From: Eggerthella lenta DSM 2243 | Lineage (GTDB): Bacteria; Actinomycetota; Coriobacteriia; Coriobacteriales; Eggerthellaceae | Direction of reading: 5' to 3' | DNA length: 64,000 bases | Assembly: GCF_000024265.1 (NCBI RefSeq) | Contig: NC_013204.1 | Location: 2,608,501 to 2,672,500 of the forward strand | Shown: piece after piece, positions 1-64,000 of the stretch | How the letters are laid out: each line of letters starts with the position of its first letter | Position numbering within the stretch: the first letter of the stretch is position 1 | Notes under the pieces: model-generated | The model's database searches: none | What the model saw: only the letters and a program-made list of their open reading frames with translations | Told to the model about the DNA's origin: nothing | Translations under genes and position numbers: made by a program

Positions 1-123
1 CGTGCCCATGCGGGGCGTACGGCCGGAGACGTGCAGCATCGCTTCGGCGAGCGATGTCTTGCCGGCGCCGTCTTGGCCCACCAGCACAATGTTTCGCACG
101 TGTTCGGTAGCAGGAGCTGCCAT
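1..123 (-). CDS. EF-G-like translation GTPase, N-terminal fragment (runs off the window)
   Basis: The first 41 codons are present and the gene continues beyond base 1. The start is the ATG at 123. The visible protein has a P-loop, GQDGAGKTS at about residues 16-24, followed by LAEAMLHVSGR. This is typical of the elongation factor G family G1 region; the second residue of the loop and the DGAGKT form are common in EF-G paralogues (FusA2/EF-G-like) rather than in canonical EF-G, which usually has AHIDAGKTT. The product is inferred to be a ribosome-associated GTPase paralogue. Only the G1 motif can be seen, so another translational GTPase cannot be excluded. Confidence 0.7.
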   Translation of the reverse strand, partial: MAAPATEHVRNIVLVGQDGAGKTSLAEAMLHVSGRTPRMGT

Positions 124-471
124 GTTGACCACCAACTTTCCTGTTGCGTGGCCCACGCCGTTGTCGTTTCTGCCAAGGCGCGAACCACAGTCGAGCCTAA
201 CCTACGAACTTCAAACGCGATCTTGAAACCTTGACCCATAGTGTATCGCAAAACAGCCGCTTTCGGCGTCCACAACGACGGAATTAGGCGGGCTCGGATC
301 ACGCTCCCGATGCCCCTCGCATCCATCTTTGAAGAAGCCGCGAGCAACACGTTACCGAACGGTGACGAACTCGTAGCCGCGGGCGCGCCGCACGACATGC
401 GGTTCGCGCAGCCCGTATAATCGAAGCAGACACGCGGCACGAAACCGCACCCCACCGTAAGCGAGGAGACC

Positions 472-804
472 ATGAGCGACCCAAGCCCCATCATCGACGT
501 CAACCCCGTCGCAAGCACCAGCGACGCCGCGAAAAGCGCAAGCCCGTCGGGCAGCGACACGTTCCGCGCGCCATCGTACGGGAAGGACGCCGCGCAGGCC
601 GCCGTTAACGCCACTATCATCGACGAAGGGCGCGTCTCGAAGAAGAAGCCCAACCGCATCGGCGGCGCCGTGCAGACGGCCATCGGCGGCGCCATCATGC
701 TGGTAGGCGTGCCCATGCTCATCCTGCCCGGTCCCGGCTTGCTGGCCATCGGCGGCGGCGCCGTCATAGCGGGCAACGGCATCAAGAAGGTGCTGGGGAA
801 GTAA
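472..804 (+). CDS. small membrane protein with PGPG motif
   Basis: This 110-residue protein has a hydrophilic, Ser/Ala-rich N-terminal half. The C-terminal half (residues ~62-110) is a glycine-rich hydrophobic hairpin: RIGGAVQTAIGGAIMLVGV, then LILPGPGLLAIGGGAVIAG. The PGPGLL turn between two short membrane segments is the hallmark of the PGPGW-type putative membrane protein family. A ribosome binding site (GAGGAG) precedes the ATG at 472. The gene stands alone and ends at a strong bidirectional hairpin. The function of this family is unknown; the family assignment is inference from the motif. Confidence 0.6.
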   Translation: MSDPSPIIDVNPVASTSDAAKSASPSGSDTFRAPSYGKDAAQAAVNATIIDEGRVSKKKPNRIGGAVQTAIGGAIMLVGVPMLILPGPGLLAIGGGAVIAGNGIKKVLGK

Positions 805-822
805 ACCGGCCGCAGCAGAAAC

Positions 823-855
823 GAAGCGGGCCCATCATCGCGATGGGCCCGCTTC
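823..855. terminator. bidirectional terminator hairpin
   Basis: A perfect 14-bp stem (823-836 with 842-855) with a 5-nt loop lies between the convergent genes ending at 804 and 872. It is GC-rich, with T-rich flank on the plus-strand side. Confidence 0.8.
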
Positions 856-871
856 TTCATTTCGGAACAGC

Positions 872-2503
872 TTAGAACGAGAGCGTCTGCGCCGCGTCTG
901 GCTCTTCCCGATACTCACCGAACGCAGAGCGGTAACTGTAGTTCGTGAGCCCGCGCAGCTCATCATCGTCTGCGGCGTAGTACGACACCATCTGGACGAA
1001 CTCGCCGGTCATATAGTCGTGCTTGCGATACATGATGCCCGAATGGTAGCCGGTTCCCGTCTCGCCCGTCTCGGGATCCGTCCATGTGCTCTCCAAGAGC
1101 GTCACATCGTCTTCGGAAATGAGCTCCATGTACGGTCCCATAGCCTGCCATCCGTAGGGCTTGAGCGATATGCTCACCGTTCCATCGGTCACGTCCCAGC
1201 CGGTCAGCTCGTAGCCGCCGAACTCGCTCGTCTCCAATGTGGTGCCGATTCGAGAGACGTCCACATGTTGTACGTTTTCCTCATTCCTCGCTTTACGCTC
1301 CTCGACCGTCATCGAGTCCCAGTCGAGCGCGTTCAACATCGGCGTGAACGTGACGCTATGCGCTTCGGGCGAGAGATTGGAGAACTCGATAATCTGCGAA
1401 CCCTCCGGATTGACGCCCGAACCATCGCCAGCTTCGACCGGAGTCAAAACGTTGCCCTGGTCATCGGTTACCTTAAGCAAATGAGGACTCAGCACGTTCT
1501 CGGGCGGGCCGTAGGAAGAACCGTATTCGCCTTGCTCTCCCGTCCACTCGTTGTCGTTGCGCACGACCATCACGGTGCCCAGCTCGGATGCCGTGAAACG
1601 CTGGATGCCCATCGTCTTGTCGCCGTCGCTCGTGTTGAACACGAGGTCGTGCGCGCCCAGCTCGCGCGGACTGGCCACCGTGCTCAGGTCGAGGCCGACA
1701 TCGAACGTGAAGGGCTCGTCTCCTTCTTCGAACTGCTTCCACATCGCATAGCCTTCCAGCGCGATGTCCACCTGGTCGGGAAGCGTCGCTTCCGGCACGA
1801 TGCGCTCCATGATCTTCACCTTGCCGTCTTTTTGGTACGCATCGAGCACGTAGACGGAATCTTTGCCGATCGCCTCGCCGTTGCTCGAAAGACTGTACGA
1901 GAAGCGCGGAGCAAGCCGCTGCAAGCGCGCCCATTCGTTTTCCTGGGAGCCCTCGTAGTTCGACTGCTCGGTCAGGTCGAAGCCGCCCTCCTTCTCCAAC
2001 GTGAAGAACAGGTTGACGATGTTGCGATCGCACGACACCGAATCGAGCGTCACCTGCACGCCGTCGACTTCAACGGTATCGCCCACCTCGGCGTTCAGGC
2101 TGGAAACCCCGGGCTGCAAGCTGTTGTATATGGGCAGGTTGTTACCGCCCCCGAAAAATCCGACATCGCCCGGCTGCATCTGCACCAGGCGCGATGCGGC
2201 GAAGGCGACACCGCTCAACAGCACGACGAGCACGGCCGCAACCGCCACCATCGCACCGCGGCGCGCCACGCTGGCGCCCTTGCGCTTGCCGTGCGCAGGC
2301 TCGGCAGACCGCCGCTTGACCGGCTGCCGACGCTGCGGAGCGCCCGCGCCCGACGGCGTGGGGCGATCCTGAGGAATGGAGCCCAGCGACGCGTACACGC
2401 CGTCGAGCTTGACCTGCACCTGCGGGGGAATCGGGCTCGCGTCCAAATTCCGGATCACCGCCCGGCGCAGCTCGTCTTCGTTGTCGAACCTCTCATGGCT
2501 CAT
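872..2503 (-). CDS. DUF4179-type membrane anti-sigma factor
   Basis: This 543-residue protein has a cytosolic N-terminus (residues 1-83), one membrane segment (~84-104, AMVAVAAVLVVLLSGVAFAA) and a large extracellular part. The beginning of the outer domain (EVGDTVEVDGVQVTLDSVSCD, then NLFFTLE) is characteristic of DUF4179 proteins, the transmembrane partners of ECF sigma factors. The start ATG overlaps the stop of the sigma gene by 4 nt (ATGA), so the two are co-translated. It likely holds the sigma factor at the membrane and responds to an extracellular signal. Which signal is not visible. Confidence 0.8.
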   Translation of the reverse strand: MSHERFDNEDELRRAVIRNLDASPIPPQVQVKLDGVYASLGSIPQDRPTPSGAGAPQRRQPVKRRSAEPAHGKRKGASVARRGAMVAVAAVLVVLLSGVAFAASRLVQMQPGDVGFFGGGNNLPIYNSLQPGVSSLNAEVGDTVEVDGVQVTLDSVSCDRNIVNLFFTLEKEGGFDLTEQSNYEGSQENEWARLQRLAPRFSYSLSSNGEAIGKDSVYVLDAYQKDGKVKIMERIVPEATLPDQVDIALEGYAMWKQFEEGDEPFTFDVGLDLSTVASPRELGAHDLVFNTSDGDKTMGIQRFTASELGTVMVVRNDNEWTGEQGEYGSSYGPPENVLSPHLLKVTDDQGNVLTPVEAGDGSGVNPEGSQIIEFSNLSPEAHSVTFTPMLNALDWDSMTVEERKARNEENVQHVDVSRIGTTLETSEFGGYELTGWDVTDGTVSISLKPYGWQAMGPYMELISEDDVTLLESTWTDPETGETGTGYHSGIMYRKHDYMTGEFVQMVSYYAADDDELRGLTNYSYRSAFGEYREEPDAAQTLSF

Positions 2504-3093
2504 CGCGCCACCTCAACTTCCTCGTTCGAGCCTTGCGAATAGGCAACCTTGAAGCGGTCCCGCGCCCTCGACAGACGGGTGCGCACGGCACCTTCCGACA
2601 CGTTCATGATCTGGGAGATCTGTCGCACAGGGAAATCGTTCACGTAGAACAGTACCAGCACCAGCCGATCGTCGGCCGACAGCGAGGCGATGGCGTCGCG
2701 CACGTCGAGCGCCTCGTCGCGGTCGGGATCGCGCCGCACGCCCGCGCCCGCCAGCATCTGGCCCGCCGACGGCTCCCACCATACGCCCGAGCCGTCCACG
2801 TCCGCGGCGAACAGCCCCATGGCGCACGGCGTCTCGCGGTTGCGCTGACGACGCATGTCATAGCAGACGCGCAGCAGGATGCGCATGAACCACGTGTTCA
2901 CTGCGCTGCGGCCGCCGAAACGCGGCATGGCGCGCCACGCTTTGACCGCCGTCTCCTGCAGCGCGTCGGACGCATCGTCCACGTTGCCGAGCACCGCCAT
3001 CGCAGCGCGCCACAACGGCTGCTTGCCATACTCGAACAGCGTGGCGAACGCCTCGCCGTCGCCGTTTCGCGCTCGCTGTATCAGATCGTCCAC
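2500..3093 (-). CDS. ECF-type RNA polymerase sigma factor
   Basis: A 197-residue sigma-70 family protein. Region 2 lies at residues ~10-90 (ATLFEYGKQPLWRAAMAVLGN, then DDASDALQETAVKAWRAM and NTWFMRILLRVCYDMRR). Region 4 lies at ~130-185 (LSADDRLVLVLFYVNDFPVRQ, then SEGAVRTRLSRARDR, the DNA-binding helix-turn-helix). Regions 1 and 3 are absent, as in group 4 sigmas. A ~35-residue insertion separates the two domains. It is the first gene of a two-gene operon with the downstream DUF4179 anti-sigma factor. Autoregulation is likely but no promoter was assigned. Confidence 0.9.
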   Translation of the reverse strand: MDDLIQRARNGDGEAFATLFEYGKQPLWRAAMAVLGNVDDASDALQETAVKAWRAMPRFGGRSAVNTWFMRILLRVCYDMRRQRNRETPCAMGLFAADVDGSGVWWEPSAGQMLAGAGVRRDPDRDEALDVRDAIASLSADDRLVLVLFYVNDFPVRQISQIMNVSEGAVRTRLSRARDRFKVAYSQGSNEEVEVAR

Positions 3094-3207
3094 GCGGGTG
3101 CCCCTTTCAAGGTCGGTTACCTATTAGACGCGCCCCGACGCGAAAAGGTTACACCCGGTTCAAGAAAATTCGCCCGATGCCCACGACCATGCGAAGAAGA
3201 CCGGCAG

Positions 3208-3283
3208 CGGCGGATGCGTTGTCGCCCCAAAGCCTCGGAATATTGCCCGAAACCGCGGCTTTGGGGTGACAACGCATCCGCCG
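3208..3283. repeat. long inverted repeat, 27-bp arms
   Basis: Arms 3208-3234 and 3257-3283 are complementary at 26 of 27 positions, the odd pair being a G-T wobble, with a 22-nt centre. It lies in the gap between the ModD-like gene (stop at 3317) and the promoter region of the sigma gene. It could act as terminator of the upstream gene, although no clear T-tract follows on either strand. Confidence 0.75.
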
Positions 3284-3316
3284 AGCCCAAAGACCGCACA
3301 TCCACGGCGCAAGCCG

Positions 3317-4159
3317 CTACAGCGGGCGCATGCGCACGCTCATGTCGAGGGGCTTGGCGGAGAAGGGCGCCGTGGTGGCCAGGCCGTCCACGCCGGTTGC
3401 CGCGTACGCGCCCGCGTTCTGCGGGTTCACGCCGCCGGCCGCGATGAGCGTGACGTGCGGGTCGATGGCGCGCAGCTCGCGCACAAGCGGCTCCAGCTCG
3501 TCAACGGGGACCTTGTCCACCTGGATGCCGTCAACGCCAGCGCGCGCCAGCACGCGGGCACGCTCGGCATCAGCCTCCACAAACAGCTTCTTCTCAACGC
3601 AGCGGCCCTTGATATCCGGCAGCTGCTCCACGAACGCCTCGAAGCCGCCGAAGAACGTGAGGTGATGGTCGAACACCAGCACCGTCTCGGACAGCCCCAG
3701 CCGGTGCGGGAACGCCCCTCCCGCCATGACGGCCTCGGTCAGCAGGTCTTTCGCGCCCGGCATGCTCTTGCGCGTGGTCAGCACCTCGCAGCGCGGGTTC
3801 TCCGCGTGGGCCGCGTCCACCATCGCGCGGGTTTTCGTGGCCACGGCCGACATATGGTCGAACACGTTGAGGCACACCTTCCACGCCGCATGCAGGTCGC
3901 CCGCGGTGCCGCGCACGCGGAAGAACGCCTCGCCCGCAGTCGCGCGCTCGCCGTCGCGACGCGCCTCCACCACGTCGCAGCCCAGCTTCCCCATGATACG
4001 CGCGACCACGTTCGCGCCGGCCAGCACGCAGTCTTCGCGCGTGAAGTACTCCATCTCGCCCGGCTCGTCGCCGATGCCCAGCACCGCGCACGTCAGATCG
4101 ACGTACGGCACGTCCTCCGCGATGAACCCGTCGATGCGCGTATCGGAAATCCTCAGCAT
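3317..4159 (-). CDS. modD: ModD/NadC-family phosphoribosyltransferase-like protein
   Basis: This 280-residue protein has the quinolinate phosphoribosyltransferase fold. The N-terminus IAEDVPYVDLTCAVLGIGD is closer to ModD, found in molybdenum-uptake operons, than to standard NadC. Further signatures are LTTRKSMPGAKDLLTEAV at ~127-144, containing the Thr-Arg-Lys substrate-binding triad, HHLTFFGG near 170, and a C-terminal barrel strand IAAGGVNPQNAGAYAATG. NadC condenses quinolinate with PRPP; the reaction of ModD is not established. The gene is monocistronic here with no mod transporter beside it. The molybdenum enzyme FdhA is 30 kb away, so a link is only suggestive. Confidence 0.7.
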   Translation of the reverse strand: MLRISDTRIDGFIAEDVPYVDLTCAVLGIGDEPGEMEYFTREDCVLAGANVVARIMGKLGCDVVEARRDGERATAGEAFFRVRGTAGDLHAAWKVCLNVFDHMSAVATKTRAMVDAAHAENPRCEVLTTRKSMPGAKDLLTEAVMAGGAFPHRLGLSETVLVFDHHLTFFGGFEAFVEQLPDIKGRCVEKKLFVEADAERARVLARAGVDGIQVDKVPVDELEPLVRELRAIDPHVTLIAAGGVNPQNAGAYAATGVDGLATTAPFSAKPLDMSVRMRPL

Positions 4160-4509
4160 GCCGTCCCTTCCCTCTTCACGATTGTATCCATTTCAGAATA
4201 GACCAACGCGCCCGCCATGCCTAGCCGCACTTTGCGCACAACACCGCGCGAAAATGCTTTCACCCGAAACAAAACGAACCAATGTTTCACGTGAAACATG
4301 CGCACCGAAGCGCCGAGAACGTGCGAACCATGTCGGAAACGGCGGCAAGGCGTGTGGAAACGACGTTGGAAACAGGGGCAAACGGCATGGAACCCACGTG
4401 GGAAATGCGTGAGATTCGCAGCAGATCGAGAAAGATCTGCGCTAGATGCACGCCATCTGCACGTAAGACGAGCTCGCTATAATAGGAGGCACGAACTCGC
4501 CAGGCGAGG

Positions 4510-4568
4510 AGGATAGCACCCTCTTTACATCCATTTCCGAATTCTAGATAAACGGAAGGGGGTGTCCT
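4510..4568 (+). promoter_or_regulatory. 5' leader hairpin masking the ribosome binding site of the small peptide
   Basis: The stretches 4510-4525 and 4556-4568 can pair (AAGAGGGTG with CACCCTCTT-like arms, plus AGGAT/GTCCT), leaving a ~30-nt loop. The Shine-Dalgarno sequence GGAAGGGGG at 4554-4562 lies in the right arm, so translation would need opening of the stem. A TATAAT box at 4478-4483 and two short palindromes upstream (4421-4440 and around 4444-4459) suggest a regulated promoter just before it. Confidence 0.5.
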
Positions 4569-4570
4569 CT

Positions 4571-4732
4571 ATGGATGGCATATTGCTGGATCTTATCGGG
4601 GTGATCTTGCAGGTTCTCGGCCTCATCGCTGCCTTCGGCAGCCTGACGGTCGGGGTAGCCTCGCTCGCACTTCAAGCGCGGCTGAAAGATACGCCCCGGT
4701 CGTCCCAAAAGGACGAACCGGGACCAAAATAA
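4571..4732 (+). CDS. 53-residue hydrophobic peptide, holin-like or type I toxin-like
   Basis: The protein has one membrane helix covering residues ~4-34 (LLDLIGVILQVLGLIAAFGS, then LTVGVASLALQ), followed by a charged tail RLKDTPRSSQKDEPGPK. This layout, a single hydrophobic helix with a short polar tail, is that of holin-like toxins and type I toxins of gut bacteria. A very strong ribosome binding site precedes the ATG but sits in a 5' hairpin, and a second hairpin follows the stop. No antisense RNA promoter was identified. A small membrane regulator is the alternative. The assignment is inference from shape, not from a recognised sequence family. Confidence 0.6.
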   Translation: MDGILLDLIGVILQVLGLIAAFGSLTVGVASLALQARLKDTPRSSQKDEPGPK

Positions 4733-4759
4733 ACATCCGAACCGCCGAAGCGAGTCCGA

Positions 4760-4791
4760 GAGCCGTGGGGAGTACCCGCTCCCTGCGGCTC
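4760..4791 (+). terminator. hairpin after the small peptide gene
   Basis: A 13-bp stem (4760-4772 with 4779-4791, two wobble pairs) with a 6-nt loop lies 28 nt after the stop. There is no T-tract, so it is either a weak terminator or an mRNA-stabilising 3' structure. Confidence 0.55.
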
Positions 4792-4851
4792 GCCTGCCAG
4801 TATACGCAAAGGCCCTCCGTCAAGCAAGCCGCCCACCCGGCAGCACTCGCC

Positions 4852-6153
4852 CTACAGCTCGCCGATGATGCGCTTCGTGCGGGCCTCGACCTCGGCCTTC
4901 GCTCGCTCGATGTCCAGCGTGGGCCACTCGCCCTCGCGATACACCACGACCCCGTCGCACATCGTCAGGCACACGTCGGCGCCATGCCCCGCGTACACGA
5001 CGTTCACCAGCGGGTTCGTCATCGGCGCCCACGACGGCCCCGACGTGTCCAGCACGCACAAGTCAGCCTTCGCCCCCACGGCCACGTACCCGCAGTCGTC
5101 GCGCCCCTGCGAAAGCGCGCCCACGCGCGTAGCGGCCGTAAGCGCCTGCTTCGGCGTGACCACGGCCGGATCGTTCGTCGATCCCTTCGCCGTCAGCGCC
5201 AGCAGGTGCATATCCTGCATCATGTCGTGGTTGTTGTTCGACGCCATGCCGTCGGTGCCCAGGCACACGTTCACGCCGCGCGCGAGCATCTTTGCCACAG
5301 GGGCGAAACCGCTGCCCAGCTTCATGTTCGACGCCGGGTTCGCCGCCACGAACACCCCGCGCTCCGCCAGCACGTCGATGTCGCCGTCGTCCACCCACAC
5401 GCAGTGCGCCGCCGTCACGGGCACGTCGAGCACGCCCAGGCTCTCGAAGTAGCGCACCGGCGTCAAACCGTCGTGGCGCTGCTTGCACTCCTCGTGCTCG
5501 AGGCGCGTCTCGGAGACGTGCACCTGCAACCGAAGCCCGTGCTCCTTCGCGTACGCCGCCAAATCGGCCACGGCGCGCGGGTTCGACGTGTACTCGGCAT
5601 GGATGTTGCAGTCCACCACGATGCGGCCATCGCCTGCGCCCTGGAGGTCGCGGATGAGACGGTCGAGGTTCCCCTTCACCGGCAGGTCGTCCAACCCTTC
5701 GCCGTTGAAGGCAAGAAGCGAGTCGGACAGGTTCATCTTGATGCCGGCGTCGAGCGCTGCGCGGGCGCCCTCCTCCATGTGATAGTACATGTCCGAGAAG
5801 CTCACGCAGCCGTACCGCGCCATCTCGGCGCAGGACAGAAGCGTGCCCCAGTAGCAGTCTTCGGGCGTGATCTTCGCCTCGAACGGAAACACCATGTCGT
5901 TCAGCCACGCCTGCAAAGGCAGGTTCTCGGCGTAGCCGCGCAACAGCGTCATGGGCGCGTGCGCGTGGGCGTTGTAGAACGCAGGACACAAGAGCTTGCC
6001 ACGTCCGTCGTACACCTCTCCGTACCTCGCCGCTTCCTCGCCCGCCGGAGCCGCATCCCCCACGTAGGCGACGCGCCCGTCGCGCACGCCCACCCAGCAA
6101 TGGGAGCGGAAATCAAGGTTCTCATCCAACAGGTCGATATCAGCGAACAGCAT
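4852..6153 (-). CDS. amidohydrolase, 5-methylthioadenosine/S-adenosylhomocysteine deaminase-like
   Basis: A 433-residue TIM-barrel metal-dependent deaminase (TrzN/SsnA/MtaD group). Metal and catalytic signatures are NAHAHAPMTLLRG, HVSETRLEHEECK, TAAHCVWVDDGDIDVL and LGTDGMASNNNHDMM, in the expected order. The family removes an amino group from adenine-containing nucleosides or related purines; the exact substrate cannot be fixed from sequence. The start at 6153 was chosen because of the GGAGACGGAGGAG site just upstream; a longer reading would run into the mrp gene on the other strand. It is divergent from mrp. Confidence 0.85.
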   Translation of the reverse strand: MLFADIDLLDENLDFRSHCWVGVRDGRVAYVGDAAPAGEEAARYGEVYDGRGKLLCPAFYNAHAHAPMTLLRGYAENLPLQAWLNDMVFPFEAKITPEDCYWGTLLSCAEMARYGCVSFSDMYYHMEEGARAALDAGIKMNLSDSLLAFNGEGLDDLPVKGNLDRLIRDLQGAGDGRIVVDCNIHAEYTSNPRAVADLAAYAKEHGLRLQVHVSETRLEHEECKQRHDGLTPVRYFESLGVLDVPVTAAHCVWVDDGDIDVLAERGVFVAANPASNMKLGSGFAPVAKMLARGVNVCLGTDGMASNNNHDMMQDMHLLALTAKGSTNDPAVVTPKQALTAATRVGALSQGRDDCGYVAVGAKADLCVLDTSGPSWAPMTNPLVNVVYAGHGADVCLTMCDGVVVYREGEWPTLDIERAKAEVEARTKRIIGEL

Positions 6154-6292
6154 GCGCGCTCCTCCGTCTCCGCGCGCGCCCGGCGCGCAGGTCGATTCCT
6201 TCCACCTAAGTATAAAGCTTATGCTATCATCCAGGTGAGACGAGTGGCGCTCCCGCCGCACGGGGGCGCTGAAAACCCAGAAAGAAGGAATC

Positions 6293-7135
6293 ATGGCAGA
6301 AGAATGCACGCACGAGTGCAGCAGCTGCGGCGAGTCCGGATGCAGCGACCGCACCGCCCAGGGCCCCAGCACCATCGAGACGAACTCCCGCTCCAACATC
6401 AAACACGTCATCGGCGTCGTGTCCGGCAAGGGCGGCGTGGGCAAGTCGCTGGTCACCAGCCTACTTGCCAGCGAAATGCAGAAGCGCGGGAAGAACGTGG
6501 GCATCCTGGACGCCGACGTCACCGGACCGTCCATCCCGAAGACCTTCGGCATCACGAACCCGCTGACCGCCGACGCCGACGGCATCCTGCCCGGCCAGAC
6601 GCAAAGCGGCATCAAGGTGATGTCCACCAACCTCATGCTGCCGAAAGACGACATCCCGGTGGCCTGGCGCGGCCCGGTCGTCTCGAACGCCATCCGTCAG
6701 TTCTACAGCGAGACGAACTGGGGCGAGATCGACTACCTGTTCGTCGACATGCCTCCGGGAACCTCCGACGTGCTGCTCACCGTGTTCCAGTCGCTGCCGG
6801 TTGACGGCATTGTCACGGTATCCGCTCCGCAGGAGCTGGTGGCTATGATCGTGGGCAAGGCCGTGAACCTCGCGCACGACATGAACGTCGAGCTGCTGGG
6901 CCTCGTGGAGAACATGGCCTACTTCGAGTGCCCCGACTGCGGCAAGCGCCATCACATCTTCGGCGATCCGCAAGGTGCGGCCGTGGCCGAGCGCTACGAC
7001 ATCCCCGCCTACGCCACGCTGCCCATCGACCCCAGCTTCGCGCGCCTGTGCGACGCCGGAAAGGTGGAGGACTACGACGTAGCCGGCGCGCTTGACCCCA
7101 TCATCGCGCAAATCGAGGCCGCGAAGCAGGACTAG
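6293..7135 (+). CDS. mrp: Mrp/NBP35-type Fe-S cluster carrier ATPase
   Basis: This 280-residue P-loop NTPase has the deviant Walker A GVVSGKGGVGKSLVTSLLA (residues ~40-58), switch DADVTGPSIPK, and DMPPGTSDVLLTVFQ. The CPDCGKRHHIFG motif near residue 215 provides the cysteine pair that bridges a [4Fe-4S] cluster between two subunits. The N-terminus adds a Cys-rich segment (CTHECSSCGESGC), as in NBP35-like members. It probably loads clusters onto apoproteins together with the SUF system encoded at 59 kb. The ribosome binding site is AGAAGGAATC, and transcription stops at the hairpin at 7178. Confidence 0.92.
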   Translation: MAEECTHECSSCGESGCSDRTAQGPSTIETNSRSNIKHVIGVVSGKGGVGKSLVTSLLASEMQKRGKNVGILDADVTGPSIPKTFGITNPLTADADGILPGQTQSGIKVMSTNLMLPKDDIPVAWRGPVVSNAIRQFYSETNWGEIDYLFVDMPPGTSDVLLTVFQSLPVDGIVTVSAPQELVAMIVGKAVNLAHDMNVELLGLVENMAYFECPDCGKRHHIFGDPQGAAVAERYDIPAYATLPIDPSFARLCDAGKVEDYDVAGALDPIIAQIEAAKQD

Positions 7136-7177
7136 CGCCGCATCGGGTGCAGCCGTCAAGCAAACCGCCCGCAGTTG

Positions 7178-7207
7178 AAAGCCTCTCCGGAACCCCGGAG
7201 AGGCTTT
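7178..7207 (+). terminator. intrinsic terminator of mrp
   Basis: A perfect 13-bp stem (7178-7190 with 7195-7207), AACC loop and a run of T residues at its 3' end. Confidence 0.9.
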
Positions 7208-7223
7208 TTCACGCCGGGAGGCC

Positions 7224-7703
7224 TTACGGATGCGCGTCGAAGTAACCCGTCTGACCGCGCACTTGCCAAGCGCACACGGCTAGCGCGATGACGAACAGGC
7301 CGCTCACAAGCGAGGTGAGGTCGCACGTGCCCGCGGACACGCTGCTGGCCAGCGCCCACGCCGTCAACATCGCATCGACGAACGTGATCCAGAAGAACAG
7401 GGTGATCTTGCGCGGATTCCGCGCTCCGCGAAGGCCGAGAAATCCGATGGCCAGGTTGAGGCACGCTCCCGCCATCGCCATCGCGCCCACAACGGGCTCG
7501 GCCAGCACCGAGGGCTCGACGTCAAGCACCATGCGCGCGAACAGGTAAGCACCCCACAACGCAGCGCCCAACAGCACTTCCGCGATAGCCCACACGATCA
7601 CGAACAGGCAGAGACGTCGAAGCCACACCTGCCAAATCGTCATAGGAGCGCCGTTTTCGCCCACCGACTGAGGTTCCGCACGGCTATCTGCCGCCTCGAC
7701 CAT
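7224..7703 (-). CDS. four-helix membrane protein of unknown function
   Basis: The protein is about 159 residues. Four hydrophobic segments are visible: LCLFVIVWAIAEVLLGAALWG, LAEPVVGAMAMAGACLNLAIG, KITLFFWITFVDAMLTAWAL and LVSGLFVIALAVCAW. A short polar N-terminus comes first. I do not recognise the family; small integral membrane proteins of this type are common in Eggerthellaceae. The start at 7703 follows GGGGTGAAGGAT; an alternative ATG at 7727 would add 8 residues. The gene sits downstream of tRNA-Ala on the same strand but is separated from it by a terminator. Confidence 0.6.
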   Translation of the reverse strand: MVEAADSRAEPQSVGENGAPMTIWQVWLRRLCLFVIVWAIAEVLLGAALWGAYLFARMVLDVEPSVLAEPVVGAMAMAGACLNLAIGFLGLRGARNPRKITLFFWITFVDAMLTAWALASSVSAGTCDLTSLVSGLFVIALAVCAWQVRGQTGYFDAHP

Positions 7704-7754
7704 ATCCTTCACCCCGCTTGCCGTCATCGGACGCAATGCGTGCACAATAAAAAA

Positions 7755-7779
7755 ACGACGGATGCATCGCATCCGTCGT
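7755..7779 (-). terminator. terminator of tRNA-Ala
   Basis: An 11-bp perfect stem (7755-7765 with 7769-7779), 3-nt loop, followed on the minus strand by seven T residues. Confidence 0.92.
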
Positions 7780-7787
7780 AGCAAATA

Positions 7788-7863
7788 TGGTGGAGCCTAG
7801 GGGGATCGAACCCCTGACCTCATGGCTGCCAGCCATGCGCTCTCCCAGCTGAGCTAAGGCCCC
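7788..7863 (-). tRNA. tRNA-Ala (anticodon GGC)
   Basis: A 76-nt cloverleaf read on the minus strand: acceptor GGGGCCU pairs with AGGCUCC, the D arm is GCUC/GAGC, anticodon stem CAUGG/CCAUG with loop CUGGCAG, and the T arm contains GGUUCGAUCC. The G3-U70 wobble that identifies alanine tRNAs is present. CCA is encoded. Confidence 0.97.
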
Positions 7864-7880
7864 GTAAAAGTGCGAAGCCT

Positions 7881-7908
7881 AGTATACCGGAAGAGGAAAT
7901 CCGGTCAA
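7881..7908 (-). promoter_or_regulatory. promoter of tRNA-Ala
   Basis: On the minus strand there is TTGACC (7903-7908), a 16-bp spacer and TATACT (7881-7886), ending 17 nt before the mature tRNA 5' end. Confidence 0.8.
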
Positions 7909-8158
7909 GCACTTTTTTCGAAAAAAATTATGCAACCGCTCAAAGAGGAAAATCGATCGATGGGAGCCGCGCTGAACCTTGACCTTATCGCACCACGTCA
8001 TACGCAAAAAAAGGCGCGCACATCCCCCGACAAGTCTTTCTGAGAAGGCCATGCATATGGTAAGGTAAGTTGGTATCAACCATTCTTAGACACCGTCACA
8101 TCGATCGGAGCGAAGCATAGCACCGGCAAGAACATTCATCCCTTCGCGGCTTCAACCG

Positions 8159-11104
8159 ATGATGTTTGCCTGGGCGTTCGTCATCGCGTTCACCTGTACG
8201 GTCGCAACGACCACGTATCCCGGATCCTCGCGGGCTTTCGCCGACGAGTTCGCCACGTTCGGCAAGCGCGTCGTGACCGTCACCTACTTCGAAGACGGCG
8301 ACTATATGTCCACCGACGAAGAGGGGCGCTACGTTGGGTACAACATCGAGTATCTCAACGAAATCGCACGCTACGCCGACTGGACATATGAATACGTCAA
8401 GTACCCTAGTTGGGAAGAGGCCTGTGCCGCGCTTGAAGCGAGCAAGGTGGATCTGCTTCCCATGGTGTACTACACCGAAGACCGAGAGAGGCGGATGATC
8501 TTCTCGGCATCATCGCTCTGCGAGATTTCCACCACGCTCAACGTGAGGCTCGACGACACGCGTTACGCCTACGAAGACTTCAAAACGTTTTCCGGCATGC
8601 GCGTGGGGGTAATCGCGAACAGCCAGGACGCCGAAGCGTTCGCACAATACAGCGAGAAGAACGGCTTTTCGGCGGATATCGTGGCCTACAGCGCTACCGG
8701 AGACCTGCTGAGAGCGCTCGACGAAGGAGCGGTGGATGCCATTGCCATCACATATCTCGGGACGAATTCGCGCTTCCGAACCGTAGCTCAGTTCGTCCCC
8801 GAGCCTTTGTACATCGCCCTCTCGCCCGAACGCACCGACATAGCCGATGAGCTCGACAGCGCGATGAGCCGCCTCAAACTGCGCGACCCCGACTTCGCCA
8901 CGTTGCTGTACGACCGCTACTTCGGCATCAACACCGACCAGGATCCCGTCTTCACCGAAGACGAGTACGCCTATCTGGCGTCGGCTCCCACCCTGCGCGT
9001 GGCCTACGATTCGTATCGCGCGCCGCTTTCCTACACCGACCCCGAAACCGGCGCGTTCGCCGGCGCGGTCGCATTGCTGTTCGAAGACATCGCGCAGATC
9101 ACCGGGCTGAAGTTCGAATTCGTGGCTGCGGACTGCCACGACGAGGCCGTCCGCCTCGTCGAACGCGGCGACGCCGACATCGTGTACGACGTCGATCGAG
9201 AATCCGACCCCCAGGCGATCAAAAGCCTCGACACCACCGGCCCCTATCTGCGCGACCCCATGGCCCTTGTCGCAGGACCGAATCCTTCCGGTTCGCGCGT
9301 CGCGCTGCCAAGCGGCTTCTCGCTCGCCGCGAGCACGGCGTACTCTTCGTACGCCGAATACGACATCGTGTACTGCGACACCCCGAAAGATTGCTTCGAT
9401 GCAGTGCTTGAAGGCAAAGCCGATATCGCCTTTGCCGATACCCACGTGGCGAACTACTTGCTGGCGGAACCCCAATACGAGAGCCTGAGCGTCACCACCA
9501 TCACCTCCTTCTTCAACAGCATGAGCATCGGCGTGAGCCGCAACGCCGACCGACGACTGGTGAGCATCCTCGACCGCTGCGTGCAGTACACCGCCGAAAG
9601 CAAGATGACCACCTGGCTTTCGCAAAGCAGCCTCGCCGTACATCCCATCAGCCCTTTCGACTTCTTGCGCCAGTATCCGGTGCAATTCATGGCCGGCATC
9701 GTCGCACTGCTCGGCTCCGTGCTCGGCGTTGCCCTGTACGTCAGCCATGTGAAGCTTCGCGCGGCGCGGCGAGTGGAGGACTTCTCGTTCACCGATCCGC
9801 TGACCGAAGGCTGGAGTCTCGCCCGCTTCCGCTCCGAGGTGGGCGCTCAGATGGCGAACGCCCGCGATGGCGCTTACGCCATCGTGTACCTCGACGTAAA
9901 AAGCTTCAAAGGCTTCAACGCAGCATTCGGCTACGCCACGGGCGATCGCGTGCTGCTCGACCTCAACGGCACGCTGGCCGGCATGAAAGCACCCGACGAA
10001 CGATACGCGCACGTCATCGCAGACGAATTCGTGCTGTTGGTTCGCTGGAGAGGCTGGGACGCGCTGCTGGAGCGCTTCGATGAACTGGATCGTCGCTTCA
10101 ACAGCACCGAAACGCTTACCGAGCTATCGCACCGGCTCATGCTGCAGGCCGGCGTCTGCATCATCGAGCGCAGCGCCGAAACGCCGCGCATCGACGTGCA
10201 AACCATCATCGAGTTCGTGGACGCCGCACGCTACGCCCGGGACAGCATCGGGGAGGCCTCGCGCAGCACCGCAGCATTGTACTCGGCGAGCATGAAGGAT
10301 CGCGACATCGCCGAACGCGCGCTGGTGGCCGCCGCGCACGACGCGCTCGAGCGCGGGGAGTTCACGGCCTATTACCAGCCGAAGGTGGAAATAGCGACGA
10401 ACCGCCTCGTGGGCTTCGAAGCGCTCGTTCGTTGGGAATCGCCTGAACGCGGCCTCGTGCCGCCCGACGAGTTCATTCCCCTGTTCGAGCGCACCGGCCT
10501 GGTCGTCGACTTGGACTTGCAGGTATTTCGCCTCGTCTGCGCCCGTATCCGGGAGCAGCTGGACGCGGGAGAACACCCGCTCGTCATCGCCTGCAACTTC
10601 TCGCGCTTGCACATGCGAAACGACGCGTTCCCTGAAACGGTGAAGAGCATCGTCGACGGATTCGGCGTGCCCATCGAGCTGCTGGAGCTCGAACTGACCG
10701 AGAACATCGTCATGGAAGACCTCGAACGCGCCGAACGACTGTGCCGCCGTTTAAAGGATCTGGGCTTCCGCATCGCCATTGACGACTTCGGCAGCGGGTA
10801 CTCGTCGCTGGGCACGCTGCAGAACCTGCCGATCGACGTGCTGAAGCTCGACCGCAGCTTCCTCATGAGCAGCGAGAGCGGCGAGCGCTGCAAGGCCATC
10901 CTGGACGGCGTGGTGTCCATCGCCGACAAGCTGGCCGTGAACGTGGTGGTGGAAGGCGTGGAAACGCGCGATCAGGCGTCCATGCTCGTGCGCATGGACG
11001 ATCGCATCATCGCGCAGGGGTTCCTCTACTCGCGCCCCGTCCCTCGGGACGTCTCGGACGCGCAGTTCGCCGTCGGCTTCATCGAGCCGAACGAACGCCC
11101 GTAG
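8159..11104 (+). CDS. membrane receptor: two solute-binding domains, degenerate GGDEF, EAL
   Basis: A 981-residue protein. After a signal-like segment (residues 1-27) come two periplasmic solute-binding (SBP_bac_3) domains at ~38-265 and ~280-500. A membrane helix follows (FMAGIVALLGSVLGVALYVS), then a GGDEF domain whose signature is ADEF instead of GGDEF, and an EAL domain with FEALVRW, ELTENIV, IDDFGSGYSSLG and KLDRSF intact. By family logic it senses a small solute outside and degrades cyclic di-GMP inside. The degenerate GGDEF is probably regulatory. No good ribosome binding site precedes the ATG at 8159, and no alternative ATG/GTG/TTG exists upstream in frame before a stop. The 290-nt AT-richer gap before it shows no gene. 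Confidence 0.9.
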   Translation: MMFAWAFVIAFTCTVATTTYPGSSRAFADEFATFGKRVVTVTYFEDGDYMSTDEEGRYVGYNIEYLNEIARYADWTYEYVKYPSWEEACAALEASKVDLLPMVYYTEDRERRMIFSASSLCEISTTLNVRLDDTRYAYEDFKTFSGMRVGVIANSQDAEAFAQYSEKNGFSADIVAYSATGDLLRALDEGAVDAIAITYLGTNSRFRTVAQFVPEPLYIALSPERTDIADELDSAMSRLKLRDPDFATLLYDRYFGINTDQDPVFTEDEYAYLASAPTLRVAYDSYRAPLSYTDPETGAFAGAVALLFEDIAQITGLKFEFVAADCHDEAVRLVERGDADIVYDVDRESDPQAIKSLDTTGPYLRDPMALVAGPNPSGSRVALPSGFSLAASTAYSSYAEYDIVYCDTPKDCFDAVLEGKADIAFADTHVANYLLAEPQYESLSVTTITSFFNSMSIGVSRNADRRLVSILDRCVQYTAESKMTTWLSQSSLAVHPISPFDFLRQYPVQFMAGIVALLGSVLGVALYVSHVKLRAARRVEDFSFTDPLTEGWSLARFRSEVGAQMANARDGAYAIVYLDVKSFKGFNAAFGYATGDRVLLDLNGTLAGMKAPDERYAHVIADEFVLLVRWRGWDALLERFDELDRRFNSTETLTELSHRLMLQAGVCIIERSAETPRIDVQTIIEFVDAARYARDSIGEASRSTAALYSASMKDRDIAERALVAAAHDALERGEFTAYYQPKVEIATNRLVGFEALVRWESPERGLVPPDEFIPLFERTGLVVDLDLQVFRLVCARIREQLDAGEHPLVIACNFSRLHMRNDAFPETVKSIVDGFGVPIELLELELTENIVMEDLERAERLCRRLKDLGFRIAIDDFGSGYSSLGTLQNLPIDVLKLDRSFLMSSESGERCKAILDGVVSIADKLAVNVVVEGVETRDQASMLVRMDDRIIAQGFLYSRPVPRDVSDAQFAVGFIEPNERP

Positions 11105-11130
11105 CGGCCACGCGGTTGCCGGAACGAGAA

Positions 11131-11162
11131 ACGGGGGCGGCCGTTCACGCGGCCGCCCCCGT
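11131..11162. terminator. bidirectional terminator hairpin
   Basis: A perfect 13-bp GC-rich stem (11131-11143 with 11150-11162) with a 6-nt loop between two convergent genes. Confidence 0.85.
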
Positions 11163-11167
11163 CGTCG

Positions 11168-11464
11168 TTACGCTTTTTCAGATGCGTAGAATACCGCTTG
11201 GTCGAACACGTCGGTCACCGACTTGCCGTCGATGAAGGGGAGCGTCAAGAACTCGCTCACCGTCGGCACCAGCTCGCTCGCGTCGACGTAATGTCCCTTT
11301 TCGTTGAGCTTCGCGGTGTCCTGCGCGCGCCAGTATCGATCGTTGACGTCGGTCAGGTAGTACGTCTCGCTGCCGATCTCCATGTACACGGAGTGCTTCG
11401 CGTGCAGGTAGTTCGGCAGCTCGTCGAAGGATACGTCGAGCGCCTCCGCTGCTTTCGTTCCCAT
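11168..11464 (-). CDS. conserved-looking 98-residue protein, function unknown
   Basis: A soluble, acidic protein (MGTKAAEALDVSFDELPNYL at the start) rich in aromatic residues (YMEIG, YYLTDVNDRYW). It has no membrane segment and no metal-binding motif. The ribosome binding site GAAAGGGG lies 6 nt before the ATG at 11464, and the stop abuts the terminator at 11162. I do not recognise the family. Good translation signals and a dedicated terminator argue that it is a real single-gene unit. Confidence 0.65.
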   Translation of the reverse strand: MGTKAAEALDVSFDELPNYLHAKHSVYMEIGSETYYLTDVNDRYWRAQDTAKLNEKGHYVDASELVPTVSEFLTLPFIDGKSVTDVFDQAVFYASEKA

Positions 11465-11634
11465 AACGGCCCCTTTCGTCCGAAAAACACCTTGGCGCTA
11501 TCATAGCAAGAACTGTCAGCGGTTTCATCGGAAATGGAAGAATCGGTCAGCCGGTTTTGCCGGAGAAGAAGCCTTCTGCGGACGCACCGCCCCGCCAAGC
11601 CGCACCTTTTCACCACGAGCATGCTGCAGGATCG

Positions 11635-12474
11635 CTAGTTCTGCCGCACGAGCTTCCGCATCGAGCCGATGGGGGCGAACGTCAAGATAGCTCCGACCAC
11701 GCACAGCAAGAACACGACAGCCGCCGTGAACGCCGACGCGCCCGACACGTTCACGCCCACGCCGATGAGCGCCCACAGGAACACGAGCTGGAACGCCATG
11801 TCGTCGTAGGCCTTGCGCATCACGTAGCCGAACGCCAGCACGCCCGCCGTCAAGAGGATGGTGAACAACCCGTTGAAGAACGGGATGCCGCCGTCCAGCG
11901 CGCGCGTGACGAGGATGGCCATGTTGGCCAGCGTGGCCACCGTGACCCACGCGGTGTAGATGGACACGGGCACCCGTCCCGAGGCGGTCTTCATCGTGCG
12001 GCGCACGTTCAGGTACAGCGCCGCCAGCACCAGCCACTCGGCCAGGATGACGATGAACGACACGGCCACCAGCTCGAAGTGCCACAGGGCAAGCCACAGC
12101 ACGTTGAGGGCGCAGCTTGCGATGAACAGGATGGACGTCATGGTGAAGCGGTCGGCGCGGACAGGCGCCGTGCGCGTGTACGCGACGAGCCACACGACCA
12201 TCGCCACGTAGATGAGCGACCAGATGGCGAACACGTAGCCGGCAGGCGTGAACCACGTGAACACGCCGTACGCGATATCCGCCGACGTGGTGCCTCCCAC
12301 CCGGCCTCCTTCGATGACGGCATTGCCGATGAGGGTCAGAGCGTACACGATCCACATGGTGACGGTCTCGACGGTCAGGTAACCGCCGCGCTCGAGCTTG
12401 CGGCCGGTGCGCGTGTTGCGGGCACGCTGCACGACGCTGGGCGCCGATGCGGCGCGATACGCATGATTGGGCAT
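11635..12474 (-). CDS. TspO/MBR-related tryptophan-rich membrane protein
   Basis: A 279-residue integral membrane protein with eight or more hydrophobic segments. The central part (TPAGYVFAIWSLIYVAMVVW, then NVLWLALWHFE and VPVSIYTAWVTVATLANMA) carries the Trp-rich spacing of TspO/MBR-like proteins found as long bacterial homologues. The N-terminal 30 residues are basic and cytosolic. TspO proteins bind tetrapyrroles or other hydrophobic ligands; the physiological ligand here is unknown. The start at 12474 has GCGAGG six nt upstream. The gene stands alone. Confidence 0.7.
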   Translation of the reverse strand: MPNHAYRAASAPSVVQRARNTRTGRKLERGGYLTVETVTMWIVYALTLIGNAVIEGGRVGGTTSADIAYGVFTWFTPAGYVFAIWSLIYVAMVVWLVAYTRTAPVRADRFTMTSILFIASCALNVLWLALWHFELVAVSFIVILAEWLVLAALYLNVRRTMKTASGRVPVSIYTAWVTVATLANMAILVTRALDGGIPFFNGLFTILLTAGVLAFGYVMRKAYDDMAFQLVFLWALIGVGVNVSGASAFTAAVVFLLCVVGAILTFAPIGSMRKLVRQN

Positions 12475-12608
12475 GATGCACCTCGCTTTCTGAAAGAAGG
12501 ATGATTCCGTTCCTTTTCGTCAGGGTGCAACCCAGTGTAGCGCCGGCGCATGCACGCGCCTTGACGGCTACTTAGCAGTACTTTATCGCTTTAGCGCAGA
12601 TCAGAAGC

Positions 12609-13865
12609 CTATCGCTCAACGTTGATACGCATGCGCAGAAAGTCGCCGGGAGCCAGCTCCTCCCCCGTTTCGAACGCATAGCGCTCGGCCGAGCGGTTCG
12701 CCACGGCAACCGGCACCCGCTTTGGCTGCGCGTCGTCCCCGTCGGGCTCGGGGAGCCAGGCGAGGTTACGCACGCGCACGCGAGGGACGTGCGGACCCGG
12801 CGACAGCGCCTCCAGCTCGTCGCCTTCGCAGAAGCGGTTGTAGCACCGCGCGATCACGCGGAACGCGCCTTCGCCGGCCGGTTCGCACGCTTCCACCGTG
12901 GCGGCATGCCGGCATTCGGCGGTGTAGCCGTCCACGTCGGGCGATTGCCTGGCGTCGCCGTAGTAGAAGCCCGTGCCGTACGGGCGATGCGACACGGCCA
13001 GCAGCTCGTCGGCCAGCTCGGAGGAGGGAACGCCGTCCAGGGCCAGCCGGTAAGCGCGCACCACCGAAGCCACGTAGAACGCCTTCTTGTTGCGGCCTTC
13101 GATCTTGAACGAGTCGATGCCGGCCGCGGCCAAGTCGTCGAGGTGCGCCAGCATGTTGAGGTCCTGCGCGTTCATGACATAGGTTCCGCGCACGTCCTCC
13201 TCCACGGGAAAGAACTCGCCGGGACGCTGCTCCTCCACCAGCGCGTAGCTCCACCGGCACGGCTGGGTGCAATGGCCCTTGTTGCCGGAGCGGCCGGTGA
13301 GCGCGGCGCTGATCAGGCAGCGGCCCGACACGGCCATGCACATGGCGCCGTGCACGAACGCCTCCAGCTCCAGCTCGCGCGGGGCGCCGGCGCGCAGTCG
13401 CGCGATGTCCTCCACGCTCATCTCTCGCGCGCACACCACGCGGCTCGCGCCCAGCTCGTGCCATACGCGCGCCGCCTCGGCGTTGCATACCGAGGCCTGG
13501 GTGCTCACGTGCAGCTCGACGTTCGGCGCGTGCCGCTGTGCCAGGCGCAGCGCGCCCAGGTCGCTCACGATGAACGCGTCGACGCCGGCCGCGGCCAGCG
13601 CTTCGAGGTACGCGGGAAGCGCCTTGAGGTCGTCGGCGTCCATGAGGGCGTTCAGCGTCGCGTACGCCTTCGCGCCCGCATCGTGCGCGCGAGCTGCCGC
13701 AGCGGGAACGTCGTACAGCGCGAAGTTCGCCGCGCGCTGCCGCAGCCCGAAACGATCGGCGGCCAGGTACACGGCGTCCGCACCGAAGCGCAGCGCGGCC
13801 TCCAGCTGCGCAAGCCCGCCCGCGGGCGCGAGGAGCTCGGGAGTCCTTGTCGATTGAGTTCGCAT
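12609..13865 (-). CDS. U32 peptidase-family protein (RNA hydroxylation type)
   Basis: A 418-residue protein with the U32 signature EAFVHGAMCMAVSGRCLISA, then GNKGHCTQPCRW, providing the cysteines that bind an Fe-S cluster in this family. The N-terminus ELLAPAGGLAQLEAALRFGA is the typical start of the barrel. Characterised members (TrhP/YegQ, RlhA) use prephenate to hydroxylate tRNA or 23S rRNA rather than cleaving peptides; which RNA is modified here cannot be told. The ATG at 13865 was chosen because the domain begins 10 residues later and the longer reading is Arg-rich and non-conserved. Confidence 0.85.
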   Translation of the reverse strand: MRTQSTRTPELLAPAGGLAQLEAALRFGADAVYLAADRFGLRQRAANFALYDVPAAAARAHDAGAKAYATLNALMDADDLKALPAYLEALAAAGVDAFIVSDLGALRLAQRHAPNVELHVSTQASVCNAEAARVWHELGASRVVCAREMSVEDIARLRAGAPRELELEAFVHGAMCMAVSGRCLISAALTGRSGNKGHCTQPCRWSYALVEEQRPGEFFPVEEDVRGTYVMNAQDLNMLAHLDDLAAAGIDSFKIEGRNKKAFYVASVVRAYRLALDGVPSSELADELLAVSHRPYGTGFYYGDARQSPDVDGYTAECRHAATVEACEPAGEGAFRVIARCYNRFCEGDELEALSPGPHVPRVRVRNLAWLPEPDGDDAQPKRVPVAVANRSAERYAFETGEELAPGDFLRMRINVER

Positions 13866-14076
13866 GCGCCGTATTGTAGCGCATCGACGAACCCGCGAGC
13901 CGGCGACCACCGAAACCCCTCGCTTCGGGCGGGACAACGCCCCCTACCCGGCAATCCTCCGCATCTCCGAGCCCTGCGGCACATTCCCGGGTCTTTCGCA
14001 CCCTATCGCATTCCCATCCTGGACACGAGCGCGCAAGGGAACCCCGACGGCGAGCGATTGCACGTTCCGCAGGCGC

Positions 14077-14225
14077 TATGTGCGGCAGAATCGGGCTTTT
14101 GGCAGTGCGAGCCCGCTTCGCACTGTTGATTTGCAAATGCCGAAAAAACGCGATCTGGGGTTTCACCTCGAAACGATTCGGAGAAAGACGCTGCTCCTGC
14201 CAAAAACTCGATTTTGCCGCACATA
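14077..14225. repeat. dispersed palindromic element, copy A
   Basis: Arms 14077-14104 and 14198-14225 are inverted repeats, 25 of 28 identical, with consensus TGTGCGGCAAAATC, four variable bases, TTTTGGCA. The 93-nt interior is not obviously coding. The same arm sequence recurs at 43.6 kb. It fills the 440-nt gap between the U32 gene start and the cysS stop; no gene was found there. Confidence 0.8.
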
Positions 14226-14307
14226 AGGAAGAGAATCCGTGCACGACGACGAAGGGCGGCCAACGCGGCCGCCCTTCGAGAATGTTCCACTCGGGATAAC
14301 GCTCGCC

Positions 14308-15813
14308 TTACCCCTCGTAGGTCACGCGCGCACCCTGCGGGGTGTCCTCGATCACGAAGCCCAAACCGCACAGGCCGTCGCGGACGGCGTCGGCACGGCT
14401 CCAATCCTTCGCGGCGCGGGCGTCGGCACGGGCCGCCAGCAGGGCGTCCACGGCCTCGGCGGCATCCGCGCCTTCGTAGCCCGCGATATCGGCCGCCAAC
14501 CCCACGACCTCGGGCGGGTACCCTCCTGCGGCGCACGAGGCGGATGCGGCCTCCACGTCGATGCCGAACACGCCCATGAGCTCCACGATGACGCCGCGGG
14601 CATCGCGCACGGGCGGCACGTCGGACAGCGAGATAGTCCTGTCGGCCGTCTGCGCGTTCACCGCGGCCACGAAGTCGAACACCTCGCCCAGCGCCTTGCA
14701 GGTGTTGAAGTCGTCGTCCATGGCCAGGATGAACGCCAGCTTCGCCTCCTTCGTACGCTTCATCAGCTCGCGCGTGTCCAGCGGCGAGGGGATGTCCTGG
14801 GCGTTCTGCAGCTGCCAATCGAGGTTCTTCACCGCGTTCTCGATACGGCACAGCGCCGCGCCCGCCTCGGCCAGGCGCTCGTCGGAGAAGTCGAGCGGGC
14901 TGCGGTAGTGCGTCTGCAGCATAAGGAAGCGCAGCACCTTCGGATCGGTGACCTTCAGCACGTCGCGCAGCAGCTTGAAGTTGCCCAGCGACTTGCTCAT
15001 CTTCTCGGAGTTGATCTGCAGCATGCCGCCGTGCATCCAGTAGTTCGCGAACGTGCAGCCGCACGCGGCCTCGCTCTGCGCGCGCTCGTTCTCGTGGTGC
15101 GGGAACACGAGGTCGGCGCCGCCGCCGTGGATGTCGAAGGGAAGCCCCAGGTACTTGCGCGACATGGCCGAGCACTCGATGTGCCAGCCGGGACGGCCCA
15201 TGCCCCAGGGCGACTCCCACGCCGGCTCGCCGGGCTTGGCGGCCTTCCACAGCGCGAAGTCCAGCGGGTCGCGCTTGCGATCCTCCACGCCCTTGCCGTC
15301 GGCGCGCAGCTCGCGGTGGCCGCTCTCCATCTCGTCTACGTTGCGGCCCGACAGCTCGCCGTAAGCCGGGAACGAACGCACGTTGAAGTACACGTCGCCG
15401 TCGGCATCGTAAGCGTGGCCTCCGTCGATGAGCTCTTGGATGAGCTCTATCATTGCGGGGATCTCCTCGGTGGCCTTCGGACGGATATCGGGATCCAGCA
15501 CGCCGGCCGCGCGCATGTCCTCGATAAACGCCTCGGTGTACTCGGCGGCCACCTCGGCAGCGCTGCGGCCTTCCTCAAGCGACTTGCCGATGATCTTGTC
15601 GTCCACGTCGGTGACGTTCTGCACGAACGTCACGTCGAAGCCGCGCCACATAAGGTAACGGCGGATCACGTCGAAGCTGATGAACGTGCGGGCGTTGCCG
15701 ATGTGAATGTAGTTGTACACGGTAGGTCCGCACACGTACATGCCCACCTTGCCGCGCTCGAGCGTCTCGAAGTCGACCTTCGTGCGGGTCTTCGTATTGT
15801 AGAGTCTGATCAT
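14308..15813 (-). CDS. cysS: cysteinyl-tRNA synthetase
   Basis: A 501-residue class I synthetase. The HIGH-type motif is in [16 protein letters not shown] (residues ~28-43), zinc ligands include the Cys of that motif plus the CSAM and [11 protein letters not shown] segments, and KMSKSLGN is present. It charges tRNA-Cys. The start at 15813 follows GCGAGGA. The adjacent minus-strand genes ispF, ispD and cysE lie upstream, and cysE makes the cysteine precursor O-acetylserine, so there is a loose metabolic theme. A TGCTACAAT extended -10 box around 15877-15884 suggests its own promoter. Confidence 0.97.
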
Positions 15814-15876
15814 GGCGTCCTCGCATCCTGCATAGCCCTGGCGCCGCGCTCCCGCGACGGTGCGTTTCGACCGTAG

Positions 15877-15885
15877 ATTGTAGCA
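15877..15885 (-). promoter_or_regulatory. possible extended -10 promoter of cysS
   Basis: Minus-strand TGC-TACAAT lies 64 nt upstream of the cysS ATG. No good -35 box is visible, as is usual for extended -10 promoters. The rest of the ispF-cysS gap (15886-16036) holds short hairpins but no gene. Confidence 0.4.
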
Positions 15886-16036
15886 CAGGAAGGTTACGGA
15901 GCCCGCCTGTCCACCAAAGTCAGCGAGGGCTTTCGCAGTGCTTCGGATTGGCGTGAAAGACCGACGAAGCGTGCTCATGCACGTGAGGAGGGCTTGGAGC
16001 GCCAAGCCGAGGCGCTACGGAAGCCCGCAGCGTCGG

Positions 16037-16561
16037 CTAGTCCCGTTGCTCGTCAGGACGGCGGCACAGCAGGCAGACGGCGGTCGCGGAGATGCCCTCC
16101 TCGCGGCCTTCGAATCCCAGGTGCTCAGTGGTGGTGGCCTTCACGCCCACATTCTCCACCGCGATGCCCATGGCGGCGGCCAGGTTCTCGCGCATGGCCT
16201 CGCGGTACGGCGACAGCTTCGGCGCCTGCGCGGCGATGACGGAGTCGACGTCGAGGATGACGTAGCCCTCCGCGCGCACCTTGTCGGCCACGGCGGCCAG
16301 CAGCTTCAGCGAGTCGGCGTCCTTGAAGGCTGGGTCGGTGTCGGGGAACAGCTTGCCGATATCCCCGCCGCGAATGCCTCCCAGCAGCGCATCGGAGATA
16401 GCATGCGCCAACACGTCGGCATCGGAATGCCCCAAGAGGCCGCGCACATGAGGAACGTCCACCCCGCCCAGGATAAGCTTGCGCCCCTCGGCGAACGCAT
16501 GCACATCGTATCCCTGCCCCACGCGCAACCCGGCAGGATCGAAAACAACAGGTTGCATCAT
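16037..16561 (-). CDS. ispF: 2-C-methyl-D-erythritol 2,4-cyclodiphosphate synthase
   Basis: A 174-residue enzyme of the MEP isoprenoid pathway. Signatures are RVGQGYDVHAF, LGHSDADVLAHAISDALLG (zinc-binding Asp/His residues), DIGKLFPDTDPAFKDADS and KATTTEHLGFEGREEGISA. It cyclises the product of IspE to MEcPP. GGAGG lies 7 nt before the ATG at 16561. It is downstream of ispD on the same strand, separated by an inverted-repeat element of ~110 nt. Confidence 0.96.
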   Translation of the reverse strand: MMQPVVFDPAGLRVGQGYDVHAFAEGRKLILGGVDVPHVRGLLGHSDADVLAHAISDALLGGIRGGDIGKLFPDTDPAFKDADSLKLLAAVADKVRAEGYVILDVDSVIAAQAPKLSPYREAMRENLAAAMGIAVENVGVKATTTEHLGFEGREEGISATAVCLLCRRPDEQRD

Positions 16562-16587
16562 TCGGTTCCTCCGATAACGACATGCGC

Positions 16588-16695
16588 GGCCTTGGCGACG
16601 GTGCCCACCAAGCGAGTTCCGCACGAGCCGAAACGCCCAGCGGGCGTTTCGCGCGAGCAGGACTGTCTGAGCGACTGGGCACTGTCGCCAAGGCC
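16588..16695. repeat. long inverted repeat between ispD and ispF
   Basis: Arms 16588-16607 and 16676-16695 match at 19 of 20 positions. The interior carries its own hairpin (AAACGCCC-AGC-GGGCGTTT at 16631-16649). It fills almost the whole intergenic gap. Confidence 0.75.
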
Positions 16696-16706
16696 TCCGC
16701 GGATGA

Positions 16707-17549
16707 TCATTCTTCCGCCCCTTTCATGTACATGGTACGCACCGCAGCGGCCAGCATGAGGTAGTCTTCGGGGACGGTCAGCTTGATGTTGTCGCGCTTC
16801 CCTTCCACTACCAGCACGCGCCCGCCCAACCTCTCGATGAGCGACGAATCGTCGGTGCCCATGAAGCCGTCCGACAGCGCCGAGGCGTGCGCGCGGCGGT
16901 AGATGCCGGCGCGGAACACCTGGGGCGTCTGCGCGTTCCAGAACACGCGGCGGTCGGGCGTGCCCACGATCACGCCGTTCTCCACCACTTTCAGGGTGTC
17001 GACGGCCGGATGCGCCACCACGGCGCCGTCGCAGTCGATGTTGCCCTTCAACGTGGCGATGGTATGCGCGATGAGGTCGGGGCTGATGAGCGGGCGGGCG
17101 CCGTCGTGCAGGATGACGTACTCGTAGTCGTCCGGCACGAACTCCAGCCCCGAGAACGCCGATTCCTGACGGCTGGGGCCCGAAGGCGCCACCACGATGG
17201 GCGTGACGAACGGGAACGGGTCGATGGCGCGCTTGAGATACTCGCTGCAGCGGTCCTCGGGGCACACGATGACGATGAGCCCGATGTCGCCCACGGCGTC
17301 GAACGCCTCGGCCGACCAGGTGAGGATGGGCTTGCCCGCGATCTCCACGAGCTGCTTGCCGCCTTCCTTGCCGAACCGCTCCCCCGTGCCGCCCGCCAGG
17401 ATGATGGCGGCCGTCTGCGGGTTCTTGTCGACCTCGCCCTTGAGCCCTCCCATCGCCTGCGACAGCGCGTCGAAGTCGAGGTCGTTCAGCGCGAGCTCAG
17501 GGGCGCTGAGCACCGCGGACGAGAACACCGGGTCGATTGTCTGCGTCAT
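16707..17549 (-). CDS. ispD: 2-C-methyl-D-erythritol 4-phosphate cytidylyltransferase
   Basis: A 280-residue nucleotidyltransferase that makes CDP-ME from MEP and CTP. The glycine-rich CTP loop is IILAGGTGERFGKEGGKQ at ~62-79, followed by SRQESAFSGLE, VILHDGARPLI and NIKLTVPEDYLMA-like C-terminal sequence. An N-terminal extension of about 58 residues precedes the catalytic domain, longer than usual for the family (~230 residues). The start at 17549 has GGAGAGG upstream; a start at 17585 is possible. Confidence 0.93.
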   Translation of the reverse strand: MTQTIDPVFSSAVLSAPELALNDLDFDALSQAMGGLKGEVDKNPQTAAIILAGGTGERFGKEGGKQLVEIAGKPILTWSAEAFDAVGDIGLIVIVCPEDRCSEYLKRAIDPFPFVTPIVVAPSGPSRQESAFSGLEFVPDDYEYVILHDGARPLISPDLIAHTIATLKGNIDCDGAVVAHPAVDTLKVVENGVIVGTPDRRVFWNAQTPQVFRAGIYRRAHASALSDGFMGTDDSSLIERLGGRVLVVEGKRDNIKLTVPEDYLMLAAAVRTMYMKGAEE

Positions 17550-17618
17550 AAGGTTTTCCTCTCCGCCTTGCATCGTTCTTGCCACCGCTCCATTTCCCTC
17601 GCTTGCCGATCGAAGAGC

Positions 17619-18563
17619 CTAGTCACGCTCGCCCGGCTGGCGCACGGTGATCTCCTGCGCCTTCAGCGACACGCGGGAATTGGGGGGAACCGAAGAGGTG
17701 ACGAACGTGGATCCTGCGACGACCGAACCGGCGCCCACCACGGTTTCCCCGCCCAGAACCGAAGCGTTGGAATAGATCGTCACGTTGTCCTCGATCGTGG
17801 GATGGCGCTTCACCCCGGCAAGCCGCTGCCCGCCGCGCGTGGACAGCGCGCCCAGCGTGACGCCCTGGTACAGCTTCACATGGTCGCCGATGACGGTGGT
17901 CTCGCCGATGACCACGCCCGTGCCGTGGTCGATGAAGAAGTACTCGCCGATCTGGGCGCCGGCGCCGATGTCGATGCCCGTGCCGCTGTGCGCCAGCTCG
18001 GTCATGATGCGCGGGATGATGGGCACGTTCTGCTCGTACAGCACGTGCGCGATGCGGTACACGTAGATCGCGTACAGACCCGGATACGAGAAGATGACCT
18101 CCTCCTTCGACCCGGCCGCCGGATCGCCGTCATACAGCGCCTGCACGTCGGTGAGCAGCACCCGCTGTATGCTGGGAAGCTCGTCGAAGAACACCGTGCA
18201 CACTTCCGAGGCGCGCTCGCAGATATGCTCGGGCGTGGTGCCGCCGCACAGGTAGCGCGCCGGGTCGACCTCCGCAGCATCGCGATCGTCCGAGGTGTAC
18301 GTCATGGCGAGCACGATCTGCTCGCGCAGCACGCGTTCGATCTGTATGAGCGTCTCGCCGATGAAGTACTCCGGACTGGTGAACGGCGTCAGCATCTCGT
18401 CGCCGAAATAGCCCGGGAACAGCACCCGACGCAAGTCCTTGATCACGCTTTTCACGGCCAGGCGGCTGGGAAACCGCCGGCCGGGCTTCGTGAAGAATAT
18501 CTCGTCGGCCTCGTAGTTCTTCTCGATGCTTTTCACGATGCGATCGAGGTTGTCTCCGAACAT
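17619..18563 (-). CDS. cysE: serine O-acetyltransferase (EpsC/CysE type)
   Basis: A 314-residue protein with an alpha-helical N-terminal domain and a C-terminal left-handed beta-helix of hexapeptide repeats ([48 protein letters not shown]). It acetylates serine for cysteine synthesis. The long N-terminal domain resembles the EpsC form found without a fused cysteine synthase. AGGAGG lies 5 nt before the ATG at 18563. A Leu-tail feedback motif is not obvious. Confidence 0.92.
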
Positions 18564-18700
18564 GGAACCTCCTGGAATCGAGTTGATCCGCTGCACTTCC
18601 CGCAGTGCACCTCGGCCGCCTTGCACGTGAAAGCGGCCGCTCCGCGGTCGGCTTGCGACGTGCCTAGTATACGACAAATGCAAGCGCAGAACACAAGAAA

Positions 18701-18743
18701 CCCCTGCTCCTCGGGCTTCGAATTTCAAGCCGAGGAGCAGGGG
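18701..18743 (-). terminator. terminator of clpC
   Basis: A stem of 17 pairs with a single bulge (18701-18718 with 18726-18743), followed on the minus strand by TTTCTTG, 17 nt after the clpC stop. Confidence 0.85.
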
Positions 18744-18760
18744 CGCTTAAGAGGCGAAGC

Positions 18761-21325
<2,565 letters not shown>

Positions 21326-21368
21326 GCTAGCCTCTATTCTCGCAGAGTCTATCGTATGGTTCCGTGCC

Positions 21369-21398
21369 ATCTTAGCACTCTTGTATTGAGAGTGCCAA
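21369..21398 (-). promoter_or_regulatory. clpC promoter with CIRCE operator
   Basis: CIRCE is TTAGCACTC-N9-GAGTGCCAA at 21372-21398, one base off the consensus inverted repeat. On the minus strand TTGGCA (21393-21398), 18 bp and TAAGAT (21369-21374) form a promoter embedded in it, so HrcA binding would block RNA polymerase directly. Confidence 0.85.
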
Positions 21399-21612
21399 TA
21401 CCGCATATGACCGCACACGGCTGCTCCACAAGCGCCGACGGACGGCCCGCTATCCATCCTACCATGTCCGCCGCCCGCATGAGCCCCTGCCCCACTATGC
21501 CTCCAAACGTGCTCGCTTCTGACAAAGACCCGAAACGTGCGTGGGCGATTGAAAGCTCGGAGACGCGTGCAAGCGCGACGACGTGCGGCGCAGCGCAGGC
21601 CTCCGAACCGCG

Positions 21613-21651
21613 GAAAGGCCGCTTGCGCGGCATATGCGCAAGCGGCCTTTC
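21613..21651 (-). terminator. terminator hairpin after lysS
   Basis: A perfect 16-bp stem (21613-21628 with 21636-21651) with a 7-nt loop, 24 nt beyond the lysS stop. The remainder of the gap to clpC (21400-21612) shows no gene. Confidence 0.8.
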
Positions 21652-21674
21652 GGAAGCGATTATGCGGCGGCGCT

Positions 21675-23618
21675 TTAGTACAGCTTGGCGCCGGCGGGGA
21701 TGTGGTCGTCAACCATCAGGAGGTTCAGGCGCTCTTCGCCCTCCTCCTCATGGATGGCCGACAGCAGCATGCCGCACGATTCCACGCCCATCATCTTGCG
21801 CGGCGGCAGGTTCGTGATGGCGATGAGCGTGCGGCCCACCAGCTCTTCCGGCTCGTAATAGGCGTGGATGCCGGACAGGATGACGCGATCGGAGCCCGTG
21901 CCGTCGTCGAGCGTGAACTGCAGCAGCTTCTTGCTCTTGGGAACGGCAACGCACTCCTTCACCTTCACGGCACGAAAATCGGACTTGCTGAACGTGTCGA
22001 AGTCGACCTCGTCCTGGAACAGGGGCTCGACGACCACCTTCGAGAAGTCGATGGGCGCCTCGGCAACTGCGGGAGCCGCAGCGGCAGGCGCGGCAGCGCG
22101 CGGACGCCCGCCGGCCGGAGCCTCGTCCCTCATGTGGGGGAACAGCAGCACGTCGCGGATGGACGGGGCGTCGGTGAGCAGCATGACCAGACGGTCGATG
22201 CCGATGCCGCAGCCGCCCGCCGGGGGCATGCCGTACTCGAGGGCGCGCACGTAGTCGTCGTCGTAGCCCATGGCCTCGTCGTCGCCGAGGTCCTTCGCCT
22301 CCACCTGCGCGCGGAAGCGCTCGGCCTGGTCGACCGGATCGTTCAGCTCGCCGAAGGCGTTGGCGTACTCGTGGCCGCAGATGAACAGCTCGAAGCGCTC
22401 GGTCAGGTTCGGATCGCCCGCCAGCTTCTTGGCAAGCGGCGACACCTCGATGGGATGCTCGGTGACGAAGGTGGGCTGGATGAGCTTCTCCTCGGCCACC
22501 GCCTCGAAGATCTCGGCGATGAGCTTGCCCTTACCCCATGCGGCTTCGGCGTGGCCGCCGTTGCGCTCGAGGATATCCACCAGCTCGTCGCGCGTGCGCT
22601 GGAAGCTGACATCCTCGCCGGCTCCTTCGCTGGCCAGCTCGATCATGGTGGCGCGGCGCCACGATCCGCTGAGATCCACCTGATGGCCCTGATACTCCAC
22701 CTGCAGCGTGCCGCACGAGGCAAGCGCCGCCGCCTGGATGACGCCCTGCGTGAGCTCCATCATGCCTTCGAGGTCGCTGAACGCCTGGTAGAACTCCATG
22801 GTGGTGAACTCGGGGTTATGATACGGATCCATGCCCTCGTTGCGGAACTGGCGCCCGATCTCGAAGACCTTCTCGAAGCCGCCCACCAGCAAGCGCTTGA
22901 GATGCAGCTCGGTGGCGATGCGCAGGTAGAAGTCCTTGTCCAGCGCGTTGTGGTGCGTGACGAAGGGACGCGCGTTCGCGCCGCCGAGGATGGGGTGCAG
23001 GATGGGCGTCTCCACCTCGTAGTAGCCGTGATCCTCCATGTAGCGGCGGATGGCGGAAACCACCTTGAAGCGCTTCTCGAACGTGTCGCGCACCTCGCGG
23101 TTCATGACGAGGTCGACATAGCGCTGGCGATAGCGCGTCTCCTTGTCGGCCAAGCCGTGGAACTTCTCCGGCAGGGGGCGCAGCGACTTGCTGAGCAGCT
23201 CGAACGATGCCACGGACACGGACAGCTGCCCGCGCTTCGTGCGCATCATCGTGCCCTCGACGCCGATCCAGTCGCCCACGTCCAGGTCCTTGAGCTCGGC
23301 GAACGCGTCCTCGCCCAGCGCGTTGATGCGGCAGAACAGCTGCATGTCGCCCGTGGAGTCGCGCAGCTCGAGGAAAGCCAGCTTGCCCTGATCGCGCTTC
23401 GCCATGACGCGGCCGGCGACCTTCACCTCGTCCTCGGTGGACGCGCCGTCCTCGAGGTCGGCGTACTGTTCGGCCAGGTCGGCCAGGTGGTGCGAGTACG
23501 CGAACGCATGGCCGTACGGGTCCTTGCCCGCTGCCATCAGCGCCTCGCGCTTAGCGCGGCGCACGGCGATGGGGTCGTCTTCGATGATCTGCTCGGTGGT
23601 GTCGATGGTATCGCTCAT
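21675..23618 (-). CDS. lysS: lysyl-tRNA synthetase fused to a Trbp111-like tRNA-binding domain
   Basis: A 647-residue protein. Residues ~1-500 are a complete class II LysRS: N-terminal OB fold (VKVAGRVMAKRDQGKLAFLEL), motif 2 region (IGRQFRNEGMDPYHNPEFTTMEFY) and motif 3 (PPAGGCGIGIDRLVMLLT). An Ala/Pro linker leads to residues ~522-647, an OB-fold domain (FSKSDFRAVKVKECVAVPKS, then RVILSGIHAYYEPEEL and NLPPRKMMGVESCGMLLSA). The latter matches the EMAPII/Trbp111 domain usually attached to MetRS or PheRS beta. Bacterial LysRS is normally ~500 residues, so this is an unusual fusion that should raise tRNA affinity. GAGGA precedes the ATG. Confidence 0.95.
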   Translation of the reverse strand: MSDTIDTTEQIIEDDPIAVRRAKREALMAAGKDPYGHAFAYSHHLADLAEQYADLEDGASTEDEVKVAGRVMAKRDQGKLAFLELRDSTGDMQLFCRINALGEDAFAELKDLDVGDWIGVEGTMMRTKRGQLSVSVASFELLSKSLRPLPEKFHGLADKETRYRQRYVDLVMNREVRDTFEKRFKVVSAIRRYMEDHGYYEVETPILHPILGGANARPFVTHHNALDKDFYLRIATELHLKRLLVGGFEKVFEIGRQFRNEGMDPYHNPEFTTMEFYQAFSDLEGMMELTQGVIQAAALASCGTLQVEYQGHQVDLSGSWRRATMIELASEGAGEDVSFQRTRDELVDILERNGGHAEAAWGKGKLIAEIFEAVAEEKLIQPTFVTEHPIEVSPLAKKLAGDPNLTERFELFICGHEYANAFGELNDPVDQAERFRAQVEAKDLGDDEAMGYDDDYVRALEYGMPPAGGCGIGIDRLVMLLTDAPSIRDVLLFPHMRDEAPAGGRPRAAAPAAAAPAVAEAPIDFSKVVVEPLFQDEVDFDTFSKSDFRAVKVKECVAVPKSKKLLQFTLDDGTGSDRVILSGIHAYYEPEELVGRTLIAITNLPPRKMMGVESCGMLLSAIHEEEGEERLNLLMVDDHIPAGAKLY

Positions 23619-23656
23619 TGATTGTCCTCGAAATCACGGGTTGGCGTAGTAAGTCA

Positions 23657-23764
23657 GCGAGAGGCGCCCTGGTGCCCGAGATCGTGGGGAGGGCGAGGGC
23701 GAAGCGTACTTCGGTACGCGAGTCCCTCGGCCTCGCCGCGAGATCGGGTGCAAGGGCGTCTCGC
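23657..23764. repeat. large imperfect hairpin between greA and lysS
   Basis: Two ~50-nt arms centred on GTAC-TTCG-GTAC at ~23706-23717 can fold into one long imperfect stem. It occupies most of the intergenic gap and resembles the other long inverted repeats of the window in placement. Confidence 0.65.
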
Positions 23765-23775
23765 AGCGTCGGCAA

Positions 23776-23802
23776 GTTGCGCCGTTCGCAGAACGGCGCA
23801 AC
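23776..23802 (-). terminator. hairpin after greA
   Basis: A 12-bp perfect stem with a 3-nt loop begins 3 nt beyond the greA stop. There is no T-tract, so read-through into lysS is possible. Confidence 0.6.
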
Positions 23803-23805
23803 TCA

Positions 23806-24276
23806 CTAGTGTTCCAGCTTGAGAATGGTCATGGTGATCTTGCGGCCGGTGGGACCCGTGGTCTCCACCACGTCGCCCTTCTTGTGGCCCAGCAGCACCG
23901 AACCCACCGGGGACTCGTTGGAGATCTTGCCGGCGGCGGCATCGCTCTCGGCGCCGCCCACGATAGTGAACACGCGCTCGCGCCCACCCATGTCGACCGT
24001 CACCGTCGAGCCGATGTGCACGCTGTTCGAGCGCTTCGGGGTGTTGACCACCGTCGCCTCGGAAAGGATGCGGCTGATCTCGGCAATACGCGCCTCCATC
24101 ATGCCCTGCTCGTTCTTGGCGTCGTCGTACTCGGAGTTCTCCGAGATGTCGCCGAACTCGCGCGCCACCTTGATGCGCTCGCCGATCTCGGCGCGTTTCT
24201 CGGTTTCCAGGAAGTGGAGTTCTTCCTCGAGCTTGTCCTTGCCTTCTTGCGTGAGAATGAAATTGCCGTCTGCCAT
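23806..24276 (-). CDS. greA: transcription elongation factor GreA
   Basis: A 156-residue protein: N-terminal coiled coil (KDKLEEELHFLETEKRAEIG) with the tip acidic motif GDISENSEYDDAKNEQ, and a C-terminal FKBP-like domain (VGSVLLGHKKGDVVETTGPTG). It binds in the RNA polymerase secondary channel and triggers transcript cleavage in backtracked complexes. Length and motifs are typical. It is followed on the same strand by lysS. Confidence 0.97.
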   Translation of the reverse strand: MADGNFILTQEGKDKLEEELHFLETEKRAEIGERIKVAREFGDISENSEYDDAKNEQGMMEARIAEISRILSEATVVNTPKRSNSVHIGSTVTVDMGGRERVFTIVGGAESDAAAGKISNESPVGSVLLGHKKGDVVETTGPTGRKITMTILKLEH

Positions 24277-24351
24277 GAATGCTCACCTGTCCATTTACAA
24301 AAACATGCACGCTCGTCCGCAAGCGTGCTACCGGTACCTGATATGAAAAAA

Positions 24352-24389
24352 GCGGTATGTGCAGAGCGCCGAGCGACTGCACATACCGC
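24352..24389 (-). terminator. terminator of tatA
   Basis: A 13-bp stem (24352-24364 with 24377-24389), 12-nt loop, and six T residues on the minus strand. Confidence 0.9.
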
Positions 24390-24408
24390 GAACCAGACGA
24401 ATGTAAAA

Positions 24409-24672
24409 CTACTCGGCTTTCTTCTTAGCCGCGGTGGTGGTCTTCTTGGCCGCGGTCGTCTTCTTGACGGGCTCCTCGACCTCTTCGATCACTTCTTCCT
24501 CGTCATCGGCCTCGACGATGTTCTTATCGCCGCCGCCCATGCCTTCGCGCAGGTTCTTGACGGTCTTGCCGATGGCGCCGCCGAGCTTCGGGAGGTTCTT
24601 CGGCCCGAAGATGAGCAGGATTACCGCGAGAATGATGAGAAGCTCAGGCATTCCCATTCCCAGGATTTTCAT
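24409..24672 (-). CDS. tatA: Sec-independent translocase subunit TatA
   Basis: An 87-residue protein: a membrane helix (MPELLIILAVILLIFGP), the hinge NLPKLGGAIGKTVKNLREG forming the amphipathic helix, then an acidic and Lys/Ala/Thr-rich tail. It forms the Tat pore for folded proteins; the flavoprotein at 47 kb carries a Tat signal. GGAGGAACGT precedes the ATG at 24672. tatC is not in the window. Confidence 0.93.
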   Translation of the reverse strand: MKILGMGMPELLIILAVILLIFGPKNLPKLGGAIGKTVKNLREGMGGGDKNIVEADDEEEVIEEVEEPVKKTTAAKKTTTAAKKKAE

Positions 24673-24750
24673 ACGTTCCTCCAAATTGCTCGTGCGAAGC
24701 GCTTCTGCGACCTCGCTCCCCCTGACGCAGCCAGGGTCACATGCCTATGC

Positions 24751-24838
24751 AAAAAAGGGATGTTCCCCATCCCCTTTAGCAACCAAATAACTGCTTTCGC
24801 AGCGACGGTTATGATAGCACAATGTTACAGAAGGTAAA
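24751..24838 (-). ncRNA. promoter-terminator pair enclosing a ~50-nt transcript of unknown role
   Basis: On the minus strand TTTACC (24833-24838), 16 bp and TATCAT (24811-24816) form a promoter, and a hairpin at 24757-24773 with six T residues ends transcription ~50 nt later. The promoter and start region closely match those of tRNA-Pro at 29.4 kb, but no tRNA is present. It may be a leader with an attenuator before tatA, a small RNA, or a scar of a lost tRNA gene. Confidence 0.45.
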
Positions 24839-24883
24839 AGAAAATGCAGCGATAATCCCCTTTCCACGCCTTCTCCACTGATA
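24791..24883. repeat. copy 1 of a ~95-bp repeat shared with the tRNA-Pro promoter region
   Basis: The stretch from ACTGCTTTCGCAGCGACGG to CACGCCTTCTCCACTG matches 29433-29525 at most positions. Both contain the TTTACC-N16-TATCAT promoter on the minus strand. The two copies flank the segment carrying the lipoprotein, IS110 and IS1249-type elements. Confidence 0.65.
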
Positions 24884-25047
24884 TGCCCCGCCCCGCCTTC
24901 GCCATGGCGAGAAGCCTTTGCCGTAGAGCACAGCCAACCGGACGAGACGCGGTCATCAACCAATTGAATCCATTTTGAACCCCGTTTTGAAACCGCTATT
25001 CGGTCGGAGACCACCGACCCTATGCAGAAATCTTGAGTATCGAGGCC

Positions 25048-26097
25048 CTACTTCGCAGAGAACAGCCCCGAAAGATAGCTATAACTACCGGGCATTTTAT
25101 CAATCGGCTTGCTTCCGATGAGCTCTACGCTTTCGGCATTGTATTGGTATATCGCCCAATCTCCGAGCACGTATATCGACCCTTCAGTCACAACCATTTG
25201 CATCGCTTCGTGCTCGAAAGCATGCTCTTCGATAGCCCCCGTCTCTAGATCCACGATGCTCAGCGCGCTATCGTCTTGACCTTGAACGACATTGTAGTGG
25301 GCAATGTAAAGCTTGCCGTCCGCGATAGCCACGCTTGAAGGACCGCCCTTGCTCAATGGAATGAAGCTCAACGTGTTGCCTTCGGTGTCGAGTACGCCAA
25401 TCTGTCTTTCCACAAGGCCAACGCTGCAGAAATAGATTTTGCCTTCATGCACAACCGCCCGGTAGGCGTCCGCAACCCTATAGGCGTTCGAATCATAGGT
25501 GCTGCAATCGATTGATTCTTTGAGGGCCAAGTCTTCGTCGTAGCAATAAATCATCGAAGAGTCGTCATCGAGAGACAATGCGAAAGCATACAGACTGTCT
25601 TCGCACCAAACGATTTTCGATACACAAACCCCCTCGATAGCTATCTTCGACACGTCCCCGTTGTCGATTCGGCAGCGGTTTATATAAGACGAATCGCAGG
25701 TGAAGACGTACTCATCGTTCACGGCCACATCATTCATGCCCGATCGACCGATAGCGTGTGTTTTGGATGCAAGGGAAGCTACATCGACCTGAAGGACGGC
25801 CTCGCCGTCTCTAACCTTAGACCTTCCTTGGGGAATAACAAAAAGACTGCCCTGGTAAACCAGGGGATTGTGAAAAACGTCACCCAAGTTCGCATAGCGC
25901 AGCGGAAGCTGCGCCACCTCGTTCAACTCCCCATCGTAGAAGACGATCCTGCTCGTTTCATCCGTCCCTCGCGTTTCGATGATGCCGATAGAGGCGTCGA
26001 CGGGCGCAACCCGCTCGCCATCCGAAGCGCAACCATACAAGCCGATCACCGTGAAGAGCATCGCGCCGATTAGAAAGGGTACCGAAACTCGTTTCAT
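25048..26097 (-). CDS. lipoprotein with beta-propeller-like repeats
   Basis: A 349-residue protein. Its N-terminus MKRVSVPFLIGAMLFTVIGL ends in a lipobox (LYGC), so it is anchored in the membrane and faces outward. The rest consists of repeated short beta-strand units with readings such as YQGSLFVIPQG, VNDEYVFTCDSSYIN, HEGKIYFCSVG, ADGKLYIAHYN and TEGSIYVLGDW, about 40-50 residues apart, as in WD40- or YncE-like propellers. The target is unknown. The start at 26097 follows AAAGGATT. GC content is visibly lower than in neighbouring genes, suggesting acquisition with the island. Confidence 0.7.
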   Translation of the reverse strand: MKRVSVPFLIGAMLFTVIGLYGCASDGERVAPVDASIGIIETRGTDETSRIVFYDGELNEVAQLPLRYANLGDVFHNPLVYQGSLFVIPQGRSKVRDGEAVLQVDVASLASKTHAIGRSGMNDVAVNDEYVFTCDSSYINRCRIDNGDVSKIAIEGVCVSKIVWCEDSLYAFALSLDDDSSMIYCYDEDLALKESIDCSTYDSNAYRVADAYRAVVHEGKIYFCSVGLVERQIGVLDTEGNTLSFIPLSKGGPSSVAIADGKLYIAHYNVVQGQDDSALSIVDLETGAIEEHAFEHEAMQMVVTEGSIYVLGDWAIYQYNAESVELIGSKPIDKMPGSYSYLSGLFSAK

Positions 26098-26292
26098 AGT
26101 CAATCCTTTGATCGCAGGCATCAGGGCAACTTCTGGAGACCCGAAAAACCCGATCGGATGAATGATCGACCCTAAGAATAACACGAGCCGAGAACAAAAC
26201 CTGTATGTTTGGGTATCGACGGGAGCCAAAGACAACGCTGGTCAGAAGAGCTCAAGCGAAGCGCCGAAGGCGTGCTGACCGCGCGATGCGAA

Positions 26293-26476
26293 GTGAGGGT
26301 TTTCTGCCCGGAGCCGTTTATGTTCCGATTGAACCCTCACGGGAGACGATATGAGCAGAACATTGTGAGCCCCTGCTTCGTGTCGTCTTTGTTTTGCGTG
26401 GGTCGGGGCCGATAATGGTTCGTATCTAGCAAGCCGGCAATCGACCAGGTTGCCACAGACATGAGAGGGGCTCACC
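26293..26476 (+). ncRNA. non-coding left part of IS110 element, candidate bridge RNA
   Basis: A gene-free stretch of ~180 nt precedes the IS110 transposase. It contains a stem (GTGAGGGTT at 26293-26301 with AACCCTCAC at 26332-26340) and further pairing potential. IS110-group elements are known to encode a structured bridge RNA in this position that selects target and donor. Its exact limits here are not determined. Confidence 0.45.
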
Positions 26477-27590
26477 ATGTCCTATGTTACCTCAATCGGC
26501 CTCGACGTACACGCACGTTCGATAACAGCTGTCGCATTCGATCCTGCAACAGGAGAAGTGCGTTCGAAGAGATTCGGCTATGCTCCGGCCGAAGTCGCTG
26601 CATGGACGCTAGCCTTCGATTCCCCTAAAGCGGTTTACGAATCCGGCGTGACCGGATTCCACCTTGTCCGCGCCTTGCGAGGTCTTGGGGTCGACTGCAT
26701 CGTCGGCGCCGTGTCCAAGATGCACAAGCCTGCAGCCGACAAGCGCAAGAAGAACGATCGCAACGATGCCGAGTTCTTGGCGCGTCAGCTTGCCGCCCGC
26801 AACATCAAAGAGGTCTGGATACCCGATGAGGAGTGCGAGGCGGCACGCGACCTCTCCCGCGTCTTGGAAGACGTCCGCGAAGACCTCACGCGCGCGAAGC
26901 ATCGCCTAACCCACTTGCTCATACGGCATGGCTACGCCTTCGACGAGATCGGGCCGGACGGCAAGCGCAAGGGCAAGTGGACGAGGGCGCATTGGGAGTG
27001 GATACGAAGCATCGAGCTTTCCGAAGCGGCGGCGCGCGACGCCCTTGACTTCTACGTTTCCGAAGTGCGCCATATCGAGGCCCAGAAGAAGGCCATCGAA
27101 AAAGAAATCGCCGACTACGCCCGTGCCGATCGTTGGCGTGGGCGGGTGGAAGCCCTTCGCCGTCTCAAAGGCATAGAGACCATGACGGCGTTTTCCCTTG
27201 TGGCGGAAGCGGGGGTGTTCTCTCGCTTCGAGAGCGCCCGCGCATTCTCGTCCTGGCTCGGGCTCACTCCTTCCGAGCATTCCAGCGGAGAGAGGGTGAG
27301 CCGCGGCGGCATTATCAAAGCCGGCAACACCCATCTTCGAAAGCAGCTCGTAGAGTCGTCGTGGCACTACACGAGGGCTACGACCAAGCGCAAGAGGGAT
27401 CAGCGGGGAGAAGAGGTGCCCCTTGCAATCGAAAACCATGCCGCCCGGGGGCGTGAAGCGCCTTGCAGAGAGGCGGGCTCACTTTGCAAGGCGCAATCTT
27501 CGCCCGGCGGCGGCCAACGCGGCCACCGCAAGAGAGCTCTCCTGCTGGGTATGGGTTGTGGGCTGCATGTCGGAAGGGGCTCTCGTATAG
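26477..27590 (+). pseudogene. IS110-family transposase, frameshifted near the C-terminus
   Basis: The N-terminal RuvC-like DEDD domain (SIGLDVHARSITAVAFDP at residues 6-23, then KNDRNDAEFLARQLA) and the C-terminal Transposase_20 domain (LKGIETMTAFSLVAEAG, then FSSWLGLTPSEHSSG) are intact. After ENHAARG the reading frame shifts at a run of five G (27447-27451): the current frame gives a nonsense tail to 27601. The next frame continues naturally (VKRLAERRAHFARRNLRPA and onward) to a TAG at 27590. One extra G explains it. The catalytic Ser-containing domain survives, so partial activity is not excluded. Replication slippage or a base-calling error are alternatives. Confidence 0.85.
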
Positions 27591-27808
27591 AAACTCGTTA
27601 ACGTTCGATCTTTTATCCAGCAAGCCCTTCATGTCGACTGGTCGTTGGATGCGATCCCAGCTGCTTTTTTTGGACGCCGGTTTATCCGGTACGCCCGCAC
27701 GGAGACTCTTCTTTGAAGGTGCGCGCATCCAGCCGTAGCAACGAAATGCGAAGCCAGCGCAGCGAACATACCGGGCAATGACGCACTGTTGCCGACCTCG
27801 GCATCCTG

Positions 27809-29142
27809 GGGTTATAGGCAAGAAAGTGTGTCCGTTTTAGGGGTGTAAGGGCAGGTCAAACCCTCGATAAACCATCGTTTAAATTTCGGAGGCAGGTTTA
27901 AGTGCCTGGCAAGAATGTGTGTCCGCTTTCGACTTGACACCGCAGGTCAGAGGCCGTAAACCGCCCTCTTAAATTCCGTGGTTCAATCACGGGATGAAGA
28001 AGATACTGTGCCCTGCGTGCGGGGGCGACACGAAACGCAACGGGAAGACCTCGTCGGGGGCGACTCGTTGGCGCTGCAAGGCATGCGGCGCATCCACCAC
28101 GCAACGTTACGACAACGAGCCTAAACTGCTAGAGCTGTTCCTGAGGTGGCTGCTCTCGAAAAAGACCCAAGGCGAGTTCGGCATGCCCGGACGCACCTTC
28201 CGGCATCTCACGAATAAGTTCTGGGACCTGTGGCCCGTGGCTCCTGTCTGTGACGAGGTCCACCACGTGGTGGAGGTGGATGGCCTTTGGCTGGGGCGCG
28301 ACGTCGTGATTATGATCGCCTGCACCGAGAAGCACGTGATCGGCTGGCATCTAGCGAGAAGCGAGAACGCGCAGGCGTGGGCGGCGCTCATGGCGCGCAT
28401 AGCCCCTCCCGACGTCGTGATTACCGATGGCGGAAAGGGGTTCGAGAAGGCGAGACGCGCCGTGTGGCCGAACACACGCGTGCAGCGCTGCGTCTTCCAT
28501 GCGTTCTGTCAGGTGAAGCGCCAGACCACGACCAGGCCGCGGCTCCAGGCGGGCGTTGAGCTCTATGGCATCGCCAAGAAGCTCATGCGCATAGGTAGCC
28601 TCAACGAAGCTGCGGAGTGGCTTGCGGGCTTCTCTAATTGGTGCACGGCATGGGAAGGATTCCTAAAGGAAAAAGAGGTGGTTGACGGGCGGATCCGCTA
28701 CAAGCACGAGAGGCTGCGCACTGCGCGCGGCGGGCTTCTGAAGCTTTGTAGGGCCGGTACCCTATTCACCTATCTCGACGAAGGCTTGCTCGAGGGAGGA
28801 CCTGTTCCGGCGACTACGAACAGGATCGAAGGCGGCGTGAACGCCCAGATCCGCCACATGCTGCGAGAGCATCGGGGATTGAGGCTGACGAGGCGCGTCA
28901 AGGCGGCGTTCTGGTGGTGCTATATGGACCTTGAAGCCCGTGCAAGCCCGAAAGAGATCCTGAAGGAAATGCCGACGGACGTCCTGATTGCTGAGTTTTA
29001 TCGAGCAGCTGCCGAAGCTAGCGAAAAAGATGAAGCGGTGGGGCGCTGGGGCACTGCTGTGCAATGGAATGACCTGCATGCAAGCGGCCCTTATCGCATG
29101 GATTACGATTAGGCTCTGGACACACTTTCTTGCCTATAACCC
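27809..29142 (+). mobile_element. IS1249-type (IS256 superfamily) insertion sequence
   Basis: Perfect 25-bp terminal inverted repeats (27809-27833 and 29118-29142, beginning GGGTTATAGGCAAGAAAG) enclose one transposase gene. The element is flanked by an 8-bp direct repeat GCATCCTG (27801-27808 and 29143-29150), the target duplication. A degenerate internal copy of the terminal repeat lies at ~27904-27926. Intact ends and duplication indicate a recent insertion. Confidence 0.92.
27994..29112 (+). CDS. IS1249-family transposase
   Basis: This 372-residue protein starts with a zinc ribbon (CPACGGDTKRNGKTSS, then RWRCKACGAS), followed by a mutator-type DDE core: VEVDGLWLGRDVVIMIACT, then VVITDGGKGFEKARRAVWP, and TTNRIEGGVNAQIRHMLREH with the catalytic Glu. 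The zinc ribbon distinguishes IS1249-like elements from ordinary IS256 ones. The gene fills the element between its terminal repeats. The start ATG at 27994 has a weak ribosome binding site, usual for transposases. It appears complete. Confidence 0.9.
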   Translation: MKKILCPACGGDTKRNGKTSSGATRWRCKACGASTTQRYDNEPKLLELFLRWLLSKKTQGEFGMPGRTFRHLTNKFWDLWPVAPVCDEVHHVVEVDGLWLGRDVVIMIACTEKHVIGWHLARSENAQAWAALMARIAPPDVVITDGGKGFEKARRAVWPNTRVQRCVFHAFCQVKRQTTTRPRLQAGVELYGIAKKLMRIGSLNEAAEWLAGFSNWCTAWEGFLKEKEVVDGRIRYKHERLRTARGGLLKLCRAGTLFTYLDEGLLEGGPVPATTNRIEGGVNAQIRHMLREHRGLRLTRRVKAAFWWCYMDLEARASPKEILKEMPTDVLIAEFYRAAAEASEKDEAVGRWGTAVQWNDLHASGPYRMDYD

Positions 29143-29250
29143 GCATCCTGCCAGCCTGACGCTGTGAACCCGCGAATATTAAACTGCGAATACGAGCGTC
29201 GATTAAGACACAACCATGAGAAGAGCGAGTTGGATGGAGATATATGAACA

Positions 29251-29282
29251 GGGCAAGACCGAGAGAAATCTTGGTCTTGCCC
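29251..29282. terminator. hairpin downstream of the insertion sequence
   Basis: A 10-bp stem, GGGCAAGACC paired with GGTCTTGCCC, with a ~12-nt loop followed by TCTATT. It could end plus-strand transcription leaving the insertion elements. Confidence 0.6.
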
Positions 29283-29320
29283 TCTATTGCCTCTTGACAA
29301 TGTTCTGCTCATATTAAAAA

Positions 29321-29342
29321 GGTCAGCCGCGAAGGGCTGACC
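29321..29342 (-). terminator. terminator of tRNA-Pro
   Basis: A stem GGTCAGCC/GGCTGACC with a short loop, followed on the minus strand by five T residues. Confidence 0.9.
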
Positions 29343-29351
29343 TGCAATTTC

Positions 29352-29428
29352 TGGTCGGGTTGACAGGATTTGAACCTGCGGCCTCTGCGTCCCGAACGCA
29401 GCGCTCTACCAAGCTGAGCCACAACCCG
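29352..29428 (-). tRNA. tRNA-Pro (anticodon CGG)
   Basis: A 77-nt cloverleaf on the minus strand: acceptor CGGGUUG with CAACCCG, anticodon stem CUGCG/CGCAG with loop UUCGGGA, T arm with GGUUCAAAUCC, and encoded CCA. tRNA genes are frequent integration sites, and this one borders the island carrying the insertion sequences. Confidence 0.96.
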
Positions 29429-29432
29429 ATGT

Positions 29433-29525
29433 ACTGCTTCAAGCAGCGACGGATATGATAGCACAATGTAACCGAAGGTAAAAGAAATTGCGACAATATT
29501 TCTTTTTCCACGCCTTCTTCACCGG
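29433..29525. repeat. copy 2 of the ~95-bp repeat, containing the tRNA-Pro promoter
   Basis: Minus strand TTTACC (29477-29482), 16-bp spacer, TATCAT (29455-29460). The whole stretch resembles 24791-24883. The following ~370 nt (29526-29896) have no recognisable gene; only short unsupported reading frames occur. Confidence 0.65.
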
Positions 29526-29896
29526 TGCTGTAGGTTGATTTTCGGATGCTTTGGGAATCGACGGATATCCCGTAGACAAGCGAGACATGACCATTTAACG
29601 GCATCGGGGAATCATAATGCCTGATGATCTGACTATTTCGTAGAAACAGTCAGCAACGATAAACCCCGCCTAAAAAAAACTGAGCCATTTCACCGACCTG
29701 TACACTCGCCAACAAACGAACATCGATTTGACCTAGACTTATAAAGTTTTCTGTGGCACATCTGAACCCGCGGCCTTTATGTATTCCCCATCTTCCCAGG
29801 TAATTGGACGCGATTTCGATGCGTTAATACGCTTCTGACAGGATTGCCCGCTGAGTGGTCCTCCGGAAATGAGCTTCCAGCGCGACAACGGCGGCC

Positions 29897-31387
29897 GCGT
29901 CCCGAATCGTGGTGTATCAGGGCCATCGCCGGAGAATCGCCGGCACCCTTGCGAGGTGAATCTTAGCCTTCGTCCTCCTTCGGGTCAATGGCGCTCCCTA
30001 TGATCTTGCGCGCCGCCTCGCGGGCGGCGAGCACCTCGGCCTCGCCGGGGGCCTCGCGCTCCTGGGCCTTCCAGGCGTGCGCGAGCGAGGGCCTGGAGAT
30101 GACGCAGCGCGCCGACCACTCCTCGTCGGCCTCGATGAGCGCCGCTCCCACCAGGCGGATGAGCGACTCGCGCGAGGGGAACCCCTGCACGACGCGCGTC
30201 CTGCGCTTGATCTCGCGGTTGGCCCTCTCCTGGACGTTGTTGGTGCGGATCTTGGTGCGGTGCGTGGCCGGGAACGCCAGGTAGGCGAGCGCCGCCTCCT
30301 CGGCCTCCAAGAGCACGTTTCCGGCCGCCCTCGAGATCTTCAGCACCTCCTCGGTCGCCTCTTGGTAGCACGCCCGCACGAGGACGGGGCTCTTCTGCGC
30401 GAAGACGGCCTTCATGGCCTCGCGCGCCTTTCTCTGGTCGTCCTTCCTGTGGATGCGGCCCGCCACGTTGCGCATGAGGTGCGTGACGCAGCGCTGCCAG
30501 GCCGCTCCTTGGAACGTCTCGGCTATCGCCTTCGCGAGCCCTTCGTGGGCGTCCGAGACGACGAGGCGCACGCCGTCGACGCCGCGCGCCCTCAGGCCGG
30601 AGAGGAACGCCTTCCACCCGGCGTGGCTCTCCGTGTCCACGCAGTCCACGCCGACGAAGCGCTTGTGGCCCGTGTCGTCGAGCCCGATCGCGGTCACGAC
30701 GGCCTGGGACGCCGAGCGCCCCTCCACGCGGCACTTCACGTAGGTGGCGTCGAGCCACAGGTAGGCGAAGCGCACCCCGTCGAAGCGCTGCCTCCTGAAC
30801 GCGTCCACCTCGGCGTCCAGGCACTCGCACAGGCGCGACACCTGCGACTTCGACATCGACCTCACGCCGAGCTCGCCCGCGACGGCCTCCACCTTGCGCG
30901 TCGATATCCCCATGACGTACATCTCGGCCACCGCCGCGACGAGCGCCCGGTCCACCCTGCAGTAGCGCTCGATCAGGTCCTCGGGGAAGAACGAGCCTCG
31001 GCGCAGCTTCGGAATCTTGAGGGTGACGTCGCCCGCGGCGGTCGAGAGCCCCCGCTCCCGGTAGCCGTTGCGCGAGTTGACGCGCCCCTCGTCGCGCTCC
31101 CCGTAGGGGGCGTTGCACGCCTCGTCGGCCTTCGCCGACATCGCGGCGTTCGCCAGGAGCTCGAGCATCCTGCGCCCGAAGGCCTGCAGGTCGGTGCATT
31201 CCTCGAGGATCGCGAACGCGAGCCCCTTCACTTCGGGGTCGTTGAATAGTAGAGTGTCCATAGCGGGCATCGCCTTCCTTCGAATCTGTCTTTTGTGGTG
31301 ATTGACGATTCTAGACGATGTCCGTTTTTCTCGGGCAGGCTTCGCCCGCCCTCCAGAAACGGATTGATACACCAACTTTCGGGACGC
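29897..31387 (-). mobile_element. IS256-family insertion sequence
   Basis: Imperfect terminal inverted repeats at 29897-29919 and 31365-31387 (20 of 23 identical: GCGTCCCGAA, three differing bases, TGGTGTATCA) flank one transposase gene. No matching target duplication was found, so the insertion is old or the flanks have been rearranged, and the exact ends are provisional. Confidence 0.75.
29963..31270 (-). CDS. IS256-family (mutator type) transposase
   Basis: A 435-residue protein with the family signature in order: LREFGRRMLE-like N-terminus, YLWLDATYVKCRVEGR (first catalytic Asp), RLVVSDAHEGLAKAI (second Asp), and TNNVQERANREIKRRTRVVQ with the catalytic Glu. It appears full length and intact. 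The start at 31270 follows GAAGGAAGG; an internal ATG 9 nt later is possible. It is the only gene in the element. Confidence 0.93.
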   Translation of the reverse strand: MPAMDTLLFNDPEVKGLAFAILEECTDLQAFGRRMLELLANAAMSAKADEACNAPYGERDEGRVNSRNGYRERGLSTAAGDVTLKIPKLRRGSFFPEDLIERYCRVDRALVAAVAEMYVMGISTRKVEAVAGELGVRSMSKSQVSRLCECLDAEVDAFRRQRFDGVRFAYLWLDATYVKCRVEGRSASQAVVTAIGLDDTGHKRFVGVDCVDTESHAGWKAFLSGLRARGVDGVRLVVSDAHEGLAKAIAETFQGAAWQRCVTHLMRNVAGRIHRKDDQRKAREAMKAVFAQKSPVLVRACYQEATEEVLKISRAAGNVLLEAEEAALAYLAFPATHRTKIRTNNVQERANREIKRRTRVVQGFPSRESLIRLVGAALIEADEEWSARCVISRPSLAHAWKAQEREAPGEAEVLAAREAARKIIGSAIDPKEDEG

Positions 31388-31527
31388 TACCAGCAGATCC
31401 AACGCCCACAACGCTATCATGGCGAGCAGTGCTGACGAGGATCCAGCGAGCCCATGCCGCATCGACTCGGCAGCAATCGGCCAATTTGCCGCTACTCCAA
31501 AACCCCACTGGACTCTTCGAGGAGAAC

Positions 31528-31710
31528 CTACGCGTTTTTAACTGCCGGCCACTTTCCGCCACTGCGGGCGATCAACGCTTCCTCCTCCTCGATCATAGCG
31601 TCGATCTCCTCCCTCGTCATTCCTGCGAACCGTTCAGCTGGCGATTGGTCGTACGGAGGAATGTTGTCGGATCCGTCAATGTCGATATAGATGCTTGCAG
31701 ATTTCTCCAT
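31528..31710 (-). CDS. 60-residue acidic protein, function unknown
   Basis: A small acidic protein (SIYIDIDGSDNIPPYD at the start, GMTREEIDAMIEEEEALIA in the middle) with a strong ribosome binding site, AAAGGGCGGGG, before the ATG at 31710. The shape suits a small antitoxin or regulator, but no partner gene lies beside it and I do not recognise the family. It sits just beyond the IS256 end, so it may be a truncated gene. The neighbouring stretch 31711-32281 contains no convincing gene, only a possible 72-codon remnant on the minus strand at 31885-32103. Confidence 0.45.
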   Translation of the reverse strand: MEKSASIYIDIDGSDNIPPYDQSPAERFAGMTREEIDAMIEEEEALIARSGGKWPAVKNA

Positions 31711-32281
31711 GATACCCCGCCCTTTCAGTCCGCCCTCTCATCGTCGCCTCGGACGACACGATTCAGTCATAGTCTTTATCCACATCGACGCGCATGGATA
31801 GTTGTACATTCCGAGCAGGAGGCCCCGGCTCGCAGCTGCGGCAAGCCTGTCGCCGTTGTACGTGCTTGACCACCAGCCCATTCGTCACCGTGTTCCAAAC
31901 TTTAGAGCACGTGGCAGCTTCCAAGCAGCTACGGCAGTCTTGATGGATCTCGGCAATTTGATTTCATTCTTAAGTTCTTCAGGAGCGCTATCGAACGCAT
32001 CGCAATGAGCATCGAAGCACTTCTCCATCGGGTGGTCGCTTCCATACTTTTTGATGGTCGATCCGATAAAGGGCGTGGATGGGTACATGAATACGCTTTT
32101 CACAAGGTCGCGTCACTTGGCAATGAGCCTCTTACATCCTGCCCGAAGTCTGGACCGCAGCGCGCGTCCAGGCTCCTGCTGCTTAGAAGCATCGCCCAGG
32201 TCGGCTTGCGCTTGGCTTTGCGGCAAAGGCAGAACCGACCCGCCGGGACTACACCGCATCAGCAAGCAAAAGGTCCCCGTC

Positions 32282-32731
32282 TTAGCTGTTATCCGACACC
32301 GACCTGCACAGGTTGTCAAGGCGCGATGCGCTTCGCTTGCATTCGTTGACGCTTGAAATAGTGACCATGCGCTTGCCAGTCGGATATGCCGCGACGAGCT
32401 GCCCTGAATCCAGAAGCTGATCAACACGGCCTGGGGACACGCCTAGCTCTTCCGCCGCCTCCGCGAGCGTCATGCACAAGCTCTCGCGAATGAAACCGTC
32501 GCCCACCTCCACGCACAGCACCAACTGCGGGGCCTCGCCGAAGGTCGCCTCCGGCAGCGGCTCGTCGTTGTCAAGCATGTCCGCGATGAGGAGCTGCAAA
32601 CAACCGGCGGCGTTCTCGCACGCCTCCTTGACGCTCGTCCCGCCTGCGACCATGCACTCGAAGGAGGGGACGGCCACGGTGTAGCCGCCCTCGCTCTCGC
32701 GAATTATAGATCCTTCGTAAGTGTAGAACAT
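32282..32731 (-). CDS. HicB-like antitoxin with C-terminal helix-turn-helix
   Basis: A 149-residue protein. Residues 1-80 have the HicB fold pattern: MFYTYEGSIIRESEGGYTVA, VPSFECMVAGGTSVKEACEN and AAGCLQLLIADMLDNDEPLP. Residues ~90-135 form an excisionase-type winged helix (MTLAEAAEELGVSPGRVDQL, then LVAAYPTGKRMVTISSV). HicB antitoxins bind HicA mRNA interferases and repress their operon. No HicA-like gene is adjacent on either side, so the antitoxin is orphan or serves another partner. AAGGAGG lies 5 nt before the ATG. Confidence 0.8.
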   Translation of the reverse strand: MFYTYEGSIIRESEGGYTVAVPSFECMVAGGTSVKEACENAAGCLQLLIADMLDNDEPLPEATFGEAPQLVLCVEVGDGFIRESLCMTLAEAAEELGVSPGRVDQLLDSGQLVAAYPTGKRMVTISSVNECKRSASRLDNLCRSVSDNS

Positions 32732-32945
32732 GCAACCTCCTTGAACGCCGCCTTCTACAGCACGCTGATAACGTCAATCGACGGCGCTTTTCTCTGAGAC
32801 CATTCCAGTAACGTTGATGCCACCCATAGCCGCCGCGGAGCGCGACTGCCATGCGCCTCCTGCACACCGCCTCGTTCGTTGTGCAGGTTACCGAGACGAT
32901 ACCACGATCGATGACCTTGGGCAGCAGGAGCATGGCGTTAGTGAA

Positions 32946-32985
32946 GTTTGTCTAATTACCAGTCAGTTTATCACTGCTCCAAAGC
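32946..32985 (+). other. possible tracrRNA anti-repeat (or degenerate CRISPR repeat)
   Basis: This 40-nt stretch is a near reverse complement of the 36-nt repeat at 34233-34268, with a 4-nt insertion and a few substitutions. Three of four substitutions keep pairing through G-U wobbles if this plus strand is read as RNA against the minus-strand repeat. That is expected for a tracrRNA anti-repeat and not for random decay. No promoter or tail structure was confirmed. Confidence 0.4.
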
Positions 32986-33036
32986 CTTGATGTCGCAATA
33001 CTCGACCACAGCCGTTTGCTCTTGCGATTCGCTCAT
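32971..33036 (-). CDS. 21-codon remnant with a strong start signal
   Basis: MSESQEQTAVVEYCDIKALE is preceded by AAGGAGGCGAG, an excellent ribosome binding site, yet it stops after 21 codons inside the repeat-like segment at 32946-32985. It is most likely the truncated beginning of a gene whose remainder was lost, and less likely a true micropeptide. Confidence 0.35.
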   Translation of the reverse strand: MSESQEQTAVVEYCDIKALEQ

Positions 33037-33122
33037 GTTCTCGCCTCCTTGCACGTTCGATTGTGCAGGGAGCGTCACATATGATGGGCGGCGCAGAACG
33101 CCGATTAAAAAAGGAGGCGACG

Positions 33123-33362
33123 TTGAACGAAACGATCGGATGCCCGCGCTGTACCTATTGCGCGGCCTACCTGCCAGCTGGGTCCACAAGCGCGGAAAGT
33201 CTTTATTGCACGTACCTGAGAATGCATGTCGAAAAAGACGATGGATGCAGGTTCGGAGCCGCGGGAACCCCGATGCGTGGCTCGAACGCCCCGCAGGTAG
33301 ACACCGGAATCGATGCGACGGCAAGGGGATACTATAGCTGGTGTGCGGAGCTGATGCGATGA
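33123..33362 (+). CDS. 79-residue cysteine-rich protein with TTG start
   Basis: Translation from TTG at 33123 is proposed because AAAAAAGGAGG ends 5 nt before it. The protein begins LNETIGCPRCTYCAAYLPAG and has seven cysteines, including a CPRCTYC cluster and later CTYLRMHVEKDDGC, which could bind a metal ion. I do not recognise a family. Translation signals are strong, and the protein is encoded in an otherwise gene-poor part of the island. Confidence 0.5.
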   Translation: MNETIGCPRCTYCAAYLPAGSTSAESLYCTYLRMHVEKDDGCRFGAAGTPMRGSNAPQVDTGIDATARGYYSWCAELMR

Positions 33363-33525
33363 CGACCTTCGGAATGGACGAGCTACTTCTGTCGGCGACC
33401 ATCGCCAGGAACGGCATCGCGGGTTAGATCAGGAAAACGCCCACCATGAGGGGGGGGGGCGGATGATCGGATACTCGAGGCAATAGAAGAGCCTCTACAC
33501 AGCGAGGCCCCTCCAAATCATAGAA

Positions 33526-34008
33526 CTACCAGCGGGAGCATTCTCCGTACTTGGACGATATCAGCAGCGCGAGAAGCTCGACGAACGTCATGGCGCACAG
33601 GACGAGCAGTATCAAGAATGCGAAGAACTCGTAGCCGTTGATCGGGATGAGCACGCCGAAGAACAGCATCCAGAGCCACGCGAAGAACAGCAGGACATGG
33701 GCAACGCCCAACCACTTCTTCCCGGCGTAGAAGTCGTGCCCTCCCCACACTCCGAGGAACAACCACAGCAGCAGCGCGAACAGCTTGCGCTTCCCCGCAG
33801 GCTCGACCGTGGCGGTCGCGGTCATGCCGACTCCGTACAAGCCGTTCGGGAACGGCACGCCCGCCACCTGGTACGCGTATTGGCACGCTCCCACCCACTG
33901 AGGGTTCTGCGCCCTATCGAACAACCCGTACGTCCCATCGGCGTTTAGCCCGACGTACTGATCCGACGTCATAGCCGCTTGAGCGTCGTTGATGTTGGCG
34001 TACTGCAT
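33526..34008 (-). CDS. TM2-domain membrane protein
   Basis: A 160-residue protein. The C-terminal half is a TM2 domain: KRKLFALLLWLFLGVWGGHD, FYAGKKWLGVAHVLLFFAWL, and a third hydrophobic stretch FFAFLILLVLCAMTFVELLA. The charged F-x-G-x-H-x-F-Y-x-G turn between helices is the family hallmark. The N-terminal half (residues 1-75) is soluble, with YVGLNADGTYGLFDRAQNPQ. TM2 proteins lack a known biochemical role in bacteria. GAGGGGGAG precedes the ATG at 34008. A run of ten G lies downstream at ~33450. Confidence 0.8.
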   Translation of the reverse strand: MQYANINDAQAAMTSDQYVGLNADGTYGLFDRAQNPQWVGACQYAYQVAGVPFPNGLYGVGMTATATVEPAGKRKLFALLLWLFLGVWGGHDFYAGKKWLGVAHVLLFFAWLWMLFFGVLIPINGYEFFAFLILLVLCAMTFVELLALLISSKYGECSRW

Positions 34009-34045
34009 GGCTCCCCCTCGACAATCATGATGTTGGCAATGAATA

Positions 34046-34231
34046 TTACAACAGCAGGTCACCAGTCACAACCGCCTTGGCCTCCTTGACCGCCCGCTCG
34101 TAGACGCCCTCCCGCCAACGGTCGCGGTGCAGCACTTCGCCGTGCTCGGCCACTAGATCGCGAAGCCGCGCCTGCTTCGACCGGACGGCCTTCCGCGCTT
34201 CCAAGTCGTCGATCCCCGCCGCCCGCAACAC
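34046..34231 (-). pseudogene. C-terminal gene remnant, possibly phage minor capsid protein
   Basis: The reading LRAAGIDDLEARKAVRSKQA, then RLRDLVAEHGEVLHRDRWRE resembles the C-terminal helical end of phage head-assembly (minor capsid) proteins. It starts directly beside the 36-nt repeat without a ribosome binding site. This looks like a 3' remnant joined by deletion. The identification is tentative. Confidence 0.35.
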
Positions 34232-34232
34232 C

Positions 34233-34268
34233 GTTTGACTACCAGCCAGTTTGTCACTGCTCCAAAAC
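34233..34268 (-). CRISPR. single type II-like CRISPR repeat remnant
   Basis: This 36-nt unit on the minus strand starts GTTTTGGAGCAGTGACAAAC and ends GGTAGTCAAAC. Length 36, GTTTTNGAGC start and CAAAC end are typical of type II repeats. It lies directly downstream of a truncated cas9 start. Only one unit is present, so it is a relic, not a working array. Confidence 0.5.
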
Positions 34269-34508
34269 CATGAACGCGAAAACGAGGCCGTGTCCCGATT
34301 CGATGGTCGGGGCGTGCCTCGTCTTCATCCCGTACTGTACCATACCCGACCGATGCGTGGTGTTCGCCGTCGGGAAGACACGGCTCCCCCACGTGGGTTC
34401 GCCTTTGAAGCGGCAAAGATTTCCTTCGCCGTCCAGCACCGCCCATCCCACCGACCCGGTTCCGATATCAAGACCGATTTGGTACGACTCGACATTGCGC
34501 AAATTCAT
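34254..34508 (-). pseudogene. cas9: cas9 remnant, first ~50 codons
   Basis: The ATG at 34508, with AAGGGGA upstream, opens NLRNVESYQIGLDIGTGSVG, then WAVLDGEGNLCRFKGEPTWG and SRVFPTAN. This is the RuvC-I start of Cas9 (catalytic Asp in GLDIGTGSVGWAV, followed by KG-x-P-x-W-G-x-R-x-F). After about residue 50 the homology ends, and translation runs ~30 unrelated codons to a stop inside the CRISPR-like repeat. The arginine-rich bridge helix and everything after it are missing, so the gene cannot make an active nuclease. Confidence 0.75.
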
Positions 34509-34566
34509 AGGTTCCCCTTACCTGCCTTTCGGGGCGCCGCGGAGGCGGCAACTTTGACTCTATATG

Positions 34567-34593
34567 CGAAGGACCCCTGATAGGGGTCCTTCG
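34567..34593 (-). terminator. terminator of the fdhB-fdhA operon
   Basis: A perfect 12-bp stem (34567-34578 with 34582-34593) with a 3-nt loop, 31 nt after the fdhA stop. Confidence 0.8.
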
Positions 34594-34623
34594 TTGTTCC
34601 AGGATGAATCTTCGATCGCTTTC

Positions 34624-37335
34624 TTACGCCTTTTCCACTTTCACGGCGCACACCTTGTACTCGGGGGCCTTCGACACGCGGTCGAGGGCGGCGATGGTGA
34701 GCCAGTTGCTGTTGCCGTCTTGGAAATGGAACGGCATCCACGTATGTCCCGGCGACGTCTTCTCGGACACATGCGCGACGGACTCGATGGAGCCGCGACG
34801 CGATGAGACGCGCACGATGTCCCCGTCGGCGATGCCGAGAGCCTCGGCATCGCACGTGTTCAGCTCGATGAACGAGCGGTTCGCTATCTCGTTCACGCCG
34901 TCGGTGCGAGCGGTCATGGCACAGGCGTTGTACTGGTACAGGATGCGACCCGTCATCATGACCAGCGGATACTCCGCATCGGGCAGCTCGGCGGACGGCT
35001 GGTAGTCGGGTGTGGAGAACGCGCCCAGCCCCTGGGCGAACTCGCCCATGTGCAGGATGGGCGTGCCGGGATGCTCGGCGCTTGGGCACGGCCACTGCAA
35101 GCCGCGGCCGGCCGTCTCGTCGCCGTCGAGGCGCGCATGGCTCATGCCGCCGTACGTGGGCGTGACCGAGACGATCTCGTCCATGACCTCGGCCGCGCTC
35201 AGACGAGGCTGCGCATAGCCCATGCGGTTCATGACCTCGGTGAAGATGTCGGTGTCGAGCCACGCGCCCACAGGCCCGTCCACGGCCTTGCGCACGCGCT
35301 GGACGCGCCGCTCGGTGTTCGTGAACGTGCCCTCCTTCTCGGCGTAGCTGCGCCCGGGCAGGATGACGTCGGCGTACTTGGCCGTTTCGGTCATGAACAG
35401 GTCGTCCACCACGAAGAACTCGAGCGCCTCGAGCGAGCGGATCACGTGATGCGTATCGGGGTCGGTGCGCACGGGATCCTCGCCGAACAGGAACAGCCCC
35501 TTGATGCCGCCCTCGATCATGGCCGGGAAGCACTCGGTGGCCTTGATGCCGCGCGCACGCGGAAGCGCGGCGCCCCACGCCTTCTCGAAGCGGCGCACCA
35601 CCTCGGGATCAGCCACCTTCTGGTAGCCGGGCAGGTCGTCGGGACCGGCGCCCATGTCGCAGGCGCCCTGCACGTTGTTCTGGCCGCGCAGCGGGTTCAC
35701 GCCGCCGCCCGGCTTGCCCAGGTTGCCGGAGATCATCGCGATGTTCGACAGCGCCATGACGCCGTCGGTTCCCGTGGAGTGCTCCGTCACGCCGAGGCAG
35801 TACATGATGGCCGCCGCGTCGGCTGCCGCGTACATCTTCGCCGCGGCCACGAGGTCGCGACGGTCGATGCCGCAGATGTCCTCCACCAGCTCGGGCGTGT
35901 AGTCGCGCACCGTCGCGGCCAATATCTCGAAGCCCTCGGTGCGCTCGCGCACGAAGTCCTCGTCGTACAGCTCGTGCTGAATCAGGTAGTTCACAATGCC
36001 GTTCGCGAACGCGACGTTCGTTCCCGGCCTCAGCTTCAAATGAATGTCGGCATGCGCGGCCAGCCCGATGTCGCGCGGGTCGACCGCGATGAGCCGGCAG
36101 CCGCGTTCGACCGCCGCGCGGATCTGCATGCCTATGACGGGGTGGGCCTCCTCGGGGTTCGACCCCACGAGCATGATGACCTCCGCCTTGCGCGTGACGT
36201 CTTCGATGGAGTTCGTCATCGCGCCGGAACCAAGCATGGTCGCCAGACCGGCGACCGTGGGGGCGTGTCAAACACGCGCGCAACAGTCCACGTTGTTCGT
36301 TTGGAGCACGATGCGCGCCATCTTCTGGAACAGGTAGATGTCCTCGTTCGTGGAGCGCGAGCACGCGAACGCCGCCAGCGACTCGCCGCCGTGGACATCG
36401 CGGAGCTCCGTGAAGCGCCTCGCCACGAGGTCGAGCGCTTCGTCCCAGGTGGCGGGCTCGAACTCTCCCGTCTCGCGGTTCTTCACGAGCGGCGTTCGTA
36501 TGCGGTCGGGCGCGTCGACGAAATCGAAGCTTGCCGAGCGCCCCTTCACGCACAGAAGCCCGTGGTTCGACGGGCCCGGCGCGGCCTCGGCGTCCACGAC
36601 GACGCCGTCCTTCACCACCAAATCCAGCTGGCAGCCCACGCCGCAGTGCGGGCACGTGGTGCGCACGCGCTCGGTCTCCCACGAGCGGTACGTCGCGCGG
36701 CGCTTCTCGGTGAGCGCTCCGGTGGGGCACGCCTGCGCGCAGTTGCCGCACGACTCGCAGTCGGTGGCGCGCCAGTCCGCGCCGAACGGCGCCTCGATCA
36801 GCGTGCGAACGCCGCGCTTCGCGGTTCCCAGCGTGTGGTTGCGCGCGGCGTCGTTGCAGGCGCCCACGCAACGCTGGCAGCGTATGCACAGGTTCGGGTC
36901 GTAAGCGAGGAACGGGTTCTCGTCGCGCACGGGCTCGCGCTTCTGCGCTGCCTCGAAAGGAGACTCCAGCACGCCGTACTCACGGCAGACGGCCTGCAGC
37001 TCGCAGGCGCCGTTCTTATCGCACGAGAAGCAGTAGTTCGTGGAATCGAGGCCGTGATCGGCGATGATGAGCTCGAGCGCGATGCGGCGGTACGCCTCGA
37101 TGCGCGGCGAGGAGGTGGTCACCTTCATACCGTCTTGCACGGGCGTGGCGCACGAGGGCACCGGCTGGTCGAGCCCTTCCACGTCCACGACGCACACGCG
37201 GCACGAGGCGATGGCGCTGCGCTCTTTCAGGAAGCACAGCGTGGGGATGCGGATGCCGGCAGCGCGCGCGGCATCGAGGATGGTGGAGCCTTCGGCAACG
37301 TCGAGGGCGATCCCGTCTATCGTGATGCTAGGCAT
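34624..37335 (-). CDS. fdhA: selenocysteine formate dehydrogenase, catalytic subunit
   Basis: A single 903-residue protein is obtained by reading the in-frame UGA at 36268-36270 as selenocysteine (residue 356), in the context NNVDCCARV-U-HAPTVAGLA, the same setting as Sec140 of E. coli FdhF. In order: a [2Fe-2S] domain (Cys 34, 45, 48, 62), a His/Cys-rich segment, two [4Fe-4S] clusters (CIRCQRCVGAC, CESCGNCAQACP), one more (CPHCGVGC), then the bis-MGD molybdopterin domains and C-terminal MopB. It oxidises formate or reduces CO2 in the cytosol. The next gene is 8 nt overlapping. The ATG at 37335 begins the ferredoxin domain directly. Confidence 0.95.
36238..36256 (-). promoter_or_regulatory. 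SECIS hairpin for selenocysteine insertion
   Basis: Starting 11 nt after the UGA, the minus strand reads GGTCGCC-GGTCT-GGCGACC: a 7-bp stem with apical GGUCU. The apical GGUCU is the SelB-binding feature of the E. coli fdhF SECIS. Confidence 0.88.
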
Positions 37336-39181
37336 ACTGGTGCCTGCCTCCTTCCATAACGCCGCAGCCGAAACGATCGCAGCGCAGGCAGCGCCCGCAC
37401 TCCTGCACGACCTCTTCGCGGCTCATTCCGTTCTCGACGCCATCGAAATCGAGCCGCCGCTCGCGCGCGGGACGCTCGGTTATCTCCACGCGCCCCTTGG
37501 GCGTGCGGTCGTTCGGCAGCGGTTCGGGCACCTCGATGTCACACGGCAGCTTGTGATGGTAACCCAGGAACTCGTCGATGTTGCGCGCAGCCACCTTTCC
37601 CGCCCCGATGGCGCGGATCACCGTAGAGGGGCCGGTCTGGCAGTCGCCGCCCACGAACACATGGTCGTACCCTTCGGCCGCAAGATGATCGTCGGCATTG
37701 AAGCAACCCCAGGTGGTGCTCATGCCGAACTCCTCGAACGGGCCCGACACCACATCCTGCCCCACGGCGATGAGGATGATGTCGGCTTCTATGCGGCGCG
37801 TCGGCTTGTCGGCCGCCATCGGCGCCGGACGGCCGCCGCGCACGGGACCGATCATCTGCGGCTGCGTGATGAGCGCCGTGCAATGTCCGCGCTCGTCCAC
37901 CTCGATGCTGGCGGGCGCCTCCAGCACGATCATCTCCACGCCCTCGGCGATGGCGCTCTCCACCTCAGCCGGCAGCGCCGTCATGTCGTCCTTGCGGCGC
38001 CGGTACACCACCGAGACCTCGTCGGCCCCGGCGCGCACCGACGTGCGCGCGCAGTCCATGGCGACGTTGCCGCCGCCCACCACCACCACGCGCTTGCCCG
38101 TGAAGTCGGGATAGTCGCCATCGCCGATGGCCCCCAGCAAATCCACTGCCGAGACGACGCCTTCGGCATCCACGCCGTCGATGCGCAGCGACTTGCCCGT
38201 CTGCGCGCCGACGGCCACGTACACCGCATGGTACGTGTCGGCGATCTCGGCCATCTCGTGCGCGCCGATGCGCTCGCCGCACCGCGCCGTGATGGTGCCC
38301 GCGTTCAGGATGCCGCGGATATCCTCGTCCAAGCGCTCGCGCGGAAAGCGATACGCGGGGATGCCGTAGCGCAGCATGCCGCCCAGCTGGGCGCGTTCCT
38401 CGAACACCGTCACGCGATGCCCCATAAGGGCGAGGAAGTACGCGCAGGTGAGCCCGCTGGGCCCGCCGCCGATGACGGCGACGGTGCGCGCGGTGTCCAC
38501 GCTGCGCGGCGGGGGCGCCACCTGGTCGGCTGGCATCTGGTCGACCGCGAACTTCTTGATCCCGCGGATGTTGATGGGCGCATCGATAAGCGTGCGGCGG
38601 CACCGCGTCTCGCAAGGATGCTCGCACACGAACGCGCAAGCCGTGGGAAACGGGTTATCCTTGCGCACCATGTTGACGGCACCGGCGTAGTCGCCCGCCG
38701 CCGTGAGCGCGATGTAGGCGGGCACGTCCACGTGCGCGGGGCACAGCGTCTCGCAAGGAACCGTTTGGCCGACGCCCTCCTGGCACGAACGGTCGCGCAA
38801 ATGGCTCGCATACTCGTCGGCGAACGTATCGAGACCCTCCAGCACGCTGCGGGCGGCCTCGTAGCCGATGGCGCAATCCGACGCGTCGCGGATCATCTCG
38901 GCCAGCGCGCGCAGGCCCTCCAGTACGCCCTCGTCAGCCTCGCAGTCCACCACGCGCTTGAGCATCGCCGCCAGCTGCGGGATGCCGTCGCGACACGGAA
39001 CGCACTTTCCGCAGGTCTGCGCACCGCTTGTCTGCAGCATGGTCAGCTGCACGGCCAACGGGCACATGCCCGGCGGCGTCGCCTCGACACGACGCGCGAA
39101 GGTGTCCAGGTGCGCGGCAATCCGCGCATCGTCGCGCGACCGCGGCGCAATCGATAGCTTGGCCACTGGCTCTCCATCCAT
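37328..39181 (-). CDS. FdhA partner: NuoF C-terminal domain fused to NfnB/GltD-like flavoprotein
   Basis: This protein has about 617 residues. The N-terminal part carries the NuoF 4Fe-4S motif SGAQTCGKCVPCRDGIPQ near residue 60. The rest is a glutamate-synthase-small-subunit type oxidoreductase: Fe-S region LCPAHVDVPAYIALTAAGDY with CEHPCETRCRR, FAD site AVIGGGPSGLTCAYF, NAD(P) site VVVVGGGNVAMDCART, and C-terminal CGRCLRCDRFGC. It should pass electrons between FdhA and NAD(P) or ferredoxin. The FMN/NADH-binding part of NuoF is missing. Start uncertain: a TTG at 39211 would add 10 residues. Confidence 0.85.
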   Translation of the reverse strand: MDGEPVAKLSIAPRSRDDARIAAHLDTFARRVEATPPGMCPLAVQLTMLQTSGAQTCGKCVPCRDGIPQLAAMLKRVVDCEADEGVLEGLRALAEMIRDASDCAIGYEAARSVLEGLDTFADEYASHLRDRSCQEGVGQTVPCETLCPAHVDVPAYIALTAAGDYAGAVNMVRKDNPFPTACAFVCEHPCETRCRRTLIDAPINIRGIKKFAVDQMPADQVAPPPRSVDTARTVAVIGGGPSGLTCAYFLALMGHRVTVFEERAQLGGMLRYGIPAYRFPRERLDEDIRGILNAGTITARCGERIGAHEMAEIADTYHAVYVAVGAQTGKSLRIDGVDAEGVVSAVDLLGAIGDGDYPDFTGKRVVVVGGGNVAMDCARTSVRAGADEVSVVYRRRKDDMTALPAEVESAIAEGVEMIVLEAPASIEVDERGHCTALITQPQMIGPVRGGRPAPMAADKPTRRIEADIILIAVGQDVVSGPFEEFGMSTTWGCFNADDHLAAEGYDHVFVGGDCQTGPSTVIRAIGAGKVAARNIDEFLGYHHKLPCDIEVPEPLPNDRTPKGRVEITERPARERRLDFDGVENGMSREEVVQECGRCLRCDRFGCGVMEGGRHQYA

Positions 39182-39409
39182 TATCGGCTCGAAACCGACG
39201 AGCGTCTCCAACGTGTTTCCCGTGCGTCATTCTAACGCAAACGACGCGCCTTGCGGCGGCCGCGCGCGCAAGGCGCGGAGAAGGCACACGGGCAGAGAGC
39301 GGCGCAGACGGGTCATGCGGACCGAACGATCGGCAGCTGTCCCACAGAAAGGACAGGCTTGAACCGCCGAACGTGTACCATACGCAACAAGAGAGCAAAG
39401 GAGAGTCCC

Positions 39410-39916
39410 ATGCATGCAAGACAAGCCGACCAAACGTCCCTTTTCGCCCCCGTCGACGCGGCAACGGCGTTCGCGAACCTGTACCAGCGATGGTTCGACG
39501 ACCCGCGCGGCCTCGCGCGTGCCAACCGAAGGCAGGCGCGGTGCGCCGTCGGATCGTACGTGGCCGACGTGCTCACCCTGTTCGACGAACGCGCCCGCGC
39601 CTACCTGCCCGGCGCGCCTACCGTCCTGCGATTCGAAGACTGCGACCTCGCCGCATTCGTGATGCGGGCACCGCACATCGCGCTGCACGTCGGCAGCTTG
39701 GAAACCGACGCGCCCGTAGCGGGACTGCGCTGGAAGAGCCTACGCCCCTGCTCGTACGCCATCGGACGGCAGGTGAGCGATCTTGTGTTCTGCACCGACG
39801 AGAACGGGTTGCTCGTGGAACTGGAGATCGTCCTCGACGACGGAGGCCGACTGGTCGTCGGCGGCGGCCGACCCGCCTGCGAGCACGATGAAGAGGCGAT
39901 GCCGCAGGCGGTGTGA
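39410..39916 (+). CDS. 168-residue protein, function unknown
   Basis: A soluble protein (QTSLFAPVDAATAFANLYQRWF near the start, then RFEDCDLAAFVMRAPHIALH and GLLVELEIVLDDGGRLVVGG). No catalytic motif or membrane segment is seen. AAAGGAGAG precedes the ATG at 39410. It is divergent from the fdh operon and convergent with the WYL regulator. I do not recognise the family; the C-terminal beta-rich part could be a small ligand- or protein-binding domain. Confidence 0.6.
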   Translation: MHARQADQTSLFAPVDAATAFANLYQRWFDDPRGLARANRRQARCAVGSYVADVLTLFDERARAYLPGAPTVLRFEDCDLAAFVMRAPHIALHVGSLETDAPVAGLRWKSLRPCSYAIGRQVSDLVFCTDENGLLVELEIVLDDGGRLVVGGGRPACEHDEEAMPQAV

Positions 39917-39953
39917 GGCGCGCGGACAGCCGAGGCGCTGGAACGGCGGCGCC

Positions 39954-40937
39954 CTACTCGTACGCGGCGACGATGTCCTCAAGGTAGGCGCGGTACTCCT
40001 GCGCCAGCGCGGTCGGCTTCTCGATGCGGACGCGGCCGCCGAACTGAGCCAGCCACCCGAACAGCACGGGGCTCTTCATCACCGTGGCGTACACGCGCGC
40101 CTGCTTCTCCCCCGTCGGCACCGACTCCACGTCCTTGCCGAACCGGTCGATGACCGCGCCCATGACCTCCTCGTCCACCAGCAGCGTGGCCGCCACCGGC
40201 TCGCCGCTGTACATGCCGAACGCGCGGCTTTCCAGCTCGCGCGCGTCGAACGTGGCGATGCGCTCGTTTTTGATCGCGGGCTCGTCCAGCACCTCGATGC
40301 GGTCCATGCGGTCCACGCGGTAGTTCGCGAAATCGTCGTGCTTCTCGTTGAACACGACCAGGTAGTAGTAGCCTTCCGCGTACACGAGCTGCACGGGCGT
40401 CTCGATGTAGCGCTCGCCGTTATGCTGCAGCGCCTTGCGCTTCGCCGCATCGTACTTGAAGTAGACGAACGAGATCCGGCGCTTGAGCGCGATGGCCTCC
40501 TGGATGCGGTCGACGCTGCCGAACACCGACTCGTTCTGCATCTTGATGCGGCCTTCCACGTGCACGCGCTTGTCCAGCAGCGCGCGCTGCCGCCGCGAGG
40601 CCAGCTGCTTCACGCCCTCCACCAGCGCGTCGCTTTTACGCTGCGTGAGGAAGCGGGAGCTCTGCACCGCATCCACCAGCAGCTGCAGTTCGGCGAACGC
40701 GAACGCGCGGTGCTCCACGGCGTACTCCACCGGCGCGCGCTGGTAGGTGCGCACGTCCACGCCGAACTCGCGCAGCGCCTCGATGTCGCGGTAGATGGAC
40801 TTGCGCTCGGCCGAGATGCCCAGCGCTTCCAGCTTCCCGATGATCTGCGCCATCGTGAGGCCGCGTTCGGCATCGGTCTCCTCCTCGAGCATCCGCATGA
40901 GGTACAGCAGCTTGAGCTTCTGACGATTGATGGCCAT
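39954..40937 (-). CDS. WYL-domain transcriptional regulator
   Basis: A 327-residue protein: an N-terminal winged helix (KLLYLMRMLEEETDAERGLT, then KSIYRDIEALREFGVDV, the HTH_11 recognition helix) and a WYL domain (RRISFVYFKYDAAKRKA, VYAEGYYYLVVFNEKHDDFA, NYRVDRMDRIEVLDEP) with a C-terminal WCX extension. WYL regulators sense nucleic acid fragments or ligands. AAGGAGGGG precedes the ATG at 40937. The target genes are not indicated by context. Confidence 0.9.
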   Translation of the reverse strand: MAINRQKLKLLYLMRMLEEETDAERGLTMAQIIGKLEALGISAERKSIYRDIEALREFGVDVRTYQRAPVEYAVEHRAFAFAELQLLVDAVQSSRFLTQRKSDALVEGVKQLASRRQRALLDKRVHVEGRIKMQNESVFGSVDRIQEAIALKRRISFVYFKYDAAKRKALQHNGERYIETPVQLVYAEGYYYLVVFNEKHDDFANYRVDRMDRIEVLDEPAIKNERIATFDARELESRAFGMYSGEPVAATLLVDEEVMGAVIDRFGKDVESVPTGEKQARVYATVMKSPVLFGWLAQFGGRVRIEKPTALAQEYRAYLEDIVAAYE

Positions 40938-41091
40938 GGCCCCTCCTTGGCGACGACGGTGCAGCTTGCCTGCCACGCTCTCAGTATAGCCGCCCTATCC
41001 TTTTTTCGGTACAGACAATCGATGAACGACCTTGACGGGTTCGCCGGGATGCAGTAGGTTCTCACTCGAACATGTCGACGGAAGGAAGCGT

Positions 41092-42048
41092 ATGCAGCGC
41101 GTTATCAACGATCGGAAAGTGGCCATCGTAGGGTGCGGGTTCGTGGGTTCGGCAACCGCGTTCGCGTTGATGCAGAGCGAGCTGTTCACCGAGATGGCGC
41201 TCATCGACGTCGACCGCGACCGCGCCGAGGGCGAAGCGCTCGACATAGCGCACGGCATGCCCTTCGCCGACCCCATGAACATCTACGCGGGCGACTACGA
41301 CGACGCGGCCGATGCGGCCATCATCATCGTCACGGCCGGCGCGAACCAGCAACCCGGCGAAACGCGCCTGGACCTCGTGCATAAGAACGTGCGCATCTTC
41401 AAGTCCATCATCCCCGAGCTCGCACAGCGCGATTACCAGGGCATTTTGCTGGTGGTGTCGAACCCGGTGGACATCCTCACGCACGTGGCGCTGAAGCTGT
41501 CGGGCATGCCCGAGAACCGCGTCATCGGATCGGGCACGGTGCTGGACACCGCGCGCTTCAAGTACATCCTGGGCGAGCACCTCGGCGTGGATCCGCGCAA
41601 CGTACACGCGCGCATCATCGGCGAGCACGGCGACAGCGAGATCGCGGTGTGGAGCACGGCGAACATCTCGGGCATCCCCGTGAACGACTTCTGCGAGCTG
41701 CGCGGCCATTTCGAGCACGACGAGTCGATGCAGCGCATCGCCGAGGACGTGAAGAACAGCGCCTACGAGATCATCGCGAAGAAGAAAGCCACCTACTACG
41801 GCATCGCCATGTCGGTGAAGCGCATCTGCGAGGCCATCGTGCGCGACGAGAAGCCCATCCTGCCCGTGTCGAACTTCCAGCACGGCGTGCACGGCTTGCA
41901 CGACGTGGTGCTGAGCATGCCCGCCGTGGTCGGCAAGAACGGCATCGAGTACCAGGTGCCCGCCCCGCTGTCGGCCGACGAGCTGGCGAGGCTTCACGAG
42001 TCGGCGAAAGCGCTCCGGGAAGTGATCGACGGGTTGGATTTGGAGTAG
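41092..42048 (+). CDS. ldh: L-lactate dehydrogenase
   Basis: A 318-residue NAD-dependent dehydrogenase. The Rossmann motif is VAIVGCGFVGSATAFALM, the substrate loop ANQQPGETRLDLVHKN carries the lactate-type Gln-Lys/Gln-Pro-Gly-Glu-Thr-Arg sequence, then VVSNPVDILTHVAL and the catalytic His in IIGEHGDSEIAVWS. It interconverts pyruvate and L-lactate. The start at 41092 follows GGAAGGAAG. The stop lies 7 nt from that of the convergent methyltransferase gene with no terminator between. Confidence 0.93.
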   Translation: MQRVINDRKVAIVGCGFVGSATAFALMQSELFTEMALIDVDRDRAEGEALDIAHGMPFADPMNIYAGDYDDAADAAIIIVTAGANQQPGETRLDLVHKNVRIFKSIIPELAQRDYQGILLVVSNPVDILTHVALKLSGMPENRVIGSGTVLDTARFKYILGEHLGVDPRNVHARIIGEHGDSEIAVWSTANISGIPVNDFCELRGHFEHDESMQRIAEDVKNSAYEIIAKKKATYYGIAMSVKRICEAIVRDEKPILPVSNFQHGVHGLHDVVLSMPAVVGKNGIEYQVPAPLSADELARLHESAKALREVIDGLDLE

Positions 42049-42055
42049 ACGACGC

Positions 42056-42895
42056 TCAATCGCGCCACTTCGTGCGGAGCTCCCAGAAAGCCACGGCGCT
42101 GGCGGCGGCCACGTTCAAGGAGTCGACCTCGTGGTCCATGGGGATCTTCACCGTGTAGTCGCAGTTCGCGATCGTCGAGGGCGCGAGGCCGTCGCCTTCG
42201 GTGCCCAGCACCAGCGCAAGCTTGTCGCAGGCACGCAGGCGTTCGTCGTGCAGGTAGATCGCCTCGTCCGACAGCGCGAGCGCGGCCGTCGCGAAGCCCA
42301 GCGAGCGCAGAAGCGGCACGCCCTCGGCCGCCCAGGCGCGCTCGCTTCCGATGCGCGTCCACGGCACCTGGAACACCGTCCCCATCGACACGCGCGCGGC
42401 GCGACGGTACAGCGGGTCGTGGCACGACGGCGTGACCAGCACCGCGTCGATGCCCAGCGCCGCCGCCGAGCGGAACACGGCGCCGATGTTCGTGTAGTTC
42501 GTCACGTCCTCCAACACAGCCACTCGGCGCGCGCTCGCCAGCAGATCCTCCACGCGGGGCAAGGGCGGGCGCTCGAACGCGGCCAGCGCGCCGCGCGTCA
42601 CCTCGTAGCCGGTCAGGGCGCGGAACTGCTCGCGCGTGGCCACGAGCACGGGAAAGTCGGGATCGCCGTCCAACAGCGAATCGACGAGTGGCATCGTCTG
42701 ATCGAGCCACTTCTCCTCCATGAACAGCGAGCGCATCCGCACCCCGGCGGCCAGCGCGCGTTCGATCACCTTGCGCGACTCGCCGATGAACAGGCCGTTC
42801 GCGCTGTCGGGGCAATCGCGCAACTGCGCGTCGGTCATGCCCGAGTACGCGGCAAGCCGCGGGTCGTCAAGGTCTTCGAGGTGGATGATCGGCAT
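42056..42895 (-). CDS. SpoU/TrmH-family RNA 2'-O-methyltransferase
   Basis: A 279-residue protein with the SPOUT knot motifs: TNIGAVFRSAAALG (motif 1), LVLGTEGDGL (motif 2) and VKIPMDHEVDSLNVAAASAV (motif 3). An N-terminal substrate-binding domain with ESRKVIERALAAGVRM lies before it. The family methylates ribose 2'-OH in tRNA or rRNA using SAM; the target position cannot be predicted. The gene stands alone. Confidence 0.9.
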   Translation of the reverse strand: MPIIHLEDLDDPRLAAYSGMTDAQLRDCPDSANGLFIGESRKVIERALAAGVRMRSLFMEEKWLDQTMPLVDSLLDGDPDFPVLVATREQFRALTGYEVTRGALAAFERPPLPRVEDLLASARRVAVLEDVTNYTNIGAVFRSAAALGIDAVLVTPSCHDPLYRRAARVSMGTVFQVPWTRIGSERAWAAEGVPLLRSLGFATAALALSDEAIYLHDERLRACDKLALVLGTEGDGLAPSTIANCDYTVKIPMDHEVDSLNVAAASAVAFWELRTKWRD

Positions 42896-42993
42896 GTCGT
42901 TTTCCTTTCAGTCGCCGACCATCGTACCACCGCTCGCCACGATGCTCTATACTCGACTGATCCGATCAAGCACGTCGCGCGAAGGGGATCCTT

Positions 42994-43575
42994 ATGGCCG
43001 CTACCGTCAAAACGCTTCTCGAACACCACGGCGAGCTCTACTGGGGCACGCGCAAGGCCAATCCCGGCTACTGCTACGGGCTGGCGCTCGACGTGGGCGC
43101 AGACGGGCTGGCAGCCGAGCTCGTATACGTGATGAGCGATCTTGACGAGAACGACGAACCGCTCGTGACTCCCGAGACGCTCGTGTCGTGCTTCACCGTG
43201 AACGACCTCGAGGACAACGGCATCATCCTCAGCAACTACCTGGACGACGAGGATGCGCCCGAGGCCGTGGGCTGGTACTGCATCGAGAAGTCGTTCTTCG
43301 GGCGCGACAACGTGGAGGCGCTGCTGGATGACAACGCTCGCCTCGACGGCTATCTCGACATCGTGCTGCAGATCCTGCTGATCTCGCCGGAAGAGGTGGC
43401 GAAAGGGATGCCTTCGCTCGACGAGCTGTCGTTCTTCGACCTCCTGGAGGAGCTCGAAGGCGTCGCGGAGCGCATCGACAACGGCGACGTGCAGCCGCCG
43501 CTGCCCTTTTCGTTCCGCCTCGTGGGCGACGCGCTGTTCGGCTGGGAGCACGCCGACGAAGAGGATTTCCGCTAA
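42994..43575 (+). CDS. 193-residue acidic protein, function unknown
   Basis: A strongly acidic soluble protein (VYVMSDLDENDEPLVTPETL, then NYLDDEDAPEAVGWYCIEKS). No motif of a known enzyme was found. It has about one acidic residue in five, with an alpha/beta pattern and no signal peptide. A purine-rich GAAGGGGATCC precedes the ATG. It is followed by dispersed element copy B. I do not recognise the family. Confidence 0.6.
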   Translation: MAATVKTLLEHHGELYWGTRKANPGYCYGLALDVGADGLAAELVYVMSDLDENDEPLVTPETLVSCFTVNDLEDNGIILSNYLDDEDAPEAVGWYCIEKSFFGRDNVEALLDDNARLDGYLDIVLQILLISPEEVAKGMPSLDELSFFDLLEELEGVAERIDNGDVQPPLPFSFRLVGDALFGWEHADEEDFR

Positions 43576-43615
43576 GGGTCGACGCACCGCGGGCGTGCAC
43601 GTCTTTAAAGTGCTA

Positions 43616-43770
43616 TGTGCGGCAAAATCCAGGTTTTGGCACACCGCGCGTTCGGTTCGAGCCTTCGGAAGGGCATCGCGCTTGCGCGCGTCGACAAAAC
43701 CCCAGGTGGGGTTTTGAGTTGTCGAGCCGCACGCCAGTCCGTCGTGCCAAAACCTGGATTTTGCCGCACA
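43616..43770. repeat. dispersed palindromic element, copy B
   Basis: Arms 43616-43642 and 43744-43770 are perfect 27-bp inverted repeats with the same core as copy A (TGTGCGGCAAAATC, four bases, TTTTGGCA). The 101-nt interior has its own hairpin (CAAAACCCCA...GGGGTTTTG around 43692). It lies between two convergent genes. Confidence 0.85.
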
Positions 43771-43808
43771 TCGGCTTCCGAATTCGTGCGCATGGCAACA
43801 CCGAAAGC

Positions 43809-44696
43809 TCAAACCCCCTGCCCTGAGAGGAACCGCTCCCACCTGTCGAATTCGGATAAAGCCTGCATGCGGCCTCGCTCGTAGTTGCGGGCGAGCTTCT
43901 CCGCGTCGCGCTCGGTGTTCTTCACGCCCTGATCGTTCGCGTAGAACACGTAGGCGCGGCCCTCGGCCTCGAGTCGGTCGAGCCGGTCGAGTTCGGCGTC
44001 GTAGCGCCGGTTCCAGGTGTCCAGCGCCTCCCGCATGCGCGGACGCCGCCAGAAGAACGCGTCGTAGAAGCGGTTGGGCTTGAGCGGTCTGCGGAAGCCG
44101 CGCGGACGCGTGCAGACGACGAAGAACCTGCTCAGCCCATCGTCCATCGCGCGCGGCACCATGATGCCGCCGCCTCGTCCGATGCCGCCGTCGTACAGCG
44201 CACGCCCGTCGACGACCGTCGGCGGCAGCACGATGGGATAGCTCGTCGAGGCGCGGACGCGCTCCATGAGCGTCTGCTCGGTAGGAAAATCGCCGCGCGT
44301 GAAACAGACCGTCTCGCCCGTGTCGCGGTCGATGGCCTGCAAGGTGACGCGCGCTGGGTTCGCTTGGAAGGCGTCGAAGTCGAAGGGCAGCGCGCAGCTT
44401 GAGCGGACGCGCGCATCGCCGTGCAGCGCCGCGCCGACGCCGTCGGCGTCCACGAACGGCATCACCCACCAGCGAAACGAGAGGTCGTCGAGACATGCGG
44501 TGAACGAGGCTTCGTTGCGGCGCGCGTCACGCGAGACGTAGTCGATCGCATTCGTCGCCCCCGCCGACAATCCGTACACGTCGTCGAAGAACAGCCCTTG
44601 CTCCAGCATGACGCCGATCGCGCCCGCCGAATACGAGTTGCGCATCCCGCCGCCCTCGAACACGAGCGCTACGTCGTGCACCGTGCTGGTCATCAT
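43809..44696 (-). CDS. patatin-like phospholipase
   Basis: A 295-residue protein with the patatin signature: oxyanion loop FEGGGMRNSYSAGAIGVMLE, nucleophile elbow YGLSAGATNAID with catalytic Ser, and DGGIGRGGGI with the catalytic Asp. It hydrolyses acyl ester bonds in lipids. There is no signal peptide, so it acts in the cytosol. GGAGGCGGCGGG precedes the ATG pair at 44696. It is close in layout to the bacterial YjjU/RssA group. Confidence 0.9.
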   Translation of the reverse strand: MMTSTVHDVALVFEGGGMRNSYSAGAIGVMLEQGLFFDDVYGLSAGATNAIDYVSRDARRNEASFTACLDDLSFRWWVMPFVDADGVGAALHGDARVRSSCALPFDFDAFQANPARVTLQAIDRDTGETVCFTRGDFPTEQTLMERVRASTSYPIVLPPTVVDGRALYDGGIGRGGGIMVPRAMDDGLSRFFVVCTRPRGFRRPLKPNRFYDAFFWRRPRMREALDTWNRRYDAELDRLDRLEAEGRAYVFYANDQGVKNTERDAEKLARNYERGRMQALSEFDRWERFLSGQGV

Positions 44697-44906
44697 GTCC
44701 CGCCGCCTCCTTCGCCACCGACGCGAACCTGCATATTCGCCCACGATACGCGGAGAAGCGAACGGACGACGCGAACGAGCGCAACCGTCATCGGACACTC
44801 GGAGATCCGTCAATCTTGCGTGGAGAAACCATGAACGAGTCTCGCCAACGCACAGAATCAACCGATGCTGCTTAAGCTGTAGGCATTTTCATCGACAGGA
44901 GGATGT

Positions 44907-45242
44907 ATGTCTTACGACGGTCGAACATTCATATCGAAGGAAAACTCGTCGAACGGAGAAGTGGACGGGCGCACGAAGTTTCACTACCGTCAAAACGGAA
45001 GCACCGTCTGGGCGCACTACGAAGGCGGGGATATCGTGCGCGGCAGCCTTTTAGGAACGGCCGACGAGCAAGGTAATCTGCACTTCTGTTATCACCATCT
45101 CAACGTCGCAGGTCAAGTACGCGCAGGAGAATGCTGGAGCCGTCCGACGAAACGCGCCGACGGAAAGCTGAGAATGAACGAGACGTGGCGCTGGTTCAAT
45201 GGCGATCGTTCGGAAGGTTCGTCGATAGTCGAAGAGGAGTAG
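44907..45242 (+). CDS. 111-residue protein of the family often labelled n-acetylglutamate synthase
   Basis: A small beta-rich protein: YDGRTFISKENSSNGEVDGR, TKFHYRQNGSTVWAHYEGGD, then GNLHFCYHHLNVAGQVRAGE and WRWFNGDRSEGSSIVEEE. This pattern of repeated WAxYxGG-type strands is widespread, and databases often call it n-acetylglutamate synthase without evidence; it does not contain a GNAT domain, so that name is doubtful. CAGGAGGATGT precedes the ATG. Function unknown. Confidence 0.65.
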   Translation: MSYDGRTFISKENSSNGEVDGRTKFHYRQNGSTVWAHYEGGDIVRGSLLGTADEQGNLHFCYHHLNVAGQVRAGECWSRPTKRADGKLRMNETWRWFNGDRSEGSSIVEEE

Positions 45243-45320
45243 ATAGCTGGACGAATGCAGCGCGAGACGCTCGCTGCCGACTTGACGACGAGCACGGCCG
45301 ACCCACCAGGGTCCGCGTGG

Positions 45321-46751
45321 CTATTCCCCGCGCACCAAGTCGAGCAGCTCCTGCTTGTTGTGCACGTCGAGCTTGCCGTAAATGCGGCGCGAATGGGTGC
45401 GCACCGTGTTCTCCGACAGGTACAGCGTCTCGGCGATATAAGGGCGCGAGCGGCCCTTGCACAGATACTGCATGATCTCGATCTCGCGCGGCGAGAGCCC
45501 GCAGCGCTCCCCCACCGTACGGCACCGCTCGTCGATGCCGTCGCCTTCCCCGATGGCGCGGCGCTCGTCGCCGTTCAGGTCGGACAGCAGCAGCTGCACG
45601 TCAGGCGAGCGCGACGGCAGGAAGAACGCCACCATCACCACGGTCACCACGAGCATGAACGAGGCAATGACGGGGTCGAACGTCTCGAGCTCCAGAAACG
45701 ATGCAGCGCTGCGTCCCAGCCAATCGGGAAACGAGTACAGCAGCATACCAGGGCAAAACACCATGAACGGCTTGAACGGCCCGTGGTGCGCGACATTGGC
45801 CAACCCCAACCACAAAAACATCTTCGCCACCACTACCGCTGCACCCGTGAACGCCTGGATGAACTGCGCCATGCCGAACGCCACCAGCATGAACAGCGCC
45901 ACCGCCATCAGCACGTACGTGAAGCGCCACACCACGGTGATGTCGAGATGCCGCCGGAGCCTGAACACCCACCAGTACACGAACGCGCAGAACACGAAGA
46001 GGATGGCCTGCGACAGCAGCGTGTACAGCGGCGTGGCGGCCATGCCGAAGCTGTAGTGGCCGGTGCCGTGCTTCAACGTCATGTTGAGGATGGACCAGAT
46101 GAAGAAGAACACCGCCATCGCCGCCACGATACGGCCGAACGAGGGAAGCGACGCGCGCGTGAACCACTGCTCGGCGGGACGCTCGTCGGCCTCGTCGCGC
46201 AAACGAACCGCGAGCATCCCCATCGACAGGAACGGAAGCGCAAGCATGAGCGCCATCGTCGCTGCTTCCGGCAGAAACGTCGTCACGCACTTCACGGTAG
46301 CCACCAGCGCGATGGCCAGCAGCAACGCGCGCGCCACGTCGTCGGTGGACGAGCGGGCGTAACACGACCCCCAGCGCACGACCATCCAGGTTTGCGCCGC
46401 CGCGAACAGCAGCAGGCCGAACAGGTCTCCGAACGGCTCCGCCATGCCCGCTCCTCCGAGCAGCACGACGAACGAGCATGCGTACACGCCCGCGAACGCC
46501 CAATCGAGACTCCTCGCAACGCGCGCCGGCACGGGGACGCGCCAGAGGATCGCGCATGCAACGAGCGTGACCAGCACCACGGCGCCTGACTTGTTCAGCC
46601 ACCAGTACGAAAACGAGGCGTCGTACGTCAGCGCGCTCACCCAGTTGGAGCACGTGTACCACACGAAGAACCCCACCGCCATGGACACGGTGCCCGCCCG
46701 CAATCCTCCGGATGTCTGCTTGCCTTCCCGCTTGTCTTCCTTCGTTTCCAT
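45321..46751 (-). CDS. LuxR-family regulator with multi-helix membrane domain
   Basis: A 476-residue protein. Residues ~15-400 hold about ten to twelve hydrophobic helices (VSMAVGFFVWYTCSNWVSAL, VVLVTLVACAILWRV, MAVFFFIWSILNMTL and more). The last 65 are a LuxR helix-turn-helix (CGLSPREIEIMQYLCKGRSR, then PYIAETLYLSENTVRTHSRR). Such membrane-bound regulators are abundant in Eggerthella, usually next to the flavoprotein reductase they control. Here the reductase gene is divergent and 225 nt away. GGGAGGACT precedes the ATG at 46751. Confidence 0.88.
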   Translation of the reverse strand: METKEDKREGKQTSGGLRAGTVSMAVGFFVWYTCSNWVSALTYDASFSYWWLNKSGAVVLVTLVACAILWRVPVPARVARSLDWAFAGVYACSFVVLLGGAGMAEPFGDLFGLLLFAAAQTWMVVRWGSCYARSSTDDVARALLLAIALVATVKCVTTFLPEAATMALMLALPFLSMGMLAVRLRDEADERPAEQWFTRASLPSFGRIVAAMAVFFFIWSILNMTLKHGTGHYSFGMAATPLYTLLSQAILFVFCAFVYWWVFRLRRHLDITVVWRFTYVLMAVALFMLVAFGMAQFIQAFTGAAVVVAKMFLWLGLANVAHHGPFKPFMVFCPGMLLYSFPDWLGRSAASFLELETFDPVIASFMLVVTVVMVAFFLPSRSPDVQLLLSDLNGDERRAIGEGDGIDERCRTVGERCGLSPREIEIMQYLCKGRSRPYIAETLYLSENTVRTHSRRIYGKLDVHNKQELLDLVRGE

Positions 46752-46976
46752 AGTCCTCCCTCCCCGTGCCGCATTATCGCACGGAACGGCGCCGCCGTCC
46801 CTCCCCAACCGGGTGCGCAATCAAGTTCGCCCGATTCGGGCGACACGCTCACCAGGCCTTTGCTCCGATCCGGGTCTCGTCGCCCGCACGTGGATCGTCG
46901 TATGGTGAGCGGGCAGATCCAACACGGCGGTAAGCACGGGGCTCTCGCCGGGAAGCACCGTAACCAAGGAGGAGAC

Positions 46977-48641
46977 ATGGACAAGAAAGACGCGCTCTCG
47001 CGCCGCAACTTCATCAAGGCGAGCGGCATGGCCGCGTTGGGCGCCGCGGCGCTCGGCCTGGCGGGGTGCGGCCCGAAGCCGGCGCAAAATGCCGCGAACG
47101 ATGCCGCCACGTCCGTCGCCGATATCGCATGGGACGAGGAGTACGACGTCATCGTCGTCGGCGCGGGCGCCGCAGGCCTGGCCACGGCCGTCGCGATGGC
47201 GACCGAGGGCGGCGACCTTTCCACGCTGCTGCTGGAGAAAGGCTCCACCCTCATCGGCAGCGGCAACTCGCCGGTGTGCAGCGGGTCGTTCCATATCACC
47301 GACGAGCCCGACGCGTTCGCCGTGTACATGAAAGCCATGCTGGGCGGCATGACCGCCACGCCGGCGTCCGTCTACGAGACGTATGCGCAGGGCGCCGCCG
47401 AGAACTGGGAATGGCTGAGCGGCCTGGGCATGAAGGAAGACGACGTCAAGATCACGCCGCAGGGCGACGGCAAGGCCGAATGGTTCGAGCTGGAGAATTC
47501 CGGATCGTTCTCGAAGTGCCAGTTCAAGAAGGACAACGCCGACGAGGACCGCACGCACATCAGCAAGTTCCTGAGCGCGGTTCTGGAGCAGTACCCCGAC
47601 CAGGTGACGCGCAAGACCAGCGCGCCGCTGACCGCGCTCGTGCAGGATCCCGAGACGAAGGCCGTGATCGGCGCGGTGTACGAGGACAAGAACAAGAGCG
47701 TCTACGCGAAGGCGCGCAAGGGCGTTGTCATGACCTGCGGCGGCTTCGAGAACGACCCCGAGATGCTGCAGGACTACCTGTCGTTCGAGCGCATGCACGC
47801 GGCGGGCGCCTCTACCAACACCGGCGACGGCCATCGCATCTGCGCGAAGCTGGGCGCCGGGATGTGGCACATGAACAGCTTCGCGGGCGCCTGGTCGAAC
47901 GGCATCAGCCTGGACGGCGAGAAGACCATGCCGTACCGCAGCCTCAAGAAGGCGCTCGGCATCGTGGTGGGCGTCAACGGGCGCCGCTTCTACTAGGAAT
48001 GGGAAGGCACCACCATGTTCACGAAGGGCGAGGAAGGCCCGCTGTCGCTGCACTACGGCTGCCGCCACGGCCACCAGAACTTCGGCGACGAGTGGAAGAT
48101 GCTCCCCCTGCCCGACAAGCAGTGGTTCGTGTACGATTCCGAGGGTAAGCGATACGGCGCCTATATGGGCAAGGACGTGGCCAACAACACGTTGCAGAAC
48201 CAAACCGAGAAAACCGAGATCGACCCCGCCATCGACGCGGTGGCCGACGGCTACGCGCTCACGGCCGACACCATCGAGGAGCTGGCCGCGCTCATGGAGG
48301 TGCCCGTCGACGAGCTGGTGAACACCGTGAACGTGTGGAACGCCTCGTGCGAGAACGGCGTGGACGAGCAGTTCCACCGCCCCTCCGACCAGCTGGCCCC
48401 CGTCAGCACCCCGCCGTTCTACGCCATCCCCTGCATCCCCGAGATCCTCAACACCGACGGCGGCCCGCGCCGCAACGAGAAGGCGCAGATCCTCGACGTG
48501 GACGGCGAGCCCATCCCCAACCTGTACTCGTCAGGCGAGTTCGGATCCATCTGGGCCGCGAAGTACCAGGGCAGCGGCAACATCACCGAATGCATGGTGT
48601 TCGGTCGCATTGCCGCCCGCGAGCTCATCGCGAAGAAATAG
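46977..48641 (+). pseudogene. Tat-exported FAD-dependent reductase interrupted by an in-frame TAG
   Basis: The frame encodes ~554 residues of a fumarate/urocanate-reductase-type flavoprotein. It has a Tat signal (SRRNFIKASGMAALGAAALG, then LAGCG, possibly a lipobox), FAD site VIVVGAGAAGLATAVAMATE, and the FAD_binding_2 C-terminus GEFGSIWAAKYQGSGNITEC. Codon 340 (47994-47996) is TAG in NGRRFY-stop-EWEGTTMFTK, where a sense codon is expected; both sides are uninterrupted and well conserved. A secondary start at 48015 would give only the C-terminal half, lacking the FAD site. Either the gene is recently inactivated or TAG is read through. Confidence 0.85.
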
Positions 48642-48732
48642 AACGCCTTTCCCTTCCTTCCTTCCCTCCCTCCGCATGCGCGGGCCTCTTCGGAGGCCCG
48701 GGCGCGTACTTTTTCCGTGCTCTGGCTCAGGA

Positions 48733-48831
48733 ATTCATTCGTACGCATGAATTCCTTGCAATATGCTAGAATTCATGCGTACGAATGAAAAACTAGCAAC
48801 AGGGTGGGTATTCCCTCGTACGCATGAATCG
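48733..48831 (+). promoter_or_regulatory. three HipB operators in the hipBA promoter
   Basis: Three copies of a palindrome with core CGTACG and flanks ATTCAT/ATGAAT are centred at 48741-48746, 48779-48784 and 48818-48823, i.e. 38 and 39 bp apart. O1 is AATTCATT-CGTACG-CATGAATT, O2 reads in the opposite sense, and O3 keeps one good half. They overlap the likely promoter (TAGAAT near 48768) and end just before the hipB ribosome binding site. Confidence 0.8.
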
Positions 48832-48839
48832 AGGTTTTT

Positions 48840-49058
48840 ATGACAACATACGCGACAGCGCAAGAGCTGGGGCGCATCGTTCGGGAGGAGCGGAAGCGCA
48901 AGGGATACACCCAATCGAAGCTCGCGCGCTTCTCCGGCGTCGGAATCAATTTCGTGTCGAACCTGGAAAATGGCAAGGAAACCTCCGAGCTGGGGAAGAC
49001 CCTGCGCGTCCTCCAAACGCTCGGCATGGATCTGAGCGCCGATTCGAGGGATGCCTGA
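48840..49058 (+). CDS. hipB: HipB-like antitoxin / XRE regulator
   Basis: A 72-residue helix-turn-helix protein: AQELGRIVREERKRKGYTQS, then KLARFSGVGINFVSNLENGK. Its C-terminus (TLRVLQTLGMDLSADSR) is typical of HipB. It should bind the three upstream palindromes and neutralise HipA. The stop overlaps the hipA start by one base triplet step (TGATG), so the two are translationally coupled. Confidence 0.92.
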   Translation: MTTYATAQELGRIVREERKRKGYTQSKLARFSGVGINFVSNLENGKETSELGKTLRVLQTLGMDLSADSRDA

Positions 49059-50317
49059 TGGATGCGCTCTCGGTATTCAGAATGGACGGTTCCGAACCGC
49101 GCCTACTCGGACGCATCAACCTCGATCCCGTCACGTTCTCCTACGATCCCGGCTACCTCGCCGACCCCGACGCGCGAGCGGTCTCCTGCTCGCTCCCTCT
49201 GCGAAACGAGGCCTATAGCGAATCGACGCTCGCTCCCTACTTCGACGGCCTCTTGCCCGAAGGTGCGGCACGGCGGGCGATCGCGGCGCAGCTCGGCATC
49301 GAGCCCGACAACTACCTGCTGTTGTTGCTCCGATGCGGGCTGGAAACCATAGGGGACGTCGCGATCACGAACGGGGAGGCGCCGAATCCGCGAGGTTCGT
49401 ACCGCCGTTTGAGCGGCTTCGATCTTCGCGCCCTGTTCTCGGCCATGGAAGAGCTTGCCGAATCGAATTCCGAAGCGCGGCTTTCCCTTGCCGGCACGCA
49501 AGGGAAAGCGGGGCTCGCGCATATGCCGGGCGCGCCCATGGATGAAGGCTGGCTCCAACCTTTGGACGGTGCCGCTTCGACCCATATCCTCAAAACGGGA
49601 TCTCTTCCCGACATCCCGCTGCTCGAGTACCTGTGCATGAAAGCGGCGGCCGCATGCGGGATCGCCGTCGCACCAGTGCATCTGCTCGACTTCGGGAGGC
49701 CGGTACTATGCGTCGAACGCTACGACCGACGGCAACTTCGAGACCGAGGAGAGCCAGTCGTTTCAAGGCTTCATCAGGAAGACCTCTCACAAGCGTTCGG
49801 GGTGCCGCCCGAAGCGAAATACCGCGAGCTCGAGCCCTCCACCGCCGCAGCGGTCGGCTCGTTCATCCGGATGCGATCCTCTCGCCCTATCGAGGATCTG
49901 GAAGCGTTTGCGCGGATCACGTGCTTCAACTACCTCGTAGGCAACTGCGACAATCACTTGAAGAACCTGTCGATCCTGTACACGAGCACCTGGAAGAGCT
50001 TCCGGCTTGCGCCTGCGTACGACCTCGTTTCGACAACTCGGTTCGAACGGTTCTCGCGATCGATGGGGATGAGGATCGGATCGGCATCGGTCATCGACGA
50101 CGTCTCGCCTAGCAGCATTTTGGAATTCGGCTCCGCGATCGGCGTGGATCGCAAGGACATCGCGCGTATCTGCGCCGAACTCGCGAGCAGTGTACCCAGC
50201 GCCATCGAAATCGCAGGTGAAACCGCTCCTGCATTCGAAGCCTTGCCGTACGCAGCCTGGGACATGCGCGAAGACATGGGCGAGCGGATGCGCGTGCTTG
50301 AAGAAGTCGCCGGCTGA
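49058..50317 (+). CDS. hipA: HipA-family serine/threonine kinase toxin
   Basis: A 419-residue protein with the HipA N1 domain (SYDPGYLADPDARAVSCSLP, then YFDGLLPEGAARRAIAAQLG), the C-terminal kinase core (AGTQGKAGLA, THILKTG phosphate loop) and the catalytic segment CFNYLVGNCDNHLKNLSILY with AYDLVSTTRF. Characterised HipA proteins phosphorylate an aminoacyl-tRNA synthetase, causing growth arrest and persistence; the target here is unknown. All catalytic residues appear intact, so the module may be active. It shares an operon with hipB. Confidence 0.93.
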   Translation: MDALSVFRMDGSEPRLLGRINLDPVTFSYDPGYLADPDARAVSCSLPLRNEAYSESTLAPYFDGLLPEGAARRAIAAQLGIEPDNYLLLLLRCGLETIGDVAITNGEAPNPRGSYRRLSGFDLRALFSAMEELAESNSEARLSLAGTQGKAGLAHMPGAPMDEGWLQPLDGAASTHILKTGSLPDIPLLEYLCMKAAAACGIAVAPVHLLDFGRPVLCVERYDRRQLRDRGEPVVSRLHQEDLSQAFGVPPEAKYRELEPSTAAAVGSFIRMRSSRPIEDLEAFARITCFNYLVGNCDNHLKNLSILYTSTWKSFRLAPAYDLVSTTRFERFSRSMGMRIGSASVIDDVSPSSILEFGSAIGVDRKDIARICAELASSVPSAIEIAGETAPAFEALPYAAWDMREDMGERMRVLEEVAG

Positions 50318-50328
50318 CGAAGAGCGCG

Positions 50329-51246
50329 TCAGGCGGAGGCGAAAAGCTGCCGGCTGGTCCGCGCGATACGGGCGGCAAGGTCGTCGCGGGGCGTGCGACG
50401 TAGGTCGGCGAGGGCTTCGAGCATGGCGGCGAGCCGAGCGGCTTCGGCGGGCGCATCGTAGCGCTCGCCCGCCTGGGACGGGGCGTCGGTTTCCAGCAGC
50501 AGGCGCTCTGCCGGGACGGCCTGGGCGTAGGCACGGCCGCGCTTCGACGCCAGCATGCGCGGGTTGATCGAGAAGAAGCAGCCGGCGCGGACGGCGCGCT
50601 GCAGCTCATCGGACGCGCCCGAGAACCAATGGAAGATGCAGGCGTTTCCCACCAGCGCGCCCGCGCGCTCCAGCACGTCGAGCGCCTCGCCCGCAGCCTT
50701 CACGGCGTGGATCGACAGCACCTTGCCGCCGCCTGCGCACGCCCGCGCCACGCGCTCGAACGCCGCGACCTGCGCATCGCGCGTCTCGGCGCGATCGCGG
50801 CCGAAGTCGAGGCCGACTTCCCCGATGAAGCGCTCGTCCTTCGCCAACCGCTCGAACAGCGCCACGTCCTGCGGGCCCAAGCGGCCGTCGGCGATCCACC
50901 ACGGGTGCAGGCCCAGCCCCACACGCACGTTGCCGAACGGCTCCAGCAGCCCGCGCGCCCGCTCGTAGCCCTCCGGCGTCACCGTCGTCGAGAACGCGCC
51001 CATGCCGAGCTCGGCCAGCACCTGGGCAGCCGCCCGCGTGTCGGGATCGAAGTCCAGGTGACAGTGCAGGTCGAACAGCGCACTGGCTGACGCCGCTCGA
51101 GATCCTTCGACTCCGCGCTGCGCGCTGCGCCCAGGATGACAAGACGGGCGCTGCACAGGCTCGGAAGGTTCGGTCGGGTACGCCGCGGGCTCGGGGCGAT
51201 CTGCCGGAGGATGCGCGCGTCCGAGGCGAGGCGCTTCCGACGTCAT
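50329..51246 (-). CDS. tatD: TatD-family metal-dependent hydrolase
   Basis: A 305-residue protein. The TIM-barrel hydrolase starts at residue ~59 with FDLHCHLDFDPD (metal-binding HxH), then GLGLHPWW, IGEVGLDFGRD, SIHAVKA and the final LLLETDAPSQ. It is a predicted 3'-5' DNase or metal-dependent hydrolase. The preceding ~58 residues are a low-complexity leader including SCHPGRSAQRGVEGSRA, which is the translation of a dispersed DNA repeat at 51097-51141. The start at 51246 has GGAGGAG upstream and overlaps the tcdA stop by 4 nt. Confidence 0.85.
   Translation of the reverse strand: MTSEAPRLGRAHPPADRPEPAAYPTEPSEPVQRPSCHPGRSAQRGVEGSRAASASALFDLHCHLDFDPDTRAAAQVLAELGMGAFSTTVTPEGYERARGLLEPFGNVRVGLGLHPWWIADGRLGPQDVALFERLAKDERFIGEVGLDFGRDRAETRDAQVAAFERVARACAGGGKVLSIHAVKAAGEALDVLERAGALVGNACIFHWFSGASDELQRAVRAGCFFSINPRMLASKRGRAYAQAVPAERLLLETDAPSQAGERYDAPAEAARLAAMLEALADLRRTPRDDLAARIARTSRQLFASA
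51097..51141. repeat. REP-like repeat inside the tatD reading frame
   Basis: The minus strand reads TGTCATCCTGGGCGCAGCGC, then GCAGCGCGGAGTCGAAGGATCTCGA. This is a well-known type of dispersed bacterial repeat, usually intergenic, whose translation gives CHPERSEGS-like strings. Here it is in frame within the N-terminal leader of TatD. Confidence 0.6.
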
Positions 51247-52001
51247 GCGTGCTCCTCCCCCGCATGCGCGCCAACGCCTGCGAGCGCGCACAGCACCTCG
51301 CCGGCTATCATCTGGCCCATGATGGGCGGCACGAACGAGGCGGTGCCCAGGTTCGACCGCTCGCGGCGCTCCGCACCCTCGCGCACGGGCACCGGCACGG
51401 GCTGCTCGCACGAGTACAGCACGCGCAGGCGGCGGATGCCGCGTTTGCGCGCCTCCTTGCGCATGATTCGGCACAGCGGGCAGTTCACCGTGTCGAACAC
51501 GTCGGCGAACCGGAAAGCTTCGGGCCGCAGCTTGTTGGCCGCTCCCATGCTGCTGACGAGGCGCACGCCGTGCGCATCGGCGTACTGCGCGACGGCCAGC
51601 TTTGCCGAGATCGTGTCGATGGCGTCCACCACGTAGTCCACCCTGTCGGCGTAGGCGTCCAGGAATTCGGGCACGTCCTCGGCCAGCACGAACCGGTCGA
51701 GCGCCTCCACCTGCGCCTCGGGGTTGATGTCGGCGATCATCGCGCGCGCCACGTCCACCTTCTTACGGCCGATGGTGCTGCGAAACGCGATGGCCTGGCG
51801 GTTGATGTTGCTGGCCTGCACCACGTCGTGGTCCACCACGATGAGCCGCCCCACGCCGCCGCGCGCCAGCGCCTCGACGCAGTTCGAGCCCACGCCGCCC
51901 ACGCCCAGCACCATGACGGTGGAATCCGCGAGGCGCGCCAGGCCGTCGCGTCCCATGATCAGTTCCAGTTTCGAGGTGGCGGTGTCGCCGGTTGCCGTCA
52001 T
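51243..52001 (-). CDS. tcdA: tRNA threonylcarbamoyladenosine dehydratase (TcdA/ThiF family)
   Basis: A 252-residue E1-like protein: nucleotide-binding VMVLGVGGVGSNCVEALARG, DHDVVQASNINRQAIA, DYVVDAIDTISAKLAVAQ, and a C-terminal CPLCRIMRKEARKRGI segment. TcdA uses ATP to cyclise t6A37 of tRNA to ct6A. The start at 52001 follows AAAGGACG. It is the first gene of a two-gene operon with tatD (ATGA overlap). Confidence 0.92.
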   Translation of the reverse strand: MTATGDTATSKLELIMGRDGLARLADSTVMVLGVGGVGSNCVEALARGGVGRLIVVDHDVVQASNINRQAIAFRSTIGRKKVDVARAMIADINPEAQVEALDRFVLAEDVPEFLDAYADRVDYVVDAIDTISAKLAVAQYADAHGVRLVSSMGAANKLRPEAFRFADVFDTVNCPLCRIMRKEARKRGIRRLRVLYSCEQPVPVPVREGAERRERSNLGTASFVPPIMGQMIAGEVLCALAGVGAHAGEEHA

Positions 52002-52241
52002 GCACGTCCTTTCTATCGGCGACCATGGTAGCACGGCCGCCGGATCGGCCGCGCGAGAAGCCCGCTGCATTGTCGCCCGAAGCGGTCGGTTTCCGAGTCC
52101 GAACTGTCCGTTTCGAACGCGACGGCGGTCGCGGCGACATGGCGCCTGCGATGCGCGTCGACGCATCATCATCGCTCCGAAAACACGCCTCACGCGCTGT
52201 GGCGTGTTTTTAGGGCGAAGATGCGCGGCAGCACGGAACGC

Positions 52242-52772
52242 CTACCGCGCCCGCCCGATTCCCAGACGCGCGAGGTCGGCCGCGAAGCGCTCGGCCGGCA
52301 GGCCGATACCCTCGAAGCCGGCCGCCTTGCACGCCATATGCTCGTTGGCGAGGCGGCACAGCTCGTGCGGGAACGGCTCGCCCTCGTCGGACGGAAGGGG
52401 AAGCGCCAGCGGCAGCAGCTTGTCCACCAGCACGTTCATGAACGCCACGGGGCGCCGGCCGTGCGTGCGCGTCACGACCGGAATCCCGCCGAAGAACAGG
52501 TACGCGTCGATCGAACCCTCGGCGAAGCCGCATGCCGCCAGCGACGCGCGCAGCGCCAACACCGCCGAGCGCTCCCAGTCGCGCCACTCCCCGGGCTGCA
52601 TGCACGCGAACGCGGCGAAGCGGTTGCTCGCGTTCGCCAGCAGCAGCATATCGCAACCTCCCAGGGCTATGCGGTGCGCCTCCCAGCAGAACAGCAGGTC
52701 GTCCACCTCGCCGTACGGCGGGCGCGGCAGGCCCACATGGCGCTGCATGGGTATGGTGATGCCGAATTCCAC
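52242..52772 (-). CDS. conserved-looking 176-residue protein, probably 5'-truncated by a stop codon
   Basis: From GTG at 52772 the protein reads EFGITIPMQRHVGLPRPPYG, then LLFCWEAHRIALGGCDMLLL and ANASNRFAAFACMQPGEWRD. The LLLANASNRF segment is reminiscent of DUF6933-type proteins, but I am not certain. One codon upstream of the GTG is a TAG, and the same frame continues upstream for 38 codons from an ATG at 52892 (MTSTAYSSDAALDEGGCLRV). The natural gene may therefore be 52242-52892 with an in-frame TAG. No neighbour hints at a role. Confidence 0.55.
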   Translation of the reverse strand: MEFGITIPMQRHVGLPRPPYGEVDDLLFCWEAHRIALGGCDMLLLANASNRFAAFACMQPGEWRDWERSAVLALRASLAACGFAEGSIDAYLFFGGIPVVTRTHGRRPVAFMNVLVDKLLPLALPLPSDEGEPFPHELCRLANEHMACKAAGFEGIGLPAERFAADLARLGIGRAR

Positions 52773-52920
52773 GCGCTACCCCGCATCCTGCGAGAACCGA
52801 GCGTGCGGGCGCAGTGCGTCCTTAGCGAAGCGAACGCGCAAGCAGCCTCCCTCGTCGAGCGCGGCATCGGAGCTGTAGGCGGTTGAAGTCATGCCGCTCA
52901 GTATACCCCGCGTCGCGACG

Positions 52921-54036
52921 TCAGGACGCGACGGAAGCCGCAGGCGGATTCGCCGCCAGCTGCGCCGCTCCGGCAGAGCCGGCCGTTCCCGAACCCGCGG
53001 TCGAGCCGGCCGCACCGCTGGAGCCCGTCGGCGCGCCCGCGCTGCCGGAGCCGCTGCCGGAACTGCCGCTCGATCCGTCGCCCGAATCCGACAGGTTGCC
53101 GCTCCCGCCGCCCGAACCGCTGCCGCCGTCCGACGAGCCGTTCGATCCGGAAGAGCCGCTCGAGTCCGTCGACCCCGAGCCGGATCCCGAGTTCGACGAT
53201 CCCCGGTCGCCCGACGACGACCCGGAATTCGACCCGGAATCGGTTCCCGAGCCGGAGCCCGACCCCGACGATCCCTTGCCGTCCGACTGGCTCTCGCCTT
53301 GATCCTTCGCGCCGTCCTTGGACGCGTCGCTTTCCTCGGGCGAGGAAGATCCCGTCGAAGCGTCCTTGCCGTTGGAAGCCGCCGGGGCGTCGTCGACCGG
53401 CTGGCTGCGCGACGGCAGGATAGGCTCGGTTTTCGCGCCCACGCCCTGGCCGGCCGACACGAAGTCGATGACGAAGGCGGACACCGCCACCGCCAGCAGC
53501 GCCGACACGATGGATACGATCACCACGCCGCGCTTGAACTTCTTCTTGCGCTGGCGCTCGGCGCGCGCCCGCTGCACCACCGTGCCGCCGGCGAGCGAGG
53601 TGTCCGCATGCGGCGTCCGGCCGCGCGCGGCTTCTTTCGGGAGCGCCGTCGTCTCGGCAGCATCGAGCTTCGCGGTCGCCGCAGCGTGCGAGCCCGCGAC
53701 CGACCCTGCGCCGACTGAGGCACCCGCGCCTCCGCCTGCACTCGCGCCGTCCTTCGATCCCGCCGAACCCTTCGAGCCCATCGCCAGCGTCTCGCCCGGA
53801 TGGATCTCCTTGAGCTTGTCGGCTGAGCGCTGCAAAAACTTCTTGTACAGCTGCGATGCCACGGCCGACACCACCGAGCCCACGCCCACGCCGATCGCCG
53901 AACCGTAGATTCCGATTTGCGAGGCTAGCAGCATGGACGTAACCGCAGCAAGCGCACCCGCAACGACCTGGGCTATCGAAAGGTCGTCGAAAAGCCCGCC
54001 CAACTTTCCCTTTCTGCTGTTCGCCTCCTGCGCCAT
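52921..54036 (-). CDS. membrane protein with Ser/Gly-rich external tail
   Basis: A 371-residue protein. Two hydrophobic segments occur near the N-terminus (VVAGALAAVTSMLLASQIGI, then YGSAIGVGVGSVVSAVASQL), and one central helix (GVVIVSIVSALLAVAVSAFV) follows a very basic stretch (RARAERQRKKKFKRG). After it, ~170 residues are almost only Ser, Gly, Asp and Asn, a low-complexity spacer as in cell-surface proteins. The tail is probably extracellular by the positive-inside rule. GAGGAGGATAG precedes the ATG at 54036. No known domain. Confidence 0.7.
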   Translation of the reverse strand: MAQEANSRKGKLGGLFDDLSIAQVVAGALAAVTSMLLASQIGIYGSAIGVGVGSVVSAVASQLYKKFLQRSADKLKEIHPGETLAMGSKGSAGSKDGASAGGGAGASVGAGSVAGSHAAATAKLDAAETTALPKEAARGRTPHADTSLAGGTVVQRARAERQRKKKFKRGVVIVSIVSALLAVAVSAFVIDFVSAGQGVGAKTEPILPSRSQPVDDAPAASNGKDASTGSSSPEESDASKDGAKDQGESQSDGKGSSGSGSGSGTDSGSNSGSSSGDRGSSNSGSGSGSTDSSGSSGSNGSSDGGSGSGGGSGNLSDSGDGSSGSSGSGSGSAGAPTGSSGAAGSTAGSGTAGSAGAAQLAANPPAASVAS

Positions 54037-54183
54037 CGCCTATCCTCCTCGCGTCGTTCTCGCGCCGGCCCTGCGCCGGCCCTCTCTTCCTGAACATACC
54101 CGAGGATTATGAAGCTCGTGCGCACTCCATCCAACCGTTACCGGCAAGCCACAGAACGTCCAACCATCCCGCGCCGAACTCCC

Positions 54184-54333
54184 GGGCGCGAAACGGCACC
54201 CATGACAATCTCGAGGAGGCAAACGGACGACGAAGCATCCGGGAGATTTTCACCACCTGGGCCTTTGCGCGTCATCGAAGCGATGCCGCCGCCGAATGCG
54301 CTCGCACATCGTCATGGGTGCCGTTTCGCGCCC
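54184..54333. repeat. long inverted repeat with perfect 23-bp arms
   Basis: Arms 54184-54206 and 54311-54333 (GGGCGCGAAACGGCACCCAT and onward) are perfectly complementary, with a 104-nt interior. It occupies the 350-nt gene-free gap between the isoprenoid operon end and the Ser/Gly-rich protein. Placement and interior size resemble elements A and B, but the arm sequence differs. Confidence 0.8.
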
Positions 54334-54389
54334 AGATCGTCGGAAGCCACCCGACGAAATCCACCCGCCCTCGGACCGCCAGCGCCCGC

Positions 54390-55940
54390 CTACACCACTA
54401 CGAGCAGGCCGAGCAGCACGACGGCGATGCCGCTCATGAGGTTGACGGCATCGTTCGTGACCCAGGCGTAGCCGGACACGAGCGCGGCCTGGGCCCCGCA
54501 CGGCGGCGTTTCCACAAGCCCTCCCTCAGCGTCGTTCGGACAGCGGTACTTCGCTTGCATGACCACGCCCAGCACGCTGTCCACGAGCGAGCCCACGACG
54601 CCGCACGCGATGATGAAGAAGAACGCGTCGGGCCCGGTGGGAATCGCGTAGCCGAACGCATGGAACAGCAGCATGGCCAGAAACGCCGAGGTTACGGCTC
54701 CCACCACGGTGGCCGCGAGACCCAACGGGCTCACGCCGCCCGAAAGCCCGCGCTGCATGGGCTCGCGCGTGAGGATGTTCACCGGCGGCCGGCGGCTGTA
54801 CACGCCCACCTCCGACGCCCACGTGTCGGCCGTGCTGGCCGCCAGAGCGCCGGACGCCAGAAGCAGCAGCCACGGCTCCCCCGTCGCCGTATACGCCAGC
54901 GCGCACGCGAGGAACGGCACGCTGTTCGCCAGCACCTGCCGCAACGTACGCGGGCCGCTGTGCTTACGCGAAGCGGGCGCCCCGCCGTTCCGCTTGACCG
55001 CCGAAAGCGCCATCAGCTTCGACGCGACGTTCGAGCTGCCGAAGAACCACATGAGCAGCAGCCACAGCGGCCACCCGCCGATAGCGAACGCGAGCGTGCC
55101 CACCGCCACGGCGCCGAGGCCGCCGGCCACGGTGAGCAGCCGCAGCCGAAACGACGCGAGCGCCACCGCGCCCGACAGCAGCAATCCCGCGAGCGCGGGC
55201 GTGTAGGCGGCTGCGGGCAGGAACAGCACCGCGTACAGCGCCGACACGCCCAGCGGCACGAACAGGTTGTCGAGCCCCTCCACCGAGAACGCCTCGATGG
55301 CAGCGGCGACCGCGGCCAGCAGGGCCGCGGCCAGAAGCGACGCCGCGAGCGAGCCCAGCGGGGCGAACGCGCCGCCCGGCGCGCCCAGGATGCCGCCCGC
55401 ACCGAAAGGCGGCGGCGCCATCAGCACGACGGCGCAGGAAGCGAAGCTCACCGCCAGCATGGTCGCGCTTCCCACCAGCGTCTTCCCGCAGCATCCCACC
55501 AGCACGCGTCGTCCGAACCGCTTGCCCAGCACAGCTGCGAACCCGTCGCCGAACGCCATACAGAAGAAGCCGAGCGCGCCCACGTACGGCGTGCCGATAC
55601 CGAACGAGAACAGCGCGAGCGCCGTCAGCGACACCGCGTAGTACACCGTGCCCGGCGTGTCCTCGCCGCCGTCGCGTCCCATGAACGACAGCTTCTGCCG
55701 ACGGTACGCAAACGCGTTCACAAGGATGAACGCAGCAGGAAGCGCCGCCGCCCACAGAGGCGAATCGAAGAACCGGGCCGCGATGAGCCACCAGCCGCCC
55801 AACGCGATATGCACGAACTTGCGGGTTGCCTCCGACGACGCGCCACGCCGCGCGGCCAGGCTGGACGCTCCCAGCACCGCCAGTACGTACGCGAGCGAGA
55901 CGCCCAAGCCGATCAGGTTCTCCATCACGTCGCCCATCAT
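54390..55940 (-). CDS. fusion of prenol kinase (VTE5/SEC59-like) and DUF92 prenyl-phosphate kinase (VTE6-like)
   Basis: A 516-residue protein with ~14 membrane helices. The N-terminal half (SSEATRKFVHIALGGWWLIA, GGEDTPGTVYYAVSLTALAL, GFFCMAFGDGFAAVLGKRFG) has the CTP-dependent dolichol/phytol kinase signature. The C-terminal half (VANSVPFLACALAYTATG-type region, ASTADTWASEVGVYSRRPPV, GLSGGVSPLGLAATVVGA, GSLVDSVLGVVMQAKYRCP) is DUF92, the phytyl-phosphate kinase family. Together they would turn a prenol into a prenyl diphosphate. ATGA overlap with the synthase gene supports a joint isoprenoid pathway. Substrate unproven. Confidence 0.85.
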   Translation of the reverse strand: MMGDVMENLIGLGVSLAYVLAVLGASSLAARRGASSEATRKFVHIALGGWWLIAARFFDSPLWAAALPAAFILVNAFAYRRQKLSFMGRDGGEDTPGTVYYAVSLTALALFSFGIGTPYVGALGFFCMAFGDGFAAVLGKRFGRRVLVGCCGKTLVGSATMLAVSFASCAVVLMAPPPFGAGGILGAPGGAFAPLGSLAASLLAAALLAAVAAAIEAFSVEGLDNLFVPLGVSALYAVLFLPAAAYTPALAGLLLSGAVALASFRLRLLTVAGGLGAVAVGTLAFAIGGWPLWLLLMWFFGSSNVASKLMALSAVKRNGGAPASRKHSGPRTLRQVLANSVPFLACALAYTATGEPWLLLLASGALAASTADTWASEVGVYSRRPPVNILTREPMQRGLSGGVSPLGLAATVVGAVTSAFLAMLLFHAFGYAIPTGPDAFFFIIACGVVGSLVDSVLGVVMQAKYRCPNDAEGGLVETPPCGAQAALVSGYAWVTNDAVNLMSGIAVVLLGLLVVV

Positions 55941-56815
55941 CGCTTCCCTTCCTCGAGCGCCGCCAGCGCTTCGTCCACCAACTCGCGCGCCGTTGCCTTT
56001 GACACGACGACGCGATGCTCGAAGCAACGGTAGCCGTCGGCGCGCACCTCGTCCAAGATGCCGCGGTACAGGTACAGCGACGACAGCGTGGGAAGCCGGC
56101 TGTCGTCGTCCAGCTCGATCACGTCGCGCTCCATGGGGCGGTACAACTCCTCCGAGCGGTGCGCCACCGTCTCCCAAGCGTTGCGGAACGCCTCGTCCAC
56201 CGCGTGCGCGCGCAGGCGCTCCGGCGCGTACGACGCCGCCTCCAGCACCTCCGCGGGCAGGTAGACGCGCCCGTTCTCCAAGTCCTCGCCCACGTCGCGC
56301 AGGATGTTGGTCAGCTGCATGGCCACGCCCAGCGCCACCGCGCTGTCGCGCAAACCGTCGTCCACCGGAGAAGCGGCGTGCAGGATGGGCAGCAGCATGA
56401 GCCCCACCGACCCGGCCACGTAGTAGCCGTATTCCTCCAGGTCGCCCATCGTTTCCGGCTGACGGAACGACAGGTCGCGACGCTGTCCTTCCAGCATGTC
56501 GAAGAAGGGCTGCGCGTCCAGGTCGAACGACGAGCATACCGCGTCGAGCGCGCGCCACAACGGAGCGTCGACCACGGTGCCTGCGAAGAACCGCGCAAGG
56601 TCGTCCTGCACCTGCTCGAGCTTCGCCGCGCTGGCGTCGCGGTCGACGCAGTCGTCGGCCAAGCGGCAGAACGCGTACAGCGCGTACACGCTCTGGCGCT
56701 TGCAAGCGGGCAGCAGCGAGAACGCTCGGTAGAAGCTATGCGAGTTGCGCCTGATCACGTCCTCGCACCACGCGAAATCGTCCGCGCGCTCTTCAAAGAG
56801 GCTACAGGCGGTCAT
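55937..56815 (-). CDS. crtB: squalene/phytoene synthase
   Basis: A 292-residue trans-isoprenyl head-to-head synthase. First Asp-rich motif YAFCRLADDCVDRD at ~47-60, second NILRDVGEDLENGRVYLP near 175, and SFYRAFSLLP near the N-terminus. It condenses two farnesyl or geranylgeranyl diphosphates into dehydrosqualene, squalene or phytoene. It is embedded between the desaturase upstream (14-nt overlap) and the prenol-kinase fusion downstream (4-nt overlap). Substrate chain length cannot be read from sequence. Confidence 0.93.
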   Translation of the reverse strand: MTACSLFEERADDFAWCEDVIRRNSHSFYRAFSLLPACKRQSVYALYAFCRLADDCVDRDASAAKLEQVQDDLARFFAGTVVDAPLWRALDAVCSSFDLDAQPFFDMLEGQRRDLSFRQPETMGDLEEYGYYVAGSVGLMLLPILHAASPVDDGLRDSAVALGVAMQLTNILRDVGEDLENGRVYLPAEVLEAASYAPERLRAHAVDEAFRNAWETVAHRSEELYRPMERDVIELDDDSRLPTLSSLYLYRGILDEVRADGYRCFEHRVVVSKATARELVDEALAALEEGKR

Positions 56816-58295
56816 CGCGCATCAGCTCCTCTGCCGCCAGCTTCGCGCTGAGCAGCACGATGGGCACGCCCGCGCCCGGATGGACGCTGCTGCCGCAGAA
56901 GTACAGGCGGCTGCAGTCGGTCGCCTTGTTGTGCGGCCGCCAGTAGTTGCTCTGCCCGAGCGTCGGCCGCAAGCCGAACGTCGCGCCGTCGTAGGCGTTG
57001 AACCGCTCGGCGAAATCGAGCGGCGTGTAGGCGCGCTCGAACACGATATGGTCGCGCACGTCCTCGTACACCGTCTCGCGCTCCATGAGGTCGAGCACCC
57101 GGTCGCGATACTCGGCCACCTCCGCGTCCGACCAGCGGGGCGATGCGGGCGACAGCGGCGGGACCGGCACCAGCACGTACAAGGTCGAACAGCCCTCAGG
57201 CGCAAGCGAGCGGTCCAGCGACGAAGGCGCGTAGCAGTAGAACGACGGATCGTCGGGAAAGCGCGCGTCGTCGAAGATGTCGTCGATGTTGCGCTCGAAG
57301 TCGGAGGCGAAGCGGATGGAATGCACCGCATCGGAGGGATAACGCTTGTCCAGGCCCAGGTACAGGATGAAGCACGAGCAAGAGTACTCCATCTCCTCGA
57401 TCTTCTGCGGCGTGTACTTGCCGCGCGCGTCGGCCTCGTCGACGAGCTGGGTGATGGCGTACGGGAAGTCGGCGTCGCACACCACGTAGTCGGCGTAATG
57501 CACCGCGCCTCCCGCCTCGACGCCGCAGGCGCAGCCGTTCTCCACCACGATGCGCTCCACCGGCGTGGACGTGCGCAGCTCGCCGCCTTGCTCGAGGAAC
57601 AGCCGGCCCATAGCCTGCGCCATCGCGTACATGCCGCCCTTCATGAACCACACGCCGTACAGCAGCTCGATCATAGGGATGATCATGTACAGCGAGGGGC
57701 CTTCGAACGGCGAGATGCCGATATAGAGCGTTTGGAACGCGAGCGCCTTGCGCAGCCGGTCGTCCTTCACATGATGCGCGACCGACGAGTACGCGTCGCC
57801 GAGCGTGTGCAAGCGCAGACCGGCTACCAAGCTTTTCGGGTTGTAGAAATCGATCGGTTTGCGAAACGAGCGTTGCAGGAAGTTGTCCTTCGCGATGAGG
57901 TAGCGCTTGTACAGCAGCGCCAGGTACTCGAAGTAACCCTGCGCGTCTTTCTCCCCGACGGCCTCCACGGCGGCGGTCATAGAGGCGAGATCGTTCGATA
58001 AGCGCAGACGGTCGCCGGGGCCGAAGGAGATGTCCATGAGCGGTTCGACCTTCTCCATGGGGATGTAGTCGTCGGCATTGCGGCCGCACGTTTCGAACAC
58101 CTCGCGGTACAGCTCGGGCATCATGACGATGGTGGGACCCACGTCGAACGTGAACCCTTCCTCGCGGATCTGGTTCATCTTGCCGCCCACAAGCGGCTCC
58201 TTCTCGAAGAGCGTCACCTCGTATCCGGCATGCTGCAAGCGCGCAGCCGCCGCCAAACCGGCAACGCCGGCACCGATCACGATAACCCGTTTCAT
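56802..58295 (-). CDS. phytoene/dehydrosqualene desaturase (CrtI/CrtN type)
   Basis: A 497-residue FAD-dependent desaturase: VIVIGAGVAGLAAAARLQHA at the N-terminus, EKEPLVGGKMNQI, GFTFDVGPTIVMMP, and the C-terminal GSSVHPGAGVPIVLLSAKLA. It introduces conjugated double bonds into the C30 or C40 hydrocarbon made by the next gene. The ATG at 58295 follows GAAGGAG. It is the first gene of the three-gene operon. A C30 route would give staphyloxanthin-like pigments, a C40 route lycopene-like ones. Confidence 0.92.
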   Translation of the reverse strand: MKRVIVIGAGVAGLAAAARLQHAGYEVTLFEKEPLVGGKMNQIREEGFTFDVGPTIVMMPELYREVFETCGRNADDYIPMEKVEPLMDISFGPGDRLRLSNDLASMTAAVEAVGEKDAQGYFEYLALLYKRYLIAKDNFLQRSFRKPIDFYNPKSLVAGLRLHTLGDAYSSVAHHVKDDRLRKALAFQTLYIGISPFEGPSLYMIIPMIELLYGVWFMKGGMYAMAQAMGRLFLEQGGELRTSTPVERIVVENGCACGVEAGGAVHYADYVVCDADFPYAITQLVDEADARGKYTPQKIEEMEYSCSCFILYLGLDKRYPSDAVHSIRFASDFERNIDDIFDDARFPDDPSFYCYAPSSLDRSLAPEGCSTLYVLVPVPPLSPASPRWSDAEVAEYRDRVLDLMERETVYEDVRDHIVFERAYTPLDFAERFNAYDGATFGLRPTLGQSNYWRPHNKATDCSRLYFCGSSVHPGAGVPIVLLSAKLAAEELMRDDRL

Positions 58296-58411
58296 GCAAC
58301 TCCTTCGGTGGAACCCGATACGCTGTCCGGTCATTGTATGGCTCGCGTATCGGCCTTCCGAAGCGGAAAAGTCATCGTGATCTAACCCGTTAGAGCCTCG
58401 TCATACCCGCG

Positions 58412-58846
58412 TTAGATTGCAGGAAGGGACGGCAAGCCGGGTTCCCCGGCCAGATCGGCAAGCGTGACGCCGTCGACGTAGCGCTCGATGACCTCGTCGA
58501 GGCCGGCCCAGAAACGCACGGTAGTGCATTCGCCCGCTCGCGGGCAGGCCATCCCCTCTTGCAAATCAAGGCACGCCACCGGGGCCGTGGAGCCTTCCAC
58601 CGCGCGCAGCACGTCGCCCGCCCTGATAGCGGCCGGCTCCTGTGCCAGCGCGTAGCCGCCGCCCTTGCCGCGCACGCTGCGAAGCAACCCTGCCTGCACG
58701 AGCGGACGAGCCAGCTGCTCGAGGTACTTGAGCGAGATGTCCTCGCGCTCCGACACCTCGCGCAGGGCAACCTTACCCTCCGCTCCCGCTTGCGCCACGC
58801 ACACCATGAGCCGCAGCGCATAACGGCCCTTCGTCGATACGAGCAT
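58412..58846 (-). CDS. Rrf2-family regulator, likely SUF operon repressor
   Basis: A 144-residue protein: the winged helix MLVSTKGRYALRLMVCVAQA, LREVSEREDISLKYLEQLAR, then GKGGGYALAQEP, the Rrf2 signature. Three cysteines (CLDLQEGMACPRAGEC) are spaced as in IscR/SufR Fe-S sensors. It is divergent from sufCBDS, with two direct repeats in the shared promoter region. It should repress suf when its cluster is loaded. The ATG at 58846 was preferred to an upstream GTG because the family starts at MLVSTKGRYAL. Confidence 0.9.
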   Translation of the reverse strand: MLVSTKGRYALRLMVCVAQAGAEGKVALREVSEREDISLKYLEQLARPLVQAGLLRSVRGKGGGYALAQEPAAIRAGDVLRAVEGSTAPVACLDLQEGMACPRAGECTTVRFWAGLDEVIERYVDGVTLADLAGEPGLPSLPAI

Positions 58847-58981
58847 CTCGATCACCCTTCCTTTCCGTTTCGCGCCGCACACGATGGCGATCTCGCGCGG
58901 CAGTCCCGCGTCCCTCCATGCGAACGTATCGCGTGAAGCAGTCGTTCGCACCGGAAGGCCGCCGACCGCTCTCCGTAAATT

Positions 58982-59057
58982 CTAGCAAACTTGTATGTTT
59001 AAGTCTTGACAATATCCCGTTTGCCACTATCTTAATCCTAGCAAAACTATATGATTA
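58982..59057 (+). promoter_or_regulatory. suf promoter with two candidate Rrf2 operators
   Basis: TTGACA (59006-59011), 16 bp and TATCTT (59028-59033) form the promoter. Two direct repeats, CTAGCAAACTTGTATGTTT at 58982-59000 and CTAGCAAAACTATATGATTA at 59038-59057, flank it 56 bp apart. They are AT-rich islands in a GC-rich genome and the best candidates for regulator binding. Confidence 0.7.
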
Positions 59058-59073
59058 ATGAAAGGCACCTCAC

Positions 59074-59868
59074 ATGACGATCACGACGCGCGATTCGCTC
59101 CTCACCATCCGCGGGCTTTCCGCCTCGGTTGACGAAACCCCCATCCTGCACGATATCGATCTCGCCGTGGGCCCCGGCGAGACCCACGTCATCATGGGCC
59201 CGAACGGCGCGGGCAAATCCACGCTCGGCCACGTGGTCATGGGAGATGCCGCCTACCGCATGGACGGCGGCTCCGTCGAGTTCGACGGCCGCGACATCAC
59301 CGACCTCTCCCCCGACAAGCGCTCGCGCGCGGGGCTGTTCCTGAGCTTCCAGGCGCCCGTTGAAATCCCCGGTGTGCCCCTGTCAAGCTTCCTGCGCGCA
59401 ACCGTCGCCGGCCGCGACGGCAAAGAGCTCAAGGGCAAGCAGTTCAAGAAGCACGTGCGCACCCTGGCCGACGAGCTGGACATGGATCCGTCGTATCTCG
59501 ACCGCGAGCTGGGCGTGGGCTTCTCGGGCGGCGAAAAGAAGAAGCTGGAGATGCTGCAGCTGCTGTTACTGGAACCGAAGCTGGCCATCCTCGACGAGAC
59601 GGACTCGGGCCTCGACGTGGACGCGCTGGGCGTGGTGTCGCGCGGCATCGACGCGTACCGTCGCGCCACGGGCGGCGCGCTGGTCGTCATCACCCACAAC
59701 ACGCGCATCCTCGAGCACGTCGACGTCGACCGCGTGCACGTCATGGTGCGCGGCCGCATGGTGGCCGAGGGCGACTCCTCGCTCATCGAATCGATCAACG
59801 AGCAGGGCTTCGAGCAGTTCGAGCAAGCCGGTGCGGAAGCGGCGCGCGAACCCGTCGCCGCGCTATAG
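59074..59868 (+). CDS. sufC: SUF Fe-S assembly ATPase SufC
   Basis: A 264-residue ABC ATPase: Walker A GPNGAGKSTLGHVVMG, signature GVGFSGGEKKKLEMLQ, Walker B KLAILDETDSGLDVDAL and the His switch VVITHNTRILEH. Unlike transporters, SufC works on the SufB-SufD scaffold in the cytosol. The Walker B has ETDSG where most SufC have EIDSG. First gene of the operon; sufB follows after 9 nt. Confidence 0.96.
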   Translation: MTITTRDSLLTIRGLSASVDETPILHDIDLAVGPGETHVIMGPNGAGKSTLGHVVMGDAAYRMDGGSVEFDGRDITDLSPDKRSRAGLFLSFQAPVEIPGVPLSSFLRATVAGRDGKELKGKQFKKHVRTLADELDMDPSYLDRELGVGFSGGEKKKLEMLQLLLLEPKLAILDETDSGLDVDALGVVSRGIDAYRRATGGALVVITHNTRILEHVDVDRVHVMVRGRMVAEGDSSLIESINEQGFEQFEQAGAEAAREPVAAL

Positions 59869-59877
59869 GAGGCACGC

Positions 59878-61292
<1,415 letters not shown>

Positions 61293-61293
<1 letters not shown>

Positions 61294-62738
61294 TGGGAAC
61301 CCTCACGATAGAACACGCGAACGCGATGCCCGCCCCCACCTGGCATCGCCTGCACGTCAACGACGTGGACATAGAGCTGCCGAGCGGCCTTGCAGCCGCC
61401 CAGCAGGTGGAAGTGTCGTGCGAGGAAGGGCTGCAGGGAGAGGTTGGGGCGTTCGATCGCGCGCTCTCCAGCCTTTCCGTGGCCGCAGACTGCCTCCACC
61501 CCTTCATGGCCGCGCAGGGGCTTCGGGATCAACCCGCCGCATGCGCGGCCGATCATGAGCCCTCCCCGGTCGAACCCGCAAGCGCCCCGACATCGGCTGC
61601 ACACCAGGTCGACGACCAAGCAACCCTCGCTGCAGCCATGGAAGGCGGGGCGGCTGCGCATCAGATTGACGACCAATCGACTCTCCCTGCAGCCATGGAG
61701 GATGGGACGGCCGCGGAGGGCGGAGCCGCCTCAGAGGAGGGTGCTGCCATGGAGGGGCTCGACGCTCCCGCGCTCTCAGCCTACCAGCTTCAGGCGCTCG
61801 AGAACCGCTACCTCTCCCCTGCCGACGTCTTCACCACCGGCATGGGCGACGAAGCGCGCGAATACCTCGAGTTCGTGGCGGGCGAGCCTGTCGTGCTGGC
61901 CACGCGCCCTGACGAGCGCACCTGCGCAACAGTGCGCGTCGAAGGCGTGGACGGCGCGGCCAACGCGGCCGCCGTCGACGTCGTGGCCGCTCCGGGCTCG
62001 TCGCTGTCGCTGGCCGTCGCGCTCGATTCGCCCGCGCCGGGCGCGGGCGTCGTGGGCGTGCGACTGCGCGTGTTCGCCGGCGCCGATGCGCGGGTGGACG
62101 TCGCCGTCACGCAGACGCTCGACGACGGATGGATCGCGCTCGACGATGCGGGCATCGTGCTCGACGAGCGCGCCCTCGTGCAGGTGCGCCACACCGTGCT
62201 GGGCGCGGGCCGCGCGTACACGGGGCTCGACGCCGACCTGCGCGGCGACGACGCGCGCCTCGACATCGACACGCGCTACCTGGGGCATGCCTCCCAGCAG
62301 CGCGACTTCAACTACGTCGCGCACCAGCGAGGACGGCGCACCGTGTGCAACCTCGACGCGAACGGCGTGCTGGCGGGCGAATCGGAGAAGACGCTGCGCG
62401 GCACCATCGAGCTCGTGCACGGCTGCAAGGGTTCCGTCGGCTCCGAGCAGGAGACGGTGCTGCTTGCCGACGAGCGCGTGGCGAACCGCACCGTGCCCGT
62501 CATCCTCTGCGACGAGGACGACGTGGCCGGCAACCACGGCGCCACCATCGGCCATGTGCGTCCCGAGCAGCTGTTCTACCTGGCCAGCCGCGGTATCTCG
62601 CCGGACGACGCCGAGCGCCTGTTCATCACCGCCTCCTTCGAGGAAGCGGCCATCAACGCGCCCGACCAGCGCACCCTCGCATCCGTAGCCCGCCTCGCCG
62701 CCGCCCGCGGCATCGAGATCGAGGAGGCCGTCGCATGA
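61293..62738 (+). CDS. sufD: SufD with a duplicated low-complexity linker
   Basis: A 481-residue protein. The C-terminal two thirds form the SufD beta-helix (ARLDIDTRYLGHASQQRDFN, GTIELVHGCKGSVGSEQETV, DEDDVAGNHGATIGHVRPEQ, YLASRGISPDDAERLFITAS). Near the N-terminus APTWHRLHVND is conserved. Residues ~85-155 are an Ala/Glu-rich linker containing two tandem 19-residue units (AAHQVDDQATLAAAMEGGA and AAHQIDDQSTLPAAMEDGT). The duplication is unusual for SufD. It partners SufB in the scaffold. Confidence 0.93.
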
Positions 62739-64000
62739 GCACCCCAACCACATGGCCGGAAGGCGACGTCCGGGAGCAACGCCGCACGCGAACGGCCGAC
62801 CCGGGCGTCCCCGGGAGCGTCCCCGAAAGCAACCCCCTCGCAATCGACATAGCCGCGAACCCCTACAAGCAGGACTTCCCCCTGCTGGCGGCCAACCCCG
62901 GCCTCGCCTTCCTCGACAGCGCAGCCACGGCCCAGCGCCCTGCCGTCGCCCTCGACGCGCAGCGCCGCTTCTACGAGAAGATGAACGCGAACGCCCTGCG
63001 CGGCCTTTATCGCCTGTCGGTGGACGCCACCGAGGCCATCGACGAGGCCCGCGCCCACGTCGCGCGCTTCATCGGCGCCGCCGATGCGCGCGAGGTCGTG
63101 TTCTGCCGCAACGCCAGCGAGGCCCTGAACCTCGTGGCGAAAGCGTTCGCTCCCACCGTGCTGGAGCCCGGCGACGAGGTATGCATCACCATCATGGAGC
63201 ACCACTCGAACCTCATCCCCTGGCAGCAGGCGTGCCGCGCGGCGGGCGCGCGCCTCGTGTACCTGTTCCCCGACGAGGACGGCGTAATCGGCGAGGAGGA
63301 GCTGGACGCGAAGATCGGACCGCGCACCAAGATCGTCGCGGCCGCCCACGTGTCGAACGTCCTCGGCATCGAGAACCCCATCGAGGCCATGGCCGAGCGC
63401 GTGCATGCGCACGACGGCTTCATGGTGGTTGACGGCGCGCAATCGGTGCCGCACCTGCCCGTCGACGTGCGGAAGCTCGGCTGTGACTTCTTCGCGTTCT
63501 CAGCGCACAAGGCGCTGGGGCCCTTCGGCGTGGGCGTGCTGTGGGGCAAGCTCGACCTGCTGGAGGCCATGCCGCCGTTCCTCACGGGCGGCGAGATGAT
63601 CTCGTCGGTCACGCAGGAAGGGGCCGTGTGGGCGCCCGTGCCCGAGAAGTTCGAGGCCGGCACGCAGGACGCCGCCGGCATCGTGGCGACGGCCGCCGCG
63701 CTGGGCTACCTCGAGGGCATCGGCTGGGACGCGTTGCAGGCGCGCGAGCAAGCGCTCGTGCGCGCCGCCATGGAACGTCTGGCGGCGCTGCCCTACATCC
63801 GCATCATCGGCCACCCCGACCCGGCGCAGCACCACGGCGCCATCAGCTTCGAGGTGGACGGCATCCACCCGCACGACGTGGCCAGCATCCTCGACGAGCA
63901 CGACGTGGCCATCCGCGCCGGGCACCATTGCGCCCAGCCGCTGCTGGCGTGGCAGGGCGTGGAGTCGTGCTGCCGCGCGTCGCTGGCGTTCTACAACGAC
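62735..64000 (+). CDS. sufS: cysteine desulfurase SufS (3' end cut by window)
   Basis: At least 422 codons are visible. The start overlaps sufD by 4 nt (ATGA). After a ~35-residue extension the class V aminotransferase fold begins (YKQDFPLLAANPGLAFLDSA). PLP contacts are TIMEHHSNLIPW and VDGAQSVPHLP, the PLP lysine is in FFAFSAHKALGPFGVG, and the catalytic Cys is in RAGHHCAQPLL. It releases sulfur from cysteine for the SufBCD scaffold. SufU is expected just beyond the window. Confidence 0.95.
   Translation, partial: MSTPTTWPEGDVREQRRTRTADPGVPGSVPESNPLAIDIAANPYKQDFPLLAANPGLAFLDSAATAQRPAVALDAQRRFYEKMNANALRGLYRLSVDATEAIDEARAHVARFIGAADAREVVFCRNASEALNLVAKAFAPTVLEPGDEVCITIMEHHSNLIPWQQACRAAGARLVYLFPDEDGVIGEEELDAKIGPRTKIVAAAHVSNVLGIENPIEAMAERVHAHDGFMVVDGAQSVPHLPVDVRKLGCDFFAFSAHKALGPFGVGVLWGKLDLLEAMPPFLTGGEMISSVTQEGAVWAPVPEKFEAGTQDAAGIVATAAALGYLEGIGWDALQAREQALVRAAMERLAALPYIRIIGHPDPAQHHGAISFEVDGIHPHDVASILDEHDVAIRAGHHCAQPLLAWQGVESCCRASLAFYND

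Follow-up and report, generated by a model that had tools for sequence, protein, structure and literature searches.

Remains of a type II-A CRISPR-Cas locus beside the fdh operon

The stretch of DNA analysed here (the window, 64,000 nucleotides) spans positions 2,608,501-2,672,500 of the closed 3,632,260-base genome of Eggerthella lenta DSM 2243. Next to its fdh operon lie the start of a cas9 gene, the tail of a putative tracrRNA gene and two CRISPR repeats, with phage DNA between the repeats. From the operon downward, the features are:

34624..39160, minus strand: fdh operon, the marker of shared chromosomal position, from DNA identity to relatives with an intact type II-A locus
34515..34602, plus strand: 3' tail of the putative tracrRNA gene, with GC-rich hairpins and terminator but without nexus and anti-repeat, from an alignment of cas9 upstream regions
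34360..34508, minus strand: 5' remnant of a type II-A cas9, about 50 codons, comprising RuvC-I and ending before the bridge helix, from TIGR01865 and amino-acid identity
34269..34360, minus strand: 92-nt stretch separating the cas9 remnant from R1; not cas9, not leader, not repeat; no matches
34233..34268, minus strand: CRISPR repeat R1, 35/36 to GTTTTGGAGCAGTGACAAACTGACTGGTAGTCAAAC
34203..34232, minus strand: S1, putative former spacer of 30 nt, GGTGTTGCGGGCGGCGGGGATCGACGACTT, abutting R1; a site in the phage minor head gene, then GGAA
33526..34232, minus strand: phage block A, the final 61 codons of a minor head gene (Phage_min_cap2) and a full open reading frame for a TM2-domain protein, 87% DNA identity
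32986..33508, minus strand: phage block B, two small plus-strand genes and, on the minus strand, the beginning (~17 codons) of a VRR-NUC gene, 77-85% DNA identity
32986..33015, minus strand: S2, putative former spacer of 30 nt, ending TGCGACATCAAG, abutting R2; a phage site, then GGAA
32950..32985, minus strand: degenerate CRISPR repeat R2, 31/36 to the array repeat of relatives

The minus strand from 34508 to 34360 translates to MNLRNVESYQIGLDIGTGSVGWAVLDGEGNLCRFKGEPTWGSRVFPTA. The NCBIfam model of Cas9, TIGR01865, matches residues 9-50 of this remnant (E=9.4e-12), and tblastn aligns it over about 50 residues, at 82-90% amino-acid identity, with the nearest full-length Cas9s in the bacterial family to which E. 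lenta belongs. Together, these matches rule out another RuvC-fold gene as the source. At the DNA level, homology to cas9 stops at about 34359, ahead of the arginine-rich bridge helix.

Cas9 scores above the curated cut-off in 38 of 138 genomes of the family. In the 10 relatives examined, cas9, cas1, cas2, a csn2-like gene and the array follow one another in this order, all on one strand, and the first repeat lies about 6,050 nt past the cas9 start. The assignment to type II-A is illustrated by the locus of one relative, G061 (Csn2, TIGR01866, 3e-39; Cas1, TIGR03639, 1.7e-86; Cas2, TIGR01573); the Csn2 model also finds a match in G085 and G062. A type II-A locus has been reported in Eggerthella sp. 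YY7918 as well (PMC5727150). The array repeat of the closest relatives is GTTTTGGAGCAGTGACAAACTGACTGGTAGTCAAAC or a one-base variant of it, and in G020, G061 and G088 the fdh operon stands directly upstream of cas9, with 78-83% DNA identity over 4.6 kb. G066 has an intact type II-A locus with this repeat, and its fdh operon match is in pieces.

The remnant thus has in common with the type II-A loci of G020, G061, G066 and G088 the cas9 start, the repeat, the tracrRNA tail and the position beside fdh. Unlike these loci, it has no cas genes past cas9 codon ~50, no leader and no anti-repeat, and only two repeats are left. An earlier note on this DNA had described the wreck of a type II CRISPR-Cas locus, to be checked by finding an intact locus with this repeat at the same position in a relative. 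The Cas9 start, the two repeats and the intact locus of relatives bear that description out, and G020, G061 and G088 (with the proviso given above for G066) provide the locus in question. The remnant is absent from the three other Eggerthella species searched (G052-G054), in which the fdh operon is present.

Losses from the cas operon and the tracrRNA gene

When the 6-kb cas operon of G020 is searched against the E. lenta genome, only cas9 nucleotides 1-150 are returned at this locus, plus chance matches. One of the latter, at C1:1736797 to cas9 nucleotides 155-217, was considered as a displaced piece of cas9 and rejected as a GC-rich chance match. Therefore cas9 from codon ~50 onward, cas1, cas2, csn2, the leader and the start of the array are gone from the genome. 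The earlier note had proposed a deletion between cas9 and the array that left the strain without this system. Both statements hold: the gap runs from cas9 codon ~50 into the array, and the operon is absent past cas9 nucleotide 150.

The second loss concerns the tracrRNA gene. A multiple alignment of cas9 upstream regions places the tracrRNA of relatives just upstream of cas9 and divergent from it. Here, positions 34516-34598 match L030 at 79% DNA identity; compared with G061, about 80 nt carrying the nexus and the anti-repeat are missing between the tracrRNA tail and the cas9 start. Exact comparison with G061 puts the joint of this deletion at a shared AAGG microhomology. Rfam returns no tracrRNA family match, and the proposed identity as tracrRNA rests on the anti-repeat, the hairpins, the terminator and the pattern of conservation.

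A functional type II-A system requires complete cas9, cas1, cas2 and csn2 genes, which the whole genome lacks, and a tracrRNA with its anti-repeat, of which only the tail is retained. Judged by this gene content, the locus is dead, because it has no effector, no adaptation genes and no anti-repeat, and no present-day function of the remnant is expected. Apart from this locus, a functional type I-C system is present in E. lenta (PMC9734109).

The DNA immediately outside the two repeats does not resemble an array. The 92 nt before R1 have no match in the leaders or arrays of relatives, in the E. lenta genome, in phages or in viral contigs, and a leader or spacer origin was dropped for want of a match in any of these sets. 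One frame of this stretch shows coding-like high GC3. For the DNA after R2, a phage origin was likewise dropped, as the search gave no match beyond a sole hit of 9 residues.

Two repeats enclosing phage late genes

R1 and R2 are the sole copies of the 36-nt unit in the 3.63-Mb genome at up to 2 mismatches; the control search with the reversed pattern gave 0 hits. The type II repeat features that the earlier note saw in this unit are confirmed by the 35/36 agreement of R1 with arrays beside the cas9 of relatives. R2 is degenerate, as the terminal repeats of relatives are, and differs from R1 at 6 of 36 positions. R2 had been put forward as a possible anti-repeat, which it is not: it is a direct, full-length copy of the repeat. 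Anti-repeats in relatives reach no more than 25/36 and sit upstream of cas9, and the DNA neighbouring R2 is a phage gene with no tracrRNA tail. Because the proper place of the anti-repeat was upstream of cas9, and because a phage gene adjoins R2, this assignment was abandoned.

Between R1 and R2 lie 1,247 nt of phage late-gene DNA, 77-87% identical to gut viral contigs. Block A matches IMGVR 3300018471_000110 at 87% DNA identity over 709 nt and is annotated as minor head (PHROG 581; PF06152 in the full phage gene) and TM2 (PF05154). Block B matches IMGVR 3300018471_000033 at 77-85% DNA identity, and the phage gene corresponding to its VRR-NUC part contains PF08774. Relative to this contig, block B contains a nonsense codon and seems to have undergone a deletion, and its two small plus-strand genes are partly decayed. 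Thus the small genes that the earlier note saw in place of cas9, cas1 and cas2 do exist, but their identity to viral contigs makes them phage late genes.

Phage homology starts within 1 base of the end of R1 and stops within 1 base of the start of R2. The two blocks are matched on separate contigs; the 1,247 nt nevertheless look like one colinear phage segment, since three other phages have the order portal, minor head, VRR-NUC, scaffold at similar spacing. Relatives of the portal gene include loci in Eggerthella sinensis and in an Eggerthellaceae metagenome-assembled genome, so the host range fits. The segment has no second copy in the E. lenta genome, and other genomes of the family give only short matches to it.

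A remnant as such is ordinary; what is out of the ordinary is the exact fit of a phage segment between two repeats. CRISPR loci are often lost and the events are rarely readable, and the remains here record at least three lesions.

Putative former spacers and a shared GGAA flank

The exact borders at both repeats call either for a process that senses repeat ends or for sequence beside the repeats that was already phage-derived, that is, spacers. If spacers are the answer, the 30 nt beside each repeat are predicted to match phage sites with one PAM. On the R1 side, the site is followed 3' by GGAAGCGC, identical in the window and the phage contig; on the R2 side, the phage site is followed by GGAATCCC, a flank read from a relative of the phage and not from the phage itself. 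GGAA is common to both phage sites, a comparison of two sites only, one of them from a related phage. Within these contigs, only 0.34% of positions begin a GGAA, and the first four bases coincide in 0.6% of random flank pairs.

GGAA stands exactly 30 nt from R1, and 30 nt is the commonest spacer length in relatives (257 of 365 spacers); in the arrays of ten relatives, spacers measure 28-31 nt (n=365, counted with a 24-45 nt filter). On this sequence evidence, S1 and S2 behave like former spacers.

PAMs suggested by the spacers of relatives differ from GGAA. In G061, two spacers point to CAAGGG: they match phage-like DNA at L186 1501 and L173 6590 (26/30 and 24/30), both flanked 3' by this motif, which is likely the PAM of the G061 Cas9. 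In G088, two perfect spacer matches point to CCATC and GCACC. These two neighbouring spacers match Eggerthella phage LE2-3 (L190, MW679026.1), a phage of E. lenta DSM 2243, at 30/30 and 29/29, with the 3' flanks CCATCTC and GCACCCG. As the PAMs of relatives differ in this way, they lend the PAM-like GGAA no support.

Origin of the phage segment

The analysis favours, as probable though well short of certain, homologous recombination of two spacers with the phage sites they targeted, preserved in a dead type II-A remnant beside fdh. An ancestral type II-A locus (tracrRNA-cas9-cas1-cas2-csn2-array) would have sat beside the fdh operon, and its array would once have held S1, beside R1, and S2, beside R2, both acquired from one phage. 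In a later infection, a relative of this phage may have recombined at the two 30-nt matches, swapping the repeat or repeats between S1 and S2 for phage DNA. Decay of the locus, with its deletions, could have come before or after this exchange.

This explanation is favoured because GGAA is found at both sites and because the 30 nt equal the modal spacer length; phage DNA joined exactly at the repeat borders is also what a product of spacer-protospacer recombination is expected to look like. Two points count against it: two homologies of 30 nt are short for homologous recombination, and the DNA outside R1 (the 92 nt) and outside R2 is not array-like either.

The main rival, itself unlikely, is a giant spacer: Cas1-Cas2-Csn2-Cas9 adaptation would have taken up a 1.2-kb phage fragment, about 40 times the normal length, and the array would have kept it. 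Both junctions fall exactly at the repeat borders, which are the sites where Cas1-Cas2 cuts, and a CAAGG at the R2 junction resembles the PAM suggested for G061, although it there competes with the two-sided GGAA. Against such an uptake stands the narrow length range of the 365 spacers of ten relatives given above (28-31 nt, 24-45 nt filter). A giant spacer would also turn a GGAA located 30 nt inside the fragment and matching the flank at the other end into a 0.3-1% coincidence, and the 6/36 differences between R1 and R2 exceed those of a fresh duplication, unless later decay mostly hit R2. That a break in the array was end-joined with a stray phage fragment caught as filler, its match to the borders being accidental, is quite unlikely. 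Ku is present in the genome, and the tracrRNA deletion shows that microhomology joining has occurred at this locus, yet neither border is more than a base or two away from a repeat end; if borders are allowed to fall anywhere over 400 nt, a toy calculation puts the chance of both landing within 2 nt at about 1e-4.

Two further explanations were weighed. A prophage that integrated at the repeat as an attachment site by means of its integrase, and was later deleted down to 1.2 kb, would account for an insertion between repeats and for its phage-derived content. We regard this as very unlikely: the ends fall inside two late genes, structural and nuclease, where neither an integrase nor an attachment region lies, the late region of related phages is colinear with the segment, and R1 and R2 are no clean duplication. 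Recombination between the array and a solitary CRISPR repeat carried by a phage has a precedent in the viral solitary repeat units, and their possible recombination with host arrays, that the review PMC8616872 describes. Such units, as presented there, are single repeats flanked by phage DNA, as is seen here; the repeats at this locus, by contrast, belong to the host's lost array and are chromosomal. The repeat core occurs in 0 of 2.9 million viral contigs, and in related phages both junction sites lack a repeat, which makes this origin extremely unlikely.

Recombination between spacers and phage targets has a reported counterpart in staphylococci (Varble et al. 2019, as relayed in PMC8616872), where, according to that review, phage DNA became joined to the CRISPR array at spacer positions, as is proposed here. 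Set against the case as the review gives it, the present one is natural and two-sided, a fossil within the dead locus of a gut actinobacterium; its spacers are putative, and mobilisation is not part of the claim. Inactivation of CRISPR-Cas by insertion sequences, as outlined in PMC10359306, is a likeness of another kind, in that a system is lost through insertion of foreign DNA. In contrast to that account, the remnant itself contains no insertion sequence, the IS elements being at least 1.5 kb away.

If spacer-phage recombination took place, S1 and S2 are predicted to occur as 30-nt spacers in some strain of E. lenta or in a close relative, together with a Cas9 that recognises GGAA. If strain comparison confirms this, the locus would be a natural, non-staphylococcal case in which a phage recombined into the very array directed against it; if true, it would also represent a possible route to loss of Cas9 immunity in a bacterium.

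Further observations in the neighbourhood and the family

Upstream of the remnant, a SECIS-like element at 36215-36273 (RF01989, below the gathering score) lies at an in-frame TGA (36270-36268, minus strand) of the formate dehydrogenase gene, and fdhA is probably a selenoprotein split by the calling of open reading frames. Downstream of R2, positions 32282-32731 encode a HicB-like domain fused to an excisionase/wHTH domain, for which DNA matches in the family are weak or short. Three adjoining transposase genes (IS110 family; MULE/Mutator-like; IS256/Mutator family) occupy 26477-31462, next to the remnant.

In G020, a degenerate repeat follows the array, and within 3 nt of it the 3' end of fdhA occurs a second time, over 505 nt at 98% identity (L031 15773-16310); the whole cas locus there is therefore flanked by a direct duplication of host-gene sequence. 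In the same genus, the Cas9 of G052 is shorter and of a different kind and has an internal TGA (L033, C1:3009374-3012187); this genome also has a small array of another repeat.

Among 5,563 genomes surveyed in 2017, the combination of Ku and type II-A turned up once, in Eggerthella sp. YY7918 (PMC5727150). Here, Ku (NHEJ) co-occurs with a full-length Cas9 followed by a type II-A Csn2-like gene in G020, G061, G062, G064, G066 and G085, and the combination appears to be regular in Eggerthellaceae.
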